Of a stretch of 64,000 nucleotides of DNA, positions 1-64,000 are shown in pieces. Numbering within the stretch: the stretch's first letter is position 1; each line of letters begins with the position of its first letter. Position numbers and translations under genes: made by a program. Source of the DNA: Thiotrichales bacterium (GTDB lineage Bacteria; Pseudomonadota; Gammaproteobacteria; Thiomicrospirales; Thiomicrospiraceae); the NCBI GenBank assembly GCA_016938655.1, contig JAFGUG010000026.1, forward strand, positions 62,001 to 126,000, read 5' to 3'. The notes below the pieces were generated by a model, which was not told the origin of the DNA, did no database searches, and saw only the letters and a list, made by a program, of their open reading frames with translations.

Positions 1-1479
1 TGAAAAAATATGCCAATCCAGCCAACCAATTCCAATACCTGAAACAGCTAACGGCGGAACCAAAGCAACGGCGATAGCAACGCCCGCTAAACTTTTGGCA
101 ACCTCTGATCGGGCACTCGCGTAAGCACCTGCAACACCGGAAATAACGGCAACCGCTAAATCTAAAATAGTGGGACTTAAGCGTGCCGCTATTTCAGAAG
201 TAATGGCTTGTAAGGGCGTTATTAATGTTAATAAAATACCAAAAAATAGCGCTAATATAACCCCCACAACTAGGGTTTTCACACTGGTTGAAATCAACTC
301 TATATTTTGACGTAACACTCCCATAGAGAGTGAGATAATCGGCGCCATCAGAGGCGCTAAAATCATTGCACCAATGATGACTGGTGCCGAATTAGCAAAT
401 AGACCAACGGTCGCTAACAACGTAGATAACACCATTAAAACTAAATAGGATTCCGTTAACTGGGCATTCTCTTTTAAGCTAACAAACGTCTCTTTTACTT
501 CATCATAATCAACGTGATGTATCCAAGGCAGAGTCCGGTTAATTAGGGCTTTAACTGCCTCACCTTTAGGTAAGGTCGAAACACAGACAGACTCTTTCGC
601 TTCTTTGTCCTCTTTAACGGGCAATGCTTGACTAATAACTTTTAGCGCATTGGGCTTTACTATAAGTTCCAACTTCTCGTCGGTATAAGGTTGCGAATCA
701 ATTGTGTAGGAGAGAGGTTCATCAGCAGACACCTCAATTGAACTCGATTTAATGTGCCCAATATAGTTAGCCAGTCTTTGCACGCCTTCTTCGTAAGGAA
801 ATAGACGCGAAAACAAAAAACGCACTACTTCTGAAATACTTCTAGGCGCTAAAATAATGGCATCTAAGGTGGAGTGATCAAGCTCTGTTTTACCAATAAT
901 TCTTTTTGTAAAGTCACTATTATCTGGACGATACACAAACGTAATGCCAAGTGCTGCTGTATTTACAACACTGCCTTTTTCAGTTTTTAGCTTAAATCGA
1001 GAGAGGCTTACTCTGCTTAAACTAAAGGTCATCTTAGTTAAATGTTTAATTTTACAAAAAATATTATTATCGATATTTGCAGCAGGTCGCATTATTGTTG
1101 GATTACCCAACATGACCGATCCCAATACAAGGTGGTCGTTACAATAAAGCAGGTCGCTTAACATAGGCTTTTCTGTTGTTTGAATGTCCTCAACAACCTC
1201 TTCGAGTTTTTTAGATACCGGAAACATTCGATAAAGTCGATTCATTTCGGGGTGAGGTAAAAACCCGACACGCCAGTTTTGATTCGATGCTTGAGGGATT
1301 ACCTCATACAAATCTAAATCGCCTAGCCAAAATAGAACCTGGCTCCCCTCTTGAAAATCAAGTGACGCTAATGATTCATAAGCAACAAAGTCACACTGGA
1401 TATTTGTCAACGCCTCTCTAATTGACTCGTCAAACTCTTCCGTAGCACTGGCATCATATACAACATGATATTGCGACAT
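1..1479 (-). CDS. DUF389 membrane protein with lipid-kinase-like N-terminal part (C-terminus cut by window edge)
   Basis: The frame is open on the minus strand from an ATG at 1479 to base 1, so the C-terminus lies outside the window; 493 residues are visible. An AAGGAG ribosome site lies 7 bases upstream. From about residue 325 there are hydrophobic segments with the DUF389 signature (ANSAPVIIGAMILAPLMAPI, then glycine/alanine-rich helices). The roughly 320 residues before it are soluble. Their second half, around LDAIILAPRS and IDSQPYTDEKLELIVKPNAL, resembles the C-terminal beta domain of YegS/diacylglycerol kinase proteins, but I see no GGDGT nucleotide-binding motif. DUF389 function is unknown; a membrane transport or lipid role is only a guess. 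It is transcribed away from nothing obvious and has no operon partner inside the window. Confidence 0.8.
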   Translation of the reverse strand, partial: MSQYHVVYDASATEEFDESIREALTNIQCDFVAYESLASLDFQEGSQVLFWLGDLDLYEVIPQASNQNWRVGFLPHPEMNRLYRMFPVSKKLEEVVEDIQTTEKPMLSDLLYCNDHLVLGSVMLGNPTIMRPAANIDNNIFCKIKHLTKMTFSLSRVSLSRFKLKTEKGSVVNTAALGITFVYRPDNSDFTKRIIGKTELDHSTLDAIILAPRSISEVVRFLFSRLFPYEEGVQRLANYIGHIKSSSIEVSADEPLSYTIDSQPYTDEKLELIVKPNALKVISQALPVKEDKEAKESVCVSTLPKGEAVKALINRTLPWIHHVDYDEVKETFVSLKENAQLTESYLVLMVLSTLLATVGLFANSAPVIIGAMILAPLMAPIISLSMGVLRQNIELISTSVKTLVVGVILALFFGILLTLITPLQAITSEIAARLSPTILDLAVAVISGVAGAYASARSEVAKSLAGVAIAVALVPPLAVSGIGIGWLDWHIFS

Positions 1480-1639
1480 TGCTTTGCTCCTTAAATTGAA
1501 CTAAAAACGTTTAATACAGCAAAACTCAAGCGCGATGTTTTTGCTTAGTGTCGTGATTTCTTCAATCTATTAATGACAGAAAAATAACCATTTATACCGT
1601 TTATAGTTCAGTACAAGCGTTTTTTACTAAAAAGAAGGG

Positions 1640-2026
1640 TTAAGTATTAGATAGAGTTAAGTCATCAATTTTTCTTCTATCACGTTTACTGGGTCTGCCT
1701 GCGCCTTTTTCCCGATAACCAACCAATGCCATATCGGCCGTTGGCTTACGTTGATTCAGAACTTCGCTGTCTAACTGATAGAGTGTTAATGCCTGCTCAG
1801 AACCACCGCGTTTGTCGCTGACCACCAATACGGTTACTTCAATACGACGATGCACTTGAGTTATTTTGAGTTTATCGCCCACACTCAAGGTTTTACTGGC
1901 TTTGGGTTTGTAACCATTCAGTTCAACTTTACCGCCTTTAATGGCCTCCAAAGCGACACCACGCGTCTTAAAGAACCGAGCTGCCCACAACCACTTATCA
2001 ACCCGCAATTTATCCATCTCTGACAT
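1640..2026 (-). CDS. hslR: Ribosome-associated heat shock protein Hsp15 (S4 RNA-binding domain)
   Basis: This 128-residue protein has the S4 domain near its N-terminus (MDKLRVDKWLWAARFFKTRG, then GGKVELNG and the VGDKLKI strand), followed by a basic C-terminal tail (GAGRPSKRDRRK) as in Hsp15. In E. coli, Hsp15 binds free 50S subunits that still carry a nascent chain and helps to recycle them. It lies 18 bases downstream of hemF on the same strand, so the two are probably cotranscribed. Length and motif order are normal for the family. A generic S4-domain RNA-binding protein is the only alternative. Confidence 0.9.
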   Translation of the reverse strand: MSEMDKLRVDKWLWAARFFKTRGVALEAIKGGKVELNGYKPKASKTLSVGDKLKITQVHRRIEVTVLVVSDKRGGSEQALTLYQLDSEVLNQRKPTADMALVGYREKGAGRPSKRDRRKIDDLTLSNT

Positions 2027-2044
2027 AACGTATCTATCGCCTGT

Positions 2045-3037
<993 letters not shown>

Positions 3038-3207
3038 TTATTTTAACCCGAAAACGAACGGCTTATCATCCGCTTAACTTTAAAGACCAGCAGATTCATC
3101 TAATTACATGAAAAGGTGAGGAGACTTGTATTCAACCATTTCAAAAATTATGATTTATACTAATCAGACCGTTTTACCCTTACCCAATTAATTTTAAGAG
3201 GTGCAAT

Positions 3208-3975
3208 ATGCATTCTAAATCTCTGCTGATTCTTACTACCACGGCTTTAATAGCGCTTAACAGCACGGTTGCCAACAGCAGCTGGTGGGATAAGGGTGCT
3301 GAAATGCTTAAAGGCGTTCAAGAGAAGGTACCAGATGCACTGCCAAGTAGCACGCCGAATGTAAGTTCATTATCGTCAGAAGACCTGCAAAAAGCCTTTA
3401 AAGAAGCCTTAACGCAAGGCTCTGAAGCGGTGGTGAGTCAACTGAGTTTACAAGATGGCTTTAATGGCGATAAAGCGATTCACATTCCCCTGCCCAAAAG
3501 CTTACAAAAAGCCCAATCCGTGTTAGAAAAAGTGGGTATGGGTAACCTAATGGACGACCTAGAATTAAAACTCAACCGTGCAGCAGAGGCCGCCACTCCA
3601 GAAGCCAAAGCCCTGTTTGTGAACGCCATTAAAGAGATGAGTTTTGAAGATGTGCAAAAAATCTATAACGGCCCACAAGATTCTGCTACTCAATATTTGC
3701 GTTCTAAAACAGGAACCGACCTTGAAGCCAAAATGCGCCCGATTATTGAAAACAGTTTAAACAGTGTGGGTGCGGTGAGTGCCTATGATAAAGCGATAGC
3801 CGAATACAAAGATTTACCGTTTGTACCCAATGTAAAAGCCGACCTTCTGCAACACGTTACTGAAAAAGGCATGGACGGCATGTTCTACTACTTGGCCAAA
3901 GAGGAGGCGGCCATTCGTGAAAACCCTGTTAAACAGACCACCGAAATTCTTAAAAAAGTATTTGGAAGTAACTAA
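3208..3975 (+). CDS. DUF4197 family exported protein
   Basis: This 255-residue protein starts with a signal peptide (MHSKSLLILTTTALIALNSTVANS) and then matches the DUF4197 pattern: a GLKEAL-like block (LQKAFKEALTQGSEAVVSQL), IHIPLPKSLQKAQSVL, and a C-terminal GMFYYLAKEEAAIRENP. The function of DUF4197 is not known. A GAGGTG ribosome site sits 5 bases before the ATG. It ends 3 bases before the M48 protease gene, so the two form a tight operon and probably act together in the periplasm. The family call is from memory of conserved blocks, not from a search. Confidence 0.85.
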   Translation: MHSKSLLILTTTALIALNSTVANSSWWDKGAEMLKGVQEKVPDALPSSTPNVSSLSSEDLQKAFKEALTQGSEAVVSQLSLQDGFNGDKAIHIPLPKSLQKAQSVLEKVGMGNLMDDLELKLNRAAEAATPEAKALFVNAIKEMSFEDVQKIYNGPQDSATQYLRSKTGTDLEAKMRPIIENSLNSVGAVSAYDKAIAEYKDLPFVPNVKADLLQHVTEKGMDGMFYYLAKEEAAIRENPVKQTTEILKKVFGSN

Positions 3976-3978
3976 GTT

Positions 3979-4794
3979 ATGAACCGCAGCATCAAACTAC
4001 TGGCCATCGGCTTTACGCTATTAAGTCTAACCGCCTGTTTAGGCACGCAACAAACCACCAAGCAAGGTACCGTTGGCATTGAGCGTCAGCAGTTAATGAT
4101 GATCTCAGAACAAGAGATGACCCAAGGAGCGGACAAAGCCTATGATGCCATTCTTAGAGAGGCCAGAGAGAAGAAAACGCTTAATACCGACCCGAAAATG
4201 GTCGAACGTATTCGCATTATTGGCAACCGCCTAATTCCACAAACTGCAGTTTATCGTGCCGATGCGCCACGCTGGGATTGGGAAATTAATCTCATTAAGT
4301 CTGACCAACTAAATGCGTGGTGTATGCCGGGTGGCAAAATCGCATTTTACACCGGTATTATTCAAAAGCTGAACTTATCGGATGATGAAATCGCAGCAAT
4401 TATGGGGCACGAAATGGCTCACGCTCTACGTGAACACGGTCGTGAACGTGCTTCACAAGCCCAATTAACACAAGTTGGTCTAACCGCACTACAAATTTTT
4501 ACCGGTGTGCAAGGCCCAATGCTAGATGCAACCGCGATGGCCTTGAACGTAACCCTTACCTTACCCAATAGTCGAACTCATGAAACCGAAGCCGATAGAA
4601 TGGGCGTTGAACTGGCCGCTCGTGCTGGGTTTAACCCTTACGCTGCGGTAAATGTTTGGCAAAAAATGGCCGAACAAAGCAACGGTGCGCCACCGGAAAT
4701 ATTAAGCACGCACCCTGCACCAAGTACCCGAATTAAAGACTTAAAAAAATACGCAAAAAAAGTTGAACCTTTATACCTCCAAGCCAAACGCTAA
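3979..4794 (+). CDS. M48 family zinc metalloprotease, lipoprotein (LoiP/YggG-like)
   Basis: A lipoprotein signal peptide ends in the lipobox LTAC with Cys20. The zinc-protease motif HEMAH is at residues 144-148 and the third ligand is Glu204 in THETEADRMG, which is the standard M48 arrangement. At 271 residues it is the size of LoiP/YggG, an outer-membrane-anchored quality-control protease, and lacks the TPR part of BepA. It follows the DUF4197 gene by 3 bases. The substrate is unknown. Confidence 0.92.
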   Translation: MNRSIKLLAIGFTLLSLTACLGTQQTTKQGTVGIERQQLMMISEQEMTQGADKAYDAILREAREKKTLNTDPKMVERIRIIGNRLIPQTAVYRADAPRWDWEINLIKSDQLNAWCMPGGKIAFYTGIIQKLNLSDDEIAAIMGHEMAHALREHGRERASQAQLTQVGLTALQIFTGVQGPMLDATAMALNVTLTLPNSRTHETEADRMGVELAARAGFNPYAAVNVWQKMAEQSNGAPPEILSTHPAPSTRIKDLKKYAKKVEPLYLQAKR

Positions 4795-4892
4795 AACCAA
4801 AGCTTAAAAGCAATCAATATGACCTCTTTGGCAATAGATTGTTAAAATAAACGGTTATTGAACTACCCAGAATTATCAAAACAGGACACGCT

Positions 4893-5603
4893 ATGTACCT
4901 TAACCCTTTTCACCAAACAGAAAATGGCTTCGTCAGTATTCAACCTGAACAAGCAAGCCGTTTTGCCAAAGAGGTCGCTCAAGACTTTAACCCTTTACAC
5001 AATCCCGATTCAAAACGGTTTTGTGTGCCAGGTGACTTACTGTTTGCATTGGTATTATCAAAGACAGGCCTGTCTTCAAAAATGGTTTTTAACTACACCG
5101 GTATGGTGGGTAAAGACGTATTACTCAACTTTCCAACGGATGCTGGAAGCGAATTTAATATTACCGACAATCAAAACAAAAAATACCTAGATGTAACACG
5201 CGAAGGGGAAACCAGCACGGATCTGGCAATGATTGAATCCTTTACTCGCGCCTACGTAGCGTTTTCGGGACACAGCTTTCCGCACATTTTGGTGCCGTTA
5301 ATGCAAGAGCATAACGTGATGATTAACCCAGAACGCCCGATGGTGATTTATGAAAGCATGGCATTTGAGTTTGACCGTTTAGACCTACAAGCACCCACCT
5401 TAGAGTTCGCCAACAGCGAATTAGCGGTTAATGGCAAACGCGGCACGGTCACCCTTCACTTCAACGTTATCGACAACAGTAAAATCGTTGGTAAAGGTTG
5501 TAAGACAATGGTATTAAGTGGCCTAAGAGAGTTTCATGGCGAACAGGTGCAAGGCTTAGTCGATGCCTATGAAGCTACCAAAGCAAGTTATCAATCCGCT
5601 TAA
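4893..5603 (+). CDS. DUF3581 family protein
   Basis: The 236-residue cytoplasmic protein begins MYLNPFHQTENGFVSIQPEQ and contains FAKEVAQDFNPLHNPDSKRF, VPGDLLFALVL and AFSGHSFPHILVPLMQEHNV, which I associate with the gammaproteobacterial DUF3581 family. The NPLH/PGDLLFA layout recalls hot-dog-fold (MaoC-like) hydratases, which is inference. No signal peptide or membrane segment is seen. A CAGGCCTG palindrome lies inside the gene at 5065-5072. An intrinsic terminator follows 20 bases after the stop. Confidence 0.75.
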   Translation: MYLNPFHQTENGFVSIQPEQASRFAKEVAQDFNPLHNPDSKRFCVPGDLLFALVLSKTGLSSKMVFNYTGMVGKDVLLNFPTDAGSEFNITDNQNKKYLDVTREGETSTDLAMIESFTRAYVAFSGHSFPHILVPLMQEHNVMINPERPMVIYESMAFEFDRLDLQAPTLEFANSELAVNGKRGTVTLHFNVIDNSKIVGKGCKTMVLSGLREFHGEQVQGLVDAYEATKASYQSA

Positions 5604-5623
5604 TTTTGGCCAAATAAAGATGC

Positions 5624-5661
5624 AAAAAGGGCTAAACCCAGACAGGTTTTAGCCCTTTTTT
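5624..5661 (+). terminator. Intrinsic terminator after the DUF3581 gene
   Basis: Inverted arms AAAAAGGGCTAAACC and GGTTTTAGCCCTTTTT (one-base bulge) enclose a short loop and run into a T tract. The A-rich left arm means it could also stop minus-strand transcripts coming from tsaC. Confidence 0.85.
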
Positions 5662-5691
5662 ATATCCTAATTTCTCTCAGTATTAATTCAA

Positions 5692-6240
5692 CTACCTCAA
5701 CACCTCACCACTCACCGCATCACGGATTTGTGTGGGTTTGTCTAAATGCCCTAAAGCACCTTGAACGCAGAGTAATTGATTACCCAAAGATTGGTTAATT
5801 TCAGTGCAGGATTTTGCAGGTGGCTGGCCGGTTAAGTTGGCGCTGCTGGAAACAATTGGCGAGCCAAATTCATTGCACATGGCTTGAACAATTGGGTGGT
5901 CAGAGACTCGAATAGCCACCGTGTTTCTGCCACCGGTTATCCAATCCGGCAAGGCTTGTTTTAGCGGCAAAACCCAAGTGACGGGCCCCGGCCAAGTTTG
6001 TAAAACGGTGTCTTCCCACTCGGTTCCAGTCAACTCAACATAAGGTAGAATTTGTTCAACGGAGGCGGCGACTAAAATCACCCCTTTTTCGATTGGGCGC
6101 TGTTTCACGTGGAACAGTTTTTCAAGGGCTTGTTGATTAAACGGATCACACCCCAAACCGTAAACGGCTTCGGTTGGGTAGGCAATAACCTCACCGGCTT
6201 TTAAGGCTTTAACGGCTAAGGTAATATTGGACGTATTCAA
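5692..6240 (-). CDS. tsaC: L-threonylcarbamoyladenylate synthase (Sua5/YrdC family)
   Basis: The 182-residue single-domain YrdC protein shows the family blocks AYPTEAVYGLGCDPFN, KLFHVKQRPIEKG and SPIVSSSANLTGQPP. It makes threonylcarbamoyl-AMP from threonine, bicarbonate and ATP, the first step of t6A formation at tRNA position 37. The short form without the Sua5 C-terminal domain is usual in Gammaproteobacteria. The codons for LFHVKQ contain a perfect parS-type 16-mer at 6101-6116. It lies 21 bases downstream of thrB on the same strand. Confidence 0.95.
   Translation of the reverse strand: MNTSNITLAVKALKAGEVIAYPTEAVYGLGCDPFNQQALEKLFHVKQRPIEKGVILVAASVEQILPYVELTGTEWEDTVLQTWPGPVTWVLPLKQALPDWITGGRNTVAIRVSDHPIVQAMCNEFGSPIVSSSANLTGQPPAKSCTEINQSLGNQLLCVQGALGHLDKPTQIRDAVSGEVLR
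6101..6116. other. parS-type centromere site (ParB binding) inside tsaC
   Basis: TGTTTCACGTGGAACA matches the bacterial parS consensus TGTTYCACGTGRAACA at every position. It is embedded in the tsaC coding sequence. ParB loads at such sites, which cluster around oriC in most bacteria. Three further sites at 43.4, 46.3 and 49.7 kb strengthen the call. Confidence 0.85.
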
Positions 6241-6244
6241 AACA

Positions 6245-6256
6245 AGCAGGCCTGCT
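6245..6256. repeat. Intergenic AGCAGGCCTGCT palindrome
   Basis: A full 12-base copy of the over-represented palindrome lies in the 21-base gap between thrB and tsaC. It may fold as a small hairpin in the transcript. Confidence 0.8.
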
Positions 6257-6261
6257 GACTT

Positions 6262-7224
6262 TTAAATGGAAGCGACAGACGCTTGGTGAATACTTAATAC
6301 CCGTTTAAAGACATCAGGATCTTTAATTTGAGTCATTTCACCTTCGCGTGGGAAGTGTTTATCTTTTAAACGTGATAAAAAGAAACGCAACGCGGCCAAA
6401 CGCAATGCGGATGGCCAAGCGGCCTGCTCTTCTGATGTTAAAGCACGTTGACTTTGGTATTCAGAGACCATGGTTTGAATCTTTTCAGCATCAAATTGGA
6501 TATCAGCAGGCCTGTCAGCGTGCACACGACACCAGTCGTTCACCATCACGGCTAAATCGTACAACATGGGCGCATTGCAAGCGTAATAAAGGTCAATAAT
6601 CCCAGACAACGTATCCCCATCAAACAAGGCATTATCACAAAACAGATCTGCGTGAATCACACCTTGAGGCAGGTGTGCCCAATCGGTATTTGATTGAAAA
6701 GCCAATTCGGTTTCAATCATTTGTTTTTCATCGTCTGGCAACACGTCTTTTAAGATGTTAAACGTCGCCTGCATCCAATCTAAACCACGATCATTCGCTC
6801 TAAACTGATCAAAATCGGCACCCGCTTTATGAAAACGCGCCAATTGCTGCCCCATTACACCGGTTTGAACCAATGAAGGGTCTTCAACACCGCCACCCGT
6901 TAAACGTTCAACCAGCGCAGCAGGTTTACCATACAGCTCTTTAAGGTAACCATTGGACAGGGTTGGAATCGGGTGCGCTGTAGGGATTTTATGGTCGGCC
7001 ATGAACGCCATAATATTCAAGAAATATGGCAGTTCATCGAAGGTGTGATGTTCAAAAATGGTTAATACAAATCGGTGAATCATCCCATCCAACTGGGTAT
7101 TAACAAAGTAGTTGGTGTTTTCAATACCGGCACTGATGCCTGCAAACGATTCTAAGGTACCTACCTGATAATCTTTTAAAAACTCGATAAGTTGGGGTTC
7201 TTCAACGACTGTATAGACAGACAT
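6262..7224 (-). CDS. thrB: Homoserine kinase (ThrB, APH-fold type)
   Basis: The 320-residue protein matches the aminoglycoside-phosphotransferase-fold homoserine kinase found in many proteobacteria: GISAGIENTNYFV near residue 30, the kinase catalytic block GVIHADLFCDNALF and the metal-binding GIIDLYYACNAP. It phosphorylates homoserine in threonine synthesis. It is not the GHMP-type ThrB of enteric bacteria. No thrA or thrC is next to it. It is divergent from polA across a 131-base gap. Confidence 0.93.
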   Translation of the reverse strand: MSVYTVVEEPQLIEFLKDYQVGTLESFAGISAGIENTNYFVNTQLDGMIHRFVLTIFEHHTFDELPYFLNIMAFMADHKIPTAHPIPTLSNGYLKELYGKPAALVERLTGGGVEDPSLVQTGVMGQQLARFHKAGADFDQFRANDRGLDWMQATFNILKDVLPDDEKQMIETELAFQSNTDWAHLPQGVIHADLFCDNALFDGDTLSGIIDLYYACNAPMLYDLAVMVNDWCRVHADRPADIQFDAEKIQTMVSEYQSQRALTSEEQAAWPSALRLAALRFFLSRLKDKHFPREGEMTQIKDPDVFKRVLSIHQASVASI

Positions 7225-7355
7225 AGAGTAAAGTCTCTTTAAACGTTAATTATTCGGTAAAATAGTGCATTCAATAGTTCGAATAACGCCGTGCGGTTCG
7301 ACTATCTATACAAATTGATTAATTCAGTGCGAATTTTACCATAACAGGCTGTTAA

Positions 7356-10181
7356 ATGACTCAACCGAATACACAACTCATCACGAATCCCGATAGCCCA
7401 TTTATTTTAGTGGATGGCTCCTCTTATCTGTTTCGTGCTTTTCACGCCATGCCACCGCTAACCAACTCAAAAGGCCAAGCAACCGGGGCTATTTATGGCG
7501 TGATTAATATGTTGGGTAAACTGCTGGAACAGTATCAGCCAGAAAAGATAGCCGTGGTATTTGACGCCAAAGGCAAAACGTTTCGTAACGATATGTATAG
7601 TGAATACAAAGCACACCGCCCGCCCATGCCGGATGAGTTACGCACGCAAATTGCGCCACTGCATGAGTTGGTTACCGCTTTTGGTTTGCCTTTATTAGTG
7701 ATTGAAGGCGTGGAAGCCGATGACGTAATTGGAACCCTTGCGCAACAAGCCACCGAGGCCAAACACGATACCCTTATTTCTACTGGCGATAAGGATATGG
7801 CGCAATTGGTTAACGAACACGTCACCCTAATTAACACCATGAACGATTCGCTTTCTACGCCTGAAACAGTCTTAGAGAAATTTGGTGTTCGTCCTGACCA
7901 AATCATCGACTACTTAGCACTCATGGGCGACACAGCGGATAACATTCCAGGGATTCCAAAGTGCGGACCTAAAACCGCGGTTAAATGGTTACAAGCACAC
8001 GGTAATATTGACCGTTTAGTTGAAAACTCGTCGATGATTGGTGGCAAGATTGGTGAAAATCTCCGGGATAACTTAGAGCAGTTAGCTTTATCACGTGAAC
8101 TAACCACCATTAAACTCGATTGCGAACTGCCGATTAACCTTGCGGATATTCAACGCCAACCGGCTGACCTAGAAAAACTGGCAGAACTGTTTAGCGAATA
8201 CGAGTTTAAATCTTGGTTAAACCAAGTGCTAAAAGGCCAAGTACCGTTCTCAAAATCGAGTGGTACCAAAGCACACAGCCAAACGCTGTCAAAAAACTCC
8301 AAAAGTGCTCCGGTTCAAGCCAGTCCAACAAACTCGGTAGTCGAAACCGAAATGACCGGCTCCAGTGCGTATGAAACCGTTTTTACCGAAGCGCAGTTTG
8401 ATCAATGGGTTAACCGTTTAAAGCAAGCAGACTTGATTTCTGTTGACACCGAAACCACCTCGCTCGATACCATGCAGGCCAAGATTGTTGGTATCTGCTT
8501 TGCGGTGCAAGAAACCGAATCTCGACAGGCCTGCTATATTCCGTTAGCACACGATTACGAAGGCGCGCCAGAACAATTGGATATGGCAATGGTATTAAAT
8601 ACACTAAAACCCATCCTAGAAGATCCAAATGTCGCTAAATGTGGTCAAAATCTAAAATACGACTGGCACGTGTTCAAAAACCACGACATTGAGCTACAAG
8701 GTATTCGTTTTGACACCATGCTTGAATCGTACACCTTTAACAGTGTGGCAACCCGCCACAATATGGATGACTTGGCGCTTAAATACCTAAATCACCGCAC
8801 GATTCACTTTGAAGAGATTGCGGGTAAAGGCAAGAAACAGCTGACCTTCAACCAAATTGAGATTGAAGTGGCTGCACCCTATGCCGCCGAAGATGCCGAT
8901 ATTACCCTACAACTTCACCAGACACTTTGGCCACAAATCGAAGCAGAAGCCACCCTTTCAAAGGTACTTACTGACATAGAAGTCCCTTTACTGCCGGTTT
9001 TAGCACACATGGAGCGTAACGGCGTATTACTGGATACCAATATGTTGGCAATTCAGAGTGACGAGCTCACCAAAAAGCTCGCCGATCTTGAACAAAAAGC
9101 ACATTTAATCGCCGGAGAGGTTTTTAACCTCAACTCCTCAAAACAGCTGCAAGTGATTCTATTTGAAAATTTAGACCTGCCAATTCTGAAAAAGACGCCT
9201 AAAGGTCAACCTTCAACCGCCGAACCGGTATTGGCTGAGTTGGCCGAGCAAGGGCACGAAATGCCCACCTTGATTTTAGAGTATCGCAGTATGGCGAAAC
9301 TGAAATCGACTTACACCGATGCTCTGCCAAAACAGATCAACCCAAATACCGGTCGAGTGCACACCTCTTATCAGCAAGCGGTGGCGTCAACCGGGCGTTT
9401 ATCGTCAACCGATCCTAACTTGCAGAATATTCCGGTACGCTCTGCCGAAGGTCGCCGTATTCGACAAGCATTTATTGCGGAACCCGGACATAAACTCATC
9501 GCCGCCGACTATTCGCAAATAGAGTTACGAATTATGGCGCACCTTTCGGGTGATGCTGGTCTATTAAATGCTTTCTCAAAAGGGCTTGATGTTCACCAAG
9601 CGACCGCCGCCGAAATTTTTGGCGTGCCTTTAGAACAAGTGACCACCGAGCAACGTCGCAGTGCCAAAGCGGTCAACTTTGGTCTTATTTACGGCATGTC
9701 GGCATTTGGTTTGGCCAAACAGCTCAACGTGAGTCGTAACTTGGCGCAAGAGTATATTAACCTCTATTTCTCGCGTTACCCGGATGTGTTAACCTATATG
9801 GACACCACCAAAGAGAACGCCAAATCGAATGGATTTGTTGAAACCTTAATGGGACGCCGCTTGTATCTGCCGGACATTAATGCCAGCAACGGGATGTTGC
9901 GACAATATGCAGAACGAACCGCTATTAACGCACCCATGCAAGGAACGGCGGCCGACATTATTAAAACCGCGATGATCAACATGGAATCGTGGTTAAAAAC
10001 CTGCCCGTATGACATCAAAATGATTATGCAAGTACACGATGAATTGGTTTTTGAGGTCGCTGATGAAGATATGGAAGCGGTCAAACCCCATATAAAATCG
10101 ATTATGGAGTCGGCCTTAACCTTGAACGTACCGCTGATTGTCGATATGGGTGAAGGCATTAACTGGGATGAAGCGCATTAA
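7356..10181 (+). CDS. polA: DNA polymerase I
   Basis: The 941-residue protein has all three parts: an N-terminal 5'-3' exonuclease (VDGSSYLFRAFHAMPPL, then DNIPGIPKCGPKTA), a 3'-5' proofreading domain with DTETT at about residue 364, and a family A polymerase domain with DYSQIELR (Asp718) and MQVHDELVFEV (Asp895). The proofreading acidic residues are present, so the exonuclease is probably active. It works in Okazaki fragment maturation and repair. In E. coli polA and engB are also near neighbours in the origin-proximal part of the chromosome. Confidence 0.98.
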   Translation: MTQPNTQLITNPDSPFILVDGSSYLFRAFHAMPPLTNSKGQATGAIYGVINMLGKLLEQYQPEKIAVVFDAKGKTFRNDMYSEYKAHRPPMPDELRTQIAPLHELVTAFGLPLLVIEGVEADDVIGTLAQQATEAKHDTLISTGDKDMAQLVNEHVTLINTMNDSLSTPETVLEKFGVRPDQIIDYLALMGDTADNIPGIPKCGPKTAVKWLQAHGNIDRLVENSSMIGGKIGENLRDNLEQLALSRELTTIKLDCELPINLADIQRQPADLEKLAELFSEYEFKSWLNQVLKGQVPFSKSSGTKAHSQTLSKNSKSAPVQASPTNSVVETEMTGSSAYETVFTEAQFDQWVNRLKQADLISVDTETTSLDTMQAKIVGICFAVQETESRQACYIPLAHDYEGAPEQLDMAMVLNTLKPILEDPNVAKCGQNLKYDWHVFKNHDIELQGIRFDTMLESYTFNSVATRHNMDDLALKYLNHRTIHFEEIAGKGKKQLTFNQIEIEVAAPYAAEDADITLQLHQTLWPQIEAEATLSKVLTDIEVPLLPVLAHMERNGVLLDTNMLAIQSDELTKKLADLEQKAHLIAGEVFNLNSSKQLQVILFENLDLPILKKTPKGQPSTAEPVLAELAEQGHEMPTLILEYRSMAKLKSTYTDALPKQINPNTGRVHTSYQQAVASTGRLSSTDPNLQNIPVRSAEGRRIRQAFIAEPGHKLIAADYSQIELRIMAHLSGDAGLLNAFSKGLDVHQATAAEIFGVPLEQVTTEQRRSAKAVNFGLIYGMSAFGLAKQLNVSRNLAQEYINLYFSRYPDVLTYMDTTKENAKSNGFVETLMGRRLYLPDINASNGMLRQYAERTAINAPMQGTAADIIKTAMINMESWLKTCPYDIKMIMQVHDELVFEVADEDMEAVKPHIKSIMESALTLNVPLIVDMGEGINWDEAH

Positions 10182-10242
10182 ACTGGCCGCTTAATGACCC
10201 AACAAAAAAGAATTTAAATTTAACTTTTAGGAAATTAACCCC

Positions 10243-10974
10243 ATGACTAAGATGACACATCTTAAAACATCGTTACTCGGTGCTGCGCTAATAGGACTCT
10301 CGTTCAACAGCTTTGCGGATAACAACATCGAGACACTCAACTTCAGTTCACAGGCAGATTTTAAAAAATTTGGCGAAAGTGTCATCAACGTTTACGGCCA
10401 CAAACAAGTCTTCCCTGCCGAACAACTCGGGTTATTAGGCTTTGATGTGGGTGTATCGGTGAATGCAGTCGACAGTAACTATGACCTAGGCAGCCAAGCC
10501 TTAAAAGACAATACCATTGGCGTATTTAGTGTGCACGCTAACAAGGGCTTACCTGGCGGGTTTGATGTGGCATTTAACTACAACGTAGTTAATGACAGCG
10601 ATGCAACCAGTTGGAGTGGTGAACTTAAATACGCCTTAATTGAGGGTGGAACAGCCACTCCCGCCATGGCAATTAGTGGTCATTATGCACAAGCTTCAGG
10701 GATTGATGCGTTAGATTTTAGTAGTTACGGGGTGAACCTTGGCGTTTCTAAAGGGTTTGCAAACTTAACCCCTTACATTGGTGTGGGCTACTTAAACTCA
10801 GAGATTGATCCAATCATCAATAATCCAAGTATCAATCTAAGCAATGAAAAAATTGGTTTAGTCACCTACAACGCCGGCATGAATGTGAACTTACTAGCCA
10901 TGGATATTCTATTTGGCTATAACCAAATAGGCGATTTAGGTACCTACACTATTAAAGCGGGATATCGCTTCTAA
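10243..10974 (+). CDS. Predicted outer-membrane beta-barrel protein (YfaZ-like)
   Basis: The 243-residue product has a signal peptide ending at SFADNN and then alternating hydrophobic/polar strands rich in glycine and aromatics (LGLLGFDVGVSVNAVD, YGVNLGVSKGFANLTPYIGV). It ends YTIKAGYRF with the C-terminal Phe typical of proteins inserted by BamA. The pattern resembles YfaZ-family proteins, whose role is unknown; the family assignment is tentative. It lies 61 bases after polA and is followed by a strong bidirectional terminator. Confidence 0.65.
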   Translation: MTKMTHLKTSLLGAALIGLSFNSFADNNIETLNFSSQADFKKFGESVINVYGHKQVFPAEQLGLLGFDVGVSVNAVDSNYDLGSQALKDNTIGVFSVHANKGLPGGFDVAFNYNVVNDSDATSWSGELKYALIEGGTATPAMAISGHYAQASGIDALDFSSYGVNLGVSKGFANLTPYIGVGYLNSEIDPIINNPSINLSNEKIGLVTYNAGMNVNLLAMDILFGYNQIGDLGTYTIKAGYRF

Positions 10975-11011
10975 TAAACTTAAAAGCCATGTCTTAAAAT
11001 CTCAATTCATG

Positions 11012-11019
11012 CAGGCCTG
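11012..11019. repeat. Intergenic GCAGGCCTG palindrome copy
   Basis: A copy of the CAGGCCTG repeat (with the left G) lies 38 bases after the barrel-protein stop, just upstream of the terminator. Confidence 0.7.
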
Positions 11020-11043
11020 TTAACTTTTAATAACGGCTTAAAC

Positions 11044-11087
11044 AAAAAAACCGCTCTGAATCATCCCCTTCATGAGCGGTTTTTTTT
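11044..11087. terminator. Bidirectional intrinsic terminator
   Basis: Arms AAAAAAACCGCTC and GAGCGGTTTTTTT form a perfect 13-base stem with T runs on both strands. It sits between the convergent barrel-protein gene and engB. Confidence 0.93.
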
Positions 11088-11119
11088 GGCACCAATAAAA
11101 TTTGGCCATACAATTTTGT

Positions 11120-11809
11120 TTAAAACTGTCGAATACCGTTACTCTTTTTCTTTTTATTGGTCGAGACCTTAGCCTCTTTTTGTTTAAAGTTCTTCTCTAC
11201 CACAGGTCGTTCATAAGCCATCCACTCGTCCAATTTATTCCAAACCTTGTTGAGTCCATCTCGTTTTAAAGAGGAAAAAAGCTGTGCCGATGCATGCGGA
11301 TAGTCTTCTTTAAGCATTTTCTGCAGTGCTAAGAGTTGTGATTGTGCAGCCCCTTTTTTGAGCTTATCAGACTTCGTTAAAAGCACGTGAATTGGCAGTC
11401 CAATATCTAATGTCCAATCCAACATAGTCAAATCGATATCGGTGGGTGGCATGCGACAGTCCATAAGTAAAATTAATCCCTTCAAACAGTCACGTTTTTC
11501 AATGTACTCAGATAAACCAGCTTCCCAAGCCTTTTTTATTTTGATATTTACTTTCGCAAAACCATAACCAGGTAAGTCAACTAAACGACGTTCTTCATCA
11601 CACTCAAAAAAGTTGATAAGTTGCGTACGTCCAGGAGTTTTACTGATTCTAGCGAGTCCACGCTGTGATGTAATCACATTTAAGGCACTCGATTTACCAG
11701 CATTAGAACGGCCTGCAAAACAGACTTCGTAGCCAATATCTTCCGGACAAAGCGCCAATGTAGGCACACTTTTTAAATACGTTGCTTTTTGGTAGAGGGG
11801 GTGTTGCAT
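11120..11809 (-). CDS. engB: Ribosome biogenesis GTP-binding protein EngB (YihA/YsxC)
   Basis: The 229-residue GTPase has the EngB G motifs: GRSNAGKSSAL (G1), KTPGRTQLINFF (G2), DLPGYGFAK (G3) and TKSDK (G4). It acts in assembly of the large ribosomal subunit. The C-terminus has a lysine-rich tail (KEAKVSTNKKKKSNG) somewhat longer than usual. It is divergent from the cytochrome c maturation genes. Confidence 0.96.
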   Translation of the reverse strand: MQHPLYQKATYLKSVPTLALCPEDIGYEVCFAGRSNAGKSSALNVITSQRGLARISKTPGRTQLINFFECDEERRLVDLPGYGFAKVNIKIKKAWEAGLSEYIEKRDCLKGLILLMDCRMPPTDIDLTMLDWTLDIGLPIHVLLTKSDKLKKGAAQSQLLALQKMLKEDYPHASAQLFSSLKRDGLNKVWNKLDEWMAYERPVVEKNFKQKEAKVSTNKKKKSNGIRQF

Positions 11810-11917
11810 ATAAGCTTCTTTAATACTTTATCAATGATGTGCATAAGTATATACTCTACAATCTTTTTTAAAGTAATAAATTATCGGCCTAGTCGGTTTC
11901 TTTAACCCATGTAGACA

Positions 11918-13975
11918 GTGAACAAAGACCCTATGAATCAAGCAGATATTACTCAAACACCCAAACCTAGACGAAAGAGCCGCGCACGTGTTCTAAGTGA
12001 TTTTTTAGGTTCAATGAATCTGGCCGTTACTCTTCTGGTTATGCTCTCAATTGCTTCGGTAATTGGTACGGTTTTAAAGCAGAATGAAACCACGCAGGCC
12101 TATATCATCAAATTTGGGCCTTTTTGGACCGATGTATTCAACAGTTTAGGTCTGTTTCATGTATATGGCGCTGCATGGTTTGTATTGGTTTTAGTGTTTC
12201 TGTTGGTCTCTACCAGCGTCTGTGTTAGCCGAAACGCACCCGGTTTTATGAAAGACATGAAGCAGTTTAGCGAAAAAATGTCGCTTGCTGCACTGAAACA
12301 TCAACCTAATAACGCGCAATTTCAAAGTCCTGAAACACTCGAAACAGAACAAGCTCGTGCCGTTGCTCTGCTAAAACACAAGGGTTACAAAACAAGATTG
12401 CATCAACGCGATGATGGTAGTGTTACCGTTGCCGGTTTAAAAGGCCGTTGGAACCGCTTGGGTTACCTCTTTACACATATCTCTATCATCATCATCTGTG
12501 TTGGTGCTCTGTTAGACAGTAACTTACTGCTCAAATATCGCGAAATGACAGGCGATTTAATTCCAGAAACCCGCACGGTTCCACTACCAGAAATTCCACA
12601 AACTGCTTGGATGGGTCCAGAAAACCTCTCTTTCCGTGGAAGCGTTAACGTCCCTGAAAGCCAAGAAACTGATGTCTTGTTCCTACCATACGAAGATGGC
12701 TTTTTAGTTCAAAAACTGCCTTTTAATATTGAAGTTAAAGATTTCCGCATCGAATACTACGACACTGGTCAACCTAAAAACTACCAATCAGATTTAGTCT
12801 TAACGGCTCCAGAGCTGGATGAACCGATTGCTCAAACCATTGAGGTTAACCGCCCTCTTTATTATAAAAACTATGCAATTTATCAGTCATCATTTGGTGA
12901 TGGTGGTTCCGAGCTTAAGCTTAAAATTCATCCATTGTTATCACCTGTTGAAAATGCTTTATCAATTGAAAGCGCTATAAATAAAGTTGAGCCTCTAAAA
13001 ACACCGGTTGGTAAGTTTAGATTAGAACTTAATGATTTCCGTTTATTTAATATGATTCCAACCACGGAACAAGAACTTGAAGAGACCGGTAAAAAGTTCC
13101 ATAACAACGGCCCTTCAATTATCTTTAAAGTGCGTGACGAGCAAGGTAAAGCTTGGGAATACGAAAATTACATGATGGCCAGTGAACAAGAAGGTCGCAT
13201 GTTCTTTATGACGGGTATGAGAACAGTTGCTAGCGAAGAGTTCCGCTATCTGTTTATTCCAGCTGATGCCAAAAGAAAGAAAGATCGTTTCTTCACATTC
13301 TTAGCCTTAATTAACAACCCAATTGAGTCTACTGCGGTATTTAGATCAGATTTCCCGAGAGGCGAACAAATGTCTGATGAAACTTATGAGCTACAGATTA
13401 AACTGATGCAACAGCTTATGAGTTTGTATCGCACCAAAGGCTTTGATGGTATTGCCAGCTTCGTTAACAAAAACGTGCCAAAAGAAGAGCAAGAAAAAGT
13501 ACTGGAGTATTACTACGGTCAAACCAGTTTTGCATTGCAAAGTTTGTACATGAAAGTATTGCGTGATGAAGGCGCTAAAATAGATGCGGACCAAAATATT
13601 TCAACCTTCGACCAAACTTGGTTTGAGGATGCAATTAACGCATTCAACGGTCTCTCTAAATACGGCCCACCAATGTACATTGAGATGGAATCCTTTAGAC
13701 AGATTCAAGCGACCGGCTTACAAATCACTAAATCACCCGGAAAAGACGTGGTTTATTTTGGAAGTGCAATGCTTATAATCGGAGTATTCTTTATGTTTTA
13801 CGTTCGTCAGAAACGTATTTGGGTCAACATCAAACCCAATGAAAAAGACGGATCTAACACAGACATTATTGTTGCTGGTAAGGACAATAAACCATTACCA
13901 GAAACCGAAACCGAGTTTAACGCGCTGGTTGAAACGATTAAACAACCTCTTAAACCTGAAAAATCAGAAGGATAG
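11918..13975 (+). CDS. resB: Cytochrome c biogenesis protein ResB (Ccs1)
   Basis: The 685-residue membrane protein has the ResB layout: transmembrane segments near residues 30-55, 80-105 and 185-205, a large periplasmic region of about 400 residues, and a last membrane segment near 610. The block FLGSMNLAVTLLVMLSIASVIGTVLKQNE is characteristic when read in pieces. ResB and CcsA together form the system II haem lyase, which exports haem and attaches it to CXXCH motifs. The start may be the GTG at 11918 or the ATG at 11933; neither has a strong ribosome site. CcsA follows 9 bases later. Confidence 0.93.
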   Translation: MNKDPMNQADITQTPKPRRKSRARVLSDFLGSMNLAVTLLVMLSIASVIGTVLKQNETTQAYIIKFGPFWTDVFNSLGLFHVYGAAWFVLVLVFLLVSTSVCVSRNAPGFMKDMKQFSEKMSLAALKHQPNNAQFQSPETLETEQARAVALLKHKGYKTRLHQRDDGSVTVAGLKGRWNRLGYLFTHISIIIICVGALLDSNLLLKYREMTGDLIPETRTVPLPEIPQTAWMGPENLSFRGSVNVPESQETDVLFLPYEDGFLVQKLPFNIEVKDFRIEYYDTGQPKNYQSDLVLTAPELDEPIAQTIEVNRPLYYKNYAIYQSSFGDGGSELKLKIHPLLSPVENALSIESAINKVEPLKTPVGKFRLELNDFRLFNMIPTTEQELEETGKKFHNNGPSIIFKVRDEQGKAWEYENYMMASEQEGRMFFMTGMRTVASEEFRYLFIPADAKRKKDRFFTFLALINNPIESTAVFRSDFPRGEQMSDETYELQIKLMQQLMSLYRTKGFDGIASFVNKNVPKEEQEKVLEYYYGQTSFALQSLYMKVLRDEGAKIDADQNISTFDQTWFEDAINAFNGLSKYGPPMYIEMESFRQIQATGLQITKSPGKDVVYFGSAMLIIGVFFMFYVRQKRIWVNIKPNEKDGSNTDIIVAGKDNKPLPETETEFNALVETIKQPLKPEKSEG

Positions 13976-13984
13976 GGAAATAAA

Positions 13985-15163
13985 ATGCAAACAGAAACCG
14001 TCATTCCAAATTATCAGCAAGAAGGGGCAAAGCGCATCGGCTTCCGTGATGTTGCTTGGGCATTTTTTGTTATTGTGGGCGCCTTTTTGGCTTGGGTCGA
14101 ATACGGCGAAAACATGGACTATTATGAAGATCTCATTCTAGCCGGTACGGCCATCAGTTTAATTTGGCTAGGTCGCTTTTGGCCAAGTTTTCAAATTGTA
14201 ACGTTAGTCACTACCGCATTAAGCGTCTTAGCGATCTGGACATACGCTAACAATGGCAATGCCTTTGAAGCGAATGAACAAGTCTTCCTTTTAAAGTATT
14301 TAATCTCTAGTCAATCGGCCATTATGTGGATGAATGCTTTGATTATTATGGCAATGGTCACGTATTTTTTAGCCCTTTATCAAAAATCTGAATTTACCGG
14401 CAAAGTGGCTTCTGGCATGGTTTGGTCTGCGGCGGTCTTTGGATTTGTTGGCATGATGGTTCGCTGGCGTGAGTCGTACCTAATCAGTTTTGATTATGGT
14501 CATATTCCGGTCAGTAGCTTGTACGAAGTATTTGTATTGTTTGTGGTCATGACTGCACTGCTTTATCTATATTACGAACAAAAATATAAGACTCGTACCT
14601 TAGGTGGCTTCGTAATGTTGGTCATCAGTGCAGCGGTTCTATTTATTCTTTGGTATATTTTTGACAAAGATGCCCACGTGATTCAACCTTTGGTACCGGC
14701 ATTAAAAAGCTGGTGGATGAAAATTCACGTTCCGGCAAACTTTGTGGGTTACGGAACCTTTTCAATTGCCGCTATGGTTGGTTTGGCGTACTTAATTACC
14801 GCGAAAGCCGCTGAGAAAAACCCTGAAAGTAGTTTTGTAAAACGTATGCCATCCCTTGAGTTGATGGACGACATCATGTACAAAAACATCGCGCTTGGTT
14901 TTGCGTTCTTTACGATTGCAACCGTATTAGGTGCAATGTGGGCAGCGGAAGCTTGGGGTGGTTACTGGTCTTGGGACCCAAAAGAAACTTGGGCTTTGAT
15001 TGTATGGCTTAACTACGCAGCTTGGTTACATATTCGTATGACTAAAGGCTGGCGTGGTACACCAATGGCTTGGTGGGCATTAATTGGTCTACTAATCACA
15101 ACTTTTGCGTTCATTGGTGTGAATATGTTCCTATCCGGCCTGCACTCTTACGGTGAACTGTAA
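13985..15163 (+). CDS. ccsA: Cytochrome c biogenesis protein CcsA/ResC (haem handling, WWD domain)
   Basis: The 392-residue polytopic protein contains the tryptophan-rich haem-binding motif WGGYWSWDPKETW at about residues 323-335, the signature of the haem-handling family, and conserved histidines in VPANF/IHVPANFVGYG-type and LHSYG segments. About eight membrane helices are visible. It partners with ResB in the same operon. DsbA follows after 19 bases, consistent with a redox and cytochrome c maturation unit. Confidence 0.94.
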   Translation: MQTETVIPNYQQEGAKRIGFRDVAWAFFVIVGAFLAWVEYGENMDYYEDLILAGTAISLIWLGRFWPSFQIVTLVTTALSVLAIWTYANNGNAFEANEQVFLLKYLISSQSAIMWMNALIIMAMVTYFLALYQKSEFTGKVASGMVWSAAVFGFVGMMVRWRESYLISFDYGHIPVSSLYEVFVLFVVMTALLYLYYEQKYKTRTLGGFVMLVISAAVLFILWYIFDKDAHVIQPLVPALKSWWMKIHVPANFVGYGTFSIAAMVGLAYLITAKAAEKNPESSFVKRMPSLELMDDIMYKNIALGFAFFTIATVLGAMWAAEAWGGYWSWDPKETWALIVWLNYAAWLHIRMTKGWRGTPMAWWALIGLLITTFAFIGVNMFLSGLHSYGEL

Positions 15164-15182
15164 ACGGTAATTTGAGGTTTTT

Positions 15183-15818
15183 ATGTTACGTAGAGCTTTA
15201 TTAAAAACCGTTGTATCAACGGCTTTAGTTGGATTATTCGCCACTTCAACCGCTCACTCTGCCGATGAGTTTGGGTTTGTTGAAGGTGTGGAATATAAAA
15301 AAATTCCACAAGAGCAATCGATTGCACCCCATAAGAAACAGGTCACTGAAGTGTTTTATTACGGTTGTGGACACTGTTATAAGCTGGAACCGAGTATCCA
15401 TGATTGGCTTAAAACCAAACCCGCCGACATTCACTTTGAACAGGTGCCGGCGGTTTTGAATAACCCAAACTGGATATTTATGGGCAAGGTCTATTACACC
15501 GCTAAAGAACTGGGTGTGTTAGAGCAATCTCATCTGCCATTCTTCACTGCATTACATAGAGATCGTCAATCCTTGTTTAGTGTTGAAGAGATTGCAAAAT
15601 TTTTTACTCAGTTTGGTGTAACAGAAGCTGACTTTATTGCGACCTTCAAAAGTTTTAAAGTTGATCAACTGGTTCGTCAGGCTATGCGCACTACCCAAGC
15701 GTATGGCATTGATGGTGTTCCAGCAATTATTGTTAACGGTAAATACCTAACAGATGTGCCAATGGCACAAGGTACTGAACGAATGTGGCAGCTTGTGAAC
15801 CAACTCACCACTAAGTAA
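15183..15818 (+). CDS. dsbA: Thiol:disulfide interchange protein DsbA
   Basis: A signal peptide (ending TSTAHSA) precedes a thioredoxin-fold DsbA of 211 residues with active site CGHC at residues 62-65 (FYYGCGHCYKLEP) and the cis-proline loop GVPAIIV. It oxidises cysteines in exported proteins. Placement right after ResB/CcsA suggests coordination of disulfide chemistry with cytochrome c maturation, where apocytochrome cysteines must be handled. An intrinsic terminator ends the unit. Confidence 0.95.
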   Translation: MLRRALLKTVVSTALVGLFATSTAHSADEFGFVEGVEYKKIPQEQSIAPHKKQVTEVFYYGCGHCYKLEPSIHDWLKTKPADIHFEQVPAVLNNPNWIFMGKVYYTAKELGVLEQSHLPFFTALHRDRQSLFSVEEIAKFFTQFGVTEADFIATFKSFKVDQLVRQAMRTTQAYGIDGVPAIIVNGKYLTDVPMAQGTERMWQLVNQLTTK

Positions 15819-15841
15819 CCATTTATTGTTAATTTAAAATT

Positions 15842-15863
15842 AGGGCTTTTTAGCCCTTTTTTT
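15842..15863 (+). terminator. Intrinsic terminator after dsbA
   Basis: AGGGCT and AGCCCT pair around a TTTT loop and are followed by seven T residues. Confidence 0.85.
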
Positions 15864-15919
15864 CGGTAATTAAAAACCAACTATTAATTAAAAGACAATT
15901 TCATCATTTATGTTTTGAC

Positions 15920-15927
15920 CAGGCCTG
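15920..15927. repeat. Intergenic CAGGCCTGC palindrome copy
   Basis: A copy of the over-represented octamer lies between dsbA and the acetolactate synthase gene, 57 bases past the terminator. Confidence 0.7.
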
Positions 15928-16013
15928 CTCATTTCGTTTTAATAAAACGCTAAAGGCTTTATGATTAATTTAAAACACCGTCACACACCTTATTCGATAA
16001 AAGAGAGTAATCC

Positions 16014-17657
16014 ATGAAAGCAGCCAATCTGTTTGTTAAATGTCTTGAAAATGAGAATGTTGAGTTCATTTTTGGAATCCCGGGTGAAGAGAACCTAGAT
16101 TTGATGGATGCACTTTTGGATTCGGATATTAAATTCATCACCACACGCCATGAACAAGGGGCGGCATTTATGGCCGACGTTTATGGCCGTTTAACAGGCA
16201 AATCTGGTGTTTGCTTATCCACTCTAGGGCCAGGCGCAACGAACCTCGTTACGGGGGTTGCTGACGCTAATATGGACAATGCGCCACTGGTGGCCATTGC
16301 TGGACAAGCTGCAACAACACGGATGCACAAAGAGTCGCATCAGGTCGTTGATTTAGTCAGTATGTTTAAACCCATTACCAAATACTCAACCCAAGTCCTA
16401 GAACCAGAAACCATTCCAGAGGTAGTACGTAAAGCCTTTAAATTAGCGGAAGCTGAAAAACCGGGGGCGACCTTTATTGATCTACCAGAAAACATCTGCG
16501 AATTAGACACCGATGAACTTCCCCTTCCGGCCAGTACTAACCGCTTGACCTTTGCTGACCGCGATTTAATTAAACAAGCGGCCGAACTGGTTAAACAAGC
16601 TAAGCATCCTCTCATTCTGGTAGGTAACGGAGCGGTTCGTTCTAAAGCGGGTAAATACATTGAAACCTTTGTTGAACGCCACAAAATTCCCGTTGTGAAC
16701 ACCTTTATGGCAAAAGGCATTATCCCCTTCTATAACGATATGGCGATGGGTACGGCAGGCTTACAAAAAGGCGACTATGAAAACGGTGGGTTTGCGAAAG
16801 CAGACCTAGTTATATGCGTTGGCTTTGACATGGTGGAATACCACCCACACCTTTGGAACCCAAATAGAAAACACACCATTATTCATATTGACACTCAAAA
16901 TTCAGAAGTGGATAACCGATATATTCCTGAAATTGAATTAATCGGTAATATTGGCCCCAACCTAAAAGCATTGGGCGAAGCCATTGATACGCCAATTGAA
17001 TCAACAGACATTGAATTCCATTTGCGTCACGCCATGATTGAAGAGATGAATCGTTGCCGTAAAAGTGATGCTTGGCCAATGCTGCCACAAAAGATTATTT
17101 GGGATTTACGAACCGCTATGGATTCATCAGATATTGCGATTAGTGATGTCGGCGCACATAAAATGTGGATGGCGCGCATGTTCCGTTGCGACGAACCCAA
17201 TACCTGCATAATTTCCAACGGTTTTGCCGGGATGGGCATTGCGGTTCCTGGCGCGATTGCGGCAAAACTCGCCTATCCAGAAAAAGGGGTGGTTGCCGTC
17301 AGTGGTGACGCAGGGTTTATGATGAACTCGCAAGAGATTGAAACCGCACTGCGTTCAAAAACACCCATTGTTATTTTGATATGGAACGACAGCAAATACG
17401 GTCTTATCGAGTGGAAGCAAAAACGTATGTTTGGGCGTTCTGCTTACATCGATTTTAAAAACCCTGACTTTGTTGCTTATGCCAAATCGTTTGGCGCTGA
17501 GGGCGTTCGTATTGAGTCTGCGGACCAATTGTTACCGGCGCTTCAAACGGCTTTAAAAGCGCCAACTGTGACCATTATTGATTGCCCGGTAGACTATTCA
17601 CAAAACGACCGTTTAACCGAATTAATGGGCAACGTTTTGTCTGAGATTGAGGATTGA
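16014..17657 (+). CDS. Acetolactate synthase, catalytic subunit (stand-alone ThDP enzyme)
   Basis: The 547-residue thiamine diphosphate enzyme has the N-terminal Pyr domain with the catalytic Glu in TTRHEQGAAFMADVYGRLTG, the central domain, and the ThDP motif GDAGFMMNSQEIETAL with the downstream NDSKYGLIEW. It condenses two pyruvates to 2-acetolactate. There is no regulatory IlvN subunit gene beside it, and its sequence resembles the AlsS-like stand-alone group more than IlvB, so a role outside valine synthesis is possible. Start ATG follows GAGAGTAATCC. Confidence 0.88.
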   Translation: MKAANLFVKCLENENVEFIFGIPGEENLDLMDALLDSDIKFITTRHEQGAAFMADVYGRLTGKSGVCLSTLGPGATNLVTGVADANMDNAPLVAIAGQAATTRMHKESHQVVDLVSMFKPITKYSTQVLEPETIPEVVRKAFKLAEAEKPGATFIDLPENICELDTDELPLPASTNRLTFADRDLIKQAAELVKQAKHPLILVGNGAVRSKAGKYIETFVERHKIPVVNTFMAKGIIPFYNDMAMGTAGLQKGDYENGGFAKADLVICVGFDMVEYHPHLWNPNRKHTIIHIDTQNSEVDNRYIPEIELIGNIGPNLKALGEAIDTPIESTDIEFHLRHAMIEEMNRCRKSDAWPMLPQKIIWDLRTAMDSSDIAISDVGAHKMWMARMFRCDEPNTCIISNGFAGMGIAVPGAIAAKLAYPEKGVVAVSGDAGFMMNSQEIETALRSKTPIVILIWNDSKYGLIEWKQKRMFGRSAYIDFKNPDFVAYAKSFGAEGVRIESADQLLPALQTALKAPTVTIIDCPVDYSQNDRLTELMGNVLSEIED

Positions 17658-17771
17658 TTTTTGCTTGATTTAGAATAATTTTCACATAGATACAAGCCCT
17701 TAAAAAAAACCTGGTGTTAATATTGCTAGAAGCGTTTTCAATTAAAAATCCCTTCTCAATAGGTGACACCC

Positions 17772-18821
17772 ATGAAAAAACCACTTTTCGCTTTAATAGC
17801 CTGTTCATTAATCTTAGCCTTAACTGGCTGTGAACAGACCAGTCAAAGTTTTGTTGATTTTGAAAAAACGGCTAATGAGCCCTTTGTACTCAGTCTATCC
17901 AACGACTCATCTCGAACTAAGTTCAACCAACCTCTTCCCGAACTTTCTGAACTTAACTTAAACCCAGCCAAAGTCGATTTAGGCAATATGCTCTATCACG
18001 ATACTCGTCTATCTGGTAACGGTAAACTATCCTGCGCCAGTTGCCATGGCTTAGCGATTGGTGGAGATGACAATATGGCCGTGGCGGTCGGTATTGATGG
18101 ACAACTTGGCCCTATCAACTCACCAACGGTTCTCAATAGTGGATTCAACTTTAAACAGTTTTGGGATGGCCGTGCGCACAATCTTCGCAACCAAGCAGAA
18201 GGCCCGGTTGAAAACCCGATCGAAATGGGCGCAAAGTGGGTTGATGTGGTACCTAAAATTCAAGCAGTTAAAACCTACATTGCGCTATTTGACGAACTTT
18301 ATCCTCACGAAGGCATCACCAAATTTACCATTACCGATGCCATTGCCGAATTTGAACGCAGCTTAGTTACTCCAGCACCCATTGATGATTATTTACGCGG
18401 TAATGATAGCGCCCTAACCAAAAATCAAATTATTGGTTATAAAAAGTTCCAATCGTATGGCTGTGTTGCTTGTCATCAAGGGGTGAATTTTGGCTCTAAC
18501 ATGATGCAAAAATTTGGCGCTTTAGAAGCCTACTTTAATGATGCAAAAGCCGAAACTGATGTTGATAGAGGTCGTTATAACCTGACTAAGGAAGAGAGAG
18601 ACCGCAATGTGTTTAAAGTCCCTACCCTGCGTAATATCGAAATAACAGCACCCTATTTTCATAATGCTGGCGCTCAAACACTCGATGAAGCAATCAACAT
18701 TATGGGGCTTAACCAACTTGGTCGCCAAATACCCGATGAAGATCGTGCTCAAATCGCCGACTTCTTAACTTCTTTAACCGGCGAACTAAGTGTTAAACCA
18801 CTTAGCCCACCTCAAGAATAA
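17772..18821 (+). CDS. Di-haem cytochrome c peroxidase, lipoprotein
   Basis: Two c-type haem sites are present, CASCH at residues 88-92 and CVACH at 231-235, in the spacing of bacterial di-haem peroxidases (CcpA/MauG superfamily). [20 protein letters not shown] and [19 protein letters not shown] are conserved blocks. The N-terminus has a lipobox (ALTGC), so it is membrane-anchored in the periplasm, where it would reduce H2O2. The ATG at 17772 is preferred to the GTG at 17763 because AGGTGA lies at the right distance before the ATG. Haem attachment would use the ResB/CcsA system upstream. The chemoreceptor gene follows 14 bases later. Confidence 0.93.
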
Positions 18822-18835
18822 TCAGGAGAAAAGAC

Positions 18836-20857
18836 ATGCAAGGACTCACTCAAAAAATTCTTCTTTCTCTGATTGGATTCATTATTTTAGCGGTTATAGC
18901 GGTCGTTTTTATGAAACCGTCAATCAATGTTCAACATCATGAAGAGTACCAAAAAGCGTTTTCTAACCTAGATAAGTACTATTTAAAAACCAGTGAAAAT
19001 GCTTACAAAATAACTCAAGGTGGCATTGGTCACTACGACTTTTTACAAGGTAATTTAGTTAAATTAAAACGCTTTTCTAATGCCATGATTTATACCCCTG
19101 ATTATATTGATGCTGAAACCACCATAAAGTTACAGAAAGAAGTTACCGATATCATTAATCAAGTTGAAACCATTGATCAGGATATTGTCGAGTTTATGCG
19201 GGTTAACTCTCTCTTAAATAACTCAAAGACTTATTTACCAATTTTATTACGTGAATACAAAATTTCTGAAACGACCATGCATATGAAACAGCTTTTAACC
19301 TATTTGGAAAAGCAACTTATGCAATACACAAGTGGAGACGAAACCGTCACGCAGCAACAAATTTTAAGTACCTTTGCAACCATCAAAAGATTCAGTACCG
19401 GTATCACCCAAGCAAATATGATTAATTTAGAAACACACATCAAAATTGTTTTAGATTATCAAGTTGCCGTAAATAAAATTTTACAAAAAATTAATGATTC
19501 TGGGTTTGAGGCGACCGTATTAAAAGCACAACAGACCTATAATCAAACTTACCAAAAAACCTACTCTCTGACCGTACTGTTGTCTGACATACTGATTGGT
19601 TTAGTCATTGCTCTACTGATACTTATAGGCATTTTAGTCGCACTCGTTAATAAAAGTTCAAAAGATGCAGCTAAATCAAGTGACGATTTGGCAATCAAAC
19701 TCAGTGAACTTGATCAACAAAAACAGCTTGCTGATCAACAAGTTGCTGAAATTAAAAAGGTTCAAGCAGAGGTTGCCATTCATCAAAAAAATGCCGAAGA
19801 CAACAATGCAAAACTCTCTCTAGCGATTACTAAAATGAATCAACTAATGGATAAAGTCGCGGAAGGTAACTTCTCTGAACGTTTAGATTCCGCTGATTTT
19901 GAAGGCGATTTAACTCAATTACGCAGCAGTGTTCACAACGCTCTAGATACACTTCAAGCCAGTATGAAAGAAATTAGTGATGTTGCCAGCAATTTATCAA
20001 ATGGTGACCTAAGCAGTAAAATTACAGGCCATTATGGCGGTGAATTGAATCAAGTTAAAAACTCGATTAACGGCTCTATCGAAAATCTCTCTCAATTGAT
20101 TGCAAAGGTCTCAGATGCTTCGGTCACAATACAAAACAAAATTGTACAAATAAAACGTGATTCAAGTGACGTTGCCCAAAGCTCTGAACGTCAATCAAGT
20201 ACCTTAATGTCGACCATGCAAGCGGTAGATGACACCTCTGAAAAAATTAAATCCAATACCGATAATACACGCCATGCAACGACGGTTACCAATGAGCAAG
20301 CTAGTGCTTTAAATAATGGAATGCAGGTCATGACTCAAATGGTTGAGGCAATGGATGACATCAAAAACTCATCCGAAAAAATTGTCGATATTATCAACTT
20401 AATTGACAGCATTGCTTTCCAAACGAACTTACTGGCACTAAATGCGGCTGTTGAAGCGGCCCGTGCCGGTGAACAAGGGCGAGGTTTTGCTGTCGTAGCA
20501 GGTGAAGTTCGTAACTTAGCAGGAAAGTCAGCGGATGCCGCTAAAGATATTTCTACCCTAATTTCTGATTCAAATACCAAAGTACAAACTGGGGTTGATT
20601 TAGTCAGAAGCGTAAATGAGTCTCTAGAGAGCATCAAGCAAAAAGTCGTCATTTTACAAGATGCCGTTCAATCAATTGATGAAGCCAGTCATGATCAAAG
20701 CCAAAGTGCACAAAATATTATTCACGCAGTGTCAGAAGCAGAAAACATTAGCAAACATAATAGCCAATTAATCCACCAAACAGCTCAACAGATTGACGAT
20801 ATGGTTGATACCACTCAAACTTTAGAACAACTAGTAAAAGCGTTTAAACTGCATTAA
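18836..20857 (+). CDS. Methyl-accepting chemotaxis protein
   Basis: The 673-residue receptor has an N-terminal membrane helix (about residues 7-25), a helical periplasmic sensor of about 220 residues, a second membrane helix near 245-272, HAMP-like and coiled-coil stretches, and the signalling tip with [20 protein letters not shown] and [14 protein letters not shown]. No recognisable ligand-binding domain motif is evident; the sensor is all-helical. It begins 14 bases after the peroxidase gene with a GGAG site, suggesting that the receptor senses oxidants or redox state, which is inference. A terminator with an AGCAGGCCTGCT tip follows directly. Confidence 0.95.
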
Positions 20858-20861
20858 ACTT

Positions 20862-20900
20862 AAAAACGAAACTGAGCAGGCCTGCTTAGTTTCGTTTTTT
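20862..20900 (+). terminator. Long-stem terminator capped by AGCAGGCCTGCT
   Basis: Bases 20862-20899 are an inverted repeat centred between 20880 and 20881: AAAAACGAAACT, then AGCAGGCCTGCT, then AGTTTCGTTTTT, with a single G/T mismatch that would be a G-U pair in RNA. It ends in six T residues. The palindrome therefore forms the upper half of an intrinsic terminator hairpin. Confidence 0.92.
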
Positions 20901-20919
20901 ATATCTAAAAGGTGCGGTT

Positions 20920-21261
20920 ATGATTTATATTCGACGTAATTCCGATAATGAAATAGTTGAAATCGACTTTTCACCCGCCCCCAATCTTGAAGAAATTGGT
21001 CTGTTTGACCCAGAGTTGAAAGCCTTTTTACAAAATTCTAAAGACAGTGAAGAATTGATTAAAACCGTTCTTGATAAACTCGATATTGACATGGTTCGAA
21101 TCATTGAAGATTTGGTTGATATATTAATTGATAAGGATGTTATTCGATTTACTGATCTCCCCAAACCTGTTCAAAACAAACTTCTTTTCAAAAAGAATAT
21201 TCGTAATGCATTGGTAGAAGAGAACAGTATTTTAAATAATGATGAAGTTATAAACTTTTAG
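20920..21261 (+). CDS. Small acidic conserved protein of unknown function
   Basis: This 113-residue acidic protein has no signal peptide or membrane segment. The block RIIEDLVDILIDKDVIRFTDLPKPVQNKLL, read in parts, matches a small gammaproteobacterial family that I recall being labelled 'tryptophan synthase beta-like'; that label has no functional support here, as the protein is far too short for TrpB. An AAGGTG site precedes the ATG. It starts 20 bases after the chemoreceptor terminator, so it may have its own promoter or rely on readthrough. Confidence 0.75.
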   Translation: MIYIRRNSDNEIVEIDFSPAPNLEEIGLFDPELKAFLQNSKDSEELIKTVLDKLDIDMVRIIEDLVDILIDKDVIRFTDLPKPVQNKLLFKKNIRNALVEENSILNNDEVINF

Positions 21262-21286
21262 TGGCTTATAACCTCGTTTAAAGGAC

Positions 21287-24200
21287 TTACTTTTTAGACT
21301 TTAATGCCTCATTCAATAACCGTTCGGTTGTATGTGGAGAGTGTGTTTTTTTAGCTAATAAGGCATACGCAACCGGAATAATCCATAAACTCAGTACCAT
21401 CGCAAACGCCACGCCAAAGAACAGAATAATTCCTAATATATAACGCGTTTCAGAACCGGCTCCACTTGAAAAAATCAGTGGAATTGTCCCAGCCATAGTT
21501 GTAATTGTCGTCATTAGAATAGGTCTTAAACGCAAGCTTACTGATGTAATCAATGCTCGATACAAAGACAAACCTTGATCTCGTAACTGGTTGGTAAATT
21601 CGACAATCAATATGCCGTTTTTAGTCGCCAAGCCCAACAATAACACCAGTGCTATCTGACTGTATATATTCAAGCTCAGGCCAAAATAAAGCAGTGCAAA
21701 AATCCCACCAGTAAGCGCTAAAGGCACCGTAAACAGAATAATAAATGGATGCACAAAACTCTCAAACTGTGCCGCCAAAACTAAGAAAATAACCGCTATC
21801 CCAAAAATAAACACAAAATAGAACGACTGTGACGCATTTTGAAAATCACGAGACTGCCCACGGTAATCAATCACTGCGGTATCTGGCAACGTTTCACGAA
21901 CCGTTTGTTCTAAATAACTTAACGCATCACCCAACGCTAAATTATCTTCTAACTTCGCGTTTAAAGTAATGGCACGTACACGGTTAAAACGATTTAAGCT
22001 TGAGGCAACGCCACCCGTGGTGTATTCCGTTAACTCAGAGAGCGGAATCATTTGATCTGTCGTTTCAGAACGCAAGAAAATCTGCTCTAAATCTTGTGGT
22101 GATTTAAACCACTCATGAGCCGCTTTAATATAAATATCGTACTCTTCTCCTTTATGTTGGAAAGTTGTCGCTCTCTTGCCGCCTAAAAGTACCTGTAAAG
22201 TTTCAGAAATGGATTCATGTGATACACCGAGTGCCTTCGCTTTGGCATAGTCGACGGTTAGGTTCAATTGTGGTTTATTGGGTTCATAATCCCAATCCAT
22301 ATTTGTCAAACCTGGATTGGTTTTTTGAATCGCCTCATCCATTAAATTTTTCCACTCTTCCAGCTCTTCGTAACTGGAACCGCCAATAACAAATTGCACC
22401 GGATTAGCAATTCGACCGCCAATTGATGAGCGCATAACTGGGAAGGCTTTAATTCCAGTAAGATCGGAGAGTTTCATTTGAGTTTCTTTCATGATTTCAG
22501 CTGCAGGTCTTCGCTTAGCCCAATCTTCCAAAACCACGATGACAATCCCACTGTTAAAAATCTCACCCCCTCCAAATGACTGAGGTGTTCTAACAAGTAG
22601 ACGTTTGGCTTCACCATTTTCAACAAGTGGCATCAAACGGTTTTCAACCTCTTGAGCATAACTATGCATATAATCAAAAGTTGCCCCCTCTGGTCCTTTC
22701 ATAATAACAAAGAACACCCCTCTGTCCTCTTTAGGCACATACTCTTGTTTAACTTCTTGACCGTAATAAATACCTGAAGCTAACACGCCTACAAAAAACA
22801 AGACGGCTACCCAAGCGTAACGTAAACTCTTGATTTGCAATTTTTTGAAAAACTTTAAGCCTTTGGAGGTTCTTTTTTTGAAACTTGACCCGTTCGTTTT
22901 TGATTTTGGGGTTTTTAACAAATTGGATGCGATAGCAGGTGAAAAAGTCAGTGCAACCAAACTGGAAAAAATAACCGCAACCGCTAAAGTAATCGCAAAC
23001 TCAGAGAATAACCGCCCTACTTGACCTTCTAAAAAAGCAATCGGCATAAAGACCGCAACCAAAACCAGTGTGGTTGCAATAACCGCAAATCCAACTTGTC
23101 GAGTACCTAAATAAGCGGCTGCAACAGGCTGATAACCCTTATCTAAATGTCTCTGAGTATTTTCTAACACCACAATGGCATCATCTACCACCAGGCCGAT
23201 TGCTAAAACTAGAGCCAACAGTGTTAATAGATTGATGGAAAAACCTAATGACCACAACACAAAAAAAGTCGCCATTAACGAGACTGGTAAGGTCACCATA
23301 GGGACTAATGCTGCTCGCCAATTCTTTAAAAAAATCAACATAATGAGTGCAACAAGCCCTAAGGCTAAAAACAAGGTTTTATAAACTTCATCAATGGCAC
23401 TTTGGATAAAGACCGATGAGTCATAACTGTCATTCAGCACCAACCCATCAGGTAAGGTTTTATTAATGGCGTTTTTACGATCTCTTGCCAATTTAGCCAC
23501 ACTTAAGGTATTGGCATTAGACTGCTTAATGATCCCTATACCCACCATTGGTTGGCCATTACCATTAAACGAACGACGATTTTCAATCGTTCCTAATTTA
23601 ACCTCAGCCACTTGACCAAGTAAAAGCTGACCAATTTGGTCGTCTTGTTTGATAATTAAGTTTTCAAAATCTTCGACTGTTCGCAAGGGTTTATTAACCT
23701 GAACATTAAAAAGAATGTGTTCACCCTGAATTGATCCAACGGGTAACTCAACATTGGCTGCTCTAAGTTGCGTTTCAATATCTTGACTGGTAATGCCATA
23801 GGTGGACATCAATTGCGGATTCAACCAAATTCGCATAGCCAAAGACTGACCACCCCCAATTCGGACGCGACCAACTCCATCTAATACAGAGAATCGGTCA
23901 ACCAAATAACGTTCAGCATAATCGGTTAATTCTGGAACCGTCATTTGGTCACTGTTTAAGTTGAACCACATAATAACCGAGTCATCACCATCCGCTTTTT
24001 CAACTTCAGGAGGGGTCGCCTGCTCGGGTAAATTATCCAAAATACGAGAAATACGATCCCGAATATCATTTGCAGCGGCATCAATATCGCGTTCAATGCT
24101 AAATTCAATTTTTATTTTTGATCGACCATCTTGCGAGGTCGATTCTATAAATTGAATCCCAGAGATTCCAGAAATTCGGTTTTCAATAATCTTTGTAATT

Positions 24201-24385
24201 CGCGATTCAACCACTTGGGCAGAAGCACCCAAATATTCGGTGTCAATGGTAACAATGGGAGGATCGACATTGGGATATTCACGCAGACTCATTTTGTCAA
24301 ACGCCATTAATCCAAATGCAAACAATAATAAAGAAACAACGGTCGCTAAGACAGGTCTTTTAACAGCAGTATCAGATAACCACAT
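21287..24385 (-). CDS. RND multidrug efflux transporter, inner-membrane pump (AcrB/HAE1 family)
   Basis: The 1032-residue pump shows the RND layout: a first membrane helix (KRPVLATVVSLLLFAFG), a large periplasmic porter loop, helices 2-6 with the proton-relay Asp-Asp in GLVVDDAIVVLEN, a second loop, and C-terminal helices with GLATKNGILIVEFTNQ. It exports toxic compounds by proton antiport. The adaptor gene is immediately upstream (2-base gap). No TolC-like outer membrane channel gene is adjacent, so a channel from elsewhere must be used. Confidence 0.96.
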   Translation of the reverse strand: MWLSDTAVKRPVLATVVSLLLFAFGLMAFDKMSLREYPNVDPPIVTIDTEYLGASAQVVESRITKIIENRISGISGIQFIESTSQDGRSKIKIEFSIERDIDAAANDIRDRISRILDNLPEQATPPEVEKADGDDSVIMWFNLNSDQMTVPELTDYAERYLVDRFSVLDGVGRVRIGGGQSLAMRIWLNPQLMSTYGITSQDIETQLRAANVELPVGSIQGEHILFNVQVNKPLRTVEDFENLIIKQDDQIGQLLLGQVAEVKLGTIENRRSFNGNGQPMVGIGIIKQSNANTLSVAKLARDRKNAINKTLPDGLVLNDSYDSSVFIQSAIDEVYKTLFLALGLVALIMLIFLKNWRAALVPMVTLPVSLMATFFVLWSLGFSINLLTLLALVLAIGLVVDDAIVVLENTQRHLDKGYQPVAAAYLGTRQVGFAVIATTLVLVAVFMPIAFLEGQVGRLFSEFAITLAVAVIFSSLVALTFSPAIASNLLKTPKSKTNGSSFKKRTSKGLKFFKKLQIKSLRYAWVAVLFFVGVLASGIYYGQEVKQEYVPKEDRGVFFVIMKGPEGATFDYMHSYAQEVENRLMPLVENGEAKRLLVRTPQSFGGGEIFNSGIVIVVLEDWAKRRPAAEIMKETQMKLSDLTGIKAFPVMRSSIGGRIANPVQFVIGGSSYEELEEWKNLMDEAIQKTNPGLTNMDWDYEPNKPQLNLTVDYAKAKALGVSHESISETLQVLLGGKRATTFQHKGEEYDIYIKAAHEWFKSPQDLEQIFLRSETTDQMIPLSELTEYTTGGVASSLNRFNRVRAITLNAKLEDNLALGDALSYLEQTVRETLPDTAVIDYRGQSRDFQNASQSFYFVFIFGIAVIFLVLAAQFESFVHPFIILFTVPLALTGGIFALLYFGLSLNIYSQIALVLLLGLATKNGILIVEFTNQLRDQGLSLYRALITSVSLRLRPILMTTITTMAGTIPLIFSSGAGSETRYILGIILFFGVAFAMVLSLWIIPVAYALLAKKTHSPHTTERLLNEALKSKK

Positions 24386-24387
24386 GA

Positions 24388-25488
24388 TTAGTTACCTGGC
24401 TTCTGTTCAGTTGAGTTATTTTTCTTGGATGAAGCCTTCAATAATGCCTCTTGCGGTAAATCATTTTCAAATGCTTTGATGGTTACGATACTTTTTGGTT
24501 TTACTCGCATAACACCTTGACTAATGACAATATCGTTTTCAGCTAAACCAGACTTAATTTCTGTGTATTTATCCCCTACCTGACCGGCTTTAATAGTGAC
24601 TTTTTCAACTTTAAACGTGTTGTTTTCGTCCTCTTTTAAACGGTAAATATAATTGTGATCGCCCAACATTATGATTGCACTATTCGGTACCATCAAAACC
24701 TGTTTTTCCGACAAATTAATTTGCGCTTTTACCATCATGTTCGTTTTTAACTTTCGTTCATTATTATCGATGTGCGCACGCACTTGAACCATTCTAGATT
24801 GCGCTTCTAATTGAGGCGCAATGGCAACAATACGACCTTTAAAATCTGTATTTGGATAAGCCTCACTTTTAGCAGAAATTGTTTGATTAAGCTTAATATC
24901 AGACAAATAACGTGCTGGAACTAGGACATCCAGTTTCATGACATCAACATCGTCTAACGAGACCAATACATCGCCTGTTTCAATTTGATTACCGACAGAA
25001 ATATCACTGAACCCTAACTGACCTTTAAATGGCGCTAATACTTTACGATCATCAATCTGAACTTGAATATTTTTCTGTTTAGCCAAAGCGGTTTGCCAAG
25101 CCGTGTACTTCTCATCAATCTGAGCCTGCGTCACTAAGGAACTGTCTTTGATGTCTAGCAAACGTTGATGTTGACGACGAGTTTCAATCACTTCCAGCTG
25201 AACTTGCTTGAGTAATGCCTGCTCTTCTGCATCATTAAATTCAAACAAAATTTCACCTTTATTAACCATTTGACCGTCTGTAATGTGAATTGTTCGAACT
25301 CTTTCTGAAACAGGGGCAGCGAGATGTGTTGATTGAAAGGCACGAAGCGAACCTAACGTGAAGAGTGTATTCTCTTGCGTTTGATTGGTCACTTTATAGG
25401 CAATAACTTGAGTTGATGCAGCATAGGCAAATGAAGAAAGTGTACTCAAACTCAGTAAAGCTACTAAAAAAAACGGTTTCGTTAGCAT
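24388..25488 (-). CDS. RND efflux periplasmic adaptor (membrane fusion protein)
   Basis: The 366-residue adaptor has a signal peptide (ending SFAYA), the biotinyl-lipoyl half motifs (VRTIHITDGQMVNKGEILFEF and APFKGQLGFSDISVGNQIETG, read in parts), a short helical hairpin and the beta-barrel domain. It lacks a lipobox. It links the pump to an outer-membrane channel. The tight coupling to the pump gene supports a two-gene operon; the nitroreductase gene 81 bases upstream on the same strand may share the transcript. Confidence 0.94.
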   Translation of the reverse strand: MLTKPFFLVALLSLSTLSSFAYAASTQVIAYKVTNQTQENTLFTLGSLRAFQSTHLAAPVSERVRTIHITDGQMVNKGEILFEFNDAEEQALLKQVQLEVIETRRQHQRLLDIKDSSLVTQAQIDEKYTAWQTALAKQKNIQVQIDDRKVLAPFKGQLGFSDISVGNQIETGDVLVSLDDVDVMKLDVLVPARYLSDIKLNQTISAKSEAYPNTDFKGRIVAIAPQLEAQSRMVQVRAHIDNNERKLKTNMMVKAQINLSEKQVLMVPNSAIIMLGDHNYIYRLKEDENNTFKVEKVTIKAGQVGDKYTEIKSGLAENDIVISQGVMRVKPKSIVTIKAFENDLPQEALLKASSKKNNSTEQKPGN

Positions 25489-25569
25489 TTCGTTCTCACC
25501 TTCTAAAATTATTTGTTATGAATAAATATAACTATTTTTTATAATAAGAAAATAGCTAACGTTTACTGA

Positions 25570-26175
25570 CTAGGCTAATTCAGTAAGAAAACTCGCTAAG
25601 GAATCTCTTTTAGCGTAAGACTTTTGGCAATCTGGCTTTTGATAACCTATATATAAAGCACCAATTAACTCTATTTTTTCTGAATGAATATTTAACTTCT
25701 TCATAGTCCTTTCATCTTTTAAAATTGGGCCAGTACTCCATTGAACACCCAATTTAAGACTCCATGCCATGAGTTGAAAGTTTTGAATTGCACAGGCACA
25801 AGCAGCATAATCCTCTTTTAACGTTACAGGATCATTACTTAAGGCTTGTCCAACTAAAATAACTTTTGGAATTGCCAAAAACTTTTCTACGGCTTTTGTA
25901 TACAGTTCTTGATACAAATCAGTGGATTTATCGGCTTTTTTTAACGCTCTATTCTCGGCATAGATGTGTGCCAAATCTGCTTTAGCTTGTTGACCAATAA
26001 TCCAAAAACGCCATGGTTGGGTTAATTTATGATTAGGAGCCCAACGAGCCGCTTCTAAACATTCATAAAGCAATTCATCTTTAATTGGATAGTCGTTTTG
26101 GTCAGCATACTGATAACAGGTTCGTCTGTCTTGAATTAATTGTTTTAAAGAATCGCTTGAAATAGGGTTTGTCAT
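25570..26175 (-). CDS. Nitroreductase family FMN-dependent oxidoreductase
   Basis: The 201-residue protein has the nitroreductase-fold marks: RRTCYQYADQ near the N-terminus, ARWAPNHKLTQPWRFWIIG (FMN binding), DYAACACAIQNFQLMAWSLKLG and a C-terminal GALYIGYQKP. It probably reduces nitro or quinone compounds with NAD(P)H. Its position upstream of an RND pump suggests a detoxification unit, which is inference. It is divergent from the OxyR-like regulator across the candidate origin region. Confidence 0.9.
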   Translation of the reverse strand: MTNPISSDSLKQLIQDRRTCYQYADQNDYPIKDELLYECLEAARWAPNHKLTQPWRFWIIGQQAKADLAHIYAENRALKKADKSTDLYQELYTKAVEKFLAIPKVILVGQALSNDPVTLKEDYAACACAIQNFQLMAWSLKLGVQWSTGPILKDERTMKKLNIHSEKIELIGALYIGYQKPDCQKSYAKRDSLASFLTELA

Positions 26176-26239
26176 CGTTTTATTATGGTCTCTAAGGCTT
26201 TATTATTCATTTAAAAATTTGATCGAGTCTATTTTTGAT

Positions 26240-26520
26240 CATTATCCATTAAATGCTTTCCCTCCTACAAGCCAACAACAAGGTGTATAACTTGTTAAGG
26301 ATTGTGGATAACTAACCTTAAAAAGACATTTGTTAATTTTATCCACAAAACATGCACCTTTATCCACTCCACTTATGTAATGGGTAGTACAGTCTATACT
26401 CACAAGCTAATTGTCTGAAATAATTTAGATAACTTTATTTATCAACAGTAAACCACGTCACTAAGAGTAATAAAGAAAAGATTAAATAGAAAACTATATA
26501 CTTTATATATTAATAAAACC
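26240..26520. other. Candidate chromosomal replication origin (oriC): DnaA-box cluster
   Basis: This is the only gap longer than 300 bases (26176-26543) in the window. It holds two perfect DnaA boxes TTATCCACA (26303-26311 on minus, 26339-26347 on plus), and near matches TTATCCACT (26360-26368, plus), TTATCAACA (26439-26447, plus), TTATACACC (26282-26290, minus) and TTATCCATT (26242-26250, plus). An AT-rich block follows. Hand counts suggest that GC skew changes sign near here, and four parS-type sites lie in the same window. Alternatives are a DnaA-titration locus or DnaA control of the flanking divergent promoters. No dnaA gene is in the window. Confidence 0.62.
26461..26520. other. AT-rich block, possible DNA unwinding element
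   Basis: Fifty of these 60 bases are A or T. The block directly follows the DnaA-box cluster on the side of the OxyR-like gene, as a duplex-unwinding element would. It also overlaps the likely promoter of that gene, which would itself be AT-rich. Confidence 0.45.
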
Positions 26521-26543
26521 CATCCACAATAATAAATATAACC

Positions 26544-27482
26544 ATGACATTAAATGAACTTAAATACATTGTTGCTGTTGCTAAAGAAAAGCATTTTCGT
26601 AAAGCATCAGAAACCTGTTTTGTAAGCCAACCTACTCTAAGTGTGGCTATTAAAAAATTAGAAGAAGAGCTTGGTGTTATTCTTTTTGAAAGACGTAAAC
26701 AAGACGTGTTAATTACCCCAATTGGTAAAAAAATAATTAGCATTGCTGAAAACATGCTTGAACAGAGTAAATCAATTAAGCAAATTGCTTTAGAGTCACA
26801 AGGAAATCTTTCTACTGAACTTAGAATTGGTGCTATTTATACTATTGCGCCTTATCTGCTTCCCAAGCTCATTCCAAGTTTTCAAAAACATGCACCTAAC
26901 GTGCCTGTCATTATTGAAGAAAACTACACCCACGTATTAGCAGAAAAATTACAAACAGGTGAAATTGACATTGCTATTCTCTCTTTGCCTTTTGAAGAAC
27001 CTAATATCGAAACTTACACACTTTATGAAGAACCTTTTAAATTAATTTTGCCTAAACAACATCCAATTGTTGATGGACAGCATAGCGTTGCGATTGATGA
27101 CATTGAAGATGAAACCATCCTACTGTTAGGCGCGGGTCACTGTTTTAGAGATCAAGTTGTTGAAGCTTTTCCAAACTTATTGCATTTGAACTACCAAAGT
27201 AATCGTTTACAAAAAACCTTTGAAGGCAGCTCTTTAGAAACCATACGTTATATGGTTGCCTCTGGAGCAGGTATCTCTATATTTCCATGTACTTCGCTTA
27301 CTAATCATGATGAAAGTCTATTTAGAATAAAAAATTTAAGTCACCCTACCCCAACTCGAAAAGTGGCTTTAGCATGGCGTAAAAGTTTTCCAAGAATGGA
27401 AGTGTTGGAGTGTTTTAAGCAATCCATTCTTGATATTGATATTCCGTGTACAATCTCAATTATTAATAAATCAGAAAACTAA
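26544..27482 (+). CDS. OxyR-like LysR-family regulator lacking the resolving cysteine
   Basis: The 312-residue LysR-type regulator has an N-terminal winged helix-turn-helix (FRKASETCFVSQPTLSVAIK) and an OxyR-type sensor domain. The peroxidatic motif GHCFRDQV is present with Cys200. The resolving cysteine expected nine residues later (C199 and C208 in E. coli OxyR) is Phe209 in VVEAFPNL. It may sense peroxide through a sulfenate or mixed disulfide, or may have drifted to another role. It reads away from the candidate origin and from the nitroreductase gene. The mlaA gene starts one base after its stop. Confidence 0.88.
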   Translation: MTLNELKYIVAVAKEKHFRKASETCFVSQPTLSVAIKKLEEELGVILFERRKQDVLITPIGKKIISIAENMLEQSKSIKQIALESQGNLSTELRIGAIYTIAPYLLPKLIPSFQKHAPNVPVIIEENYTHVLAEKLQTGEIDIAILSLPFEEPNIETYTLYEEPFKLILPKQHPIVDGQHSVAIDDIEDETILLLGAGHCFRDQVVEAFPNLLHLNYQSNRLQKTFEGSSLETIRYMVASGAGISIFPCTSLTNHDESLFRIKNLSHPTPTRKVALAWRKSFPRMEVLECFKQSILDIDIPCTISIINKSEN

Positions 27483-27483
27483 G

Positions 27484-28251
27484 ATGAAAATGACAAAGAC
27501 AATTTTTTTGACAACTTTAGTTGTTTTAAATCTGATCTTAGCTAACAAGATAGCTTCTGCATCAGAACAAGGTGTTAAAGCGCCATCAGTGCCTGCTAAG
27601 ACCATGAACTCACTTGATCCATACGAATCCTTCAATCGAAGTGTTTATGACTTCAATATGGGTTTCCACGATTACATTGGTGAACCGGTTACTAATGTTT
27701 ATTCCGATTATGTGCCTTCCCCTATTCAAACCGGGTTCAAAAACTTTTTCAGTAATTTAACTGTGCCTTTAGATGCGATAAACAGTCTTCTGCAAGGTAA
27801 GGTTGAACAAAGTATGGAAAGTTTTATGCGTTTTACGATTAATACAACTTTTGGTATTGGTGGTCTATTAGATATTGCGACACCAGCAGGCCTGCCAAAA
27901 AAGAGTGAAGACTTTGGACAAACGCTGTATGTTTGGGGTGCTTGGGATGAAGCCAGTTTTATTATGGTGCCTTTTTTAGGGCCAGGGACAACCCGCAGTT
28001 TAACTGGGATGTTGGTTGATGGATCCACGGACCCTATCTACTCGGTATCTGATATTGGAAACGAACGGAGTCGTGTAAGAATAGGCAGTGGTTTTGTTAA
28101 TTATGCTGAAGCAGCACCTTTAATAGAAACCGTTCGTACCCAACCTGATCCCTATATTTTTATGCGTGAAAGTTATCTTCAATTCAGAACAAATTTAATT
28201 TATGACGGTAATCCACCCAAAGCAAATTTGGATGACTTTAATTTTGAATAA
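27484..28251 (+). CDS. mlaA: MlaA/VacJ family phospholipid transport protein
   Basis: With the ATG at 27484 the product has 255 residues. The longer frame from 27430 overlaps the regulator and is unlikely. The MlaA blocks DPYESFNRSVYDFNMGFHDY, DFGQTLYVWGAW and VPFLGPGTTRSLTGMLVDG are clear. MlaA removes misplaced phospholipids from the outer leaflet of the outer membrane. The signal peptide (LTTLVVLNLILANKIASA) has no lipobox cysteine, unlike the lipoprotein form in E. coli. No other mla genes are adjacent. Confidence 0.9.
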   Translation: MKMTKTIFLTTLVVLNLILANKIASASEQGVKAPSVPAKTMNSLDPYESFNRSVYDFNMGFHDYIGEPVTNVYSDYVPSPIQTGFKNFFSNLTVPLDAINSLLQGKVEQSMESFMRFTINTTFGIGGLLDIATPAGLPKKSEDFGQTLYVWGAWDEASFIMVPFLGPGTTRSLTGMLVDGSTDPIYSVSDIGNERSRVRIGSGFVNYAEAAPLIETVRTQPDPYIFMRESYLQFRTNLIYDGNPPKANLDDFNFE

Positions 28252-28382
28252 GTTGTTAACTTATTCAGGTTATCTATTTTCAACCGAAAATACTTCAATG
28301 TATTTTAATATTATTGACTAAAAATCAGTTTCTGGTAGCCTTTACCAACTATAAATTTCTTTTATAACAGGCTGATTTTTTT

Positions 28383-31226
28383 ATGAACCTTTTAGCATTC
28401 AATCTACCGATTGTTGTGTTATTGCCCTTCTTTGGTGCCCTTCTTGTTGCATACTCAGCGAAGTTTAATCGTTTAGCTGCAGCTTATACAAGCGGTTTGG
28501 TAACCCTATTAAGTTTGGCTTTTCTCTTTCCTTCTATTGGCCAAGTCTTTGCTGGTGACACAATAATTCAAAGTTGGTCATGGGTTGAAAGTATCGGTCT
28601 GTTTTTTGCCTTCCGTTTAGATGGTCTTGCCCTGTTATTTGCACTAATGATTCTAATCATTGGTTTATTAGTCATTATCTATGCCCGTTATTACCTCTCT
28701 AAAAACGATTCGATGGGGCGTTTTTACGCCTATATGATGATGTTTATGGGTTCAATGCTCGGTATTGTGCTCTCTGAAAACGTTTTACAGTTGGTGATAT
28801 TCTGGGAACTCACCTCAATCACTTCTTTCTTACTGATTAGTTATTGGCAACACCGTAAAGACGCGCGTGAAGGTGCCAGAATGGCTTTAGCGGTTACTGG
28901 TGCAGGTGGTTTAGCGTTATTAGGGGGCGTTTTACTGTTAGGCCACATTGTAGGCAGTTATCAGTTAACCGATATCTTGGCGCAAGGCGATTTAATTCGT
29001 GGTCATGATCTGTATGAAGTGACTTTAATATTGGTGTTATTAGGCGTTTTCACCAAATCGGCTCAGTTCCCATTTCACTTCTGGTTACCGCACGCTATGG
29101 CGGCACCTACCCCTGTATCGGCTTATTTGCACTCTGCCACCATGGTTAAAGCAGGTATCTTCTTACTCGCCCGATTCTTCCCCGTTCTTTCAGGTACCGA
29201 TATCTGGACTTATTTAGTTGGCGGTGCCGGTATGATTACCTTATTGATTGGTGCCTATACCGCCTTGTTTAAACATGATTTAAAAGGCTTATTAGCGTAT
29301 TCCACCATCAGTCATTTAGGGTTGATTACCTTACTGTTTGGTTTTGGTACGCAGTTAGCGGCGGTGGCAGCGATTTTCCACATTATTAACCACGCAACGT
29401 TTAAAGCTTCTTTGTTTATGGTGGCCGGTATTATTGATCACGAAACCGGTACGCGTGATATGCGTAAGATCAATGGTTTGATTAAATACATGCCTCATAC
29501 AGCGGCATTAGCCATTATTGCTTCCTTAGCAATGGCGGGCGTGCCGTTATTAAACGGTTTCTTAAGTAAAGAGATGTTTTTTGCAGAAGCAGTGAGTGCG
29601 TCACAAGCGTCTATGTATGCTTGGGCAATACCGATACTAGTGACGGTTGCGGGTATTTTATCGGTTGCTTACTCTTTACGATTTATTCACGATGTATTCT
29701 TTAATGGTGAGCCAATTGGCTTAACAAAAACCCCGCATGAACCACCTCGTTTTATGAAGATTCCAGTCGATCTGTTGGTGATTATCTGTTTAGCGGTGGG
29801 GATTTTGCCAATGTATACCGTTGCCCCTATTTTAGCAGTGGCGGTGGCAGGCACTTTACAAGCTACGCCACCTGAATACAGTTTAGCGATTTGGCACGGT
29901 TTAAACCTACCGTTAATGATGAGTTTTGTGGCCTTGGTTGTTGGTGCTTTGATTTACTTTAACCGTGAGACTTTAATTCGAAATTATGAACGTCATGAAC
30001 ATATTGACGCCAAAGTGTATTTCATGAAATTGATGGATAAACTGATTCAATTCAGTATCGCGGTTAGTCGTCGTTTTGACAAAGGTTCATTACAGAACTC
30101 AGCCGCGTGGATTATCTTTGGATCGATTGTTATTTCAACGGTTGGTTTCTTAAGTTTCAATAGTGATTTATTGGGTGACCGAGCCTTAATGACGGCAGAT
30201 CCTGTCAGTATTATTGTGGTTTCTCTGTTAATCGTTGCCAGTATTATGACCGCTGTTTGGCATCGAAAACGCATTGTTAGTTTGGCTGTCATTGGTGTGG
30301 TTGGCTTGGTGATTGCGCTTATTTTTATTAAGTTCTCAGCACCTGATTTAGCGTTAACGCAAATTTCAGTTGAGATTGTGACCATTATTCTATTGTTGTT
30401 AGCTTTGTATTTCTTGCCACAAAAAACACCTAAAGAGACGGGTAAGTTGCGCATTTCAAGAGATCTTGGTTTAGCGGTGTTATCGGGTGTGGGTGTTACC
30501 TTGTTTACCATGATGGTGTTAAGTCGAGAGTTTGACCCTATCTCCTATTATTTCTTAAATAATAGTGTTCCTGGTGGCGGCGGAACTAACGTTGTAAACG
30601 TTATATTGGTTGATTTCCGTGGTTTTGATACCTTGGGTGAAATTGTGGTGTTGGCTTTAGCAGGCTTGGGTATTTTTGCCATGCTTCAAGGTTTAACTTT
30701 GCCAGCACCAGACAATGACATTAAAGGGCGTCTGTGGAGCCGTGACTCTCATCCAGTTATTTTGCAAACCTTTACCCGTTTAATGATGCCACTGATGATT
30801 ATGGTGGCTGTTTATATTTTCTTAAGAGGCCATAACTTACCAGGGGGCGGGTTTATAGCAGGCCTGATCGCTTCTGTGGCGTTAATCGTGATGTACCTAT
30901 CAAATGGTATTGAATGGACACAAAAACGTCTTACGGTTGATATGCACTTAGTGATTGGTTTTGGTCTGTTAATTGCCACCGCAACCGGTTTAGTGGCAAT
31001 GGGTCTGGGTTATCCATTCTTAACGTCCGCGTTTAGCCATATTCACTGGCCAATTGTTGGCGAGTTTGAAATTGCCAGTGCCATCGCTTTTGATTTAGGT
31101 GTGTTCTTAGTGGTTGTTGGTGCAACGGTAATGAGCTTAGTTCAACTGGGTCAATTGAGTACGGTGTCTCACAAACAACATCAAACCAATCAAGAAAAAC
31201 AAACCGTTGTGGGAGGGAATAACTAA
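28383..31226 (+). CDS. mrpA: Mrp Na+/H+ antiporter subunit A (MrpA-MrpB fusion)
   Basis: The 947-residue protein joins a NuoL-like MrpA part, with helices carrying FWELTSITSFLLISYW and FPFHFWLPHAMAAPTPVSAY, to a C-terminal MrpB-like part from about residue 790 (PVILQTFTRLMMPLMIMVAV, LPGGGFIAGLIASVALI). The fusion is typical of group 2 Mrp (Pha-type) systems. The complex exchanges Na+ (or K+) for H+ using the membrane potential. It heads a six-gene operon ending at 34285. A GCAGGCCTG copy lies in the gene at 30859. Confidence 0.95.
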   Translation: MNLLAFNLPIVVLLPFFGALLVAYSAKFNRLAAAYTSGLVTLLSLAFLFPSIGQVFAGDTIIQSWSWVESIGLFFAFRLDGLALLFALMILIIGLLVIIYARYYLSKNDSMGRFYAYMMMFMGSMLGIVLSENVLQLVIFWELTSITSFLLISYWQHRKDAREGARMALAVTGAGGLALLGGVLLLGHIVGSYQLTDILAQGDLIRGHDLYEVTLILVLLGVFTKSAQFPFHFWLPHAMAAPTPVSAYLHSATMVKAGIFLLARFFPVLSGTDIWTYLVGGAGMITLLIGAYTALFKHDLKGLLAYSTISHLGLITLLFGFGTQLAAVAAIFHIINHATFKASLFMVAGIIDHETGTRDMRKINGLIKYMPHTAALAIIASLAMAGVPLLNGFLSKEMFFAEAVSASQASMYAWAIPILVTVAGILSVAYSLRFIHDVFFNGEPIGLTKTPHEPPRFMKIPVDLLVIICLAVGILPMYTVAPILAVAVAGTLQATPPEYSLAIWHGLNLPLMMSFVALVVGALIYFNRETLIRNYERHEHIDAKVYFMKLMDKLIQFSIAVSRRFDKGSLQNSAAWIIFGSIVISTVGFLSFNSDLLGDRALMTADPVSIIVVSLLIVASIMTAVWHRKRIVSLAVIGVVGLVIALIFIKFSAPDLALTQISVEIVTIILLLLALYFLPQKTPKETGKLRISRDLGLAVLSGVGVTLFTMMVLSREFDPISYYFLNNSVPGGGGTNVVNVILVDFRGFDTLGEIVVLALAGLGIFAMLQGLTLPAPDNDIKGRLWSRDSHPVILQTFTRLMMPLMIMVAVYIFLRGHNLPGGGFIAGLIASVALIVMYLSNGIEWTQKRLTVDMHLVIGFGLLIATATGLVAMGLGYPFLTSAFSHIHWPIVGEFEIASAIAFDLGVFLVVVGATVMSLVQLGQLSTVSHKQHQTNQEKQTVVGGNN

Positions 31227-31624
31227 TGGAATGGTTAATTTCAATTTCAATTGGTGTTATGACCGCTGCAGGTGTGTTTTTAACCTTACGTGCTAGAACT
31301 TTTCCAGTGGTACTAGGGTTAACGTTATTAGCTTATGCAGTAAACGTTTTCTTATTTACGATGGGGCGTTTAAACAGTGGTTTACCAGCTGTTATAAACG
31401 ATGTGCAAACTCAGTATGCCGACCCATTACCACAAGCGTTGGTATTAACGGCAATTGTAATTGCGTTTGGTATGACGGCCTTTTTGATTGTTTTAGCGTT
31501 AAAAGCACGTTCTGAGTTAGGTAATGACCATGTTGATGGTATTCATTTAGCGAGTGATGAAGAGTCTTTAGAGCAGATAGTTCGGTCTAAAAAGGCGACA
31601 CAATCGGCAGGAGGAAAACGCTAA
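31226..31624 (+). CDS. mrpC: Mrp Na+/H+ antiporter subunit C
   Basis: This 132-residue protein has three membrane helices and is NuoK-like (ISIGVMTAAGVFLTLRA; YADPLPQALVLTAIVIAFGM). It overlaps the end of mrpA by one base and touches mrpD, so the genes are translationally coupled. It is part of the antiporter core. A hydrophilic tail of about 25 residues follows the last helix. Confidence 0.95.
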   Translation: MEWLISISIGVMTAAGVFLTLRARTFPVVLGLTLLAYAVNVFLFTMGRLNSGLPAVINDVQTQYADPLPQALVLTAIVIAFGMTAFLIVLALKARSELGNDHVDGIHLASDEESLEQIVRSKKATQSAGGKR

Positions 31625-33192
31625 TGTTACTTCAAACATTTATGCCTGTTTTGTTGCCATTAATCAGTGGTATTTTGGTTTTATTAGCCCGATCAGGTGG
31701 GCTTGGATTACAAAGAACGGTCAGCTTAATTGCGGTTGTTGCGCTGATTTTAGTCAATTTAAATGCCATGCAAATTGCGGTTCAACTTCCACCGCAAGTG
31801 TATGCGTTAGGTAACTGGGTGGCGCCATTTGGTATCGTTATGGTACTGGATAAGCTTTCTGCCACGTTAGTTTTAGTGACCTCTTTATTAGCGATGGCTG
31901 CCTTGTGGTATGCGGTAAGACAAAAAATTGATGAGCAAGGTTCGCATTTCCATGTGCTGTTCCATATTCAACTATTTGGTTTAAACGGTGCCTTTATGAC
32001 AGGCGACGTATTCAACCTTTTTGTTTTCTTTGAAGTTTTATTGTTAGCGTCTTATGGTTTGCTATTACACGGTGGCGGGCGATTAAAAACCCGAGCAGGC
32101 CTGCATTATGTGGCTTTAAACTTAGTGGGTTCAACGCTGTTTTTATTTGCAGTAGGGGCGTTATATGGCATCTTAGGCACGCTTAACTTGGCCGATATGG
32201 CGGTTAAAATTTCTACTTTATCACCTGAAGATCAAGGGGTGGTCGCTTCAGCAGGGTTAATGTTGCTATTGGTGTTTGGTATTAAAGCGGCGATGTTCCC
32301 ATTGTATTTATGGTTACCACAAGCTTACGCCAATACCACCGCTCCGGTTGCGGCCCTCTTTGCGATTATGACCAAAGTGGGTCTGTATGCCATTATTCGT
32401 ATTCACGGCACTCTATTTGGTGAACAAGCTGGTGATTTGGCTTTTATTCATATTCCTTGGGTACTTTGGTTAGGCTTAATTACGCTGTTTTTGGCAGCAT
32501 TAGGTGCAATTGCCTCTCGAAATTTACGTGAGCAAGTGGCTTATTTGGTTTTAGCTTCTGTGGCCACATTGTTGGTTGGTATTGGTATTAATAATGTTGA
32601 AGCGATGTCTGCGACTATTTTCTATCTCATCCACTCAACTCTCATTGCCGGAGCCATGTTCTTAATTGCGGATTGGGTTCGTCAAGGTCGTGGTTTAGTA
32701 CAAGACCAATTTATCAGTGCACATGCAATGCCAAATGCCATTTTAGTGGGCAGTATCTTTATGGTTGCGGCCATTGCAATGACCGGTTTACCGCCGCTAT
32801 CTGGTTTTATGGGTAAACTTTTAATTTTGTCGTCTGCGTTAACGCATCCACAATTCTTTTGGATTTTAGGCGTGGTATTGGTATCCGGTCTATTGATGAT
32901 TATTGCGATGGCCCGTGCAGGATCTTTGTTATTTTACAACGTACTACCCGAAGAAAAATGCCATACCATTGATGGTAAAGAGGTGTGTAATACACCAAAA
33001 ACCTTACCGTTAAATGGGGCGGCTTCTGTGATTGGTTTATTGTCGGTTGCCATTATTTTGGTGGTGTTTGCCAAACCGTTTCACGAATTTACCAGTTCGG
33101 CGGCGGCTCAGGTATTTGACAGCAGTTTATATCAGCAGCAGGTTTTACAGGTTAAATCCATTGCTAACCCACTTAAGGAGTTAGTCGAATGA
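31624..33192 (+). CDS. mrpD: Mrp Na+/H+ antiporter subunit D
   Basis: The 522-residue NuoN/NuoM-like subunit has about 14 membrane helices. FFEVLLLASYGLLLHG and FPLYLWLPQAYANTTAPVAA carry the proton-path glutamate and lysine region conserved in this family. It overlaps mrpE by 4 bases. A CAGGCCTGC copy at 32096-32103 encodes part of RAGLH. Confidence 0.95.
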   Translation: MLLQTFMPVLLPLISGILVLLARSGGLGLQRTVSLIAVVALILVNLNAMQIAVQLPPQVYALGNWVAPFGIVMVLDKLSATLVLVTSLLAMAALWYAVRQKIDEQGSHFHVLFHIQLFGLNGAFMTGDVFNLFVFFEVLLLASYGLLLHGGGRLKTRAGLHYVALNLVGSTLFLFAVGALYGILGTLNLADMAVKISTLSPEDQGVVASAGLMLLLVFGIKAAMFPLYLWLPQAYANTTAPVAALFAIMTKVGLYAIIRIHGTLFGEQAGDLAFIHIPWVLWLGLITLFLAALGAIASRNLREQVAYLVLASVATLLVGIGINNVEAMSATIFYLIHSTLIAGAMFLIADWVRQGRGLVQDQFISAHAMPNAILVGSIFMVAAIAMTGLPPLSGFMGKLLILSSALTHPQFFWILGVVLVSGLLMIIAMARAGSLLFYNVLPEEKCHTIDGKEVCNTPKTLPLNGAASVIGLLSVAIILVVFAKPFHEFTSSAAAQVFDSSLYQQQVLQVKSIANPLKELVE

Positions 33193-33680
33193 GAAAAATA
33201 CTCCCTCATCCAATTTTAAGTCTGACCTTATGGGTTGTTTGGTTGTTACTAAACAATACCGTTGCGCCTGGTCACATGGTTATGGGTGCCATTTTAGCGA
33301 TTGTTATTCCACTTTTAACCACGTCTTTTTGGGAAGAAAAAGTCTGTATCAGACATCCATTAACGCTTCTTAAATTTTTGGGTATTGTGCTTTGGGACAT
33401 TATGATTGCGAACGTGATTGTGGCTAAGTTGATTTTGGGTAATAAAAACACCTTACAACCTAAGTTTTTACACATTCCATTGGATTTAGAACACCCATTA
33501 GCAATCAGTTTATTGGCAAATACCATCTCTTTAACGCCTGGAACGGTTTCATGTGATTTAAGTGAAGATAAAAAAACCTTGCTGGTACATGGACTGCATG
33601 AAGAAGACCCTGAGGCAACCATCAACGAGATTAAACAACGCTACGAACAGCCCTTAAAGAAGGTATTTGAATCATGTTAG
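33189..33680 (+). CDS. mrpE: Mrp Na+/H+ antiporter subunit E
   Basis: The 163-residue protein has two or three N-terminal membrane helices and the MrpE core NTISLTPGTVSCDLSEDKKTLLVHGL (read in parts). It is an accessory subunit needed for full complex activity. It overlaps both neighbours by a few bases. Confidence 0.94.
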   Translation: MRKILPHPILSLTLWVVWLLLNNTVAPGHMVMGAILAIVIPLLTTSFWEEKVCIRHPLTLLKFLGIVLWDIMIANVIVAKLILGNKNTLQPKFLHIPLDLEHPLAISLLANTISLTPGTVSCDLSEDKKTLLVHGLHEEDPEATINEIKQRYEQPLKKVFESC

Positions 33681-33943
33681 AGTTAAGTTTACAAATAGGA
33701 TTCGTTTTAATCTCTATTGCTCTTATTTTGAGTTTTTATCGCTTAATTAAAGGGCCGAGTCAACCAGATAGAATTCTAGCCTTAGATACACTTTATATAA
33801 ACAGTATTGCGATATTGGTTTTGACAGGCATTTATTTAAAAAGCAGTGTCTACTTTGAGGCGGCTCTATTAATTGCTGTAATGGGCTTTGTGGGCACCGT
33901 AGCGTTAAGCAAATACCTGCTTCGCGGCGACATAATGGAATAA
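33674..33943 (+). CDS. mrpF: Mrp Na+/H+ antiporter subunit F
   Basis: The 89-residue protein has three membrane helices and the motif RLIKGPSQPDRILALDTL, diagnostic of MrpF/PhaF. It overlaps mrpE by 7 bases. Confidence 0.94.
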   Translation: MLELSLQIGFVLISIALILSFYRLIKGPSQPDRILALDTLYINSIAILVLTGIYLKSSVYFEAALLIAVMGFVGTVALSKYLLRGDIME

Positions 33944-33952
33944 GGATAAGCA

Positions 33953-34285
33953 ATGAGTGAGTGGACAGAAAACTTATTAGGTTTATTGATTTTAATTGGT
34001 GCGGTGTTTACCTTAATCGGATCCATTGGATTATTTAAACTGCCCGACTTTTATATGCGATTGCATGGTCCAACTAAAGCCAGCACTTTAGGCGTAGGGG
34101 CGATTTTAATTGCTTCAGTGATTTACTTTAGTACTAAACAAGATGCACTGAGTTTGCATGAAATATTAGTGACTTTATTCTTATTTATTACGGCACCGAT
34201 TGGCGCGCATTTAATGGCCAAAGCGGCCATTCATATTCAAGTTAATCAAATAAGTAAGACCAAAGAGTTTAGACCTAAAGATTAA
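33953..34285 (+). CDS. mrpG: Mrp Na+/H+ antiporter subunit G
   Basis: The 110-residue protein has three membrane helices and the MrpG block GLFKLPDFYMRLHGPTKAST. It is the last gene of the Mrp operon and is followed after 25 bases by a bidirectional terminator. Confidence 0.94.
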   Translation: MSEWTENLLGLLILIGAVFTLIGSIGLFKLPDFYMRLHGPTKASTLGVGAILIASVIYFSTKQDALSLHEILVTLFLFITAPIGAHLMAKAAIHIQVNQISKTKEFRPKD

Positions 34286-34310
34286 TTAAAACTTTATGAA
34301 TTTATAAAAC

Positions 34311-34349
34311 AAAAAAGCTCAGAAGAGTCAGATCTTTCTGAGCTTTTTT
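34311..34349. terminator. Bidirectional terminator between the Mrp operon and the lysine-rich gene
   Basis: Arms AAAAAAGCTCAGAA and TTCTGAGCTTTTTT form a perfect 14-base stem around an 11-base loop, with T runs on both strands. Confidence 0.92.
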
Positions 34350-34363
34350 ATAATTTTAAAAAA

Positions 34364-34567
34364 TTATTTGCTGGCTTTTTTAACTGCTTTTTTAGCGGCA
34401 ACTTTTACTTTTTTCTTACTGGTCAACTCTTTCTTAGCGACTTTTTTAGTCGCTGATTTAATCACATTTGCCGCTTCTTTTTTCTTGATGTCTTTTTTAG
34501 CTACGGCTTTTAGAGTGGCTTTTTTTGCTGCTTTTTTAATGATTTTTTTCGCAATCGCTTTTGCCAT
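34364..34567 (-). CDS. Lysine/alanine-rich histone H1-like protein
   Basis: This 67-residue protein is almost only Lys, Ala, Val, Ile, Thr and Ser, with repeated AKKxxKKA patterns like the tails of bacterial histone H1-like proteins (AlgP, HctB, Bordetella BpH1). A strong AAGGAAG ribosome site lies 7 bases before the ATG and a terminator lies 14 bases after the stop, so it is a real gene. Binding of DNA or RNA is inferred from composition. It is divergent from a small gene with its own lysine-rich tail. Confidence 0.8.
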   Translation of the reverse strand: MAKAIAKKIIKKAAKKATLKAVAKKDIKKKEAANVIKSATKKVAKKELTSKKKVKVAAKKAVKKASK

Positions 34568-34724
34568 GATGGACTTCCTTTTAATGAGGTTTATTTGTAA
34601 AAATTAATTACTATTAGTAATAAATTATAGATAATAATAAAGATTTCACTTTTAAATGTCAATAACATATTACTATTCTATATAATGTTAATAATATAAA
34701 AAATTGAATCAAGAGCCCCCAGTT

Positions 34725-35000
34725 ATGACATTTATCGAATTTAAAAAACATCTGTTAGATGCTGAAATTTCTTTACCAAAATTCAGCCATTTAATTAAAG
34801 TAAGTGAAAAAAACATTCAGTCCTATAAAAAAAAGGGGGTTATTCCTAACCCAATCGCAGTTGTTGTTGTCTGTTTTGTTGAGATGAAAAAAGCTGGTCT
34901 AGATTATAAAACGATTGTCGAAAACTTAGGATTGGAAGCCAAAACTAAAAAGGGTGCAGGTTTTGGAAAAAAATCCAAAGAAACTAAGTCTGAAAGTTAA
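34725..35000 (+). CDS. Small putative HTH protein with lysine-rich tail
   Basis: With ATG at 34725 the protein has 91 residues; a TTG seven codons upstream (34704) is possible but less likely. The first part (FIEFKKHLLDAEISLPKF, then VSEKNIQSYKKKGVIPN) looks like a helix-turn-helix of the Cro/XRE kind, followed by a helical block and a basic tail (KTKKGAGFGKKSKETK). I do not recognise the family. The upstream 157-base gap shared with the lysine-rich gene is strongly AT-rich and presumably holds both promoters. Confidence 0.65.
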   Translation: MTFIEFKKHLLDAEISLPKFSHLIKVSEKNIQSYKKKGVIPNPIAVVVVCFVEMKKAGLDYKTIVENLGLEAKTKKGAGFGKKSKETKSES

Positions 35001-35048
35001 AATTTTCTAAACTGTTTTTTTAGTTATCTCAATATTCAGTATAACTCT

Positions 35049-37757
35049 TTATTTGAAGGATGCTCTTATACGCTTTTCAATATCAACCACGGTATAAATT
35101 ATTAATCCGCCTAATAACACCATTCCCCATTGGGATAGAGTCAGTGGGGCGCTTCCAAATAAAGTATTCATGGTTGGAGAGTGGGTAAAAAATACCTGAA
35201 TTGCCGCCATAGTTGTTACCCCTGCTAATAACCAAGGGTTAGAAAAGAAGCCTATTTTGAACATAGAAAATTGCAAAGAACGGCAATTAAATAGATAAAA
35301 CATCTCCCCAAAGACAAAGATATTTACCGCGAGTGTTCGTGCGGTTTCGATAGACTGCCCTGCTTGTATTGCCCAAGTAAACAAACCATAAGCACCCGCT
35401 AGAAGAAGAGTGCTAACCGTTACAATACGAATCATGAGTTCTTTGTCAATAATTGGGCTGTTTGGCTTACGTGGTGGGCGATTCATTAAACCCGGTTCAC
35501 TTTTTTCAAAGGCCAACATTAATCCTAATAGTAGGGCGGTACTCATATTAATCCATAATATTTGCACTGGGGTAATGGGCAGCGTTAATCCAAAAATAAT
35601 AGCAGTCATAATCACCAGCCCTTCACCGGCATTTGTTGGTAACGTCCAAGTGATAAATTTCACTAAATTATCAAAAACGGAACGTCCCTCTTCAACCGCC
35701 GCCTCAATGGTTGCAAAATTATCATTCGTTAAGATCATGTCTGCCGCCTCTTTAGCAACTTCAGTCCCCCCTAAGCCCATTGCAATCCCAATATCGGCTT
35801 GTTTTAAAGCGGGTGCATCATTTACGCCATCACCCGTCATTGCAACGACATGACCTTTTGATTGTAACGCTTCGACTAAACGCAGTTTTTGTTCAGGGCT
35901 TACGCGTGCAAAAACGGCTGAATTAACGGCTACTTCAACCAATTGTTCATCGGTCAGTTCTGCCAAAGCGTGACCACTATAAGCATATTGAGTATTTTCT
36001 GCAGCACCTTTAAGGCCTATTTGTTTGGCAATAGCAGCAGCGGTTTTAACATGATCACCAGTAATCATCTTCACTTGAATACCGGCTTTTTGGCACGCTT
36101 TTACCGCAGAAATAGCTTCTTCTCTTGGGGGATCCATCATCGCTTGTAACCCAAGAAAGGTTAAGCCTGACTCTAAATCTGAATGACTCACCGTACTCAT
36201 ATCCGAACTGACTAACTTTTTAGCAAAGGCCAGCACTCGTAAGCCATTAGAAGCCATCAGGTCAATTTCTTTGTGGATACTATCGACATCCAAAGGGATA
36301 ATTGTATTATCGCTGTCTAAGGCGTTTAAACTGCGTTTAACGATACTTTCTACCGACCCTTTGACATAGATTATAGATTGTCCATCGGGTTGATGGTTTG
36401 TGTTGTGCAGGGTGGCCATATACTGATGTTGTGATTCAAATGGCAAAGTATCGATTCTAGGCAACGCTTTTTCTAATTCGCTTAAGTTTAAATCTGCCTT
36501 AAGTGCAGATGATATGAGCGCCGCTTCGGTTGGATCGCCGTCAATCTTCCACTGTAGATCTTGCTCTATCAGCCTTGAATCGTTGCACAATAAACCGGCT
36601 TTAAGAGTCTCTAATAAGGCAGAGTTTCCATGTGCGGTAAAAGGGTGCTCTTTAAATTGTATTTGACCAACTGGTGCATAACCCACTCCGGTTATTTGGT
36701 AGTGATTTTGTCCAGAAAACAGCTGCTGAACCGTCATCTGATTTTGCGTTAAGGTACCGGTTTTATCAGAACAGATAATGGTCGTGCTGCCTAAGGTTTC
36801 AACGGCAGGCATTTTACGAATAATGGCGTTACGAGCCGCCATTTTATTTACCCCAATTGCCAACATTATTGACATAGCAGCCGGCAAGCCCTCTGGAATT
36901 GCGCCGACAGCCAAAGCAACCGCTGCCATAAAGGTTTCTAAAAGAGGTTGACCGTGAAGCCAGCCTATAACAAAGGTCAGGCCTGCTAAGATTAAGATAA
37001 TTTTGAGCAGAAATTCGCTAAATTCACTGATTTTTTTGGTTAGGGGGGTGGCCATTGTTGTGGCATTGGCAATCAGGGTATTGATTTGACCGATTTCTGT
37101 GCCATCACCGATTTCTACTACCACACCCTTGGCTGTTCCATAGGTTACCAGTGTCGAAGAGTAGGCCATATTATCGCGATCGGCTAAGGGTGTTTCCAGT
37201 GTTAAGGGTGCTAGGTTTTTTTGTGATGCAACCGACTCACCTGTCAGGGCTGATTCGTCAATTTGTAACTCTCTGCACTGAATCAGACGTAAATCGGCAG
37301 GTACTTTATCCCCCGATTGCAATAAAACAATGTCTCCTAGCACCAGTTCAGATGCTGAAATCGCTATTTTTTTGCCGCCGCGGATAACATTGGCGCTACC
37401 TTCCATACTTTTTGCAAGAGCCTCTATGGCCTTAAGTGCTTTTGATTCTTGAACAAAGCCAACAATCGCATTGACTAAAATAACGCCAAAGATAACCCCA
37501 CTATCGACATACTCTTGCAGTAAAAAGGTGACAATGGCCGCGACTAATAAAATATAAACCAGCGGTTGATTAAATTGCAGTAAAAAGAGAACGAAAGGAC
37601 TTTGTCCTTTTTGAGGCGTGAGTCGATTTATGCCATATAGACGTTTACGCTCTTCAATTGCTAATCTATCTAGACCTTGTGAGACGTTTGTTTCTAGAAG
37701 TTGTTCGATATCTTCTAACGGATGTTGGTGCCAATGTTTTTCTCGTAGGTTTTCCAT
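35049..37757 (-). CDS. Cation-transporting P-type ATPase (type II, Ca2+/Na+-ATPase-like)
   Basis: The ATG at 37757 (MENLREKHWH) is preferred: a GGAG site lies just upstream and it matches usual N-termini, whereas the longer frame to 37988 adds an atypical extension. The 902-residue pump has the actuator motif TGES (172-175), PEGL in helix 4 (288-291), the phosphorylation site DKTGTLT with Asp331, and the hinge motif MTGDGVNDAPALKQADIG. The N-terminal cation ATPase domain (WHQHPLEDIEQLL) and C-terminal helices match the PacL/SERCA-like group. The ion cannot be fixed from sequence alone. A CAGGCCTGC copy lies at 36978. Confidence 0.92.
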   Translation of the reverse strand: MENLREKHWHQHPLEDIEQLLETNVSQGLDRLAIEERKRLYGINRLTPQKGQSPFVLFLLQFNQPLVYILLVAAIVTFLLQEYVDSGVIFGVILVNAIVGFVQESKALKAIEALAKSMEGSANVIRGGKKIAISASELVLGDIVLLQSGDKVPADLRLIQCRELQIDESALTGESVASQKNLAPLTLETPLADRDNMAYSSTLVTYGTAKGVVVEIGDGTEIGQINTLIANATTMATPLTKKISEFSEFLLKIILILAGLTFVIGWLHGQPLLETFMAAVALAVGAIPEGLPAAMSIMLAIGVNKMAARNAIIRKMPAVETLGSTTIICSDKTGTLTQNQMTVQQLFSGQNHYQITGVGYAPVGQIQFKEHPFTAHGNSALLETLKAGLLCNDSRLIEQDLQWKIDGDPTEAALISSALKADLNLSELEKALPRIDTLPFESQHQYMATLHNTNHQPDGQSIIYVKGSVESIVKRSLNALDSDNTIIPLDVDSIHKEIDLMASNGLRVLAFAKKLVSSDMSTVSHSDLESGLTFLGLQAMMDPPREEAISAVKACQKAGIQVKMITGDHVKTAAAIAKQIGLKGAAENTQYAYSGHALAELTDEQLVEVAVNSAVFARVSPEQKLRLVEALQSKGHVVAMTGDGVNDAPALKQADIGIAMGLGGTEVAKEAADMILTNDNFATIEAAVEEGRSVFDNLVKFITWTLPTNAGEGLVIMTAIIFGLTLPITPVQILWINMSTALLLGLMLAFEKSEPGLMNRPPRKPNSPIIDKELMIRIVTVSTLLLAGAYGLFTWAIQAGQSIETARTLAVNIFVFGEMFYLFNCRSLQFSMFKIGFFSNPWLLAGVTTMAAIQVFFTHSPTMNTLFGSAPLTLSQWGMVLLGGLIIYTVVDIEKRIRASFK

Positions 37758-37864
37758 GATGACTCCAATAAAGAGAACTATGAAACGGCTAATAATTATT
37801 AAGGTTAGAATAGCAAAGAAAGGACTAAACCCTTCATGATTCAGAATAATTTCACAGGGTAATA

Positions 37865-38353
37865 ATGAAAAAAGTTCGTGTTTTTTTGAGTGTGTCTTTA
37901 ATGACACTGACCACAACGGTTTACCCACAGACGGTGATTGGCTGGTTAGAAACGGTTCGTATCGTCTCAGGTTCTGAACAACATACAATCGAGGCTAAAA
38001 TTGACAGTGGTGCAGATCACTCTTCGATTCATGCGACGAATATCAAACGGTTTACCCATCAAGGAGAAGAGTGGGTTAAATTTTCGACCATTAATAACCT
38101 GGTTTTTGAAAAACAGTTGTATAGAAATGCAAAAATTAAGACCAAAAATCAAACGTTTCAATCCAGACCCGTTGTTTGGCTAACGCTTTGTATCAATGGC
38201 CAAAAAAGAACGGTTGAAACTAATTTGGTTAACCGAAAAACGTTTTCTAAACCTTTATTAGTTGGGCGTTCAGCCTTGTCAGGGTTTTTAATTGATTCAG
38301 GTAAAACAGATTTAACGTCACAGGAACGGTGTAGAGATGAACGATCAGAGTAG
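37865..38353 (+). CDS. Exported retropepsin-like aspartic protease (RimB/DUF785 family)
   Basis: The 162-residue protein has a signal peptide (MKKVRVFLSVSLMTLTTTVYPQ) and the retropepsin-like motif KIDSGADHSSIHA, with Asp at the catalytic position, followed by the conserved VGRSALSGFLIDSG. The family is often annotated as 'ATP-dependent zinc protease' or linked to RimK, but the fold and motif are those of small aspartic proteases. It is divergent from the P-type ATPase gene. The substrate is unknown. Confidence 0.85.
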   Translation: MKKVRVFLSVSLMTLTTTVYPQTVIGWLETVRIVSGSEQHTIEAKIDSGADHSSIHATNIKRFTHQGEEWVKFSTINNLVFEKQLYRNAKIKTKNQTFQSRPVVWLTLCINGQKRTVETNLVNRKTFSKPLLVGRSALSGFLIDSGKTDLTSQERCRDERSE

Positions 38354-38413
38354 AGAGGTTAGGCGCTTTTAGAATAAATAACGCCTAATTAAAACTGAAA
38401 ATTGATTTGAATA

Positions 38414-38971
38414 TTATCCAGAATATTGATCACGTCGAAGCTTCTCTAGATAAGCTTTACGTTTTTCTGGCGGCAAAGAAGCCAGCATTTGTTGAAGTTT
38501 GGCTTTTTGCTGTGCCGCAAAATCAACATTGACCTGTTTGGGTTTACTGACCACACCGCGCTTTTCTAAACTTTTACGTTCAGCGATTTTGTCGATTTTT
38601 TCTTTTAAGGTTGCCGCTGTAAAGGGCTTAACAATGTATCCATCAACGCCTGCTTGTGCCGCATCCAAAATTTGACTGCGTTTTTGTTCAGCGGTAATCA
38701 GCATAAAAGGCAAATCTTTAAGGTTTTCGTCTGCTCTTACTTTTCGCAGCAACTCAATTCCTGTCATCTCAGGCATGTTCCAGTCACTGACAATAAAATC
38801 GTACTTGCCAGTCTGAATCATTGGCCAGGCTTTTGAGCCATCATTAGCGTCATCAATGTTAACAAACCCGAGTTCTCTTAACAGGTTGGTTACAATTCGA
38901 ATCATAGTAGAGAAGTCGTCTACCACCAATATGTTTATGTTTTTATCAATAGCCACTGTGTGTGTTTCCAA
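38414..38971 (-). CDS. CheY-like response regulator with C-terminal extension
   Basis: Residues 10-128 form a receiver domain very close to CheY: acidic pair Asp18-Asp19, phosphoacceptor Asp63 in VSDWNMPEMTGIELL, Thr93 in LITAEQ and Lys115 in YIVKPF. About 55 residues follow that CheY lacks, including KAKLQQMLASLPPEKRKAYL, predicted helical and charged. It probably works in chemotaxis or a related signalling path; no che genes are adjacent, although a chemoreceptor lies at 18.8 kb. The tail could dock another protein. Confidence 0.9.
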   Translation of the reverse strand: METHTVAIDKNINILVVDDFSTMIRIVTNLLRELGFVNIDDANDGSKAWPMIQTGKYDFIVSDWNMPEMTGIELLRKVRADENLKDLPFMLITAEQKRSQILDAAQAGVDGYIVKPFTAATLKEKIDKIAERKSLEKRGVVSKPKQVNVDFAAQQKAKLQQMLASLPPEKRKAYLEKLRRDQYSG

Positions 38972-39042
38972 ATTTTGTATATGAATTGCTTCATTATAGG
39001 GTTAGATGCTCATAATAAACATAGGTTATTTTTATTATACGT

Positions 39043-40185
39043 CTATTTTTGAGCCCGCTTTTCAGTCATTAATTCATTATAAATGTGTCGCGCATTCGAT
39101 ATAGAGAGTTGTCCAAATACTGGACGGTCTTGATGCTTGGATTGATCTATCGCATCAACATCTGCAAGGCTACCTCCTGTATCGACCACTTTTTGGACTT
39201 CTTGATAAAGTTCCACAAAATAATCATAGGTTTGGCGTTTTAAAGTCGCTAAATCAGTGGGGGTTCCGTGTCCAGGAATGACGGTGACATCTTCAGGAAC
39301 CATGGCAACCATTTTTTCAAAAGATGTAATCCACTCTCTAAAATGACTATCGTGTAGCAGGCCTGGCAAACGCTCGTTAAACCCTAAATCACCAGTAAAA
39401 AGTAACTTTCTAGATGGGATATACATGCCGGTCATAGAAGGTGTATGACCGCCACCAAAGTTAATAAGTTGCACGGTTTCTCCACCGCCAACATCGATGG
39501 TTTTAGAGTCGGTAAAGGTAGTAAACTTATCGGTTACATCATAAGACGATTGCGTAATGATGGGTCCACGACCTTTGGCATAACGCTCCTTGGTTTCATC
39601 AAAAATACGGTGAAAGTTTTCATTTGCACGTTTTTCTGAGTAGAGGTTTTTAACACCGATGTCATGCCAATAACTGGAACCTAAATAGGCGTGGCCTTGA
39701 TCGTTTTCAACTGCGAGCCATTTCACTGGTTTGTTGGTAATGCGTTTAATTTGTTGATGGAAGCTGTAAGCAACCGCTTCATTTGGCCCACCATTATAGA
39801 TAAACACACCATCATCAAAAATAATCGCACTCAGGTTGTTGTTTAAACCAAAGTTGGTTGTTGTTCCCCAGATAAAACTCCCCACAACCGTATACACACC
39901 CTCCATCACTTTAGTGGCTTTTGGAATGGGCAGTTCATCACCAATATACCCCGCTTTTTTTTCAACGCCACTGACATCGTTTGCGTAGTTAGCAAAAGCG
40001 TGCGATGCGCTGGCGTTTTCTGCGGTTTCCATGGCTTTAATTTCAGCGGCGTAGCTTGCAAAACTGTTAATAAAAGGGTCTTGGTAAGCGTTTGAAGGCG
40101 TGCTAGCAATAGCGAATGTGGGCACCGAAAAACAGGTAAATAGCAAAGCAGATTGAATAAAGCGACGTTGCTTAGGAATGATCAT
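39043..40185 (-). CDS. Exported metallo-beta-lactamase-fold protein with altered metal motif
   Basis: With ATG at 40185 (AAGG site upstream) the 380-residue protein has a signal peptide (ALLFTCFSVPTFAIA). The fold is recognisable from GGGHTPSMTGMY (His247), FTGDLGFN (Asp266) and VIPGHGTP near 309. In the first motif the usual HxHxDH is replaced by E160-N-D162-Q-G164-H165, so two histidines and the Asp are changed to Glu, Asp and Gly. It may bind a different metal set or be a distinct subgroup. The residues of the second half are kept, so it is not simply decayed. Confidence 0.82.
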   Translation of the reverse strand: MIIPKQRRFIQSALLFTCFSVPTFAIASTPSNAYQDPFINSFASYAAEIKAMETAENASASHAFANYANDVSGVEKKAGYIGDELPIPKATKVMEGVYTVVGSFIWGTTTNFGLNNNLSAIIFDDGVFIYNGGPNEAVAYSFHQQIKRITNKPVKWLAVENDQGHAYLGSSYWHDIGVKNLYSEKRANENFHRIFDETKERYAKGRGPIITQSSYDVTDKFTTFTDSKTIDVGGGETVQLINFGGGHTPSMTGMYIPSRKLLFTGDLGFNERLPGLLHDSHFREWITSFEKMVAMVPEDVTVIPGHGTPTDLATLKRQTYDYFVELYQEVQKVVDTGGSLADVDAIDQSKHQDRPVFGQLSISNARHIYNELMTEKRAQK

Positions 40186-40271
40186 TTTGAACCTTCTATT
40201 GATTTGGCTGTTAAGTGATGACTTTTCTATTATCAAAGAATAAAAAAGATTAAACAAGCGTTTTAAAAGTG

Positions 40272-40283
40272 AGCAGGCCTGCT
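40272..40283. repeat. Intergenic AGCAGGCCTGCT palindrome
   Basis: A full 12-base copy lies between the Lrp-type regulator and the metallo-beta-lactamase-fold gene, 27 bases after the regulator stop on the minus strand. Confidence 0.8.
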
Positions 40284-40310
40284 AAGTTTGTATATAGATG
40301 AAATCAACGA

Positions 40311-40775
40311 TTAAGGTATCGGAATCGCCGTTTTATCGACCACTTTCCTGAGTACAAAACTGGTGTGCACGCCGCTTACACCATTAATTTGAGTAACATG
40401 ATTGAGGAGTAAATCTTGATACGCTTCTAAGTCTTTAACCACCACTTTTAATTGGTAATCAGCGGTTTGTCCGGTTAACAACAAACATTCTAAAACATTG
40501 GGCAGTTTTTGAATGGCGGACTCAAATTCAGAGAAGCGTTCTTTAGTGTGTTTATCCATAGAGATATGGATGAGTGCCATTAAATCCAGACCGAGTTTTT
40601 TTGCATCTAATAGACAGCGATATCCAGTAATGATATTCGCCGCCTCTAAGGCTTTAAAACGTCGTAAACAGGCAGAAGGCGATAAGCCAATCTGGTCGGC
40701 TAACTCTTGGTTGGACAAACGTCCATTGTTTTGTAACGCATTTAAAATCGCTTTATCGAATTTATCTAGTTGCAT
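40311..40775 (-). CDS. Lrp/AsnC family transcriptional regulator
   Basis: The 154-residue protein has an N-terminal HTH (LDKFDKAILNALQNNGRL, SNQELADQIGLSPSACLRR) and a C-terminal RAM domain (CLLLTGQTADYQLKVVVKDL). Lrp-type proteins sense amino acids and often control the gene next to them. It is divergent from leuA across a 161-base AT-rich gap, so control of leucine synthesis by leucine is a fair inference. No signal for the effector is visible in the sequence. Confidence 0.93.
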   Translation of the reverse strand: MQLDKFDKAILNALQNNGRLSNQELADQIGLSPSACLRRFKALEAANIITGYRCLLDAKKLGLDLMALIHISMDKHTKERFSEFESAIQKLPNVLECLLLTGQTADYQLKVVVKDLEAYQDLLLNHVTQINGVSGVHTSFVLRKVVDKTAIPIP

Positions 40776-40936
40776 AACGCACCCATATTGGAATTTAATT
40801 TTATTTAGATAGTATATTTTAAAATATTATTGTTTATATTGTCTTATTAATAAAATTATTAACAACAATCTATCAGTGGCTTTCTTCTAAAATAACTCCA
40901 TAGAACTTAAACGCTGCAAAGAAGTAGAGAGATCCA

Positions 40937-42601
40937 ATGAATCCAAATAAATACCGCCGCACACCAACCCCTGAAATGCCGAATAGACAGTGGCCGAATA
41001 ATCAACTAACAAAAGCGCCTATTTGGGTGAGTGTGGATTTACGCGACGGCAATCAAGCGCTTGCCAAGCCAATGAATGTCGATCAAAAATTAGCACTTTG
41101 GCATCAATTGGTTGCGTTGGGTTTTAAAACGATTGAGATTGGGTTTCCGTCTGCCAGTCAGGTTGAATTCGATTTTACCCGTCGATTGATAGAAGACAAC
41201 TTAATTCCAGATGATGTCACCGTGCAGGTTTTGGTTCAGGCGCGTGAACACCTAATTGAGCGCACCTATGAGTCACTGAAGGGCGTTAAGCAGGCGGTGA
41301 TTCATGTCTATAACACCACCTCTATTGTGCAGCGTGAAAACGTCTTTGAAAAAACCAAAGACGAAATCAAAGCCATGGCGGTGCAGGGCGCACAATGGGT
41401 AAAAGAGTATGCCGAAAAGGCTTCGATGAGCAATCCAGAATCAAAATGGATTTTTCAATATTCGCCCGAGAGTTTTTCACAAACCGAGACCGATTATGCG
41501 GTTGAAGTCTGCCAAGCGGTCATGGATGTTTGGCAACCTACGCCTGAAAACAAGTGTATTTTGAATTTGCCTGCTACTGTTGAAAGCACCTCACCTAACC
41601 GCTTTGCCGATCAAGTCGAGTTTTTTATTAACCATTTACAAAATCGCGAATCGGCGCTGATCTCCATTCACACTCATAATGATCGTGGTTGTGCCGTTGC
41701 CGCTGCTGAATTGTCGTTGTTGGCGGGTGCAGACCGTATTGAAGGCACTTTGTTAGGCAATGGCGAGCGTACGGGTAACATGGACATTGTTACTTTAGCG
41801 ATGAACTTGTTCAGTGAGGGGATTGATCCAGAGTTGAATTTAGCCAACCCAAGTCAATGGATTCCGGTGGTTGAAGCGGTGACACAAATTCAAACGCATC
41901 CACGCCATCCTTGGGTGGGCGATGTGGTTTACACCGCTTACTCAGGCAGTCATCAAGATGCCATTCGTAAATGTTTGTTAAAACAAAAACCAGATGCGCC
42001 GTGGAATGTGGCCTATTTACCGATTGACCCAAAAGATTTAAATCGAGATTATGAAGCGATTATTCGGGTGAACAGTCAATCCGGTAAAGCGGGATCGGCG
42101 TTTGTGTTAGCGCAAGAGTATGGCTTAAATTTGCCTAAATGGGTTCAGTTAGATTTTGCCCCAACTGCGCAACGCTTAGCGGAAAAGCAGGGCGGGGTGG
42201 TCAGCCATAAAGATTTATTTGCGGCCTTTTCTGCTCAGTACGAATTAGAGACCACAGATATTGAAATTAACCACTATCAATTACACCGAGAAGGGGACTT
42301 AGAGCACCTTTCTATTGAAGTGAATGGGGAAACCTGGAAAGGCACTGGTAATGGCACCTTGAGCGCGTTGTGTGATGCATGGCATAAACGTACCGGAAAC
42401 ACCGTTGATGTGATTGATTATGCCGAGCACGCTTTGCATACCTTGGATGAAAGCCCAAACGGAGAACAGGGTAAATTGGCGCAAGCCATGGCCTATGTTT
42501 ATCTTCAGCAAGATGATACGCGCACCGTTGGCATTGCCTTAGCTAAAGACACGGTAACAGCGATGGTTATGGCGCTTTTAAAAAGCTTAAACGCAAAGTA
42601 A
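40937..42601 (+). CDS. leuA: 2-isopropylmalate synthase (type 2 LeuA)
   Basis: The 554-residue enzyme has the alpha-isopropylmalate synthase signature [15 protein letters not shown], the metal-binding histidines in [17 protein letters not shown] and [12 protein letters not shown], and a C-terminal regulatory domain from about residue 430 for leucine feedback. The early [15 protein letters not shown] context with a PNRQWP leader is typical of the longer, type 2 form. It makes 2-isopropylmalate from 2-oxoisovalerate and acetyl-CoA. It stands alone, without leuBCD, next to the Lrp-type regulator. Confidence 0.95.
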
Positions 42602-42652
42602 AAAACAAGGTTATCCACCTCAGTACCCCCTTTTTAACCTATAAGGGGTTGG

Positions 42653-42660
42653 CAGGCCTG
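42653..42660. repeat. Intergenic GCAGGCCTG palindrome copy downstream of leuA
   Basis: The octamer lies 51 bases after leuA and is followed within a few bases by a run of six T residues. It may form part of a weak terminator. A single isolated DnaA-box-like TTATCCACC at 42611-42619 is close by. Confidence 0.6.
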
Positions 42661-42774
42661 TTGGTTTTTTGAAACACATTAAATTCAAAGACAGTTTCAC
42701 CTTAACTTAATATTAAAGACCGGTAAATTTAGGCATAATAGACTTAATTAAATACTTATATAAGGTCTGTTATT

Positions 42775-43383
42775 ATGATGTTAGAAACAAAATCTGCCAC
42801 GCCACTTGAGCTCTACCGCCTGTTAGTTGGAGGCATTGTTCCACGTCCTATCGCTTGGGTAAGCACTCAAAACTCAGCAGGCCTGTCTAATTTAGCGCCT
42901 TATTCTTTCTTTAGTGTGGCCAGTTGTAATCCTCCTATTCTCACGATTACCAATGTCGCTTCACAAAATAAAGTTGCCAAAGATACGTTAAACAATCTGC
43001 TGCAAACCAACGAGTGCGTGGTGAATATTGTCAGTGCTTCTCAAGTTGATGAAATGAACCAAAGTTGTGCGCCTTATTCAGAGCAACAAAGTGAAATTGA
43101 TGAAATTGGGATTGAAACGGTGGCCAGTCAAACCGTTGCGCCTCTTGGTGTTAAAGGCTCTGCCGTGCGCTATGAATGTCGTTTAAGAGAGACAATAACC
43201 CTGTCTGATAAACCAATGGGTGGGGTATTGATATTACTCGATGTGGTTGCGATTTCAGTTGAGGATTCAGTTATTAAAGAGGGGATGATTGATGCGAACC
43301 TGCTTCAAGCGGTGGGTAAGTTGGGCGGCAATGACTATTGTAACGCCCAAGCAGATTTTATGCTTTTAAGACCGGAACTGTAA
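42775..43383 (+). CDS. Flavin reductase family (FMN-binding split-barrel) protein
   Basis: The 202-residue protein shows GGIVPRPIAWVSTQNSAGLSN and LAPYSFFSVASCNPPILTI, the FMN-binding split-barrel pattern shared by flavin reductases and related proteins. It has no signal peptide. The partner oxygenase, if any, is not nearby, so the physiological reaction is unknown. A GCAGGCCTG copy at 42878 encodes the SAGLS segment. A parS-type site starts 17 bases after the stop. Confidence 0.85.
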   Translation: MMLETKSATPLELYRLLVGGIVPRPIAWVSTQNSAGLSNLAPYSFFSVASCNPPILTITNVASQNKVAKDTLNNLLQTNECVVNIVSASQVDEMNQSCAPYSEQQSEIDEIGIETVASQTVAPLGVKGSAVRYECRLRETITLSDKPMGGVLILLDVVAISVEDSVIKEGMIDANLLQAVGKLGGNDYCNAQADFMLLRPEL

Positions 43384-43399
43384 ACTTCAATATATAACA

Positions 43400-43415
43400 A
43401 GTTTCACGTGAAACT
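43400..43415. other. parS-type centromere site (intergenic)
   Basis: AGTTTCACGTGAAACT is a perfect 16-base palindrome that matches the parS consensus TGTTTCACGTGAAACA at 14 positions, including the whole core. It lies in the gap between convergent flavin reductase and rhodanese genes. Confidence 0.85.
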
Positions 43416-43450
43416 AAAAAACCGCCTGCTGCAAAAGCAGTAGACGGTTT
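43416..43450 (-). terminator. Intrinsic terminator of the rhodanese gene
   Basis: AAACCG-CT-CTGC and GCAG-AG-CGGTTT arms (one mismatch and one G-T pair) enclose AAAA. On the minus strand the hairpin is followed by a T run, placing it 28 bases after the rhodanese stop. Confidence 0.75.
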
Positions 43451-43477
43451 ATGTCGTTTTTAACAGGTGTTTAAGTG

Positions 43478-44062
43478 CTATTTTACAAAATAAGCATTTG
43501 ACGCGGTTAAGTTATAAGTCCAAGGTAGGTTGTTGTACTTCCAGCCTGATTTGAAACGGTAGCCTTTATGCTCCCCCTCTTTTAACTTCCCGCCTTCAAA
43601 ACCGTCCGTCATGATGTACACATTCTTATATCCGTACTGATCAAGCATTTTAGCGCCCGGTTGCGCTCTAGATGAGCCAGAACGACACATTAAGATGTAA
43701 GTAGAGTTTTCATCTGCTCCTAACGCAGCGGCTTTTTCTTCCAGTTCAGAAACAAAATTAGGGTTGTTTACGGATTTATAACGTGGTTTTTTTGGGTCTA
43801 GTTCACCATATTTAAATTGCACGGTTGGAATCATAATTTGTGCTTTATCGGTGTAACCAACAAACTGCCACTCTTCCGGGGTACGAACATCCACTAAGAT
43901 AACTTTAGGATCTTTTTGCATCATCTCATAAGCTTCTTTAGAATCTACGTAAAGCCCTTGGGGGGTCTGTTTTTTTGGATCTGTGGGTGCTGGAGCAGCC
44001 AAACTGTTGATAGTAAATGTGCTTGTAACAGCAAGTGCTGTAGCGATGGCGAGTTTTTTCAT
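43478..44062 (-). CDS. Periplasmic rhodanese-domain protein
   Basis: A signal peptide (ALAVTSTFTINSLAA) is followed by one rhodanese domain in a 194-residue protein. The motifs VDVRTPEEWQFVG and the active-site loop MCRSGSSRA with Cys126 are intact, so sulfur transfer is possible. About 40 residues follow the domain with two Tyr/Trp-rich stretches (FKSGWKYNNLPWTYNL). The periplasmic place fits an organism that handles reduced sulfur outside the cytoplasm. Confidence 0.9.
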   Translation of the reverse strand: MKKLAIATALAVTSTFTINSLAAPAPTDPKKQTPQGLYVDSKEAYEMMQKDPKVILVDVRTPEEWQFVGYTDKAQIMIPTVQFKYGELDPKKPRYKSVNNPNFVSELEEKAAALGADENSTYILMCRSGSSRAQPGAKMLDQYGYKNVYIMTDGFEGGKLKEGEHKGYRFKSGWKYNNLPWTYNLTASNAYFVK

Positions 44063-44314
44063 AATGATTAAATTCTCTTTTTGTTATTTCTGTTTTTAAA
44101 TTTCATACGTAATGTAACCCAAAGTATAAGGGTTTAATAATATAAATAAAATATAGACAGATAAATTTAACTAATTAAATTTACTTAATGTTGTTAACAG
44201 TGTTTTCTATAAGGTTTTATTGGCTTTTTAAAGCGCGTTTGCTATCTGTTGCATGGTGAATGGTTTATTATGAAAAGCTAAACTTATCTGCCTGACTATA
44301 TTGAAGGGGGTTCT

Positions 44315-46105
44315 ATGAATCCTGGCCACTCTACTGCTTTAATGCTTATTACACTCTTTACGGTGTTTTTATCTCCCAATACTGCTTTAGCTGAAACCAT
44401 GGGCACCGCTCAGGCATTAGACTGGTTCACGATGTTGATGTGGTTGTTTGGTGGTTTAGCGTTGTTCTTATTTGGTATGGAGCAGATGATTAAAGGTTTG
44501 TTGACCATTGCCGGTGAACAGATTAAAAATGTGCTCGCTAAAATGACCACCAATCGAGTGATGGGTGCCGTGGTGGGTGCTGGGGTGACGGCGGTTACCA
44601 TGTCCTCTTCGGTGACCAGTGTGCTTGCCGTGGGCTTTGTATCAGCCGGCTTAATTTCTGCAGGTCAGGCAGCGGGTGTGATTATGGGAGCCAATTTAGG
44701 TACCACCATAACCGTTCAAATTGTGGCGTTTAAAGTAACGAACTTTGCACTGTTGATGATTGCAATTGGTTTTGTGATTCAGTTTGCGGCACAGTTAAGA
44801 AAAAAAATCGCCATAGGCCAGCTGATAATGGGATTAGGTTTAATCTTTTTTGGGATGAATGTCATGAGCGATGGCATGGAACCTTTACGAGATTATCAGC
44901 CATTTTTGGACATTATGCAGCAGATGCAAAACCCGTTATTAGGGATTTTAGCAGGCTTTATTTTTACGGCAATGGTGCAATCCTCCGCTGCAACCATCGG
45001 TATTGTCATTGTTATGGCAAGCAGTGGATTTGTGACCTTACCAGCCGGTATCGCGCTCGCTATGGGTGCCAATATTGGCACGACTGTGACTGCTTTACTG
45101 GCCACCATTGGTAAATCAAGAGAGGCCTTAAGAACGGCACTGATTCACCTGCAATTTAACGTGTTTGGGGTGTTAATTTGGTTACCATTTATTCCGGAAC
45201 TGGCAGACATGGCACTGTATTTAACTGCGAGCGAAGTGGCCAATGGCGATGTAATAAATACGGCCGCGGCGAATACACCCCGTGATATCGCTAATGCAAA
45301 CACCCTATTTAACCTTATTTCGTTGATTATATTCCTACCTTTAATACCGGTTTTTTTATGGGTCGTGAATAAGCTAGTGCCTGTCGTTTCAGAAGAAAAA
45401 ACCGGTGGCGAGTTTAAACCCGAGTTTTTAGATGCTTCTTTATTAGAAACCCCAAGCTTGGCGACGCAAGCTGTGATATTTGAATTAGAGCTTTTTCAGA
45501 AGCAGTTTGGTCTGTTTTATCGACGGGCGGTGGTCTTAATTTCATCGCCCAATATGGCCAAACTTAGCCGAGAAGATCTCTCTATTCAACGATTGCGTAG
45601 TTATCAAAATCAGATTCTCAGTTATTTAGGCCGTTTGGGGCAAGCGGAAATGTCGCCTGAAGAGCAGCAGGAATATATGAAATTAATGAACGTCGTGAAT
45701 AACATTGAATCGATGTTGGATGCGATTCATACCAATATACTCTCGGTTATTCACGAAATGATTCAAAATGGGGTAAAACCGAGTGAAACTATGCTGAACT
45801 TGGTAGGGCAATTCACCGCAGAGGTGGGTAAATCGATAGAGAAATCTCTGTTATCTATCTGTCAGAAAAATAGTGAATTAGCCATGGAAGTCATTGCGAT
45901 TAAGCCGACGATAGATCACTTGATGCAAGAAGCGTTAACGCATCAAATAAAACGTTTTCAGCCAAACCAGGCACGTCTAACCATCTTCCGTTTTGAAATG
46001 CGTTTAGTGGATGGTTTTAAACAGCTTCACACTTTATCAAAACGCACCGCTAGACTTCAGTTGTCTGAGAGTGCCACTCAAGATGTGTTGGATGTTAAAA
46101 AGTGA
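44315..46105 (+). CDS. Na/Pi cotransporter family protein with PhoU-like tail
   Basis: The 596-residue membrane protein has two inverted Na_Pi_cotrans repeats, each with a GAN(L/I)GTT motif (GANLGTTITVQIVAFK, GANIGTTVTALLATIG) and a serine-rich partner (TMSSSVTSVLAVG, VQSSAATIGIV). A cytoplasmic PhoU-like helical domain follows from about residue 370. It probably imports phosphate (or another anion) with Na+. A signal-like hydrophobic N-terminus and a GGGGG ribosome site precede it. The Mrp antiporter in this window would supply the Na+ gradient. Confidence 0.92.
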   Translation: MNPGHSTALMLITLFTVFLSPNTALAETMGTAQALDWFTMLMWLFGGLALFLFGMEQMIKGLLTIAGEQIKNVLAKMTTNRVMGAVVGAGVTAVTMSSSVTSVLAVGFVSAGLISAGQAAGVIMGANLGTTITVQIVAFKVTNFALLMIAIGFVIQFAAQLRKKIAIGQLIMGLGLIFFGMNVMSDGMEPLRDYQPFLDIMQQMQNPLLGILAGFIFTAMVQSSAATIGIVIVMASSGFVTLPAGIALAMGANIGTTVTALLATIGKSREALRTALIHLQFNVFGVLIWLPFIPELADMALYLTASEVANGDVINTAAANTPRDIANANTLFNLISLIIFLPLIPVFLWVVNKLVPVVSEEKTGGEFKPEFLDASLLETPSLATQAVIFELELFQKQFGLFYRRAVVLISSPNMAKLSREDLSIQRLRSYQNQILSYLGRLGQAEMSPEEQQEYMKLMNVVNNIESMLDAIHTNILSVIHEMIQNGVKPSETMLNLVGQFTAEVGKSIEKSLLSICQKNSELAMEVIAIKPTIDHLMQEALTHQIKRFQPNQARLTIFRFEMRLVDGFKQLHTLSKRTARLQLSESATQDVLDVKK

Positions 46106-46298
46106 GTCTTATAATTAAGTGCTGACGCACTGAATAGAAAAAAATAAGGATTCAGCTAAAAAGTGGGTTCGAAAAACCCTGTTTCCTGCTGTTTTTAGGG
46201 TTGGGGTAATGCATTACCTTAAGTTTTACGTTTTTTTGGCATTTTGAGCGTTTTAAGAGCCCATTTATTGAAAATTAGCGGACTAGATTCATTTTTTA

Positions 46299-46314
46299 AG
46301 TTTCACGTGAAACT
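46299..46314. other. parS-type centromere site (intergenic)
   Basis: AGTTTCACGTGAAACT is identical to the site at 43400-43415. It lies in the 259-base gap between the Na/Pi gene and the small lipoprotein gene; I see no other feature in that gap. Confidence 0.85.
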
Positions 46315-46364
46315 TTTTCGCAGAAATAAGCTTTTTATGTGATTGTTATAAAGGAGCAGGAATT

Positions 46365-46589
46365 TTGAAATATTTTATGAGCACCATCGTTTTGAGTCTT
46401 TTGATTTTGTCGGGTTGCAGTTACAACCAAACGTTTATAAAAAAGGCTAACGTTTCAGATGCACAATTTTTTCAAGATAAGGTGTATTGTCAAAGTGGGG
46501 CGAGTGGGCAAAATCAAGAGGCAACCAAAGACCAACGTTTAATTCCGTATGCAGAGTGTATGCTTAATCTTGGTTACCAACAAAAGTAA
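46365..46589 (+). CDS. Small lipoprotein of unknown function (TTG start)
   Basis: The 74-residue protein has a lipobox (LSGC) after a short hydrophobic stretch and a mature part of about 55 residues with two further cysteines (VYCQSG and YAECML), which could form a disulfide. An AAGGAG ribosome site is 8 bases before the TTG at 46365 and 20 bases before the ATG at 46377, so the TTG start is favoured. The family is not recognised. Confidence 0.7.
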   Translation: MKYFMSTIVLSLLILSGCSYNQTFIKKANVSDAQFFQDKVYCQSGASGQNQEATKDQRLIPYAECMLNLGYQQK

Positions 46590-46600
46590 ACTAAATACAA

Positions 46601-47020
46601 TTAATCGCCTTGCACGGTCATAACGATACTTCGATTGAAACGACCTGTTCGGTGTTCGTATAAGAATAAGCCTTGCCAAACACCCAAGTTCAATTGACCA
46701 TGGGTAATAGGGATGGTTTGACTCATATCGGTAATCATGCATCGTATGTGGCCACTCATATCATCATCCCCCTCATAATTATGGTTATATTTTGGGTCAC
46801 CATCCTTCACGGTTTTTTGCATCCAGTACTCTATGTCCTCTCTTACCGTTGGGTCGGCGTTCTCGGTAATGATCAATGAGGCTGAGGTGTGCTGTATAAA
46901 AACATGACACAATCCGGTTGTAATTTGACACTGGCTAACAAAACGCTCTACTTCAGAGGTAATGTTATAGGTGCCTCTCGCGGAACTGGTAAGGGTGATC
47001 TCTGTCTGTTCTGTTTTCAT
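46601..47020 (-). CDS. YjbQ family protein (UPF0047)
   Basis: Using ATG at 47020 (MKTEQTE) gives 139 residues, the usual family size; the longer frame to 47056 adds 12 unlikely residues. LCHVFIQHTSASLIITENADP and ITHGQLNLGVWQGLFLYEHR are the conserved blocks. YjbQ/YugU proteins are described as secondary thiamine-phosphate synthases, although the physiological role is uncertain. It is convergent with the small lipoprotein gene. Confidence 0.9.
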   Translation of the reverse strand: MKTEQTEITLTSSARGTYNITSEVERFVSQCQITTGLCHVFIQHTSASLIITENADPTVREDIEYWMQKTVKDGDPKYNHNYEGDDDMSGHIRCMITDMSQTIPITHGQLNLGVWQGLFLYEHRTGRFNRSIVMTVQGD

Positions 47021-47177
47021 ATAAGACCTTATTTTTACTGAAAAAAAGATAAACAATCTGATTATTGTCTGTTAGACGCTACCTTAAAACCTTATAATAA
47101 TAGGTTAAATTTTTTGCCAATATTTAGAGTCATGTGAATCTAGATTTTGCATAAATGCTCTATAAACTGAGGTTGAT

Positions 47178-49535
47178 TTGCATCTATTAAAGCGATCGTA
47201 CAAGTTGTTAACGTTGGTCAGTGCCACTTTTATTGCGGTTGCCTTTGCCTTTTTATTGGTCGCAAAAGGCGTAGTTAATCAGCAAGATCAGGCAATTCAG
47301 TTAACTAAAAATGTTCAAGTTGAACTAGCTCAAGTTCGACTAGCATTAACGCAATCAATGGAACTTGGTTTGCCCTTCAATCCTTTAGCAAGCGAAGGAA
47401 TCAACCTTGCCTTTCAGCAGGCAGAAAATACGTTTCAATCGTTGGATAAACTTGTCGCCGTCTCTTTTCTGTTAACCAAAGATGATAGCTTAAAAACAAC
47501 GGTTTTGGCGCTTAAACAAACCCTTTACAGTTTACGAACCAACAACTCATCCACCATTACTAGTCTAGATTCCCCTCCAACTCAAATGTTAACAGCGGTT
47601 GAATTTAACCAGGCACTTTCCTCCCTTCTAAGTCGAGTTCAAGCGTTTGAACAAGCATTGATAGCGGCACTCTCCTCAGTAAACCGAACCTTCCTTTATG
47701 GATTGATCTTTGTCTTTTTATTGATTGTGGGGGTTGTTGGTGTTTTGTTCTTTAAAATGCGTAGATCTGGTAAAGAATTACAAGATTATGCCAACTTGTT
47801 ACAAGAAGTGAACCAGTTAGTTCGTCAAAAAAATGCGCTTTTGGTCTCTGAAAATGAGCGCAGTCAAAACTATTTGGATGTGGCCGGTGTGTTCATTGTG
47901 GTACTTGACTGTGATGGCAATATCGCCATGCTCAATAACAAGGCTTGTGAAATTTTAGGGTATGAAGAGTCAGATGTATTAGGGCAGAATTGGTTTGAGT
48001 TATGTATTCCCAATGATACTAAAACCGCTTTAAGCGAAATGTACGACGGCATTATCTTAAATCACCAACCGTTATTAGAACACTTTGAAAGTGAAGTGAT
48101 TAGCCGCTCGGGTTCCAAACACATGATTGCTTGGCGCAATGCCTTATTGTTAAGTGATGAGGGGGTGATAGAGGGGATGATCTGTTCGGGTGAAGATGTG
48201 ACAGAGTTAAAACGAACGGAAGATCAATTGGCTTTTATGGCGCATCACGATAACTTAACAGGCCTGCCTAACCGTTCTCTGTTAACCGCTCGCTTACAAC
48301 ACGCCCTTGAAATTGCCCGCCGCCAACCCACCCTAATTGCGGTCTGTTTTTTTGATATTGATAACTTCAAAAATATTAATGACAGCTATGGCCATGATGT
48401 GGGTGATGAGTTGCTAATAACGGTTTCCAAACGGGTTTCTGATATTGTTCGTAGACAAGATACTTTGGCGCGTTTAGGGGGGGATGAGTTTGTTTTGGTC
48501 TTGGAAGATATTCGCGATAAAACCGAGGTAGCGGTGATTATTGAGAAAATAATCACTGCATTTGGTCAGCCTATGGATATTCAATCGCAAACACTCTCCG
48601 TAACCACCAGTATTGGAATTAGCTTGTATCCGCAAGATGGCTTAGATGTTAATGCTTTAATTAAGTACGCCGATACCGCCATGTACCAAGCAAAAGGCAA
48701 CGGTAAAAATGCCTACGCCTTTTATGCAGAGCACATGACAGAAGAGTTAATGCAGCGTGTTTACATTCAAAAAGATCTAAAAACTGCGATTCTGAATCAA
48801 CAGTTTGAAGTGTTTTATCAGCCACAAATTAACTTACAAACCAATCAAACGATTGGTTTAGAAGCCTTGGTACGCTGGAATCATCCAGAAAAAGGCGTGG
48901 TCATGCCTAATGAGTTTATTCAATTTGCTGAAGAGTCGAACTCGATTAAAGAGATTGGCTACCAAGTGTTACGCAGAGCCTGTTTGGACATTAAAGAGCT
49001 TCATGATGAACAGTTATTTGATGGTTATGTGGCGGTTAATGTTTCTGCAGTGCAGTTAAGAGATCGTGACTTTATCCCAAGCTTGCTAGATTTAATTGAA
49101 GAGACACAAATAAAACCAGAGTGGTTGGAGCTCGAATTAACCGAGTCTGTGGTGATGAACGAAACCAAAGAGGGCGTTTCAATGTTGAACTCGCTCAGTC
49201 AGATTGGCGTTAAGATTGCCATTGATGATTTTGGTACGGGCTACTCCTCTTTGAGTTACTTAAGCGAGTTGCCATTTGATAAGCTCAAAATTGATATGTC
49301 GTTTATACGCAATATATTAAGTGATGAAAAAGCCCGAACGGTTGCCCAAACCATTATTCAACTTTCAAATAATATGAACATGACAACACTTGCAGAAGGC
49401 ATTGAATACAGTGAACAAATGGACTACCTCAAGAAAAACCATTGTCAGCAAGGGCAGGGCTATCTAATTAGCAAGCCTAAACCCATTCGCAAGCTTAAAC
49501 GTTGGCTTAAAAAATCTCGATTAAAAGCAGCTTAA
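47178..49535 (+). CDS. Membrane-bound PAS-GGDEF-EAL cyclic-di-GMP protein (TTG start)
   Basis: The 785-residue protein has two membrane helices (about 10-30 and 170-195) around a periplasmic stretch, a PAS domain (about 230-345), a GGDEF domain with an intact RLGGDEF motif near residue 433 and an EAL domain with EALVRW near 560, ELELTESVV and DDFGTGYSSL. Both catalytic motifs are complete, so it could make and degrade c-di-GMP. The TTG start follows GAGG at good spacing and there is no early ATG. A CAGGCCTGC copy at 48259 encodes the TGLP of the GGDEF domain. Confidence 0.92.
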   Translation: MHLLKRSYKLLTLVSATFIAVAFAFLLVAKGVVNQQDQAIQLTKNVQVELAQVRLALTQSMELGLPFNPLASEGINLAFQQAENTFQSLDKLVAVSFLLTKDDSLKTTVLALKQTLYSLRTNNSSTITSLDSPPTQMLTAVEFNQALSSLLSRVQAFEQALIAALSSVNRTFLYGLIFVFLLIVGVVGVLFFKMRRSGKELQDYANLLQEVNQLVRQKNALLVSENERSQNYLDVAGVFIVVLDCDGNIAMLNNKACEILGYEESDVLGQNWFELCIPNDTKTALSEMYDGIILNHQPLLEHFESEVISRSGSKHMIAWRNALLLSDEGVIEGMICSGEDVTELKRTEDQLAFMAHHDNLTGLPNRSLLTARLQHALEIARRQPTLIAVCFFDIDNFKNINDSYGHDVGDELLITVSKRVSDIVRRQDTLARLGGDEFVLVLEDIRDKTEVAVIIEKIITAFGQPMDIQSQTLSVTTSIGISLYPQDGLDVNALIKYADTAMYQAKGNGKNAYAFYAEHMTEELMQRVYIQKDLKTAILNQQFEVFYQPQINLQTNQTIGLEALVRWNHPEKGVVMPNEFIQFAEESNSIKEIGYQVLRRACLDIKELHDEQLFDGYVAVNVSAVQLRDRDFIPSLLDLIEETQIKPEWLELELTESVVMNETKEGVSMLNSLSQIGVKIAIDDFGTGYSSLSYLSELPFDKLKIDMSFIRNILSDEKARTVAQTIIQLSNNMNMTTLAEGIEYSEQMDYLKKNHCQQGQGYLISKPKPIRKLKRWLKKSRLKAA

Positions 49536-49662
49536 TCGACATAGCTTAAACAATAAAACACTGCTATTTTATTTTACGCTGCCCATCCTTTTTTCTGAAC
49601 GTCATCTGAATTTTGTATTACGCTATAATGTCTGCAATTACTCCAAATAGAAAAGACAGACC

Positions 49663-51714
49663 ATGACATCAAACGCCACAAACCCAATCTTAAATATAGC
49701 CCAACTTCCAGAATTTGATGCGTTTCACGTGGAACACATTGAACCCGCAATCAATCAATTGTTAGCGGATAACCGTGCGGTCATTACTCAATTAACCAAC
49801 CAAACTGAAACGCCGACTTGGCAAAACTTTGTTGAGAAGTTAGAGCATATCGACAACCGTTTTGAACGTGTTTGGGGGCCGATTGGTCATTTGGATTCGG
49901 TTAACAATAGTGATGAGTGGCATGCGGCTTACAACGCGTGTTTAGAGAAGGTGACCGAATATTACACAGAGGTCGGTCAGAACAAAGGCTTGTTTGATAA
50001 GTTCACCGCCATTTCTGAGAGTGAAGCTTATAAAACCTATTCTGTGGCGCAGAAAAAGGTGATTGAGAATGCGTTACGCAACTTTCATTTATCAGGTATT
50101 GCACTGCCACCCGAACAGCAGGTCGAGTATCAAGAAATCTCTCAAAAGTTGTCACAACTCAGCAGTCAGTTTGGCAACCATGTGCTTAAGTCGACTCAAG
50201 CCTGGACTAAGAATATTTTAGATGAATCAGAGTTAGCAGGCCTGCCAGAAAGTGCGTTGGGATTATTACAACAACTGGCGCAACAAAAATCATTAGACGG
50301 TTGGTTAGTGACTCTGGATTTTCCATCGTATTTAGCTATTTTAACGCACGCGGATTCACGAGAATTGCGCGCAGAAGTGTATCGTGCCTTTGCAACCCGT
50401 GCGTCAGATCAAGCGCTTAATACCGATTTTGATAACACTGATCTAATCGAACAGATTCGTTTGTTGCGCCACCAAAAAGCCAACTTATTAGGCTTTGATC
50501 AGTATGCTGATTACTCCTTAGCGACCAAAATGGCGGAGAGCAAAGAACAGGTGCTTGGCTTTTTAAGAGATTTAGCGGTTAAGTCAAAACCTCAGGCAGA
50601 GGTAGAGTTAAATACCTTAAGCACCTTCGCTGCAAATGAGTTAGGGATTGAAGACCTACAACCTTGGGATGTCGCGTATGCGTCAGAAAACCTTAAAAAC
50701 AAAACCCTGTCATTATCACAAGAGAAGCTGCGTCCGTACTTTCCAGTCACATCGGTATTAGCAGGCCTGTTCAATATAACCGAAACCTTGTTTGGGGTAA
50801 GTGTCCGTGAGAAACACGGTGTTTCAAGTTGGCATAAAGACGTTCGATTTTTTGAACTGATTGATGATTCTGGCGTGTTAATTGGTCAGTTTTATTTAGA
50901 TTTGTATGCCCGTGAAAACAAACGCGGTGGCGCTTGGATGGATTCCGCGGTGTCACGTTGGAAACATCAAGGTGGCACTGTGCAAACGCCAGTCGCCTAT
51001 TTAGTCTGTAACTTCACCCCGCCAGTTGGTGACAATCCCGCTTGTTTAACGCACGATGAAGTGACCACACTGTTCCATGAGTTTGGGCACGGAATTCACC
51101 ACTTAATGACGCAAATGGAACACTTAGATATTTCAGGCATTAGTGGGGTGCCGTGGGATGCGGTTGAATTGCCTTCGCAATTTATGGAGAACTTCTGTTG
51201 GGAGCGAGAAGGGTTAGACTTAATCTCTGCGCATATAGAAACCGGTGAGCCGTTACCGGATGAGCTGTTTGATTCTTTAAAAAGAAGTCGAGGGTTTCAA
51301 TCGGCCATGATGATGGTTCGTCAAATTGAATTTGCACTGATGGATTTTGAGTTACACAGTTTCTATTCAACCGAAGAGAAGGAGGACATTCTGGATTTGG
51401 CGGCACGCATCCGTGAGGAGGTGTCGGTGATTAAGCCGCCAGAATACGCACGTCAATTGCACAGCTTTAGCCATATTTTTGCTGGCGGTTATGCCGCAGG
51501 TTACTTCAGTTACAAATGGGCAGAAGTCTTATCGGCAGACGCGTTTAGCCTGTTTGAAGAGACCGGTATTTTAAACGCCGAAACAGGGGCTAAATTTAAA
51601 AACACCATTCTAGCCGCCGGGGGTTCGGTTGACCCAATGGTGCTGTTTAAATCGTTTAGAGGCCGTGAACCGGATATTGAAGCGTTACTACGACACAGTG
51701 GTATTGCCGCTTAA
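49663..51714 (+). CDS. prlC: Oligopeptidase A (M3 family metallopeptidase)
   Basis: The 683-residue cytosolic peptidase has the zinc motif HEFGH at residues 472-476 and the M3 blocks LPSQFMENFCWE and FSHIFAGGYAAGYFSYKWAEV. It degrades short peptides, including cleaved signal peptides. A parS-type site lies in its 5' part (49721-49736), encoding FHVEHI, and two CAGGCCTG copies lie at 50237 and 50762. Confidence 0.95.
   Translation: MTSNATNPILNIAQLPEFDAFHVEHIEPAINQLLADNRAVITQLTNQTETPTWQNFVEKLEHIDNRFERVWGPIGHLDSVNNSDEWHAAYNACLEKVTEYYTEVGQNKGLFDKFTAISESEAYKTYSVAQKKVIENALRNFHLSGIALPPEQQVEYQEISQKLSQLSSQFGNHVLKSTQAWTKNILDESELAGLPESALGLLQQLAQQKSLDGWLVTLDFPSYLAILTHADSRELRAEVYRAFATRASDQALNTDFDNTDLIEQIRLLRHQKANLLGFDQYADYSLATKMAESKEQVLGFLRDLAVKSKPQAEVELNTLSTFAANELGIEDLQPWDVAYASENLKNKTLSLSQEKLRPYFPVTSVLAGLFNITETLFGVSVREKHGVSSWHKDVRFFELIDDSGVLIGQFYLDLYARENKRGGAWMDSAVSRWKHQGGTVQTPVAYLVCNFTPPVGDNPACLTHDEVTTLFHEFGHGIHHLMTQMEHLDISGISGVPWDAVELPSQFMENFCWEREGLDLISAHIETGEPLPDELFDSLKRSRGFQSAMMMVRQIEFALMDFELHSFYSTEEKEDILDLAARIREEVSVIKPPEYARQLHSFSHIFAGGYAAGYFSYKWAEVLSADAFSLFEETGILNAETGAKFKNTILAAGGSVDPMVLFKSFRGREPDIEALLRHSGIAA
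49721..49736. other. parS-type centromere site inside prlC
   Basis: CGTTTCACGTGGAACA matches the parS consensus at 15 of 16 positions with degenerate Y/R positions allowed. It is embedded in the coding sequence of the M3 peptidase. Confidence 0.75.
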
Positions 51715-51743
51715 TGGTGAGCGTTTTATTCAGAGTCTGGAGA

Positions 51744-51784
51744 TAAAAAAATACCCTTGTAAGCATCGAGTGCTTGCAAGGGTA
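51744..51784 (-). terminator. Intrinsic terminator of the DsrE-DsrE-porin operon
   Basis: TACCCTTG-AAGCA and TGCTT-CAAGGGTA form a long stem with one T/G pair opposite. The T run (seven T on the minus strand) lies on the side that serves minus-strand transcripts arriving from the porin gene. Confidence 0.75.
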
Positions 51785-51863
51785 AATGGGTTGGCGATGA
51801 AACCAACCAAAAACTTGAACAGTTTTGAGGTTTTTATTATGGGTTCACTAGGTAACGTTTAAG

Positions 51864-53168
51864 TTAAAAAATCATCATAACTTGCGCAGATACACGGTTA
51901 TCTAAGCCACTTAAAATGACGTTGGCTGCCGCTGTAGAATCAAGATTCGGTGCTTTTGCGTCACGAATTTCATAGTTCAAGCGAACGGATGTTTTCTTGT
52001 TAAAGAAGTATTGACCACCCAAAGTGGTGGTGGTGAATTGGCGTTCTGCTGCTGCACCTCCATCGCCATTTGCGTCGGTTGCATTATTTAATCGATCGTA
52101 ACGAACGTTAAGCTCCAAGTTCGGTTTAACACGATAGCCTAAATCAAGATAGTAACCGTTTGATTTTTGATCTTTAAGTACACTAAAAGTTCCGCCATTG
52201 TCAGGCGTTCTTGCTGCGGTGGTTCCGTTGTAAATCATCCCGTTTGCCATAATGTACTCAGCCGCTAATCGGTACTTGCCATCAAAGTAGGTGCTACCTA
52301 AGCCACTTCTTTTGCGAGTGTTTCCTGAAGTATCATCAATCGTTCTTTTACCATCTTGCATCCATGCAAAAAATTTCATACCGTGTCGTCTAGGCCCCTT
52401 AGAGTCACCAAATATTTTCTCAGTTGACAGATAACCATAAAGGTCTAGGTCACTGTCTTTGTCGGTCATGGCTAACCCTCCGCCATTACCTACCATCAAT
52501 GCATAAGAGTGCTCCCACTCCCCTTTTCTAAAGGCGTCAAAGACCTGAACCCCGGTATCTCTAAAAGCACCAACAGGGCCGTTTCTTCCAGTATCACCGG
52601 CAGAGTTATCAAAGGTGCGTTCCAGTAATAGACGATCGGTTACATTGGTAAAGTTCACATAGTTAAACACTGGAATGGCTTTTAAGCCCTCTTCCGATCC
52701 TGGTGTTTTAAATAGACCAAGACGTACACGCGCACCCGGAATATGATTTAGGGTAACACTGGCATCGGTTAATTGTCCTTGCGAAGCCTTGCCACCCGTG
52801 GTGATACCATTGTTGCCTAACTCGGCCATTAGAAAATAGTTCACTTTGTTATCCAGTGGAAAGTTAGCCCCTCTTATCGCAAGTCTTGCTCTGCGAGCAT
52901 TAAACCCTTGTGAGGTATCTAATTGAGGTGCCAACTGGTTGAAAGCGGCACTTTCACCCGCACCAGGGCCTGCTTTAAGTTTGGTATCATCGGTTTTTTG
53001 ATAATCAATTTGCACAAATCCCCAAACCTTAGCGCGAGGTGCTTGGTCAGCAGGTTCCGTACCTTGAATCATTAACCAGTTTGCCGCTTGAACAGATTGG
53101 CTAACTAATGCGCCCGCTAGAGCGAGTAAAATCGCTGTTTTTTTAATAGTGTTTGATTTTTTTAACAT
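51864..53168 (-). CDS. Outer-membrane porin (OprO/OprP-like)
   Basis: A signal peptide (ending SQSVQA) is followed by a 16-strand-type porin of 434 residues. WGFVQIDYQKTDDTK, FNARRARLAIRGANFP, YFLMAELG and the C-terminal RVSAQVMMIF with final Phe fit the phosphate/pyrophosphate-selective porin family. The true solute is unknown. It is the last gene of a probable operon with two DsrE-like genes and may respond to the ECF sigma factor encoded next door. Confidence 0.85.
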   Translation of the reverse strand: MLKKSNTIKKTAILLALAGALVSQSVQAANWLMIQGTEPADQAPRAKVWGFVQIDYQKTDDTKLKAGPGAGESAAFNQLAPQLDTSQGFNARRARLAIRGANFPLDNKVNYFLMAELGNNGITTGGKASQGQLTDASVTLNHIPGARVRLGLFKTPGSEEGLKAIPVFNYVNFTNVTDRLLLERTFDNSAGDTGRNGPVGAFRDTGVQVFDAFRKGEWEHSYALMVGNGGGLAMTDKDSDLDLYGYLSTEKIFGDSKGPRRHGMKFFAWMQDGKRTIDDTSGNTRKRSGLGSTYFDGKYRLAAEYIMANGMIYNGTTAARTPDNGGTFSVLKDQKSNGYYLDLGYRVKPNLELNVRYDRLNNATDANGDGGAAAERQFTTTTLGGQYFFNKKTSVRLNYEIRDAKAPNLDSTAAANVILSGLDNRVSAQVMMIF

Positions 53169-53230
53169 GAGAATCCTTTCCTGATTTTATATTTTTATGT
53201 AACTTTCTATGTTTCTTTTATTGTTCTTGC

Positions 53231-53725
53231 TTAAGGCTTTACGTAAGTAAACCCCTGTCCTTGAAGGTATGAAAGCTCAGCAACACCGCTTGGCACAATG
53301 TCACTTGGTGAAGCGTCGTATAGGTGGTCGTTAACGTTGACATTCCGTCCCTTGACTGTATTAGCACACACATTAAAGGTGACACCTTGTGCCTTTAAAG
53401 CATCAATTCGTTGGGTCATGGCGCCGTCAGCATTCGCGGTTTTAAACTTTGGTACTGCTTTAAGAGCTTCAGGTTTTAATATTAAAGAGAGGCCGTTTCC
53501 ATGCATCACCACTCTGACTTCAATATTCTCTGAACCAACCGCATTAATATGATTTTGAATATTTCCTAAAGCACTTTTTTGAATTTTTGGATCGTCAAAG
53601 TTGATGTGATACACCACTTTCTGTTTACCGTATTTGTCTGCATTGTCATTTGCGGTTGCAAAATTAGGTAGCAACAAAGTGCAAGTGAAGAGCAGTGTGG
53701 TTATAAATTGCGTCATTGTTTTCAT
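53231..53725 (-). CDS. Periplasmic DsrE-like sulfur-relay protein
   Basis: The 164-residue protein has a signal peptide (LLFTCTLLLPNFATA) and a DsrE-fold domain: VVYHINFDDP, VRVVMHGNGLSLILK, and the loop GVTFNVCANTVKG with the conserved Cys120, ending PSGVAELSYLQGQGFTYVKP. DsrE/DsrF proteins carry sulfur as a persulfide. Exported forms are less studied. It follows the related gene at 53755 by 29 bases and precedes the porin by 62 bases. Confidence 0.88.
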   Translation of the reverse strand: MKTMTQFITTLLFTCTLLLPNFATANDNADKYGKQKVVYHINFDDPKIQKSALGNIQNHINAVGSENIEVRVVMHGNGLSLILKPEALKAVPKFKTANADGAMTQRIDALKAQGVTFNVCANTVKGRNVNVNDHLYDASPSDIVPSGVAELSYLQGQGFTYVKP

Positions 53726-53754
53726 TGTTCACCTCTTGCATTGAGTCTGTTTAT

Positions 53755-54213
53755 TTAAGGTTTCAATAATTGCCATCCAGCGGCATCTAATTGCAAAATA
53801 CGACCTGCACCGGCAGGCACAAGGGTAACATTGGCCTGAAGTTCTGGTTTTGTGCCTAATTGCTTGCCAAAGTTAGCGAGCGTGTTGGCACAAGCACTAA
53901 AGCGCACGCCTGAATCCATAAGGGATTGGATACGTGCTTTGTTGACGTTATCTTTCATCATCAGTCTAAGACCTGGGCCAAAGGCAACCACTTCCATATC
54001 GACCTCTTCACCGGCGTAATATGTCAGGAGGTTTGAGGCGACATTGAGGACTAAGGTCTGTTTAAATGGATCACGATCACTGATTTGTAAGACAATCTTT
54101 TTAGTGGCGAAGGTGTCGGGCAGTGGTGCTTCTGTTTGCGCCGCAAAAACCGGCAAGCAAAACAGCAAACTTAAAAGCATTCCGAACAGCGGTTTTGAAA
54201 ATTTATTTAACAT
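53755..54213 (-). CDS. Periplasmic DsrE-like protein (paralogue)
   Basis: The 152-residue protein has a signal peptide (LLSLLFCLPVFAA) and the same fold as its neighbour: VDMEVVAFGPGLRLMMKD, GVRFSACANTLANFG with Cys108, and a C-terminal QLDAAGWQLLKP. The two paralogues are probably cotranscribed. It is divergent from the sigma factor gene across 204 bases, which suggests shared control. Confidence 0.88.
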   Translation of the reverse strand: MLNKFSKPLFGMLLSLLFCLPVFAAQTEAPLPDTFATKKIVLQISDRDPFKQTLVLNVASNLLTYYAGEEVDMEVVAFGPGLRLMMKDNVNKARIQSLMDSGVRFSACANTLANFGKQLGTKPELQANVTLVPAGAGRILQLDAAGWQLLKP

Positions 54214-54417
54214 TCTGTTTCCTTTTTATTAGACGATTAATGAGCGCGCTTAAGAGTTAAACGAATGGCAACGGGTTTTATTCCATCTATTTTCCGCGAA
54301 AAATTCTATCGGGTTAGCAGTGTAATTTATTTCGTAAAACACTAATATTTAAAGCCTTTTACAAAACAATTCATTTCGTTTACTATCGAAAAAAGAGCCA
54401 TTTTTAAAGATGAAAAT
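54214..54417. promoter_or_regulatory. Divergent promoter region between the DsrE operon and the ECF sigma gene
   Basis: The 204-base gap has no gene and presumably holds both promoters. I could not identify a convincing matched -35/-10 pair for an ECF sigma. Upstream of the sigma gene an ATG at 54410 opens only a three-codon frame. Confidence 0.5.
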
Positions 54418-54993
54418 ATGAAATTAACCACGACGGTCAAAAACCTGTTTAGTGACAGTAAACGACAACGGCAGTTGGATGCTTTGTTAGTGCAGAAGCA
54501 CCAACGGCTTTATCGATTAGCCTATGCATGGTGCCATCAATCAAGCCAAGCTGAAGATTTGGTACAGGAGACCATGTTAAAAGCCTTAGAAAGCCATAAA
54601 GATTTACACCGTTTGGAGCATTTAGACGCATGGTTATCTAAAATAATGCATAATCAGTTTTTGGATAATATGCGTTTTAATCGTCGTTGGCAGTGGGCGG
54701 ATACAGAAGAAATTGACTATTTTTATACGGAAAGTTGCAGCGAAACTCGACTGATTGAACAGCAAACGTCAGAGTGTCTGTGTGCGGCCATGTCAAAACT
54801 CCCTTTTGAGCAAAGAGAGGCGATATCGCTGGTCGATTTAGAGGGGTTTAGTTATCAAGAAATTGCAGATATTACTTCGACCCCAATTGGAACCGTCATG
54901 AGCCGTATTTCACGTGGCCGTGAAAATTTAGTGAAATATATGAAACAGATTGAGAAGGGCAACCGAAAAATTGTGCCTTTACGGAGACATTAA
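54418..54993 (+). CDS. ECF-type RNA polymerase sigma factor
   Basis: The 191-residue protein has sigma region 2 (RLYRLAYAWCHQSSQAEDLVQETMLKAL read in parts, then AWLSKIMHNQFLDNMRFNRR) and region 4 (LPFEQREAISLVDLEGFSYQEIADI, GTVMSRISRGRENL). It lacks region 3, as ECF factors do. Its stop codon overlaps the start of the anti-sigma gene by one base, so synthesis is coupled. Its regulon probably includes itself and perhaps the divergent DsrE-porin operon. Confidence 0.93.
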   Translation: MKLTTTVKNLFSDSKRQRQLDALLVQKHQRLYRLAYAWCHQSSQAEDLVQETMLKALESHKDLHRLEHLDAWLSKIMHNQFLDNMRFNRRWQWADTEEIDYFYTESCSETRLIEQQTSECLCAAMSKLPFEQREAISLVDLEGFSYQEIADITSTPIGTVMSRISRGRENLVKYMKQIEKGNRKIVPLRRH

Positions 54994-55685
54994 TGAAGCA
55001 TCACATTGAACCCTTTCAGTTGCACGCTTATTTGGATGGTGCTTTGAGCCCAGATGAGTGCTTAGAGGTTGAATCTGCCTTAACAGCAAGCGAAAGTTTA
55101 CGCCGTCAGTTAGAGGCATTTAAAGCGGTTAAGCAGCAGGTTAAAAAAACCTACAGTCAGTTTGAACCACCCAAACAAAATGCCCCCCAACCACTCACTT
55201 TGCAACCTAAATCGTCATGGTGGTTTCCTAAATCAGCGGTTGCTTCTTTGTTGTTAGGATTTGTAATTGGTTTAGGTTTTATTGAATTAAGTCCTTCTCC
55301 ACAAACCGCTTCGGCGATTGTACAACAGCAACAAAGTGAGAATTATCTGGTGCATATAGATTCGGATGATCTTGATAAGCAGCGTCAAGCGATTGAAGAA
55401 ATTTCAGAACTGTTAAGCACGGTCGACAGTACGATTCATGTGGATTTAATCTCAAATTATAAAGGGGTGAAACTTTTTGATGTTGGCAATCCAAACCATC
55501 AGGCACTGCAAGACTTACTTTCAAAATATGAAAACCTCACGTTATTTGCTTGTAAACGTGCCTTAGAACGTGCGGCAGAGAGTGGCGAGGTGTTAAATTT
55601 AATTCCGCAGGTGCAACACGATAAACCCGCAATTGACGCGGTAGTCGAGCGTTTAAATTCGGGTTGGAGTTACATTAAAATTTAG
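54993..55685 (+). CDS. Transmembrane anti-sigma factor with periplasmic DsrE-like domain
   Basis: Residues 1-60 look like an anti-sigma domain (QLHAYLDGALSPDECLEVESAL) without the zinc-binding Cys pair. A single membrane helix is at about 81-99 (SAVASLLLGFVIGLGFIEL). Residues 115-230 follow the order of the DsrE proteins encoded nearby: NYLVHIDSDDLDKQ (strand 1), HVDLISNYKGVKLF, a cysteine loop NLTLFACKRALERA with Cys187, and a C-terminal VVERLNSGWSYIKI resembling LQGQGFTYVKP. The DsrE assignment is by eye. It suggests a sensor of the same sulfur state that the soluble DsrE proteins handle. Confidence 0.8.
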   Translation: MKHHIEPFQLHAYLDGALSPDECLEVESALTASESLRRQLEAFKAVKQQVKKTYSQFEPPKQNAPQPLTLQPKSSWWFPKSAVASLLLGFVIGLGFIELSPSPQTASAIVQQQQSENYLVHIDSDDLDKQRQAIEEISELLSTVDSTIHVDLISNYKGVKLFDVGNPNHQALQDLLSKYENLTLFACKRALERAAESGEVLNLIPQVQHDKPAIDAVVERLNSGWSYIKI

Positions 55686-55805
55686 CTCGATTTCCCGTTT
55701 ATATTGGTATGGTTTAGACATTTGATTTGGCTCTGATATTGGCCGTTTATAGGAATTTTTATAAATGGCGGTATACTGAGTCTAATTTTTAATGAATTTG
55801 ACCTT

Positions 55806-57107
55806 ATGCCAAGCCCTTCATTTTTCTTCCAACGTCGTTTTTTGCCCCTTTTTTGGGTGCAATTTCTTGGCGCATTTAATGATAACCTCTATAAAAATGC
55901 GATGGTGATGCTCATTACCTTTCAGTTGAGTTTGTCGGTTGAACAGACGGGGCTCTACATCACCTTAGCGGCAGGCCTGTTCATTTTACCGTTTTTTCTG
56001 TTCTCTTCTATTGCGGGCCAGCTGGCGGATCACTTTCCAAAATCGATTCTGATTCGCAAAATTAAACTCATTGAAATTCTTATTATGGCCACCGGTGCAA
56101 TCGGATTTTTATCGATGCAGCTGGAGTGGTTGTTTGTCGCACTGTTTTTAATGGGCACGCAATCGGCTTTTTTTGGGCCGATTAAATACTCTATTTTGCC
56201 AGAAGTGTTGGGGAGTGATGAGTTGCTTCGAGGTAATGCGCTGTTCAGTGGTTCAACTTTTATTGCGATTTTGTTAGGCACCATTGTCGGTGGCATGGGC
56301 ATTATGTTGGATAACGGCGCGCAGGTGGTGTCCGGGTTAATTCTGTTTTTTGCTATTTTGGGGTATGGATTAAGCTTATTGGTACCCAAAACCGAGTTGG
56401 CCTCTGCAAAGGTGGTGATTGATAAAAACATTGCACGCAGTACTTGGCAAATTGTGCAGGGTTGTCGTGTTTATAAAGCCTCTTTTTTTGCAGTATTAGC
56501 CATCTCTTGGTTCTGGTTTATGGGGGCGGTGTTATTAAGTCAAATTCCGAGTTTTGTTAAATTTACTTTGCAAGCGAACGAACAGGTGGTGGTGGCTTTT
56601 TTAACGGTGTTTTCTGTTGGCATTGCGATGGGTGCGATGGCAATCAGTTCACTTTTAAAATCCCAGCTCACCTTGCGTTATCATCCGTGGTTATTAGTGT
56701 TCATGTCGGTATTTTTGTTGCTGAGTGTGGCGGTTGCTGGCACGGTTAACAGTGCATTACTAAGTAGCGAGATGACATTATTGGATTTAAGTGCGTTTTT
56801 AAGTATGTGGCCGCAGAATTTATCGTTACTGTTTATGTTTGCTTTAGCATTGGTTGGTGGCGCTTATATCGTGCCGTTATACACCCAGTTGCAAATTAAA
56901 ACCCCTGCGGTTTCTCGTGCTAGAATGATTGCCGTTAATAATATCCTCAACGCCTTTTTAATGGTGTTGTCCTCAATTTTAATTATGGTTGGCTTCTCGT
57001 TTGATTTGAGTCTGTCTACTATGTTGCTGTTATTAGGCGTGTTTAACCTTTTAATGGCAGGTTGGTTTGTGCGTAAGGTAAGGAGTCACAATGAAGTGGT
57101 TATTTAA
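55806..57107 (+). CDS. lplT: Lysophospholipid transporter, MFS family
   Basis: The 433-residue MFS protein has 12 predicted membrane helices, with WVQFLGAFNDNLYKNAMVM near the start, which is characteristic of LplT. LplT flips lysophospholipids inward for reacylation by Aas. Its gene overlaps aas by 17 bases, as in enteric bacteria where the two are also paired. A CAGGCCTG copy at 55972 encodes AAGLFI. Confidence 0.88.
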   Translation: MPSPSFFFQRRFLPLFWVQFLGAFNDNLYKNAMVMLITFQLSLSVEQTGLYITLAAGLFILPFFLFSSIAGQLADHFPKSILIRKIKLIEILIMATGAIGFLSMQLEWLFVALFLMGTQSAFFGPIKYSILPEVLGSDELLRGNALFSGSTFIAILLGTIVGGMGIMLDNGAQVVSGLILFFAILGYGLSLLVPKTELASAKVVIDKNIARSTWQIVQGCRVYKASFFAVLAISWFWFMGAVLLSQIPSFVKFTLQANEQVVVAFLTVFSVGIAMGAMAISSLLKSQLTLRYHPWLLVFMSVFLLLSVAVAGTVNSALLSSEMTLLDLSAFLSMWPQNLSLLFMFALALVGGAYIVPLYTQLQIKTPAVSRARMIAVNNILNAFLMVLSSILIMVGFSFDLSLSTMLLLLGVFNLLMAGWFVRKVRSHNEVVI

Positions 57108-59256
57108 ATCATTTGTTAAATTAATGTTTAAACTGCTGTATCGCGTTGAGGTGAAAGGCTTAGAAAATTACCATGCCGTTGATCAAGAAAAACAACCACT
57201 TTTGATTGTAGCCAATCATGTTTCTCTGTTAGATGGCCCGCTCATTGAACTGTTTGTTCCGGGCGAAACCACCTTTATGGTTGGCGAGAATCACGCCAAA
57301 AAATGGTACGGTAAAGCAGTGTTGTATTTTAGCCATTTTTTTACCGTCAACATGAACAGCCCCTATGCAGCTAAGCACATGATTACCGAGTTAAAACAAG
57401 GCAAGCAGTGCATGATTTTCCCCGAAGGTCGCATTACCACCACGGGCGGTTTAATGAAAGTCTACGAAGGCACCGCAATGGTGGCCGATAAGACCGGTGC
57501 GGCCATTTTACCCATCTTTATTCAAGGCGCGGAGTTAAGCAAATTCTCCTATTTAAATGGTCAGTTTTTTGCCTACATTAAACAGGTCTGCTTTCCTAAA
57601 ATCACCCTGACCCTCTTACCGGCACAAAAGTTAAAAGTGCCTGTAGAACTTAAAGGTCATCACAAACATCGTACGCTCAAGAAACAGCTGTTCACCTTGA
57701 TGCGTAACCTCTCTTATGAAGGGCAAGACACAAACAGAACCCTTTTTAAGGGGTTGTTGCATGCCCAAAAAACTTATCACGCGAAAGATATCTGTATTGA
57801 GGACATTAACGACCAAGTTTTAAGTGTTAACAAATTGGTGATTGCCTCTGCGGTCTTAGGTAAACAACTGCATAACGTGTTGGGTGATGAGAAGCGTGTG
57901 GGTTTGATGCTACCGAATGTGACCGGCATGCCAGCGACGTTTTTTGCCTTACAAGCTTACGGCCATGTGCCAGCGATGATTAACTTCACCGCGGGCTTAA
58001 AGGCCATGACATCGGCTTGTCAAACCGCGGAGTTAAACACCATTATTACCTCACAACGGTTTGTGGATGCGTTTGAATTGCAACCGGTGATTGAAGAAAT
58101 GCAAACGTGTGTTCGGTTTATCTATTTAGAAGAGATACGCGAAAAAATTGGTTTGCCGCAAAAGTTAGCAGGCCTGATCAAAAATAAGGACTCTCTACCC
58201 GGTGTAAAGGTTGATGCAAGTGAAGAGGCGGTGGTTTTGTTTACCTCAGGTTCAGAGGGCGTCCCAAAAGGGGTGGTCCTGTCACATAAAAATATCATCA
58301 GTAATATTGAGCAAATTACCTCGATGTTGACGTTATTGCCAGGCGAGAAAATTTTTAATGCCCTGCCAACTTTCCACAGTTTTGGGCTTGCGGCTGGGAT
58401 GTTATGGCCAATTTTAAAAGGGGCTCGGGTCTTTTTATATCCGTCACCGTTACACTATGGCGTGGTGCCAGAGATGGCCTATCAAACCAATGCACGTTTG
58501 ATGTTTGGCACCGATACCTTCTTTAGTGGGTATGCACGTAAAGCGGATGCGTATGATTTTTACAGTGTTCGAGCGATGGTTTCTGGGGCGGAGCGTCTGC
58601 GTCCAGAAACCCGTCAAATTTACGCCGAAAAGTTTCATACGCCTATTTTTGAAGGGTATGGCGTAACCGAAACATCGCCTGTGCTCTCTGTAAACATCCC
58701 TACCGCGTTTAAAAACGGTTCGGTAGGGCAGTTTGTGCCAGAGGTAGAGTATCGTCTTGAAGAGATTCCTGGGATAGATTGTGGTGGTCGATTACACGTT
58801 AAAGGTCCGAACATTATGCTCGGCTACTTAATGCCAGATAATCCGGGTGTGTTAGTGCCGCCCAAAGATGGCTGGCACGATACGGGTGATATTGTTGAAG
58901 TCGATGAAGACGACTATGTTTGGATTAAAGGGCGCGCTAAACGATTTGCTAAAATTGGCGGTGAGATGGTGTCATTAACCGCTGTTGAAACCTATATTAA
59001 CGAAGCCAGTCCAGATGGTCATCACGTGGTGGTTTCCGTGCCCGATGAGCGTAAAGGTGAGCGTTTAGTCTTGGTAACGGACGACAATTCCTTAAGTCGA
59101 AATACCATTACCATTGCGGCTAAAGAGCATAAGGTAGCGGATATTATGATTCCAAAAACCATTATTTTGGTGGAAGCGATTCCAGTATTGGGTACGGGTA
59201 AAACCAATTACCCAGAGGTTCAAGAGATTGCCGAGCACCACTTTTATACGCCCTAA
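57091..59256 (+). CDS. aas: Bifunctional acyl-ACP synthetase / 2-acylglycerophosphoethanolamine acyltransferase
   Basis: The 721-residue protein joins a PlsC acyltransferase domain (VANHVSLLDGP, FPEGRITTTGGLMKVYEGTA) to an AMP-dependent acyl-ACP synthetase domain (LFTSGSEGVPKGVVLSHKN at about residue 383, then YGVTETSPV and GWHDTGDIVEVDED). This is the domain order and size of E. coli Aas. It reacylates lysophosphatidylethanolamine in the inner membrane. A terminator follows 45 bases after the stop. Confidence 0.93.
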   Translation: MKWLFKSFVKLMFKLLYRVEVKGLENYHAVDQEKQPLLIVANHVSLLDGPLIELFVPGETTFMVGENHAKKWYGKAVLYFSHFFTVNMNSPYAAKHMITELKQGKQCMIFPEGRITTTGGLMKVYEGTAMVADKTGAAILPIFIQGAELSKFSYLNGQFFAYIKQVCFPKITLTLLPAQKLKVPVELKGHHKHRTLKKQLFTLMRNLSYEGQDTNRTLFKGLLHAQKTYHAKDICIEDINDQVLSVNKLVIASAVLGKQLHNVLGDEKRVGLMLPNVTGMPATFFALQAYGHVPAMINFTAGLKAMTSACQTAELNTIITSQRFVDAFELQPVIEEMQTCVRFIYLEEIREKIGLPQKLAGLIKNKDSLPGVKVDASEEAVVLFTSGSEGVPKGVVLSHKNIISNIEQITSMLTLLPGEKIFNALPTFHSFGLAAGMLWPILKGARVFLYPSPLHYGVVPEMAYQTNARLMFGTDTFFSGYARKADAYDFYSVRAMVSGAERLRPETRQIYAEKFHTPIFEGYGVTETSPVLSVNIPTAFKNGSVGQFVPEVEYRLEEIPGIDCGGRLHVKGPNIMLGYLMPDNPGVLVPPKDGWHDTGDIVEVDEDDYVWIKGRAKRFAKIGGEMVSLTAVETYINEASPDGHHVVVSVPDERKGERLVLVTDDNSLSRNTITIAAKEHKVADIMIPKTIILVEAIPVLGTGKTNYPEVQEIAEHHFYTP

Positions 59257-59300
59257 AACAGGCAAAGGTTACGTGACACTCAAGCCGTTTGATTAAATTA

Positions 59301-59329
59301 AAAAGGCCACCTTAAATCGGTGGCCTTTT
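59301..59329. terminator. Terminator hairpin between aas and the lipoprotein gene
   Basis: AAAAGGCCACC and GGTGGCCTTTT form a perfect 11-base stem around a 7-base loop. Four to five T residues follow on either strand, so it may serve both convergent genes. Confidence 0.8.
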
Positions 59330-59356
59330 GCGTTGTTGGGGGCAGTTTTGCAACCC

Positions 59357-60331
59357 TTAGTAACGGTAGAGTCCTTCATCATCCAAATAACCATCGTTAT
59401 TTGCGTCCACTTCAATTAGGTAACCCGAACCATAGAAAGTGACCCAAGCAACCGAACGGTCACCGCGTAAACGAAGCTGGCCGGATTCTGGGTAGTCGTA
59501 AGCACCGATAACCAGGGGTTCGATGGTGCTGATGTTGACGTAACCTAGACTTCCGTCATACAGTTCGCCCGATAAGGTTTGGTTTTCTGGGTAGACGCCT
59601 TCATCCACCACCTCCTGCCAATTTCTGAGCATATAGGTTTTTCTGAGTTGGCGATCACGAATCACCATATTTGAGGTGGTAAAAAATAACGGGTAGGCTT
59701 CTTGAAAACGGCTCTGACCATTAAGGGTGTAATTGACACCGTAGTAATCATCACGGTAGTTAAACGCTTCAAAACCGATGTTTAAATCGTAGCCGTAATC
59801 ACTGTATTCGCCATAGCCTTCGAGGTAGAAATAACCGTTATATACCTGCTGATTATCACAGTAATTACTGGCGCGGGCGGTGACGTCAATATAGTCGGTT
59901 TGGTTGTCATAAAAACCCACATAATCAAGGTAGCCGCCGCATAATCCAACGTAGGTGTCGTCAACCGAACGTGCTACTTTAAGGTTTGCTAAATTTGTTT
60001 GTATGTTGCGTGCTTGCAGAGTACGGGGTTGTCGACTAGTTGTTGCGGTTTTTGTGACGGGCGCAGTTGTGGTGGATTCAGGGGTTAAGAGTGTGCGTGG
60101 TGTCAGGCTTCGAGTTACCGTGCGTGTGCCGGTTAAATCGCTCACAGTCAGGCTGTAGGTAACGGCGCTGACATTATCAATAAACTGATTGGCGACGACG
60201 GCTGAGCTGAGGTAAGCGGGCTGGGTATTACCCGTATAGCTGCTGAGGTCACTTGAATCGTTTTGGTTGCAACCTGATAAGGCGATAACCGTGACAGTTA
60301 GCGCTGAAGTTGCCAAATATCGTTGTTTCAT
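59357..60331 (-). CDS. Lipoprotein of unknown function with acidic C-terminal repeat-like motif
   Basis: The 324-residue protein has a lipobox (ALSGC). A low-complexity Thr/Pro-rich stretch follows (about residues 55-110), then a tyrosine- and aspartate-rich domain (GGYLDYVGFYDNQ, DDYYGVNYTLNGQ). The C-terminus DANNDGYLDDEGLY resembles an EF-hand or dockerin-like calcium loop. Two cysteines (LCGGY, NYCDNQ) could form a disulfide. I do not recognise the family. It is followed on the minus strand by nothing in the 28 bases before the terminator. Confidence 0.7.
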   Translation of the reverse strand: MKQRYLATSALTVTVIALSGCNQNDSSDLSSYTGNTQPAYLSSAVVANQFIDNVSAVTYSLTVSDLTGTRTVTRSLTPRTLLTPESTTTAPVTKTATTSRQPRTLQARNIQTNLANLKVARSVDDTYVGLCGGYLDYVGFYDNQTDYIDVTARASNYCDNQQVYNGYFYLEGYGEYSDYGYDLNIGFEAFNYRDDYYGVNYTLNGQSRFQEAYPLFFTTSNMVIRDRQLRKTYMLRNWQEVVDEGVYPENQTLSGELYDGSLGYVNISTIEPLVIGAYDYPESGQLRLRGDRSVAWVTFYGSGYLIEVDANNDGYLDDEGLYRY

Positions 60332-60402
60332 GCACGTGCCCTCAAGGTTCGATTTTTAAGTAATCTTACCGCTTTTACCCTGAAGACACTCTTAATTTAA
60401 CC

Positions 60403-62133
60403 TTACCTTTTGTACAGGGTTGCCAACTTAGATTCTGCTTTTTGGGATTTAAGTAGGCCTGCTTGGTTGGGTGAATCAAAGGTTTTCAGTGCTTCGGCCA
60501 ACTGGTCAATGACTCGGCTATCAAGTGGCGATTCGCTGTATAAACTGGCCTCAAGTTGTTGTATCAAGGCTTGTAAGTTAGTGTCGTTGAGTTCTGAAAA
60601 GTGCTGAATATTGTGCTGCTTTTTGAGCCACTGTTTGAGGGCTGGATACAGTGAATCCGGTGGTAATTGACACAAGGAATCAATATCTGACCAGGCCTGC
60701 TGAGTTTTGATTTTGGCTTGTTCTTCTGCCACTTGTTGTGGGGTAGCTGAGCTTAAAACGGCGGCATTCGCTTGGCGTTTTTGTTTAATAAACAACGCAA
60801 CGGTTGCCAACCATAACATTGCAAATAGGGCGGTCAGCCACGGCCAGATAGAGGATACCGTTCCTGTCCCGCCCTGAGTGCCACCAGGGGTTGCAGTTAA
60901 GCCTTGGCTTGGAAGGGTGCAGTCCACTAAGTTTTGTTGTTCAACGAGTGCCCCTTTCACCTCAAACGTTTTGGCAGGCAAGACGGTTTTATCGAGTTGA
61001 TTGGTTTGGGTATTCCACCAATAAACCACCTGTTCAGGCAGTGTTAAGGTGCCGGCCTGAGTTGGAATAATAGAACGTTTAAACTGTTTAACGGTGTTAA
61101 TACCAGACACCGAAGGGCGTTCAGTGCTCAGAGGTTTCTCTGGGTAAACCTTGTAATTGGATTGCGACAGTAACGTTAAGTTTGGTAACTGGCTGGCTTT
61201 TTGGCCTTGCACACTCATGGTAATGGTTTGCGTTAGGGTGTCGCCGATGCGAATTTCATCCCCAGTGGGTTGAGTCCATTTGTCGGCTAAGGTGAGTGAT
61301 TGGGTGGGCAACCAACTGTTGGTCGCTTGCTCTGCAAAACTAGGTGGTTCAACTTGCACATCCAACTCAATGGCCTTGGCAAACTCTTTAACCGAACGCA
61401 ACTGCCCAGCGTATTGAATGCGGCCGTTAAACAGGGGTGGGTCAATGGCAATTTTGCCACTGGATTGTGGATAGAGTGCGTAGATCCATTCGTAGACGGT
61501 AAAGTTTTTACCTTGAATCTGTTTTTGATAAACGGTTTGTTCCTTTAAGGATTCCAACATCATTTTTTCGAACTTGGGCGGACGAATCATGCCATCTACA
61601 TAGCGACCTTGATGATAAAAACGTAAGGTGTAAATCACTTGTTGTTGAACATAAGGGGTGGCGACATCGACGGATGATTCCAAGAAAAACGGTTGCAGGG
61701 CGGTGCCGCTGTGTTCCACTTTGATTGGACTGACGTTAATGGTGTAGGGCTGACTTAATACGTTTTCAAATTCAAAAGGGGGAATAACTAACTGACCTTC
61801 CTGTTTGGGTAACAGCTGCACTAACCATGTGGTACTGGACTGAAAATCGCCATTGATCATTTGAATGTTGTTGCTGCGTTGTGAACCCAACACCTCAAAC
61901 TGATCCTTTAGGGCGGATAGGTCAAGCTGCCCGGTAATGACCTGAAAATCGGCCGTAATTTTTAAGGTAATAATGTCCCCAAATTCAATGTTTTGGCGAT
62001 CACTTTCAACGGTGATGCTGTTCGCCAAAGCGACATTGAAGAAGCCTAATAAAAGCATGAATGCGGTTAGCTTTAAGAGGCGTTGCATAAACTGCTCTAG
62101 CGTGTGTTGAGTGTGTTTAATTCGCTTTACCAT
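60403..62133 (-). CDS. batD: BatD-like protein (oxygen tolerance / aerotolerance operon)
   Basis: The 576-residue protein has an N-terminal signal, tandem Ig-like domains (ITVESDRQNIEFGDIITLKI, IRIGDTLTQTITMSVQGQKA), a membrane helix near 445-465 and a cytosolic tail, which is the BatD layout. The ATG at 62133 overlaps the stop of the upstream gene as ATGGTAA; a start at 62088 (MQRLLKLTAF) would give a cleaner signal peptide and cannot be excluded. The Bat proteins act in the envelope of many bacteria in an incompletely defined way. A CAGGCCTGC copy lies at 60692. Confidence 0.88.
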   Translation of the reverse strand: MVKRIKHTQHTLEQFMQRLLKLTAFMLLLGFFNVALANSITVESDRQNIEFGDIITLKITADFQVITGQLDLSALKDQFEVLGSQRSNNIQMINGDFQSSTTWLVQLLPKQEGQLVIPPFEFENVLSQPYTINVSPIKVEHSGTALQPFFLESSVDVATPYVQQQVIYTLRFYHQGRYVDGMIRPPKFEKMMLESLKEQTVYQKQIQGKNFTVYEWIYALYPQSSGKIAIDPPLFNGRIQYAGQLRSVKEFAKAIELDVQVEPPSFAEQATNSWLPTQSLTLADKWTQPTGDEIRIGDTLTQTITMSVQGQKASQLPNLTLLSQSNYKVYPEKPLSTERPSVSGINTVKQFKRSIIPTQAGTLTLPEQVVYWWNTQTNQLDKTVLPAKTFEVKGALVEQQNLVDCTLPSQGLTATPGGTQGGTGTVSSIWPWLTALFAMLWLATVALFIKQKRQANAAVLSSATPQQVAEEQAKIKTQQAWSDIDSLCQLPPDSLYPALKQWLKKQHNIQHFSELNDTNLQALIQQLEASLYSESPLDSRVIDQLAEALKTFDSPNQAGLLKSQKAESKLATLYKR

Positions 62134-64000
62134 ATCTTTTCTGCCGGGTTAGATAACGGGGTTTTTTGGCCGTTTTGGTTATTGTTTCTGGGGTTGTTTT
62201 GTTGTTGATACTGGTAGTCAAATTTGCGTTTTAAAAACAGGCCGGGTTGATCTGGAATCTGTTTTAACCAGTTGTCGGTGGCACGTTGCTGCTCTTGTTC
62301 TTTTATCTCAGCTAACGACTGCGTTGATTTTGGTTCTTTTTCATCTAAGCCGGCACCTTTAGATGCTTCTGGTTCCGTTGGTGTTTCACGGGCTTCCCCA
62401 GTTTCTGGGGTTTCAGTGTGGTCAGTCAACCCTTCACCTTCGGTGGTCTCTTCAGGACTTGGATTAGGTTGCTCTCCCTCTTTTGTGTCTTCGCCTTTTA
62501 ATTGAGTAGAGGAGGCCTGATCTTTTTGGTCTTTTTGCGCCTCTTTGGCCTGACCTTGCTCTTCAGAATCGGTGGTTTTTTGATCGTCACTGCCGTCTTT
62601 TTCAGGCGGTTTGTTCTTGTCGTTTTGTTGATTTTGCTGGCTTGGACTTTTATCCGCTAGACTCGGTTGATCGGTTTGCGGTGTGTCGTCTTGCGAGGGT
62701 TTTTGGGGTTCTGGTTTTTGGTTCTCTTTACTCTCTGCTTTTTCGGTACTAGGTTCATCCGAGTCCATTCCAGAATCACTGGTTTCAGTTTGATTCTGTT
62801 TTTGTTGTTCCAATAATTGATTAACCAGTTCTAGGTTACTCTGAGCATCGGCTAACTTAGGTTGCAATTTCAAGGCTTGTTCATAGGCCTGCTTAGCCTC
62901 TTCTAACTTGCCCTGTTTTGCCAGCGCATTCCCAAGGTTGTAGTGCCCTTTGGCACTGGGGTCTTGTTTAAATTGATTGGCCGCTTCGTTGTATTTACCC
63001 AGACGATACAGGGTGGCACCTTTCCACTCTGGCGATTCAAACAACGCCTCAGCCGCTTGGTATTTTTGTTGCTGCCAAGCTTCGTAGCCTTGTTGATCAG
63101 GGGTTTCAAAGACCTCAATAAAATCCGGCAGTTTGGTTTCGTTTTTGGCCGCTTCGGCATAGCTTGGCGGGCTATAAACAGCCCCATAGGGCAGAACCAC
63201 TAATAGGGTTACACTAAATAACCAGCCTCGTCGATAAGCAAAGGCGAGCATGAGCATTAGAGCAATAATCAACGCTGCCCCTTCGTCGAGTTTGTGTAAT
63301 ACCTCTTTGCCGTTTTTCTCTTGTTTCTCTTTGGCAATGGCGCCTAAGTTACTGGGAATAAGTAGGGCTAAATCGCTCTCATCGACTTTAAGTGGCGTGA
63401 GGGCCGCACCGGTTGCACTGCTTAATTTTTGAAATTCGGCATAGGGCAGTTTGGGGGTGATAATCTGTTCATTCTCATCACGCAGTAGCCCGTAATCTGG
63501 AATATTAACCGTGCCACCAGCTTGGGTGCCGACCGCTAAAATACTCAGACTTAAATTGCGTTTGTTTAACCAAGATTCAATCGCTTTACGTTGGTTCGGT
63601 TCGATATCATCCGTGACCCAAATTAGATGGCCTTGGTTGATTTGCGCGGCCTCAAACATCTTTTCGGCCAGCTGCATCGCCTCGAGTGGATTGGAGCCGT
63701 ATTTTGGCATAATTAACGGATTTAACACCGGCAGCATTTCCAGTAGGGTTTGGTTGTCTTCAGAGATGGGGGCAATACTGTGCGCCGTGCCCGCATAACC
63801 GACTAAACCGATAGGCAGTTCAGGGTGTTTTTTGAGCAGGTCAACGAGTTTGAAGCGCGCGCGGCTTATGCGGTTAGGCGCGACATCATCGGCCAGCATC
63901 GATAGGGACAAATCTAAGATAATCACGCTACCTTGCTGAATTTTCTCGGCGGGCAATTTTACCGATTTTAAGCTTGGTCCCGCTAAGGCGGTAATGGCTA
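62127..64000 (-). CDS. batB: BatB-BatC-type protein: VWA domain, TPRs and low-complexity tail (N-terminus cut by window edge)
   Basis: The frame stays open upstream of the TTG at 63956 to the window edge, reading ALAGPSLKSVKLPAEKI, so the true start is outside and that TTG is internal. A VWA domain follows with the MIDAS motif ILDLSLSM and later VTDDIE. After membrane helices near 225-260 come TPR repeats (GHYNLGNALAKQGKLEEAKQ) and a long Gln/Glu/Lys/Pro-rich tail. BatB and BatC parts are thus fused. It overlaps batD by 7 bases, so translation is coupled. Confidence 0.9.
   Translation of the reverse strand, partial: AITALAGPSLKSVKLPAEKIQQGSVIILDLSLSMLADDVAPNRISRARFKLVDLLKKHPELPIGLVGYAGTAHSIAPISEDNQTLLEMLPVLNPLIMPKYGSNPLEAMQLAEKMFEAAQINQGHLIWVTDDIEPNQRKAIESWLNKRNLSLSILAVGTQAGGTVNIPDYGLLRDENEQIITPKLPYAEFQKLSSATGAALTPLKVDESDLALLIPSNLGAIAKEKQEKNGKEVLHKLDEGAALIIALMLMLAFAYRRGWLFSVTLLVVLPYGAVYSPPSYAEAAKNETKLPDFIEVFETPDQQGYEAWQQQKYQAAEALFESPEWKGATLYRLGKYNEAANQFKQDPSAKGHYNLGNALAKQGKLEEAKQAYEQALKLQPKLADAQSNLELVNQLLEQQKQNQTETSDSGMDSDEPSTEKAESKENQKPEPQKPSQDDTPQTDQPSLADKSPSQQNQQNDKNKPPEKDGSDDQKTTDSEEQGQAKEAQKDQKDQASSTQLKGEDTKEGEQPNPSPEETTEGEGLTDHTETPETGEARETPTEPEASKGAGLDEKEPKSTQSLAEIKEQEQQRATDNWLKQIPDQPGLFLKRKFDYQYQQQNNPRNNNQNGQKTPLSNPAEKIW

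Follow-up and report, generated by a model that had tools for sequence, protein, structure and literature searches.

Does a cluster of DnaA boxes lying tens of kilobases from dnaA, in the gap between two divergent genes, mark the origin of replication of the bacterium that carries it? We analyzed a 64-kb stretch of DNA (hereafter the window), which corresponds to positions 62001-126000 of the 157,970-base contig C78 in a 2.93-Mb assembly of 108 contigs (completeness 95.66%, contamination 7.72%). The boxes are found between a nitroreductase-family gene and an oxyR-like gene of the LysR family, whose product recovers an OxyR chain as its top PDB match (6e-88), features GHCFRDQ at Cys200 and has the OxyR model as its top NCBIfam match, at 221 bits, under the cut-off of 329 bits for that model. 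This protein is 69-79% identical to Thiomicrorhabdus homologues and, judging by these relatives, the contig is assigned to that genus. Based on the sequence of the gap (approximately 26282-26520) and its relatives, we predict that it is very probably the oriC of the source bacterium and of most of its family. The features on which this prediction draws are as follows:

25570..26175, minus strand: nitroreductase-family gene (PF00881), left flank
26282..26290, minus strand: degenerate DnaA box TTATACACC, two mismatches, the farthest out of the boxes on the minus strand, with an ATAA core that a 43-genome alignment shows to be conserved
26303..26311, minus strand: perfect DnaA box 1, TTATCCACA, forming an inverted pair with box 2 at a 36-nt offset
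26339..26347, plus strand: perfect DnaA box 2, TTATCCACA, inverted partner of box 1
26360..26368, plus strand: DnaA box 3, TTATCCACT, one mismatch
26396..26404, plus strand: half site resembling a box (consensus TTA..CACA), in columns conserved across the 43-genome alignment
26408..26420, minus strand: IHF-like 13-mer; the window copy is weak, with 2 mismatches
26439..26447, plus strand: DnaA box 4, TTATCAACA, one mismatch, proximal to the predicted DNA unwinding element (DUE) and counterpart of E. coli R1
26461..26520, no strand: AT-rich DUE predicted by composition, 50 of 60 bases A or T
26463..26480, plus strand: six AAN trinucleotides (TTN on the other strand), from the 43-genome alignment
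26544..27482, plus strand: oxyR-like LysR-family gene (PF00126/PF03466), right flank
27732 (C78:89732), no strand: cumulative GC-skew minimum of the 158-kb contig

The two perfect boxes reported in the initial annotation are indeed present and are the only perfect copies of TTATCCACA in the whole 64-kb window. Of the four near matches that it counted, the two with one mismatch (26360 and 26439) hold up, whereas the others appear only when two mismatches are allowed; between 26271 and 26543 such two-mismatch boxes are found at 26282 (TTATACACC, minus), 26424 (TTATCTAAA, minus) and 26520 (CCATCCACA, plus). Across the window, sites matching the box to within one mismatch show only a mild excess (27 versus a mean of 17.7 in shuffled sequence, with 27 or more in 4 of 100 shuffles). 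The top 300-nt box-cluster score on the contig is 6, against a maximum of 4 in 200 first-order Markov contigs; thus, it is the clustering of the boxes, rather than their number, that stands out. The same score of 6 is reached once more on C78, upstream of dnaA. The block with 50 A or T in 60 bases is likewise where it had been described, and a count of at least 50 is attained by just 0.3% of the 60-base stretches in the window.

Also correct was the claim that the window lacks dnaA and mnmG, both of which are encoded on the same contig: the dnaA domain lies at C78:52403 (9.6 kb to the left of where the window begins and 36 kb from the boxes), and mnmG at C78:32316-33497 (55 kb from the boxes). 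An ORF that we take, by recognition, to be dnaN seems to follow dnaA. Scans of the 64-kb window for tRNAs and Rfam families returned no matches. On C78 there are eight parS-like sites with at most two mismatches, while 20 shuffled palindromes yielded none; those with one or two mismatches flank the putative origin on either side over about 100 kb (e.g., C78 46292, 68101, 105400 and 128586).

The skew minimum had been named in the initial annotation as a check on the oriC reading, and in C78 it falls at 89,732, only 1.4 kb from the boxes (which begin at 88,303) and 37 kb away from dnaA. In 11 of 11 genomes, which represent five genera, the retrieved stretch (80-180 kb each) has its minimum within 8 kb of the element. 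Within the genus of the window, the minima and boxes are at 37,830 and 36,494 (G017), 401,915 and 405,256 (G040), 32,552 and 36,962 (G022), and 83,220 and 81,671 (G018). In six genomes of four other genera, the minimum was compared with the start of oxyR: 99,401 and 98,921 (G057), 174,650 and 170,065 (G067), 84,241 and 83,093 (G059), 62,507 and 63,587 (G072), 2,377,786 and 2,378,993 (G066), and 62,515 and 54,868 (G047), the last being the farthest off at 7.9 kb. In the nine stretches that contain it, dnaA is 15-99 kb from the minimum or the element; more generally, the element and dnaA are separated by 19.5-104 kb (median 39.7 kb) in the 37 genomes with both on one contig. A global check with 20-kb samples all round three complete chromosomes (G017, G018 and G057) indicates that the sign of the skew switches twice, once at the element and once roughly half a chromosome from it. 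In G017 it is positive from the element and turns negative between 1.22 and 1.4 Mb (-0.018 in the 1.3-Mb sample), in G018 between 1.42 and 1.6 Mb, and in G057 between 1.32 and 1.5 Mb; the points opposite the element, worked out by hand, are at 1.31, 1.50 and 1.41 Mb, respectively. We infer that replication starts at the gap.

Conservation in relatives, the other check named in the initial annotation, also came out in favor of the proposed origin: related genomes carry the boxes in this same gap and at the same 36-nt offset. The exact inverted pair, with 27 bases between the boxes, is present at one place each in 19 of 32 genomes of the genus. With two mismatches allowed, a pair is recovered in 27 of the 32, including G034 and G036, where it is at another locus; we discounted the matches in these two, as the pattern spans the junction of two adjacent ORFs, and likewise their weak matches to the model described below. 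The genome of the window has one further two-mismatch pair match, on contig C3. Family-wide, 51 of 62 genomes possess an oxyR homologue at E <=1e-80, and 43 of these 51 display the inverted pair at the 36-nt offset with no more than 3 mismatches in 18 positions; one of the 43 (G058) has its pair at a doubtful place in the alignment, which may be due to chance. Among the eight that fail this test is G016, which is cut by a contig end.

We further searched these 62 family genomes (an order-level search gave the same 62) with a sequence-only model built from 37 origins, the E-values of which are rough. Matches at E <=0.01 were found in 57 of the 62, or 55 without G034 and G036, and 18 of these 55 were absent from model building. 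A comparison of coordinates places a match directly upstream of oxyR in all 51 genomes with that gene. In G016, the assembly breaks inside the element and the match is split over contigs C31 and C43. Anything else that the model picks up is either weak (best E 1.4e-4, in G063) or a reverse reading of that locus. All four genus g2 genomes (G043-G046) have a match to the element and none to oxyR, the match in G045 being a weak reverse reading (E 0.0017). Here, one side is occupied by a nitroreductase gene (G043, G044 and G045) or a MobA-like gene (G046), and the other by mlaA behind an NlpC/P60 gene in G044, G045 and G046, with a membrane-transport gene, which G045 and G046 show as an open frame, also preceding mlaA; in G043 the contig ends on the mlaA side. 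At these g2 loci (L184, L185, L186 and L189), oxyR is missing beside the predicted origin.

Neither the element nor a match to oxyR or mlaA is present in seven of the 32 genus members (G025, G027, G030, G034, G035, G036 and G039), the assemblies of which comprise 100-330 contigs each, and a search for their origin through mlaA gave no match. In six of these, both flanks of dnaA have negative skew, the seventh being a 4-kb contig; their origin may have moved or may be unassembled. We also compared eight more distant oxyR loci (L024 and L026-L032), leaving L033 (25% identity) out of the outgroup count. The region upstream of oxyR contains one perfect and three one-mismatch boxes in L024 and three one-mismatch boxes in L026, while the remaining six (Sedimenticola, Thiolapillus, Chromatiaceae and one gammaproteobacterium) have no upstream box within one mismatch; as the available upstream sequence is one base in L027 and 335 nt in L029, five of these box-less loci offer at least 335 nt. 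Relative to G017, oxyR and the origin element in G012 and G022 are reversed with respect to dnaA while remaining almost equally far from it (about 36 kb), suggesting that the origin segment has been inverted.

The 43 putative origins, aligned on the inverted pair, share a common order of elements: the ATAA core, box 1, box 2, a CACA site, the box-3 region, the TTA..CACA half site, the IHF-like 13-mer, box 4, the six AAN triplets, a TATATA-rich block and oxyR. The box-3 position is a box with at most one mismatch in several relatives and degenerate in others, whereas the TTAT of box 4 is conserved at 95-100%. The IHF-like 13-mer, a putative site by sequence, has no mismatch in 13 genomes, one in 22, two in 7 and three in 1; thus, 35 of 43 have at most one, against two in the window copy, and the chance of a site with at most one mismatch at a fixed place in shuffled sequence is 0.24%. 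It is separated from box 4 by 18 nt in 43 of 43 genomes, and box 4 is separated from the triplets by 14 nt in 25 genomes and 15 nt in 18. In the triplets, the two columns of each A pair are 67-100% A, whereas the third position is unconstrained. This array is presumably an unwinding or single-strand DnaA element, and the TTA..CACA half site presumably has low affinity for DnaA.

We read this element as an oriC of the E. coli type. Like the E. coli reference in the mnmG-mioC gap (NC_000913.3 3925744-3925975), it displays TTATCCACA boxes in two opposed orientations with a predicted DUE on one side, and the E. coli order is matched by its minus strand: DUE, R1-type box, 18 nt, putative IHF 13-mer, same-direction sites and opposite-direction boxes. 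In E. coli, R1 is likewise followed after 18 nt by the IHF 13-mer, and R1 is 15 nt from the first AA/TT pair (counted by hand), as against 14-15 nt here. The two differ in gene context, which is nitroreductase-oxyR here with mnmG 55 kb away, a difference of address and not of working; in the box pair at the 36-nt offset, which E. coli does not have; and in GATC, which is frequent there and absent from 26282-26520 in the window copy. Therefore, there is no sign of Dam/SeqA sequestration, though this absence bears on sequestration and not on origin status. The B. subtilis basal unwinding system, which consists of DnaA boxes and DnaA-trios (PMC8287927), is similar in having a box, a short spacer and a trinucleotide array. 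In trios, the middle A belongs to the strand with its 5' end directed away from the box (PMC8287927); the conserved A pairs here are on the opposite strand, and we rejected trios of the B. subtilis type.

By analogy with E. coli, we posit that DnaA would first bind the strong boxes 1 and 2, after which DnaA-ATP would fill the weaker same-direction sites, namely box 3, the TTA..CACA half site and box 4, with a bend introduced by IHF at 26408-26420 possibly assisting. DnaA would then pass from box 4, which corresponds to R1, to the TTN triplets and the AT-rich block, and this block beside oxyR would melt and take the helicase. In this scheme, protein binding, the loading order, the role of IHF and initiation are all modeled on E. 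coli.

Upstream of dnaA there is a second, tandem array of boxes (L005:11743-11806, equivalent to C78:51743-51806, outside the window), with all boxes in one direction at intervals of about 25 and 30 nt. All 16 genomes examined have two or more boxes there (three or four in all but two), mostly in register, and the surrounding ORFs, which we named by recognition, presumably form an order resembling the classic cluster. The Pseudomonas oriC lies in the rpmH-dnaA gap. Like that type of origin, the array here includes perfect boxes upstream of dnaA, and an origin at dnaA, with the gap boxes serving as a secondary DnaA site, would account for both the array of two to four boxes and the gene order. 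Against this, the array is one-directional and lacks a clear skew switch, the sign not changing across dnaA in 15 of 16 stretches (the remaining one is a 4-kb contig), and the minimum stays with the oxyR gap even where dnaA is 81-98 kb away. We therefore regard an origin at dnaA as very unlikely and posit that this array mediates dnaA autoregulation, a role that boxes serve at the E. coli dnaA promoter (PMC5835720), or is a relic of a dnaA-side origin.

That the gap is a DnaA titration or nucleotide-exchange locus of the datA/DARS kind and no origin would fit its combination of boxes and a putative IHF site, as boxes and an IHF site also make up datA (PMC5835720). However, the element coincides with the skew switch in all 11 stretches, combines the AT-rich block with a triplet array in the E. 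coli register, and has only weak model matches elsewhere in the genomes, making such a function highly improbable. The position between two divergent genes also admits operators of the OxyR or nitroreductase promoter that resemble DnaA boxes by chance, but this is exceedingly improbable: the element is kept in the four g2 genomes, one of them weakly, that have no oxyR match, outgroup oxyR homologues are without boxes, and the pair persists in two genomes whose oxyR match has in-frame stops (G042:C1:33787-34719, with one mismatch, and G026:C76:3429-4313, perfect). OxyR-type half sites in the gap score 10.2 of 16 bases in 51 genomes versus 10.2 in shuffled sequence, and were rejected as being at the chance level.

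Because the AT-rich block ends 24 bases before the start of oxyR, transcription of this gene or OxyR itself could conceivably make origin opening responsive to peroxide or oxygen in these sulfur oxidizers, with the conserved array at dnaA setting the supply of DnaA. Such a kept functional pair of oxyR and origin is unlikely, given that the gap has no OxyR-type site above chance and that the four g2 genomes do without oxyR there. A LysR-type gene of B. subtilis was tested for a link to initiation and showed none under the conditions used (PMC12779278).

The oriC reading is thus supported by the skew minimum near the boxes and by their conservation in relatives, and the gap combines this polarity switch with a box cluster beyond chance and an AT-rich block by composition. 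It has all four features assumed of gammaproteobacterial origins in one such analysis (PMC7174414), being intergenic, near the skew minimum and equipped with a DUE and DnaA boxes. The placement had been called unusual; this stands in so far as neither dnaA nor mnmG adjoins the gap, but an oriC apart from dnaA is known from E. coli (PMC8287927). More broadly, oriC may occupy gene contexts other than dnaA that are conserved within groups (PMC4285127), and the predicted origin of Francisella has dnaA near it (PMC5859110). In the literature searched on Thiomicrorhabdus, Hydrogenovibrio and Thiomicrospira, we found no placement of the origin, though DoriC may hold automatic predictions for this family. 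In 14 of 62 family assemblies, the first 1 kb of contig C1 holds the dnaA domain; therefore, these chromosomes look to be numbered from dnaA.

Thiomicrorhabdus, Hydrogenovibrio and their kin are sulfur-oxidizing bacteria. For most of this family, the gap very probably represents a known kind of origin at a new address, a region of about 240 bp between nitroreductase and oxyR, tens of kilobases from dnaA, to which neither of the usual landmark genes would lead. It would also provide a set of E. coli-like origins that keep the core spacing in another gene context, which may be useful for asking what in the E. coli origin is general.
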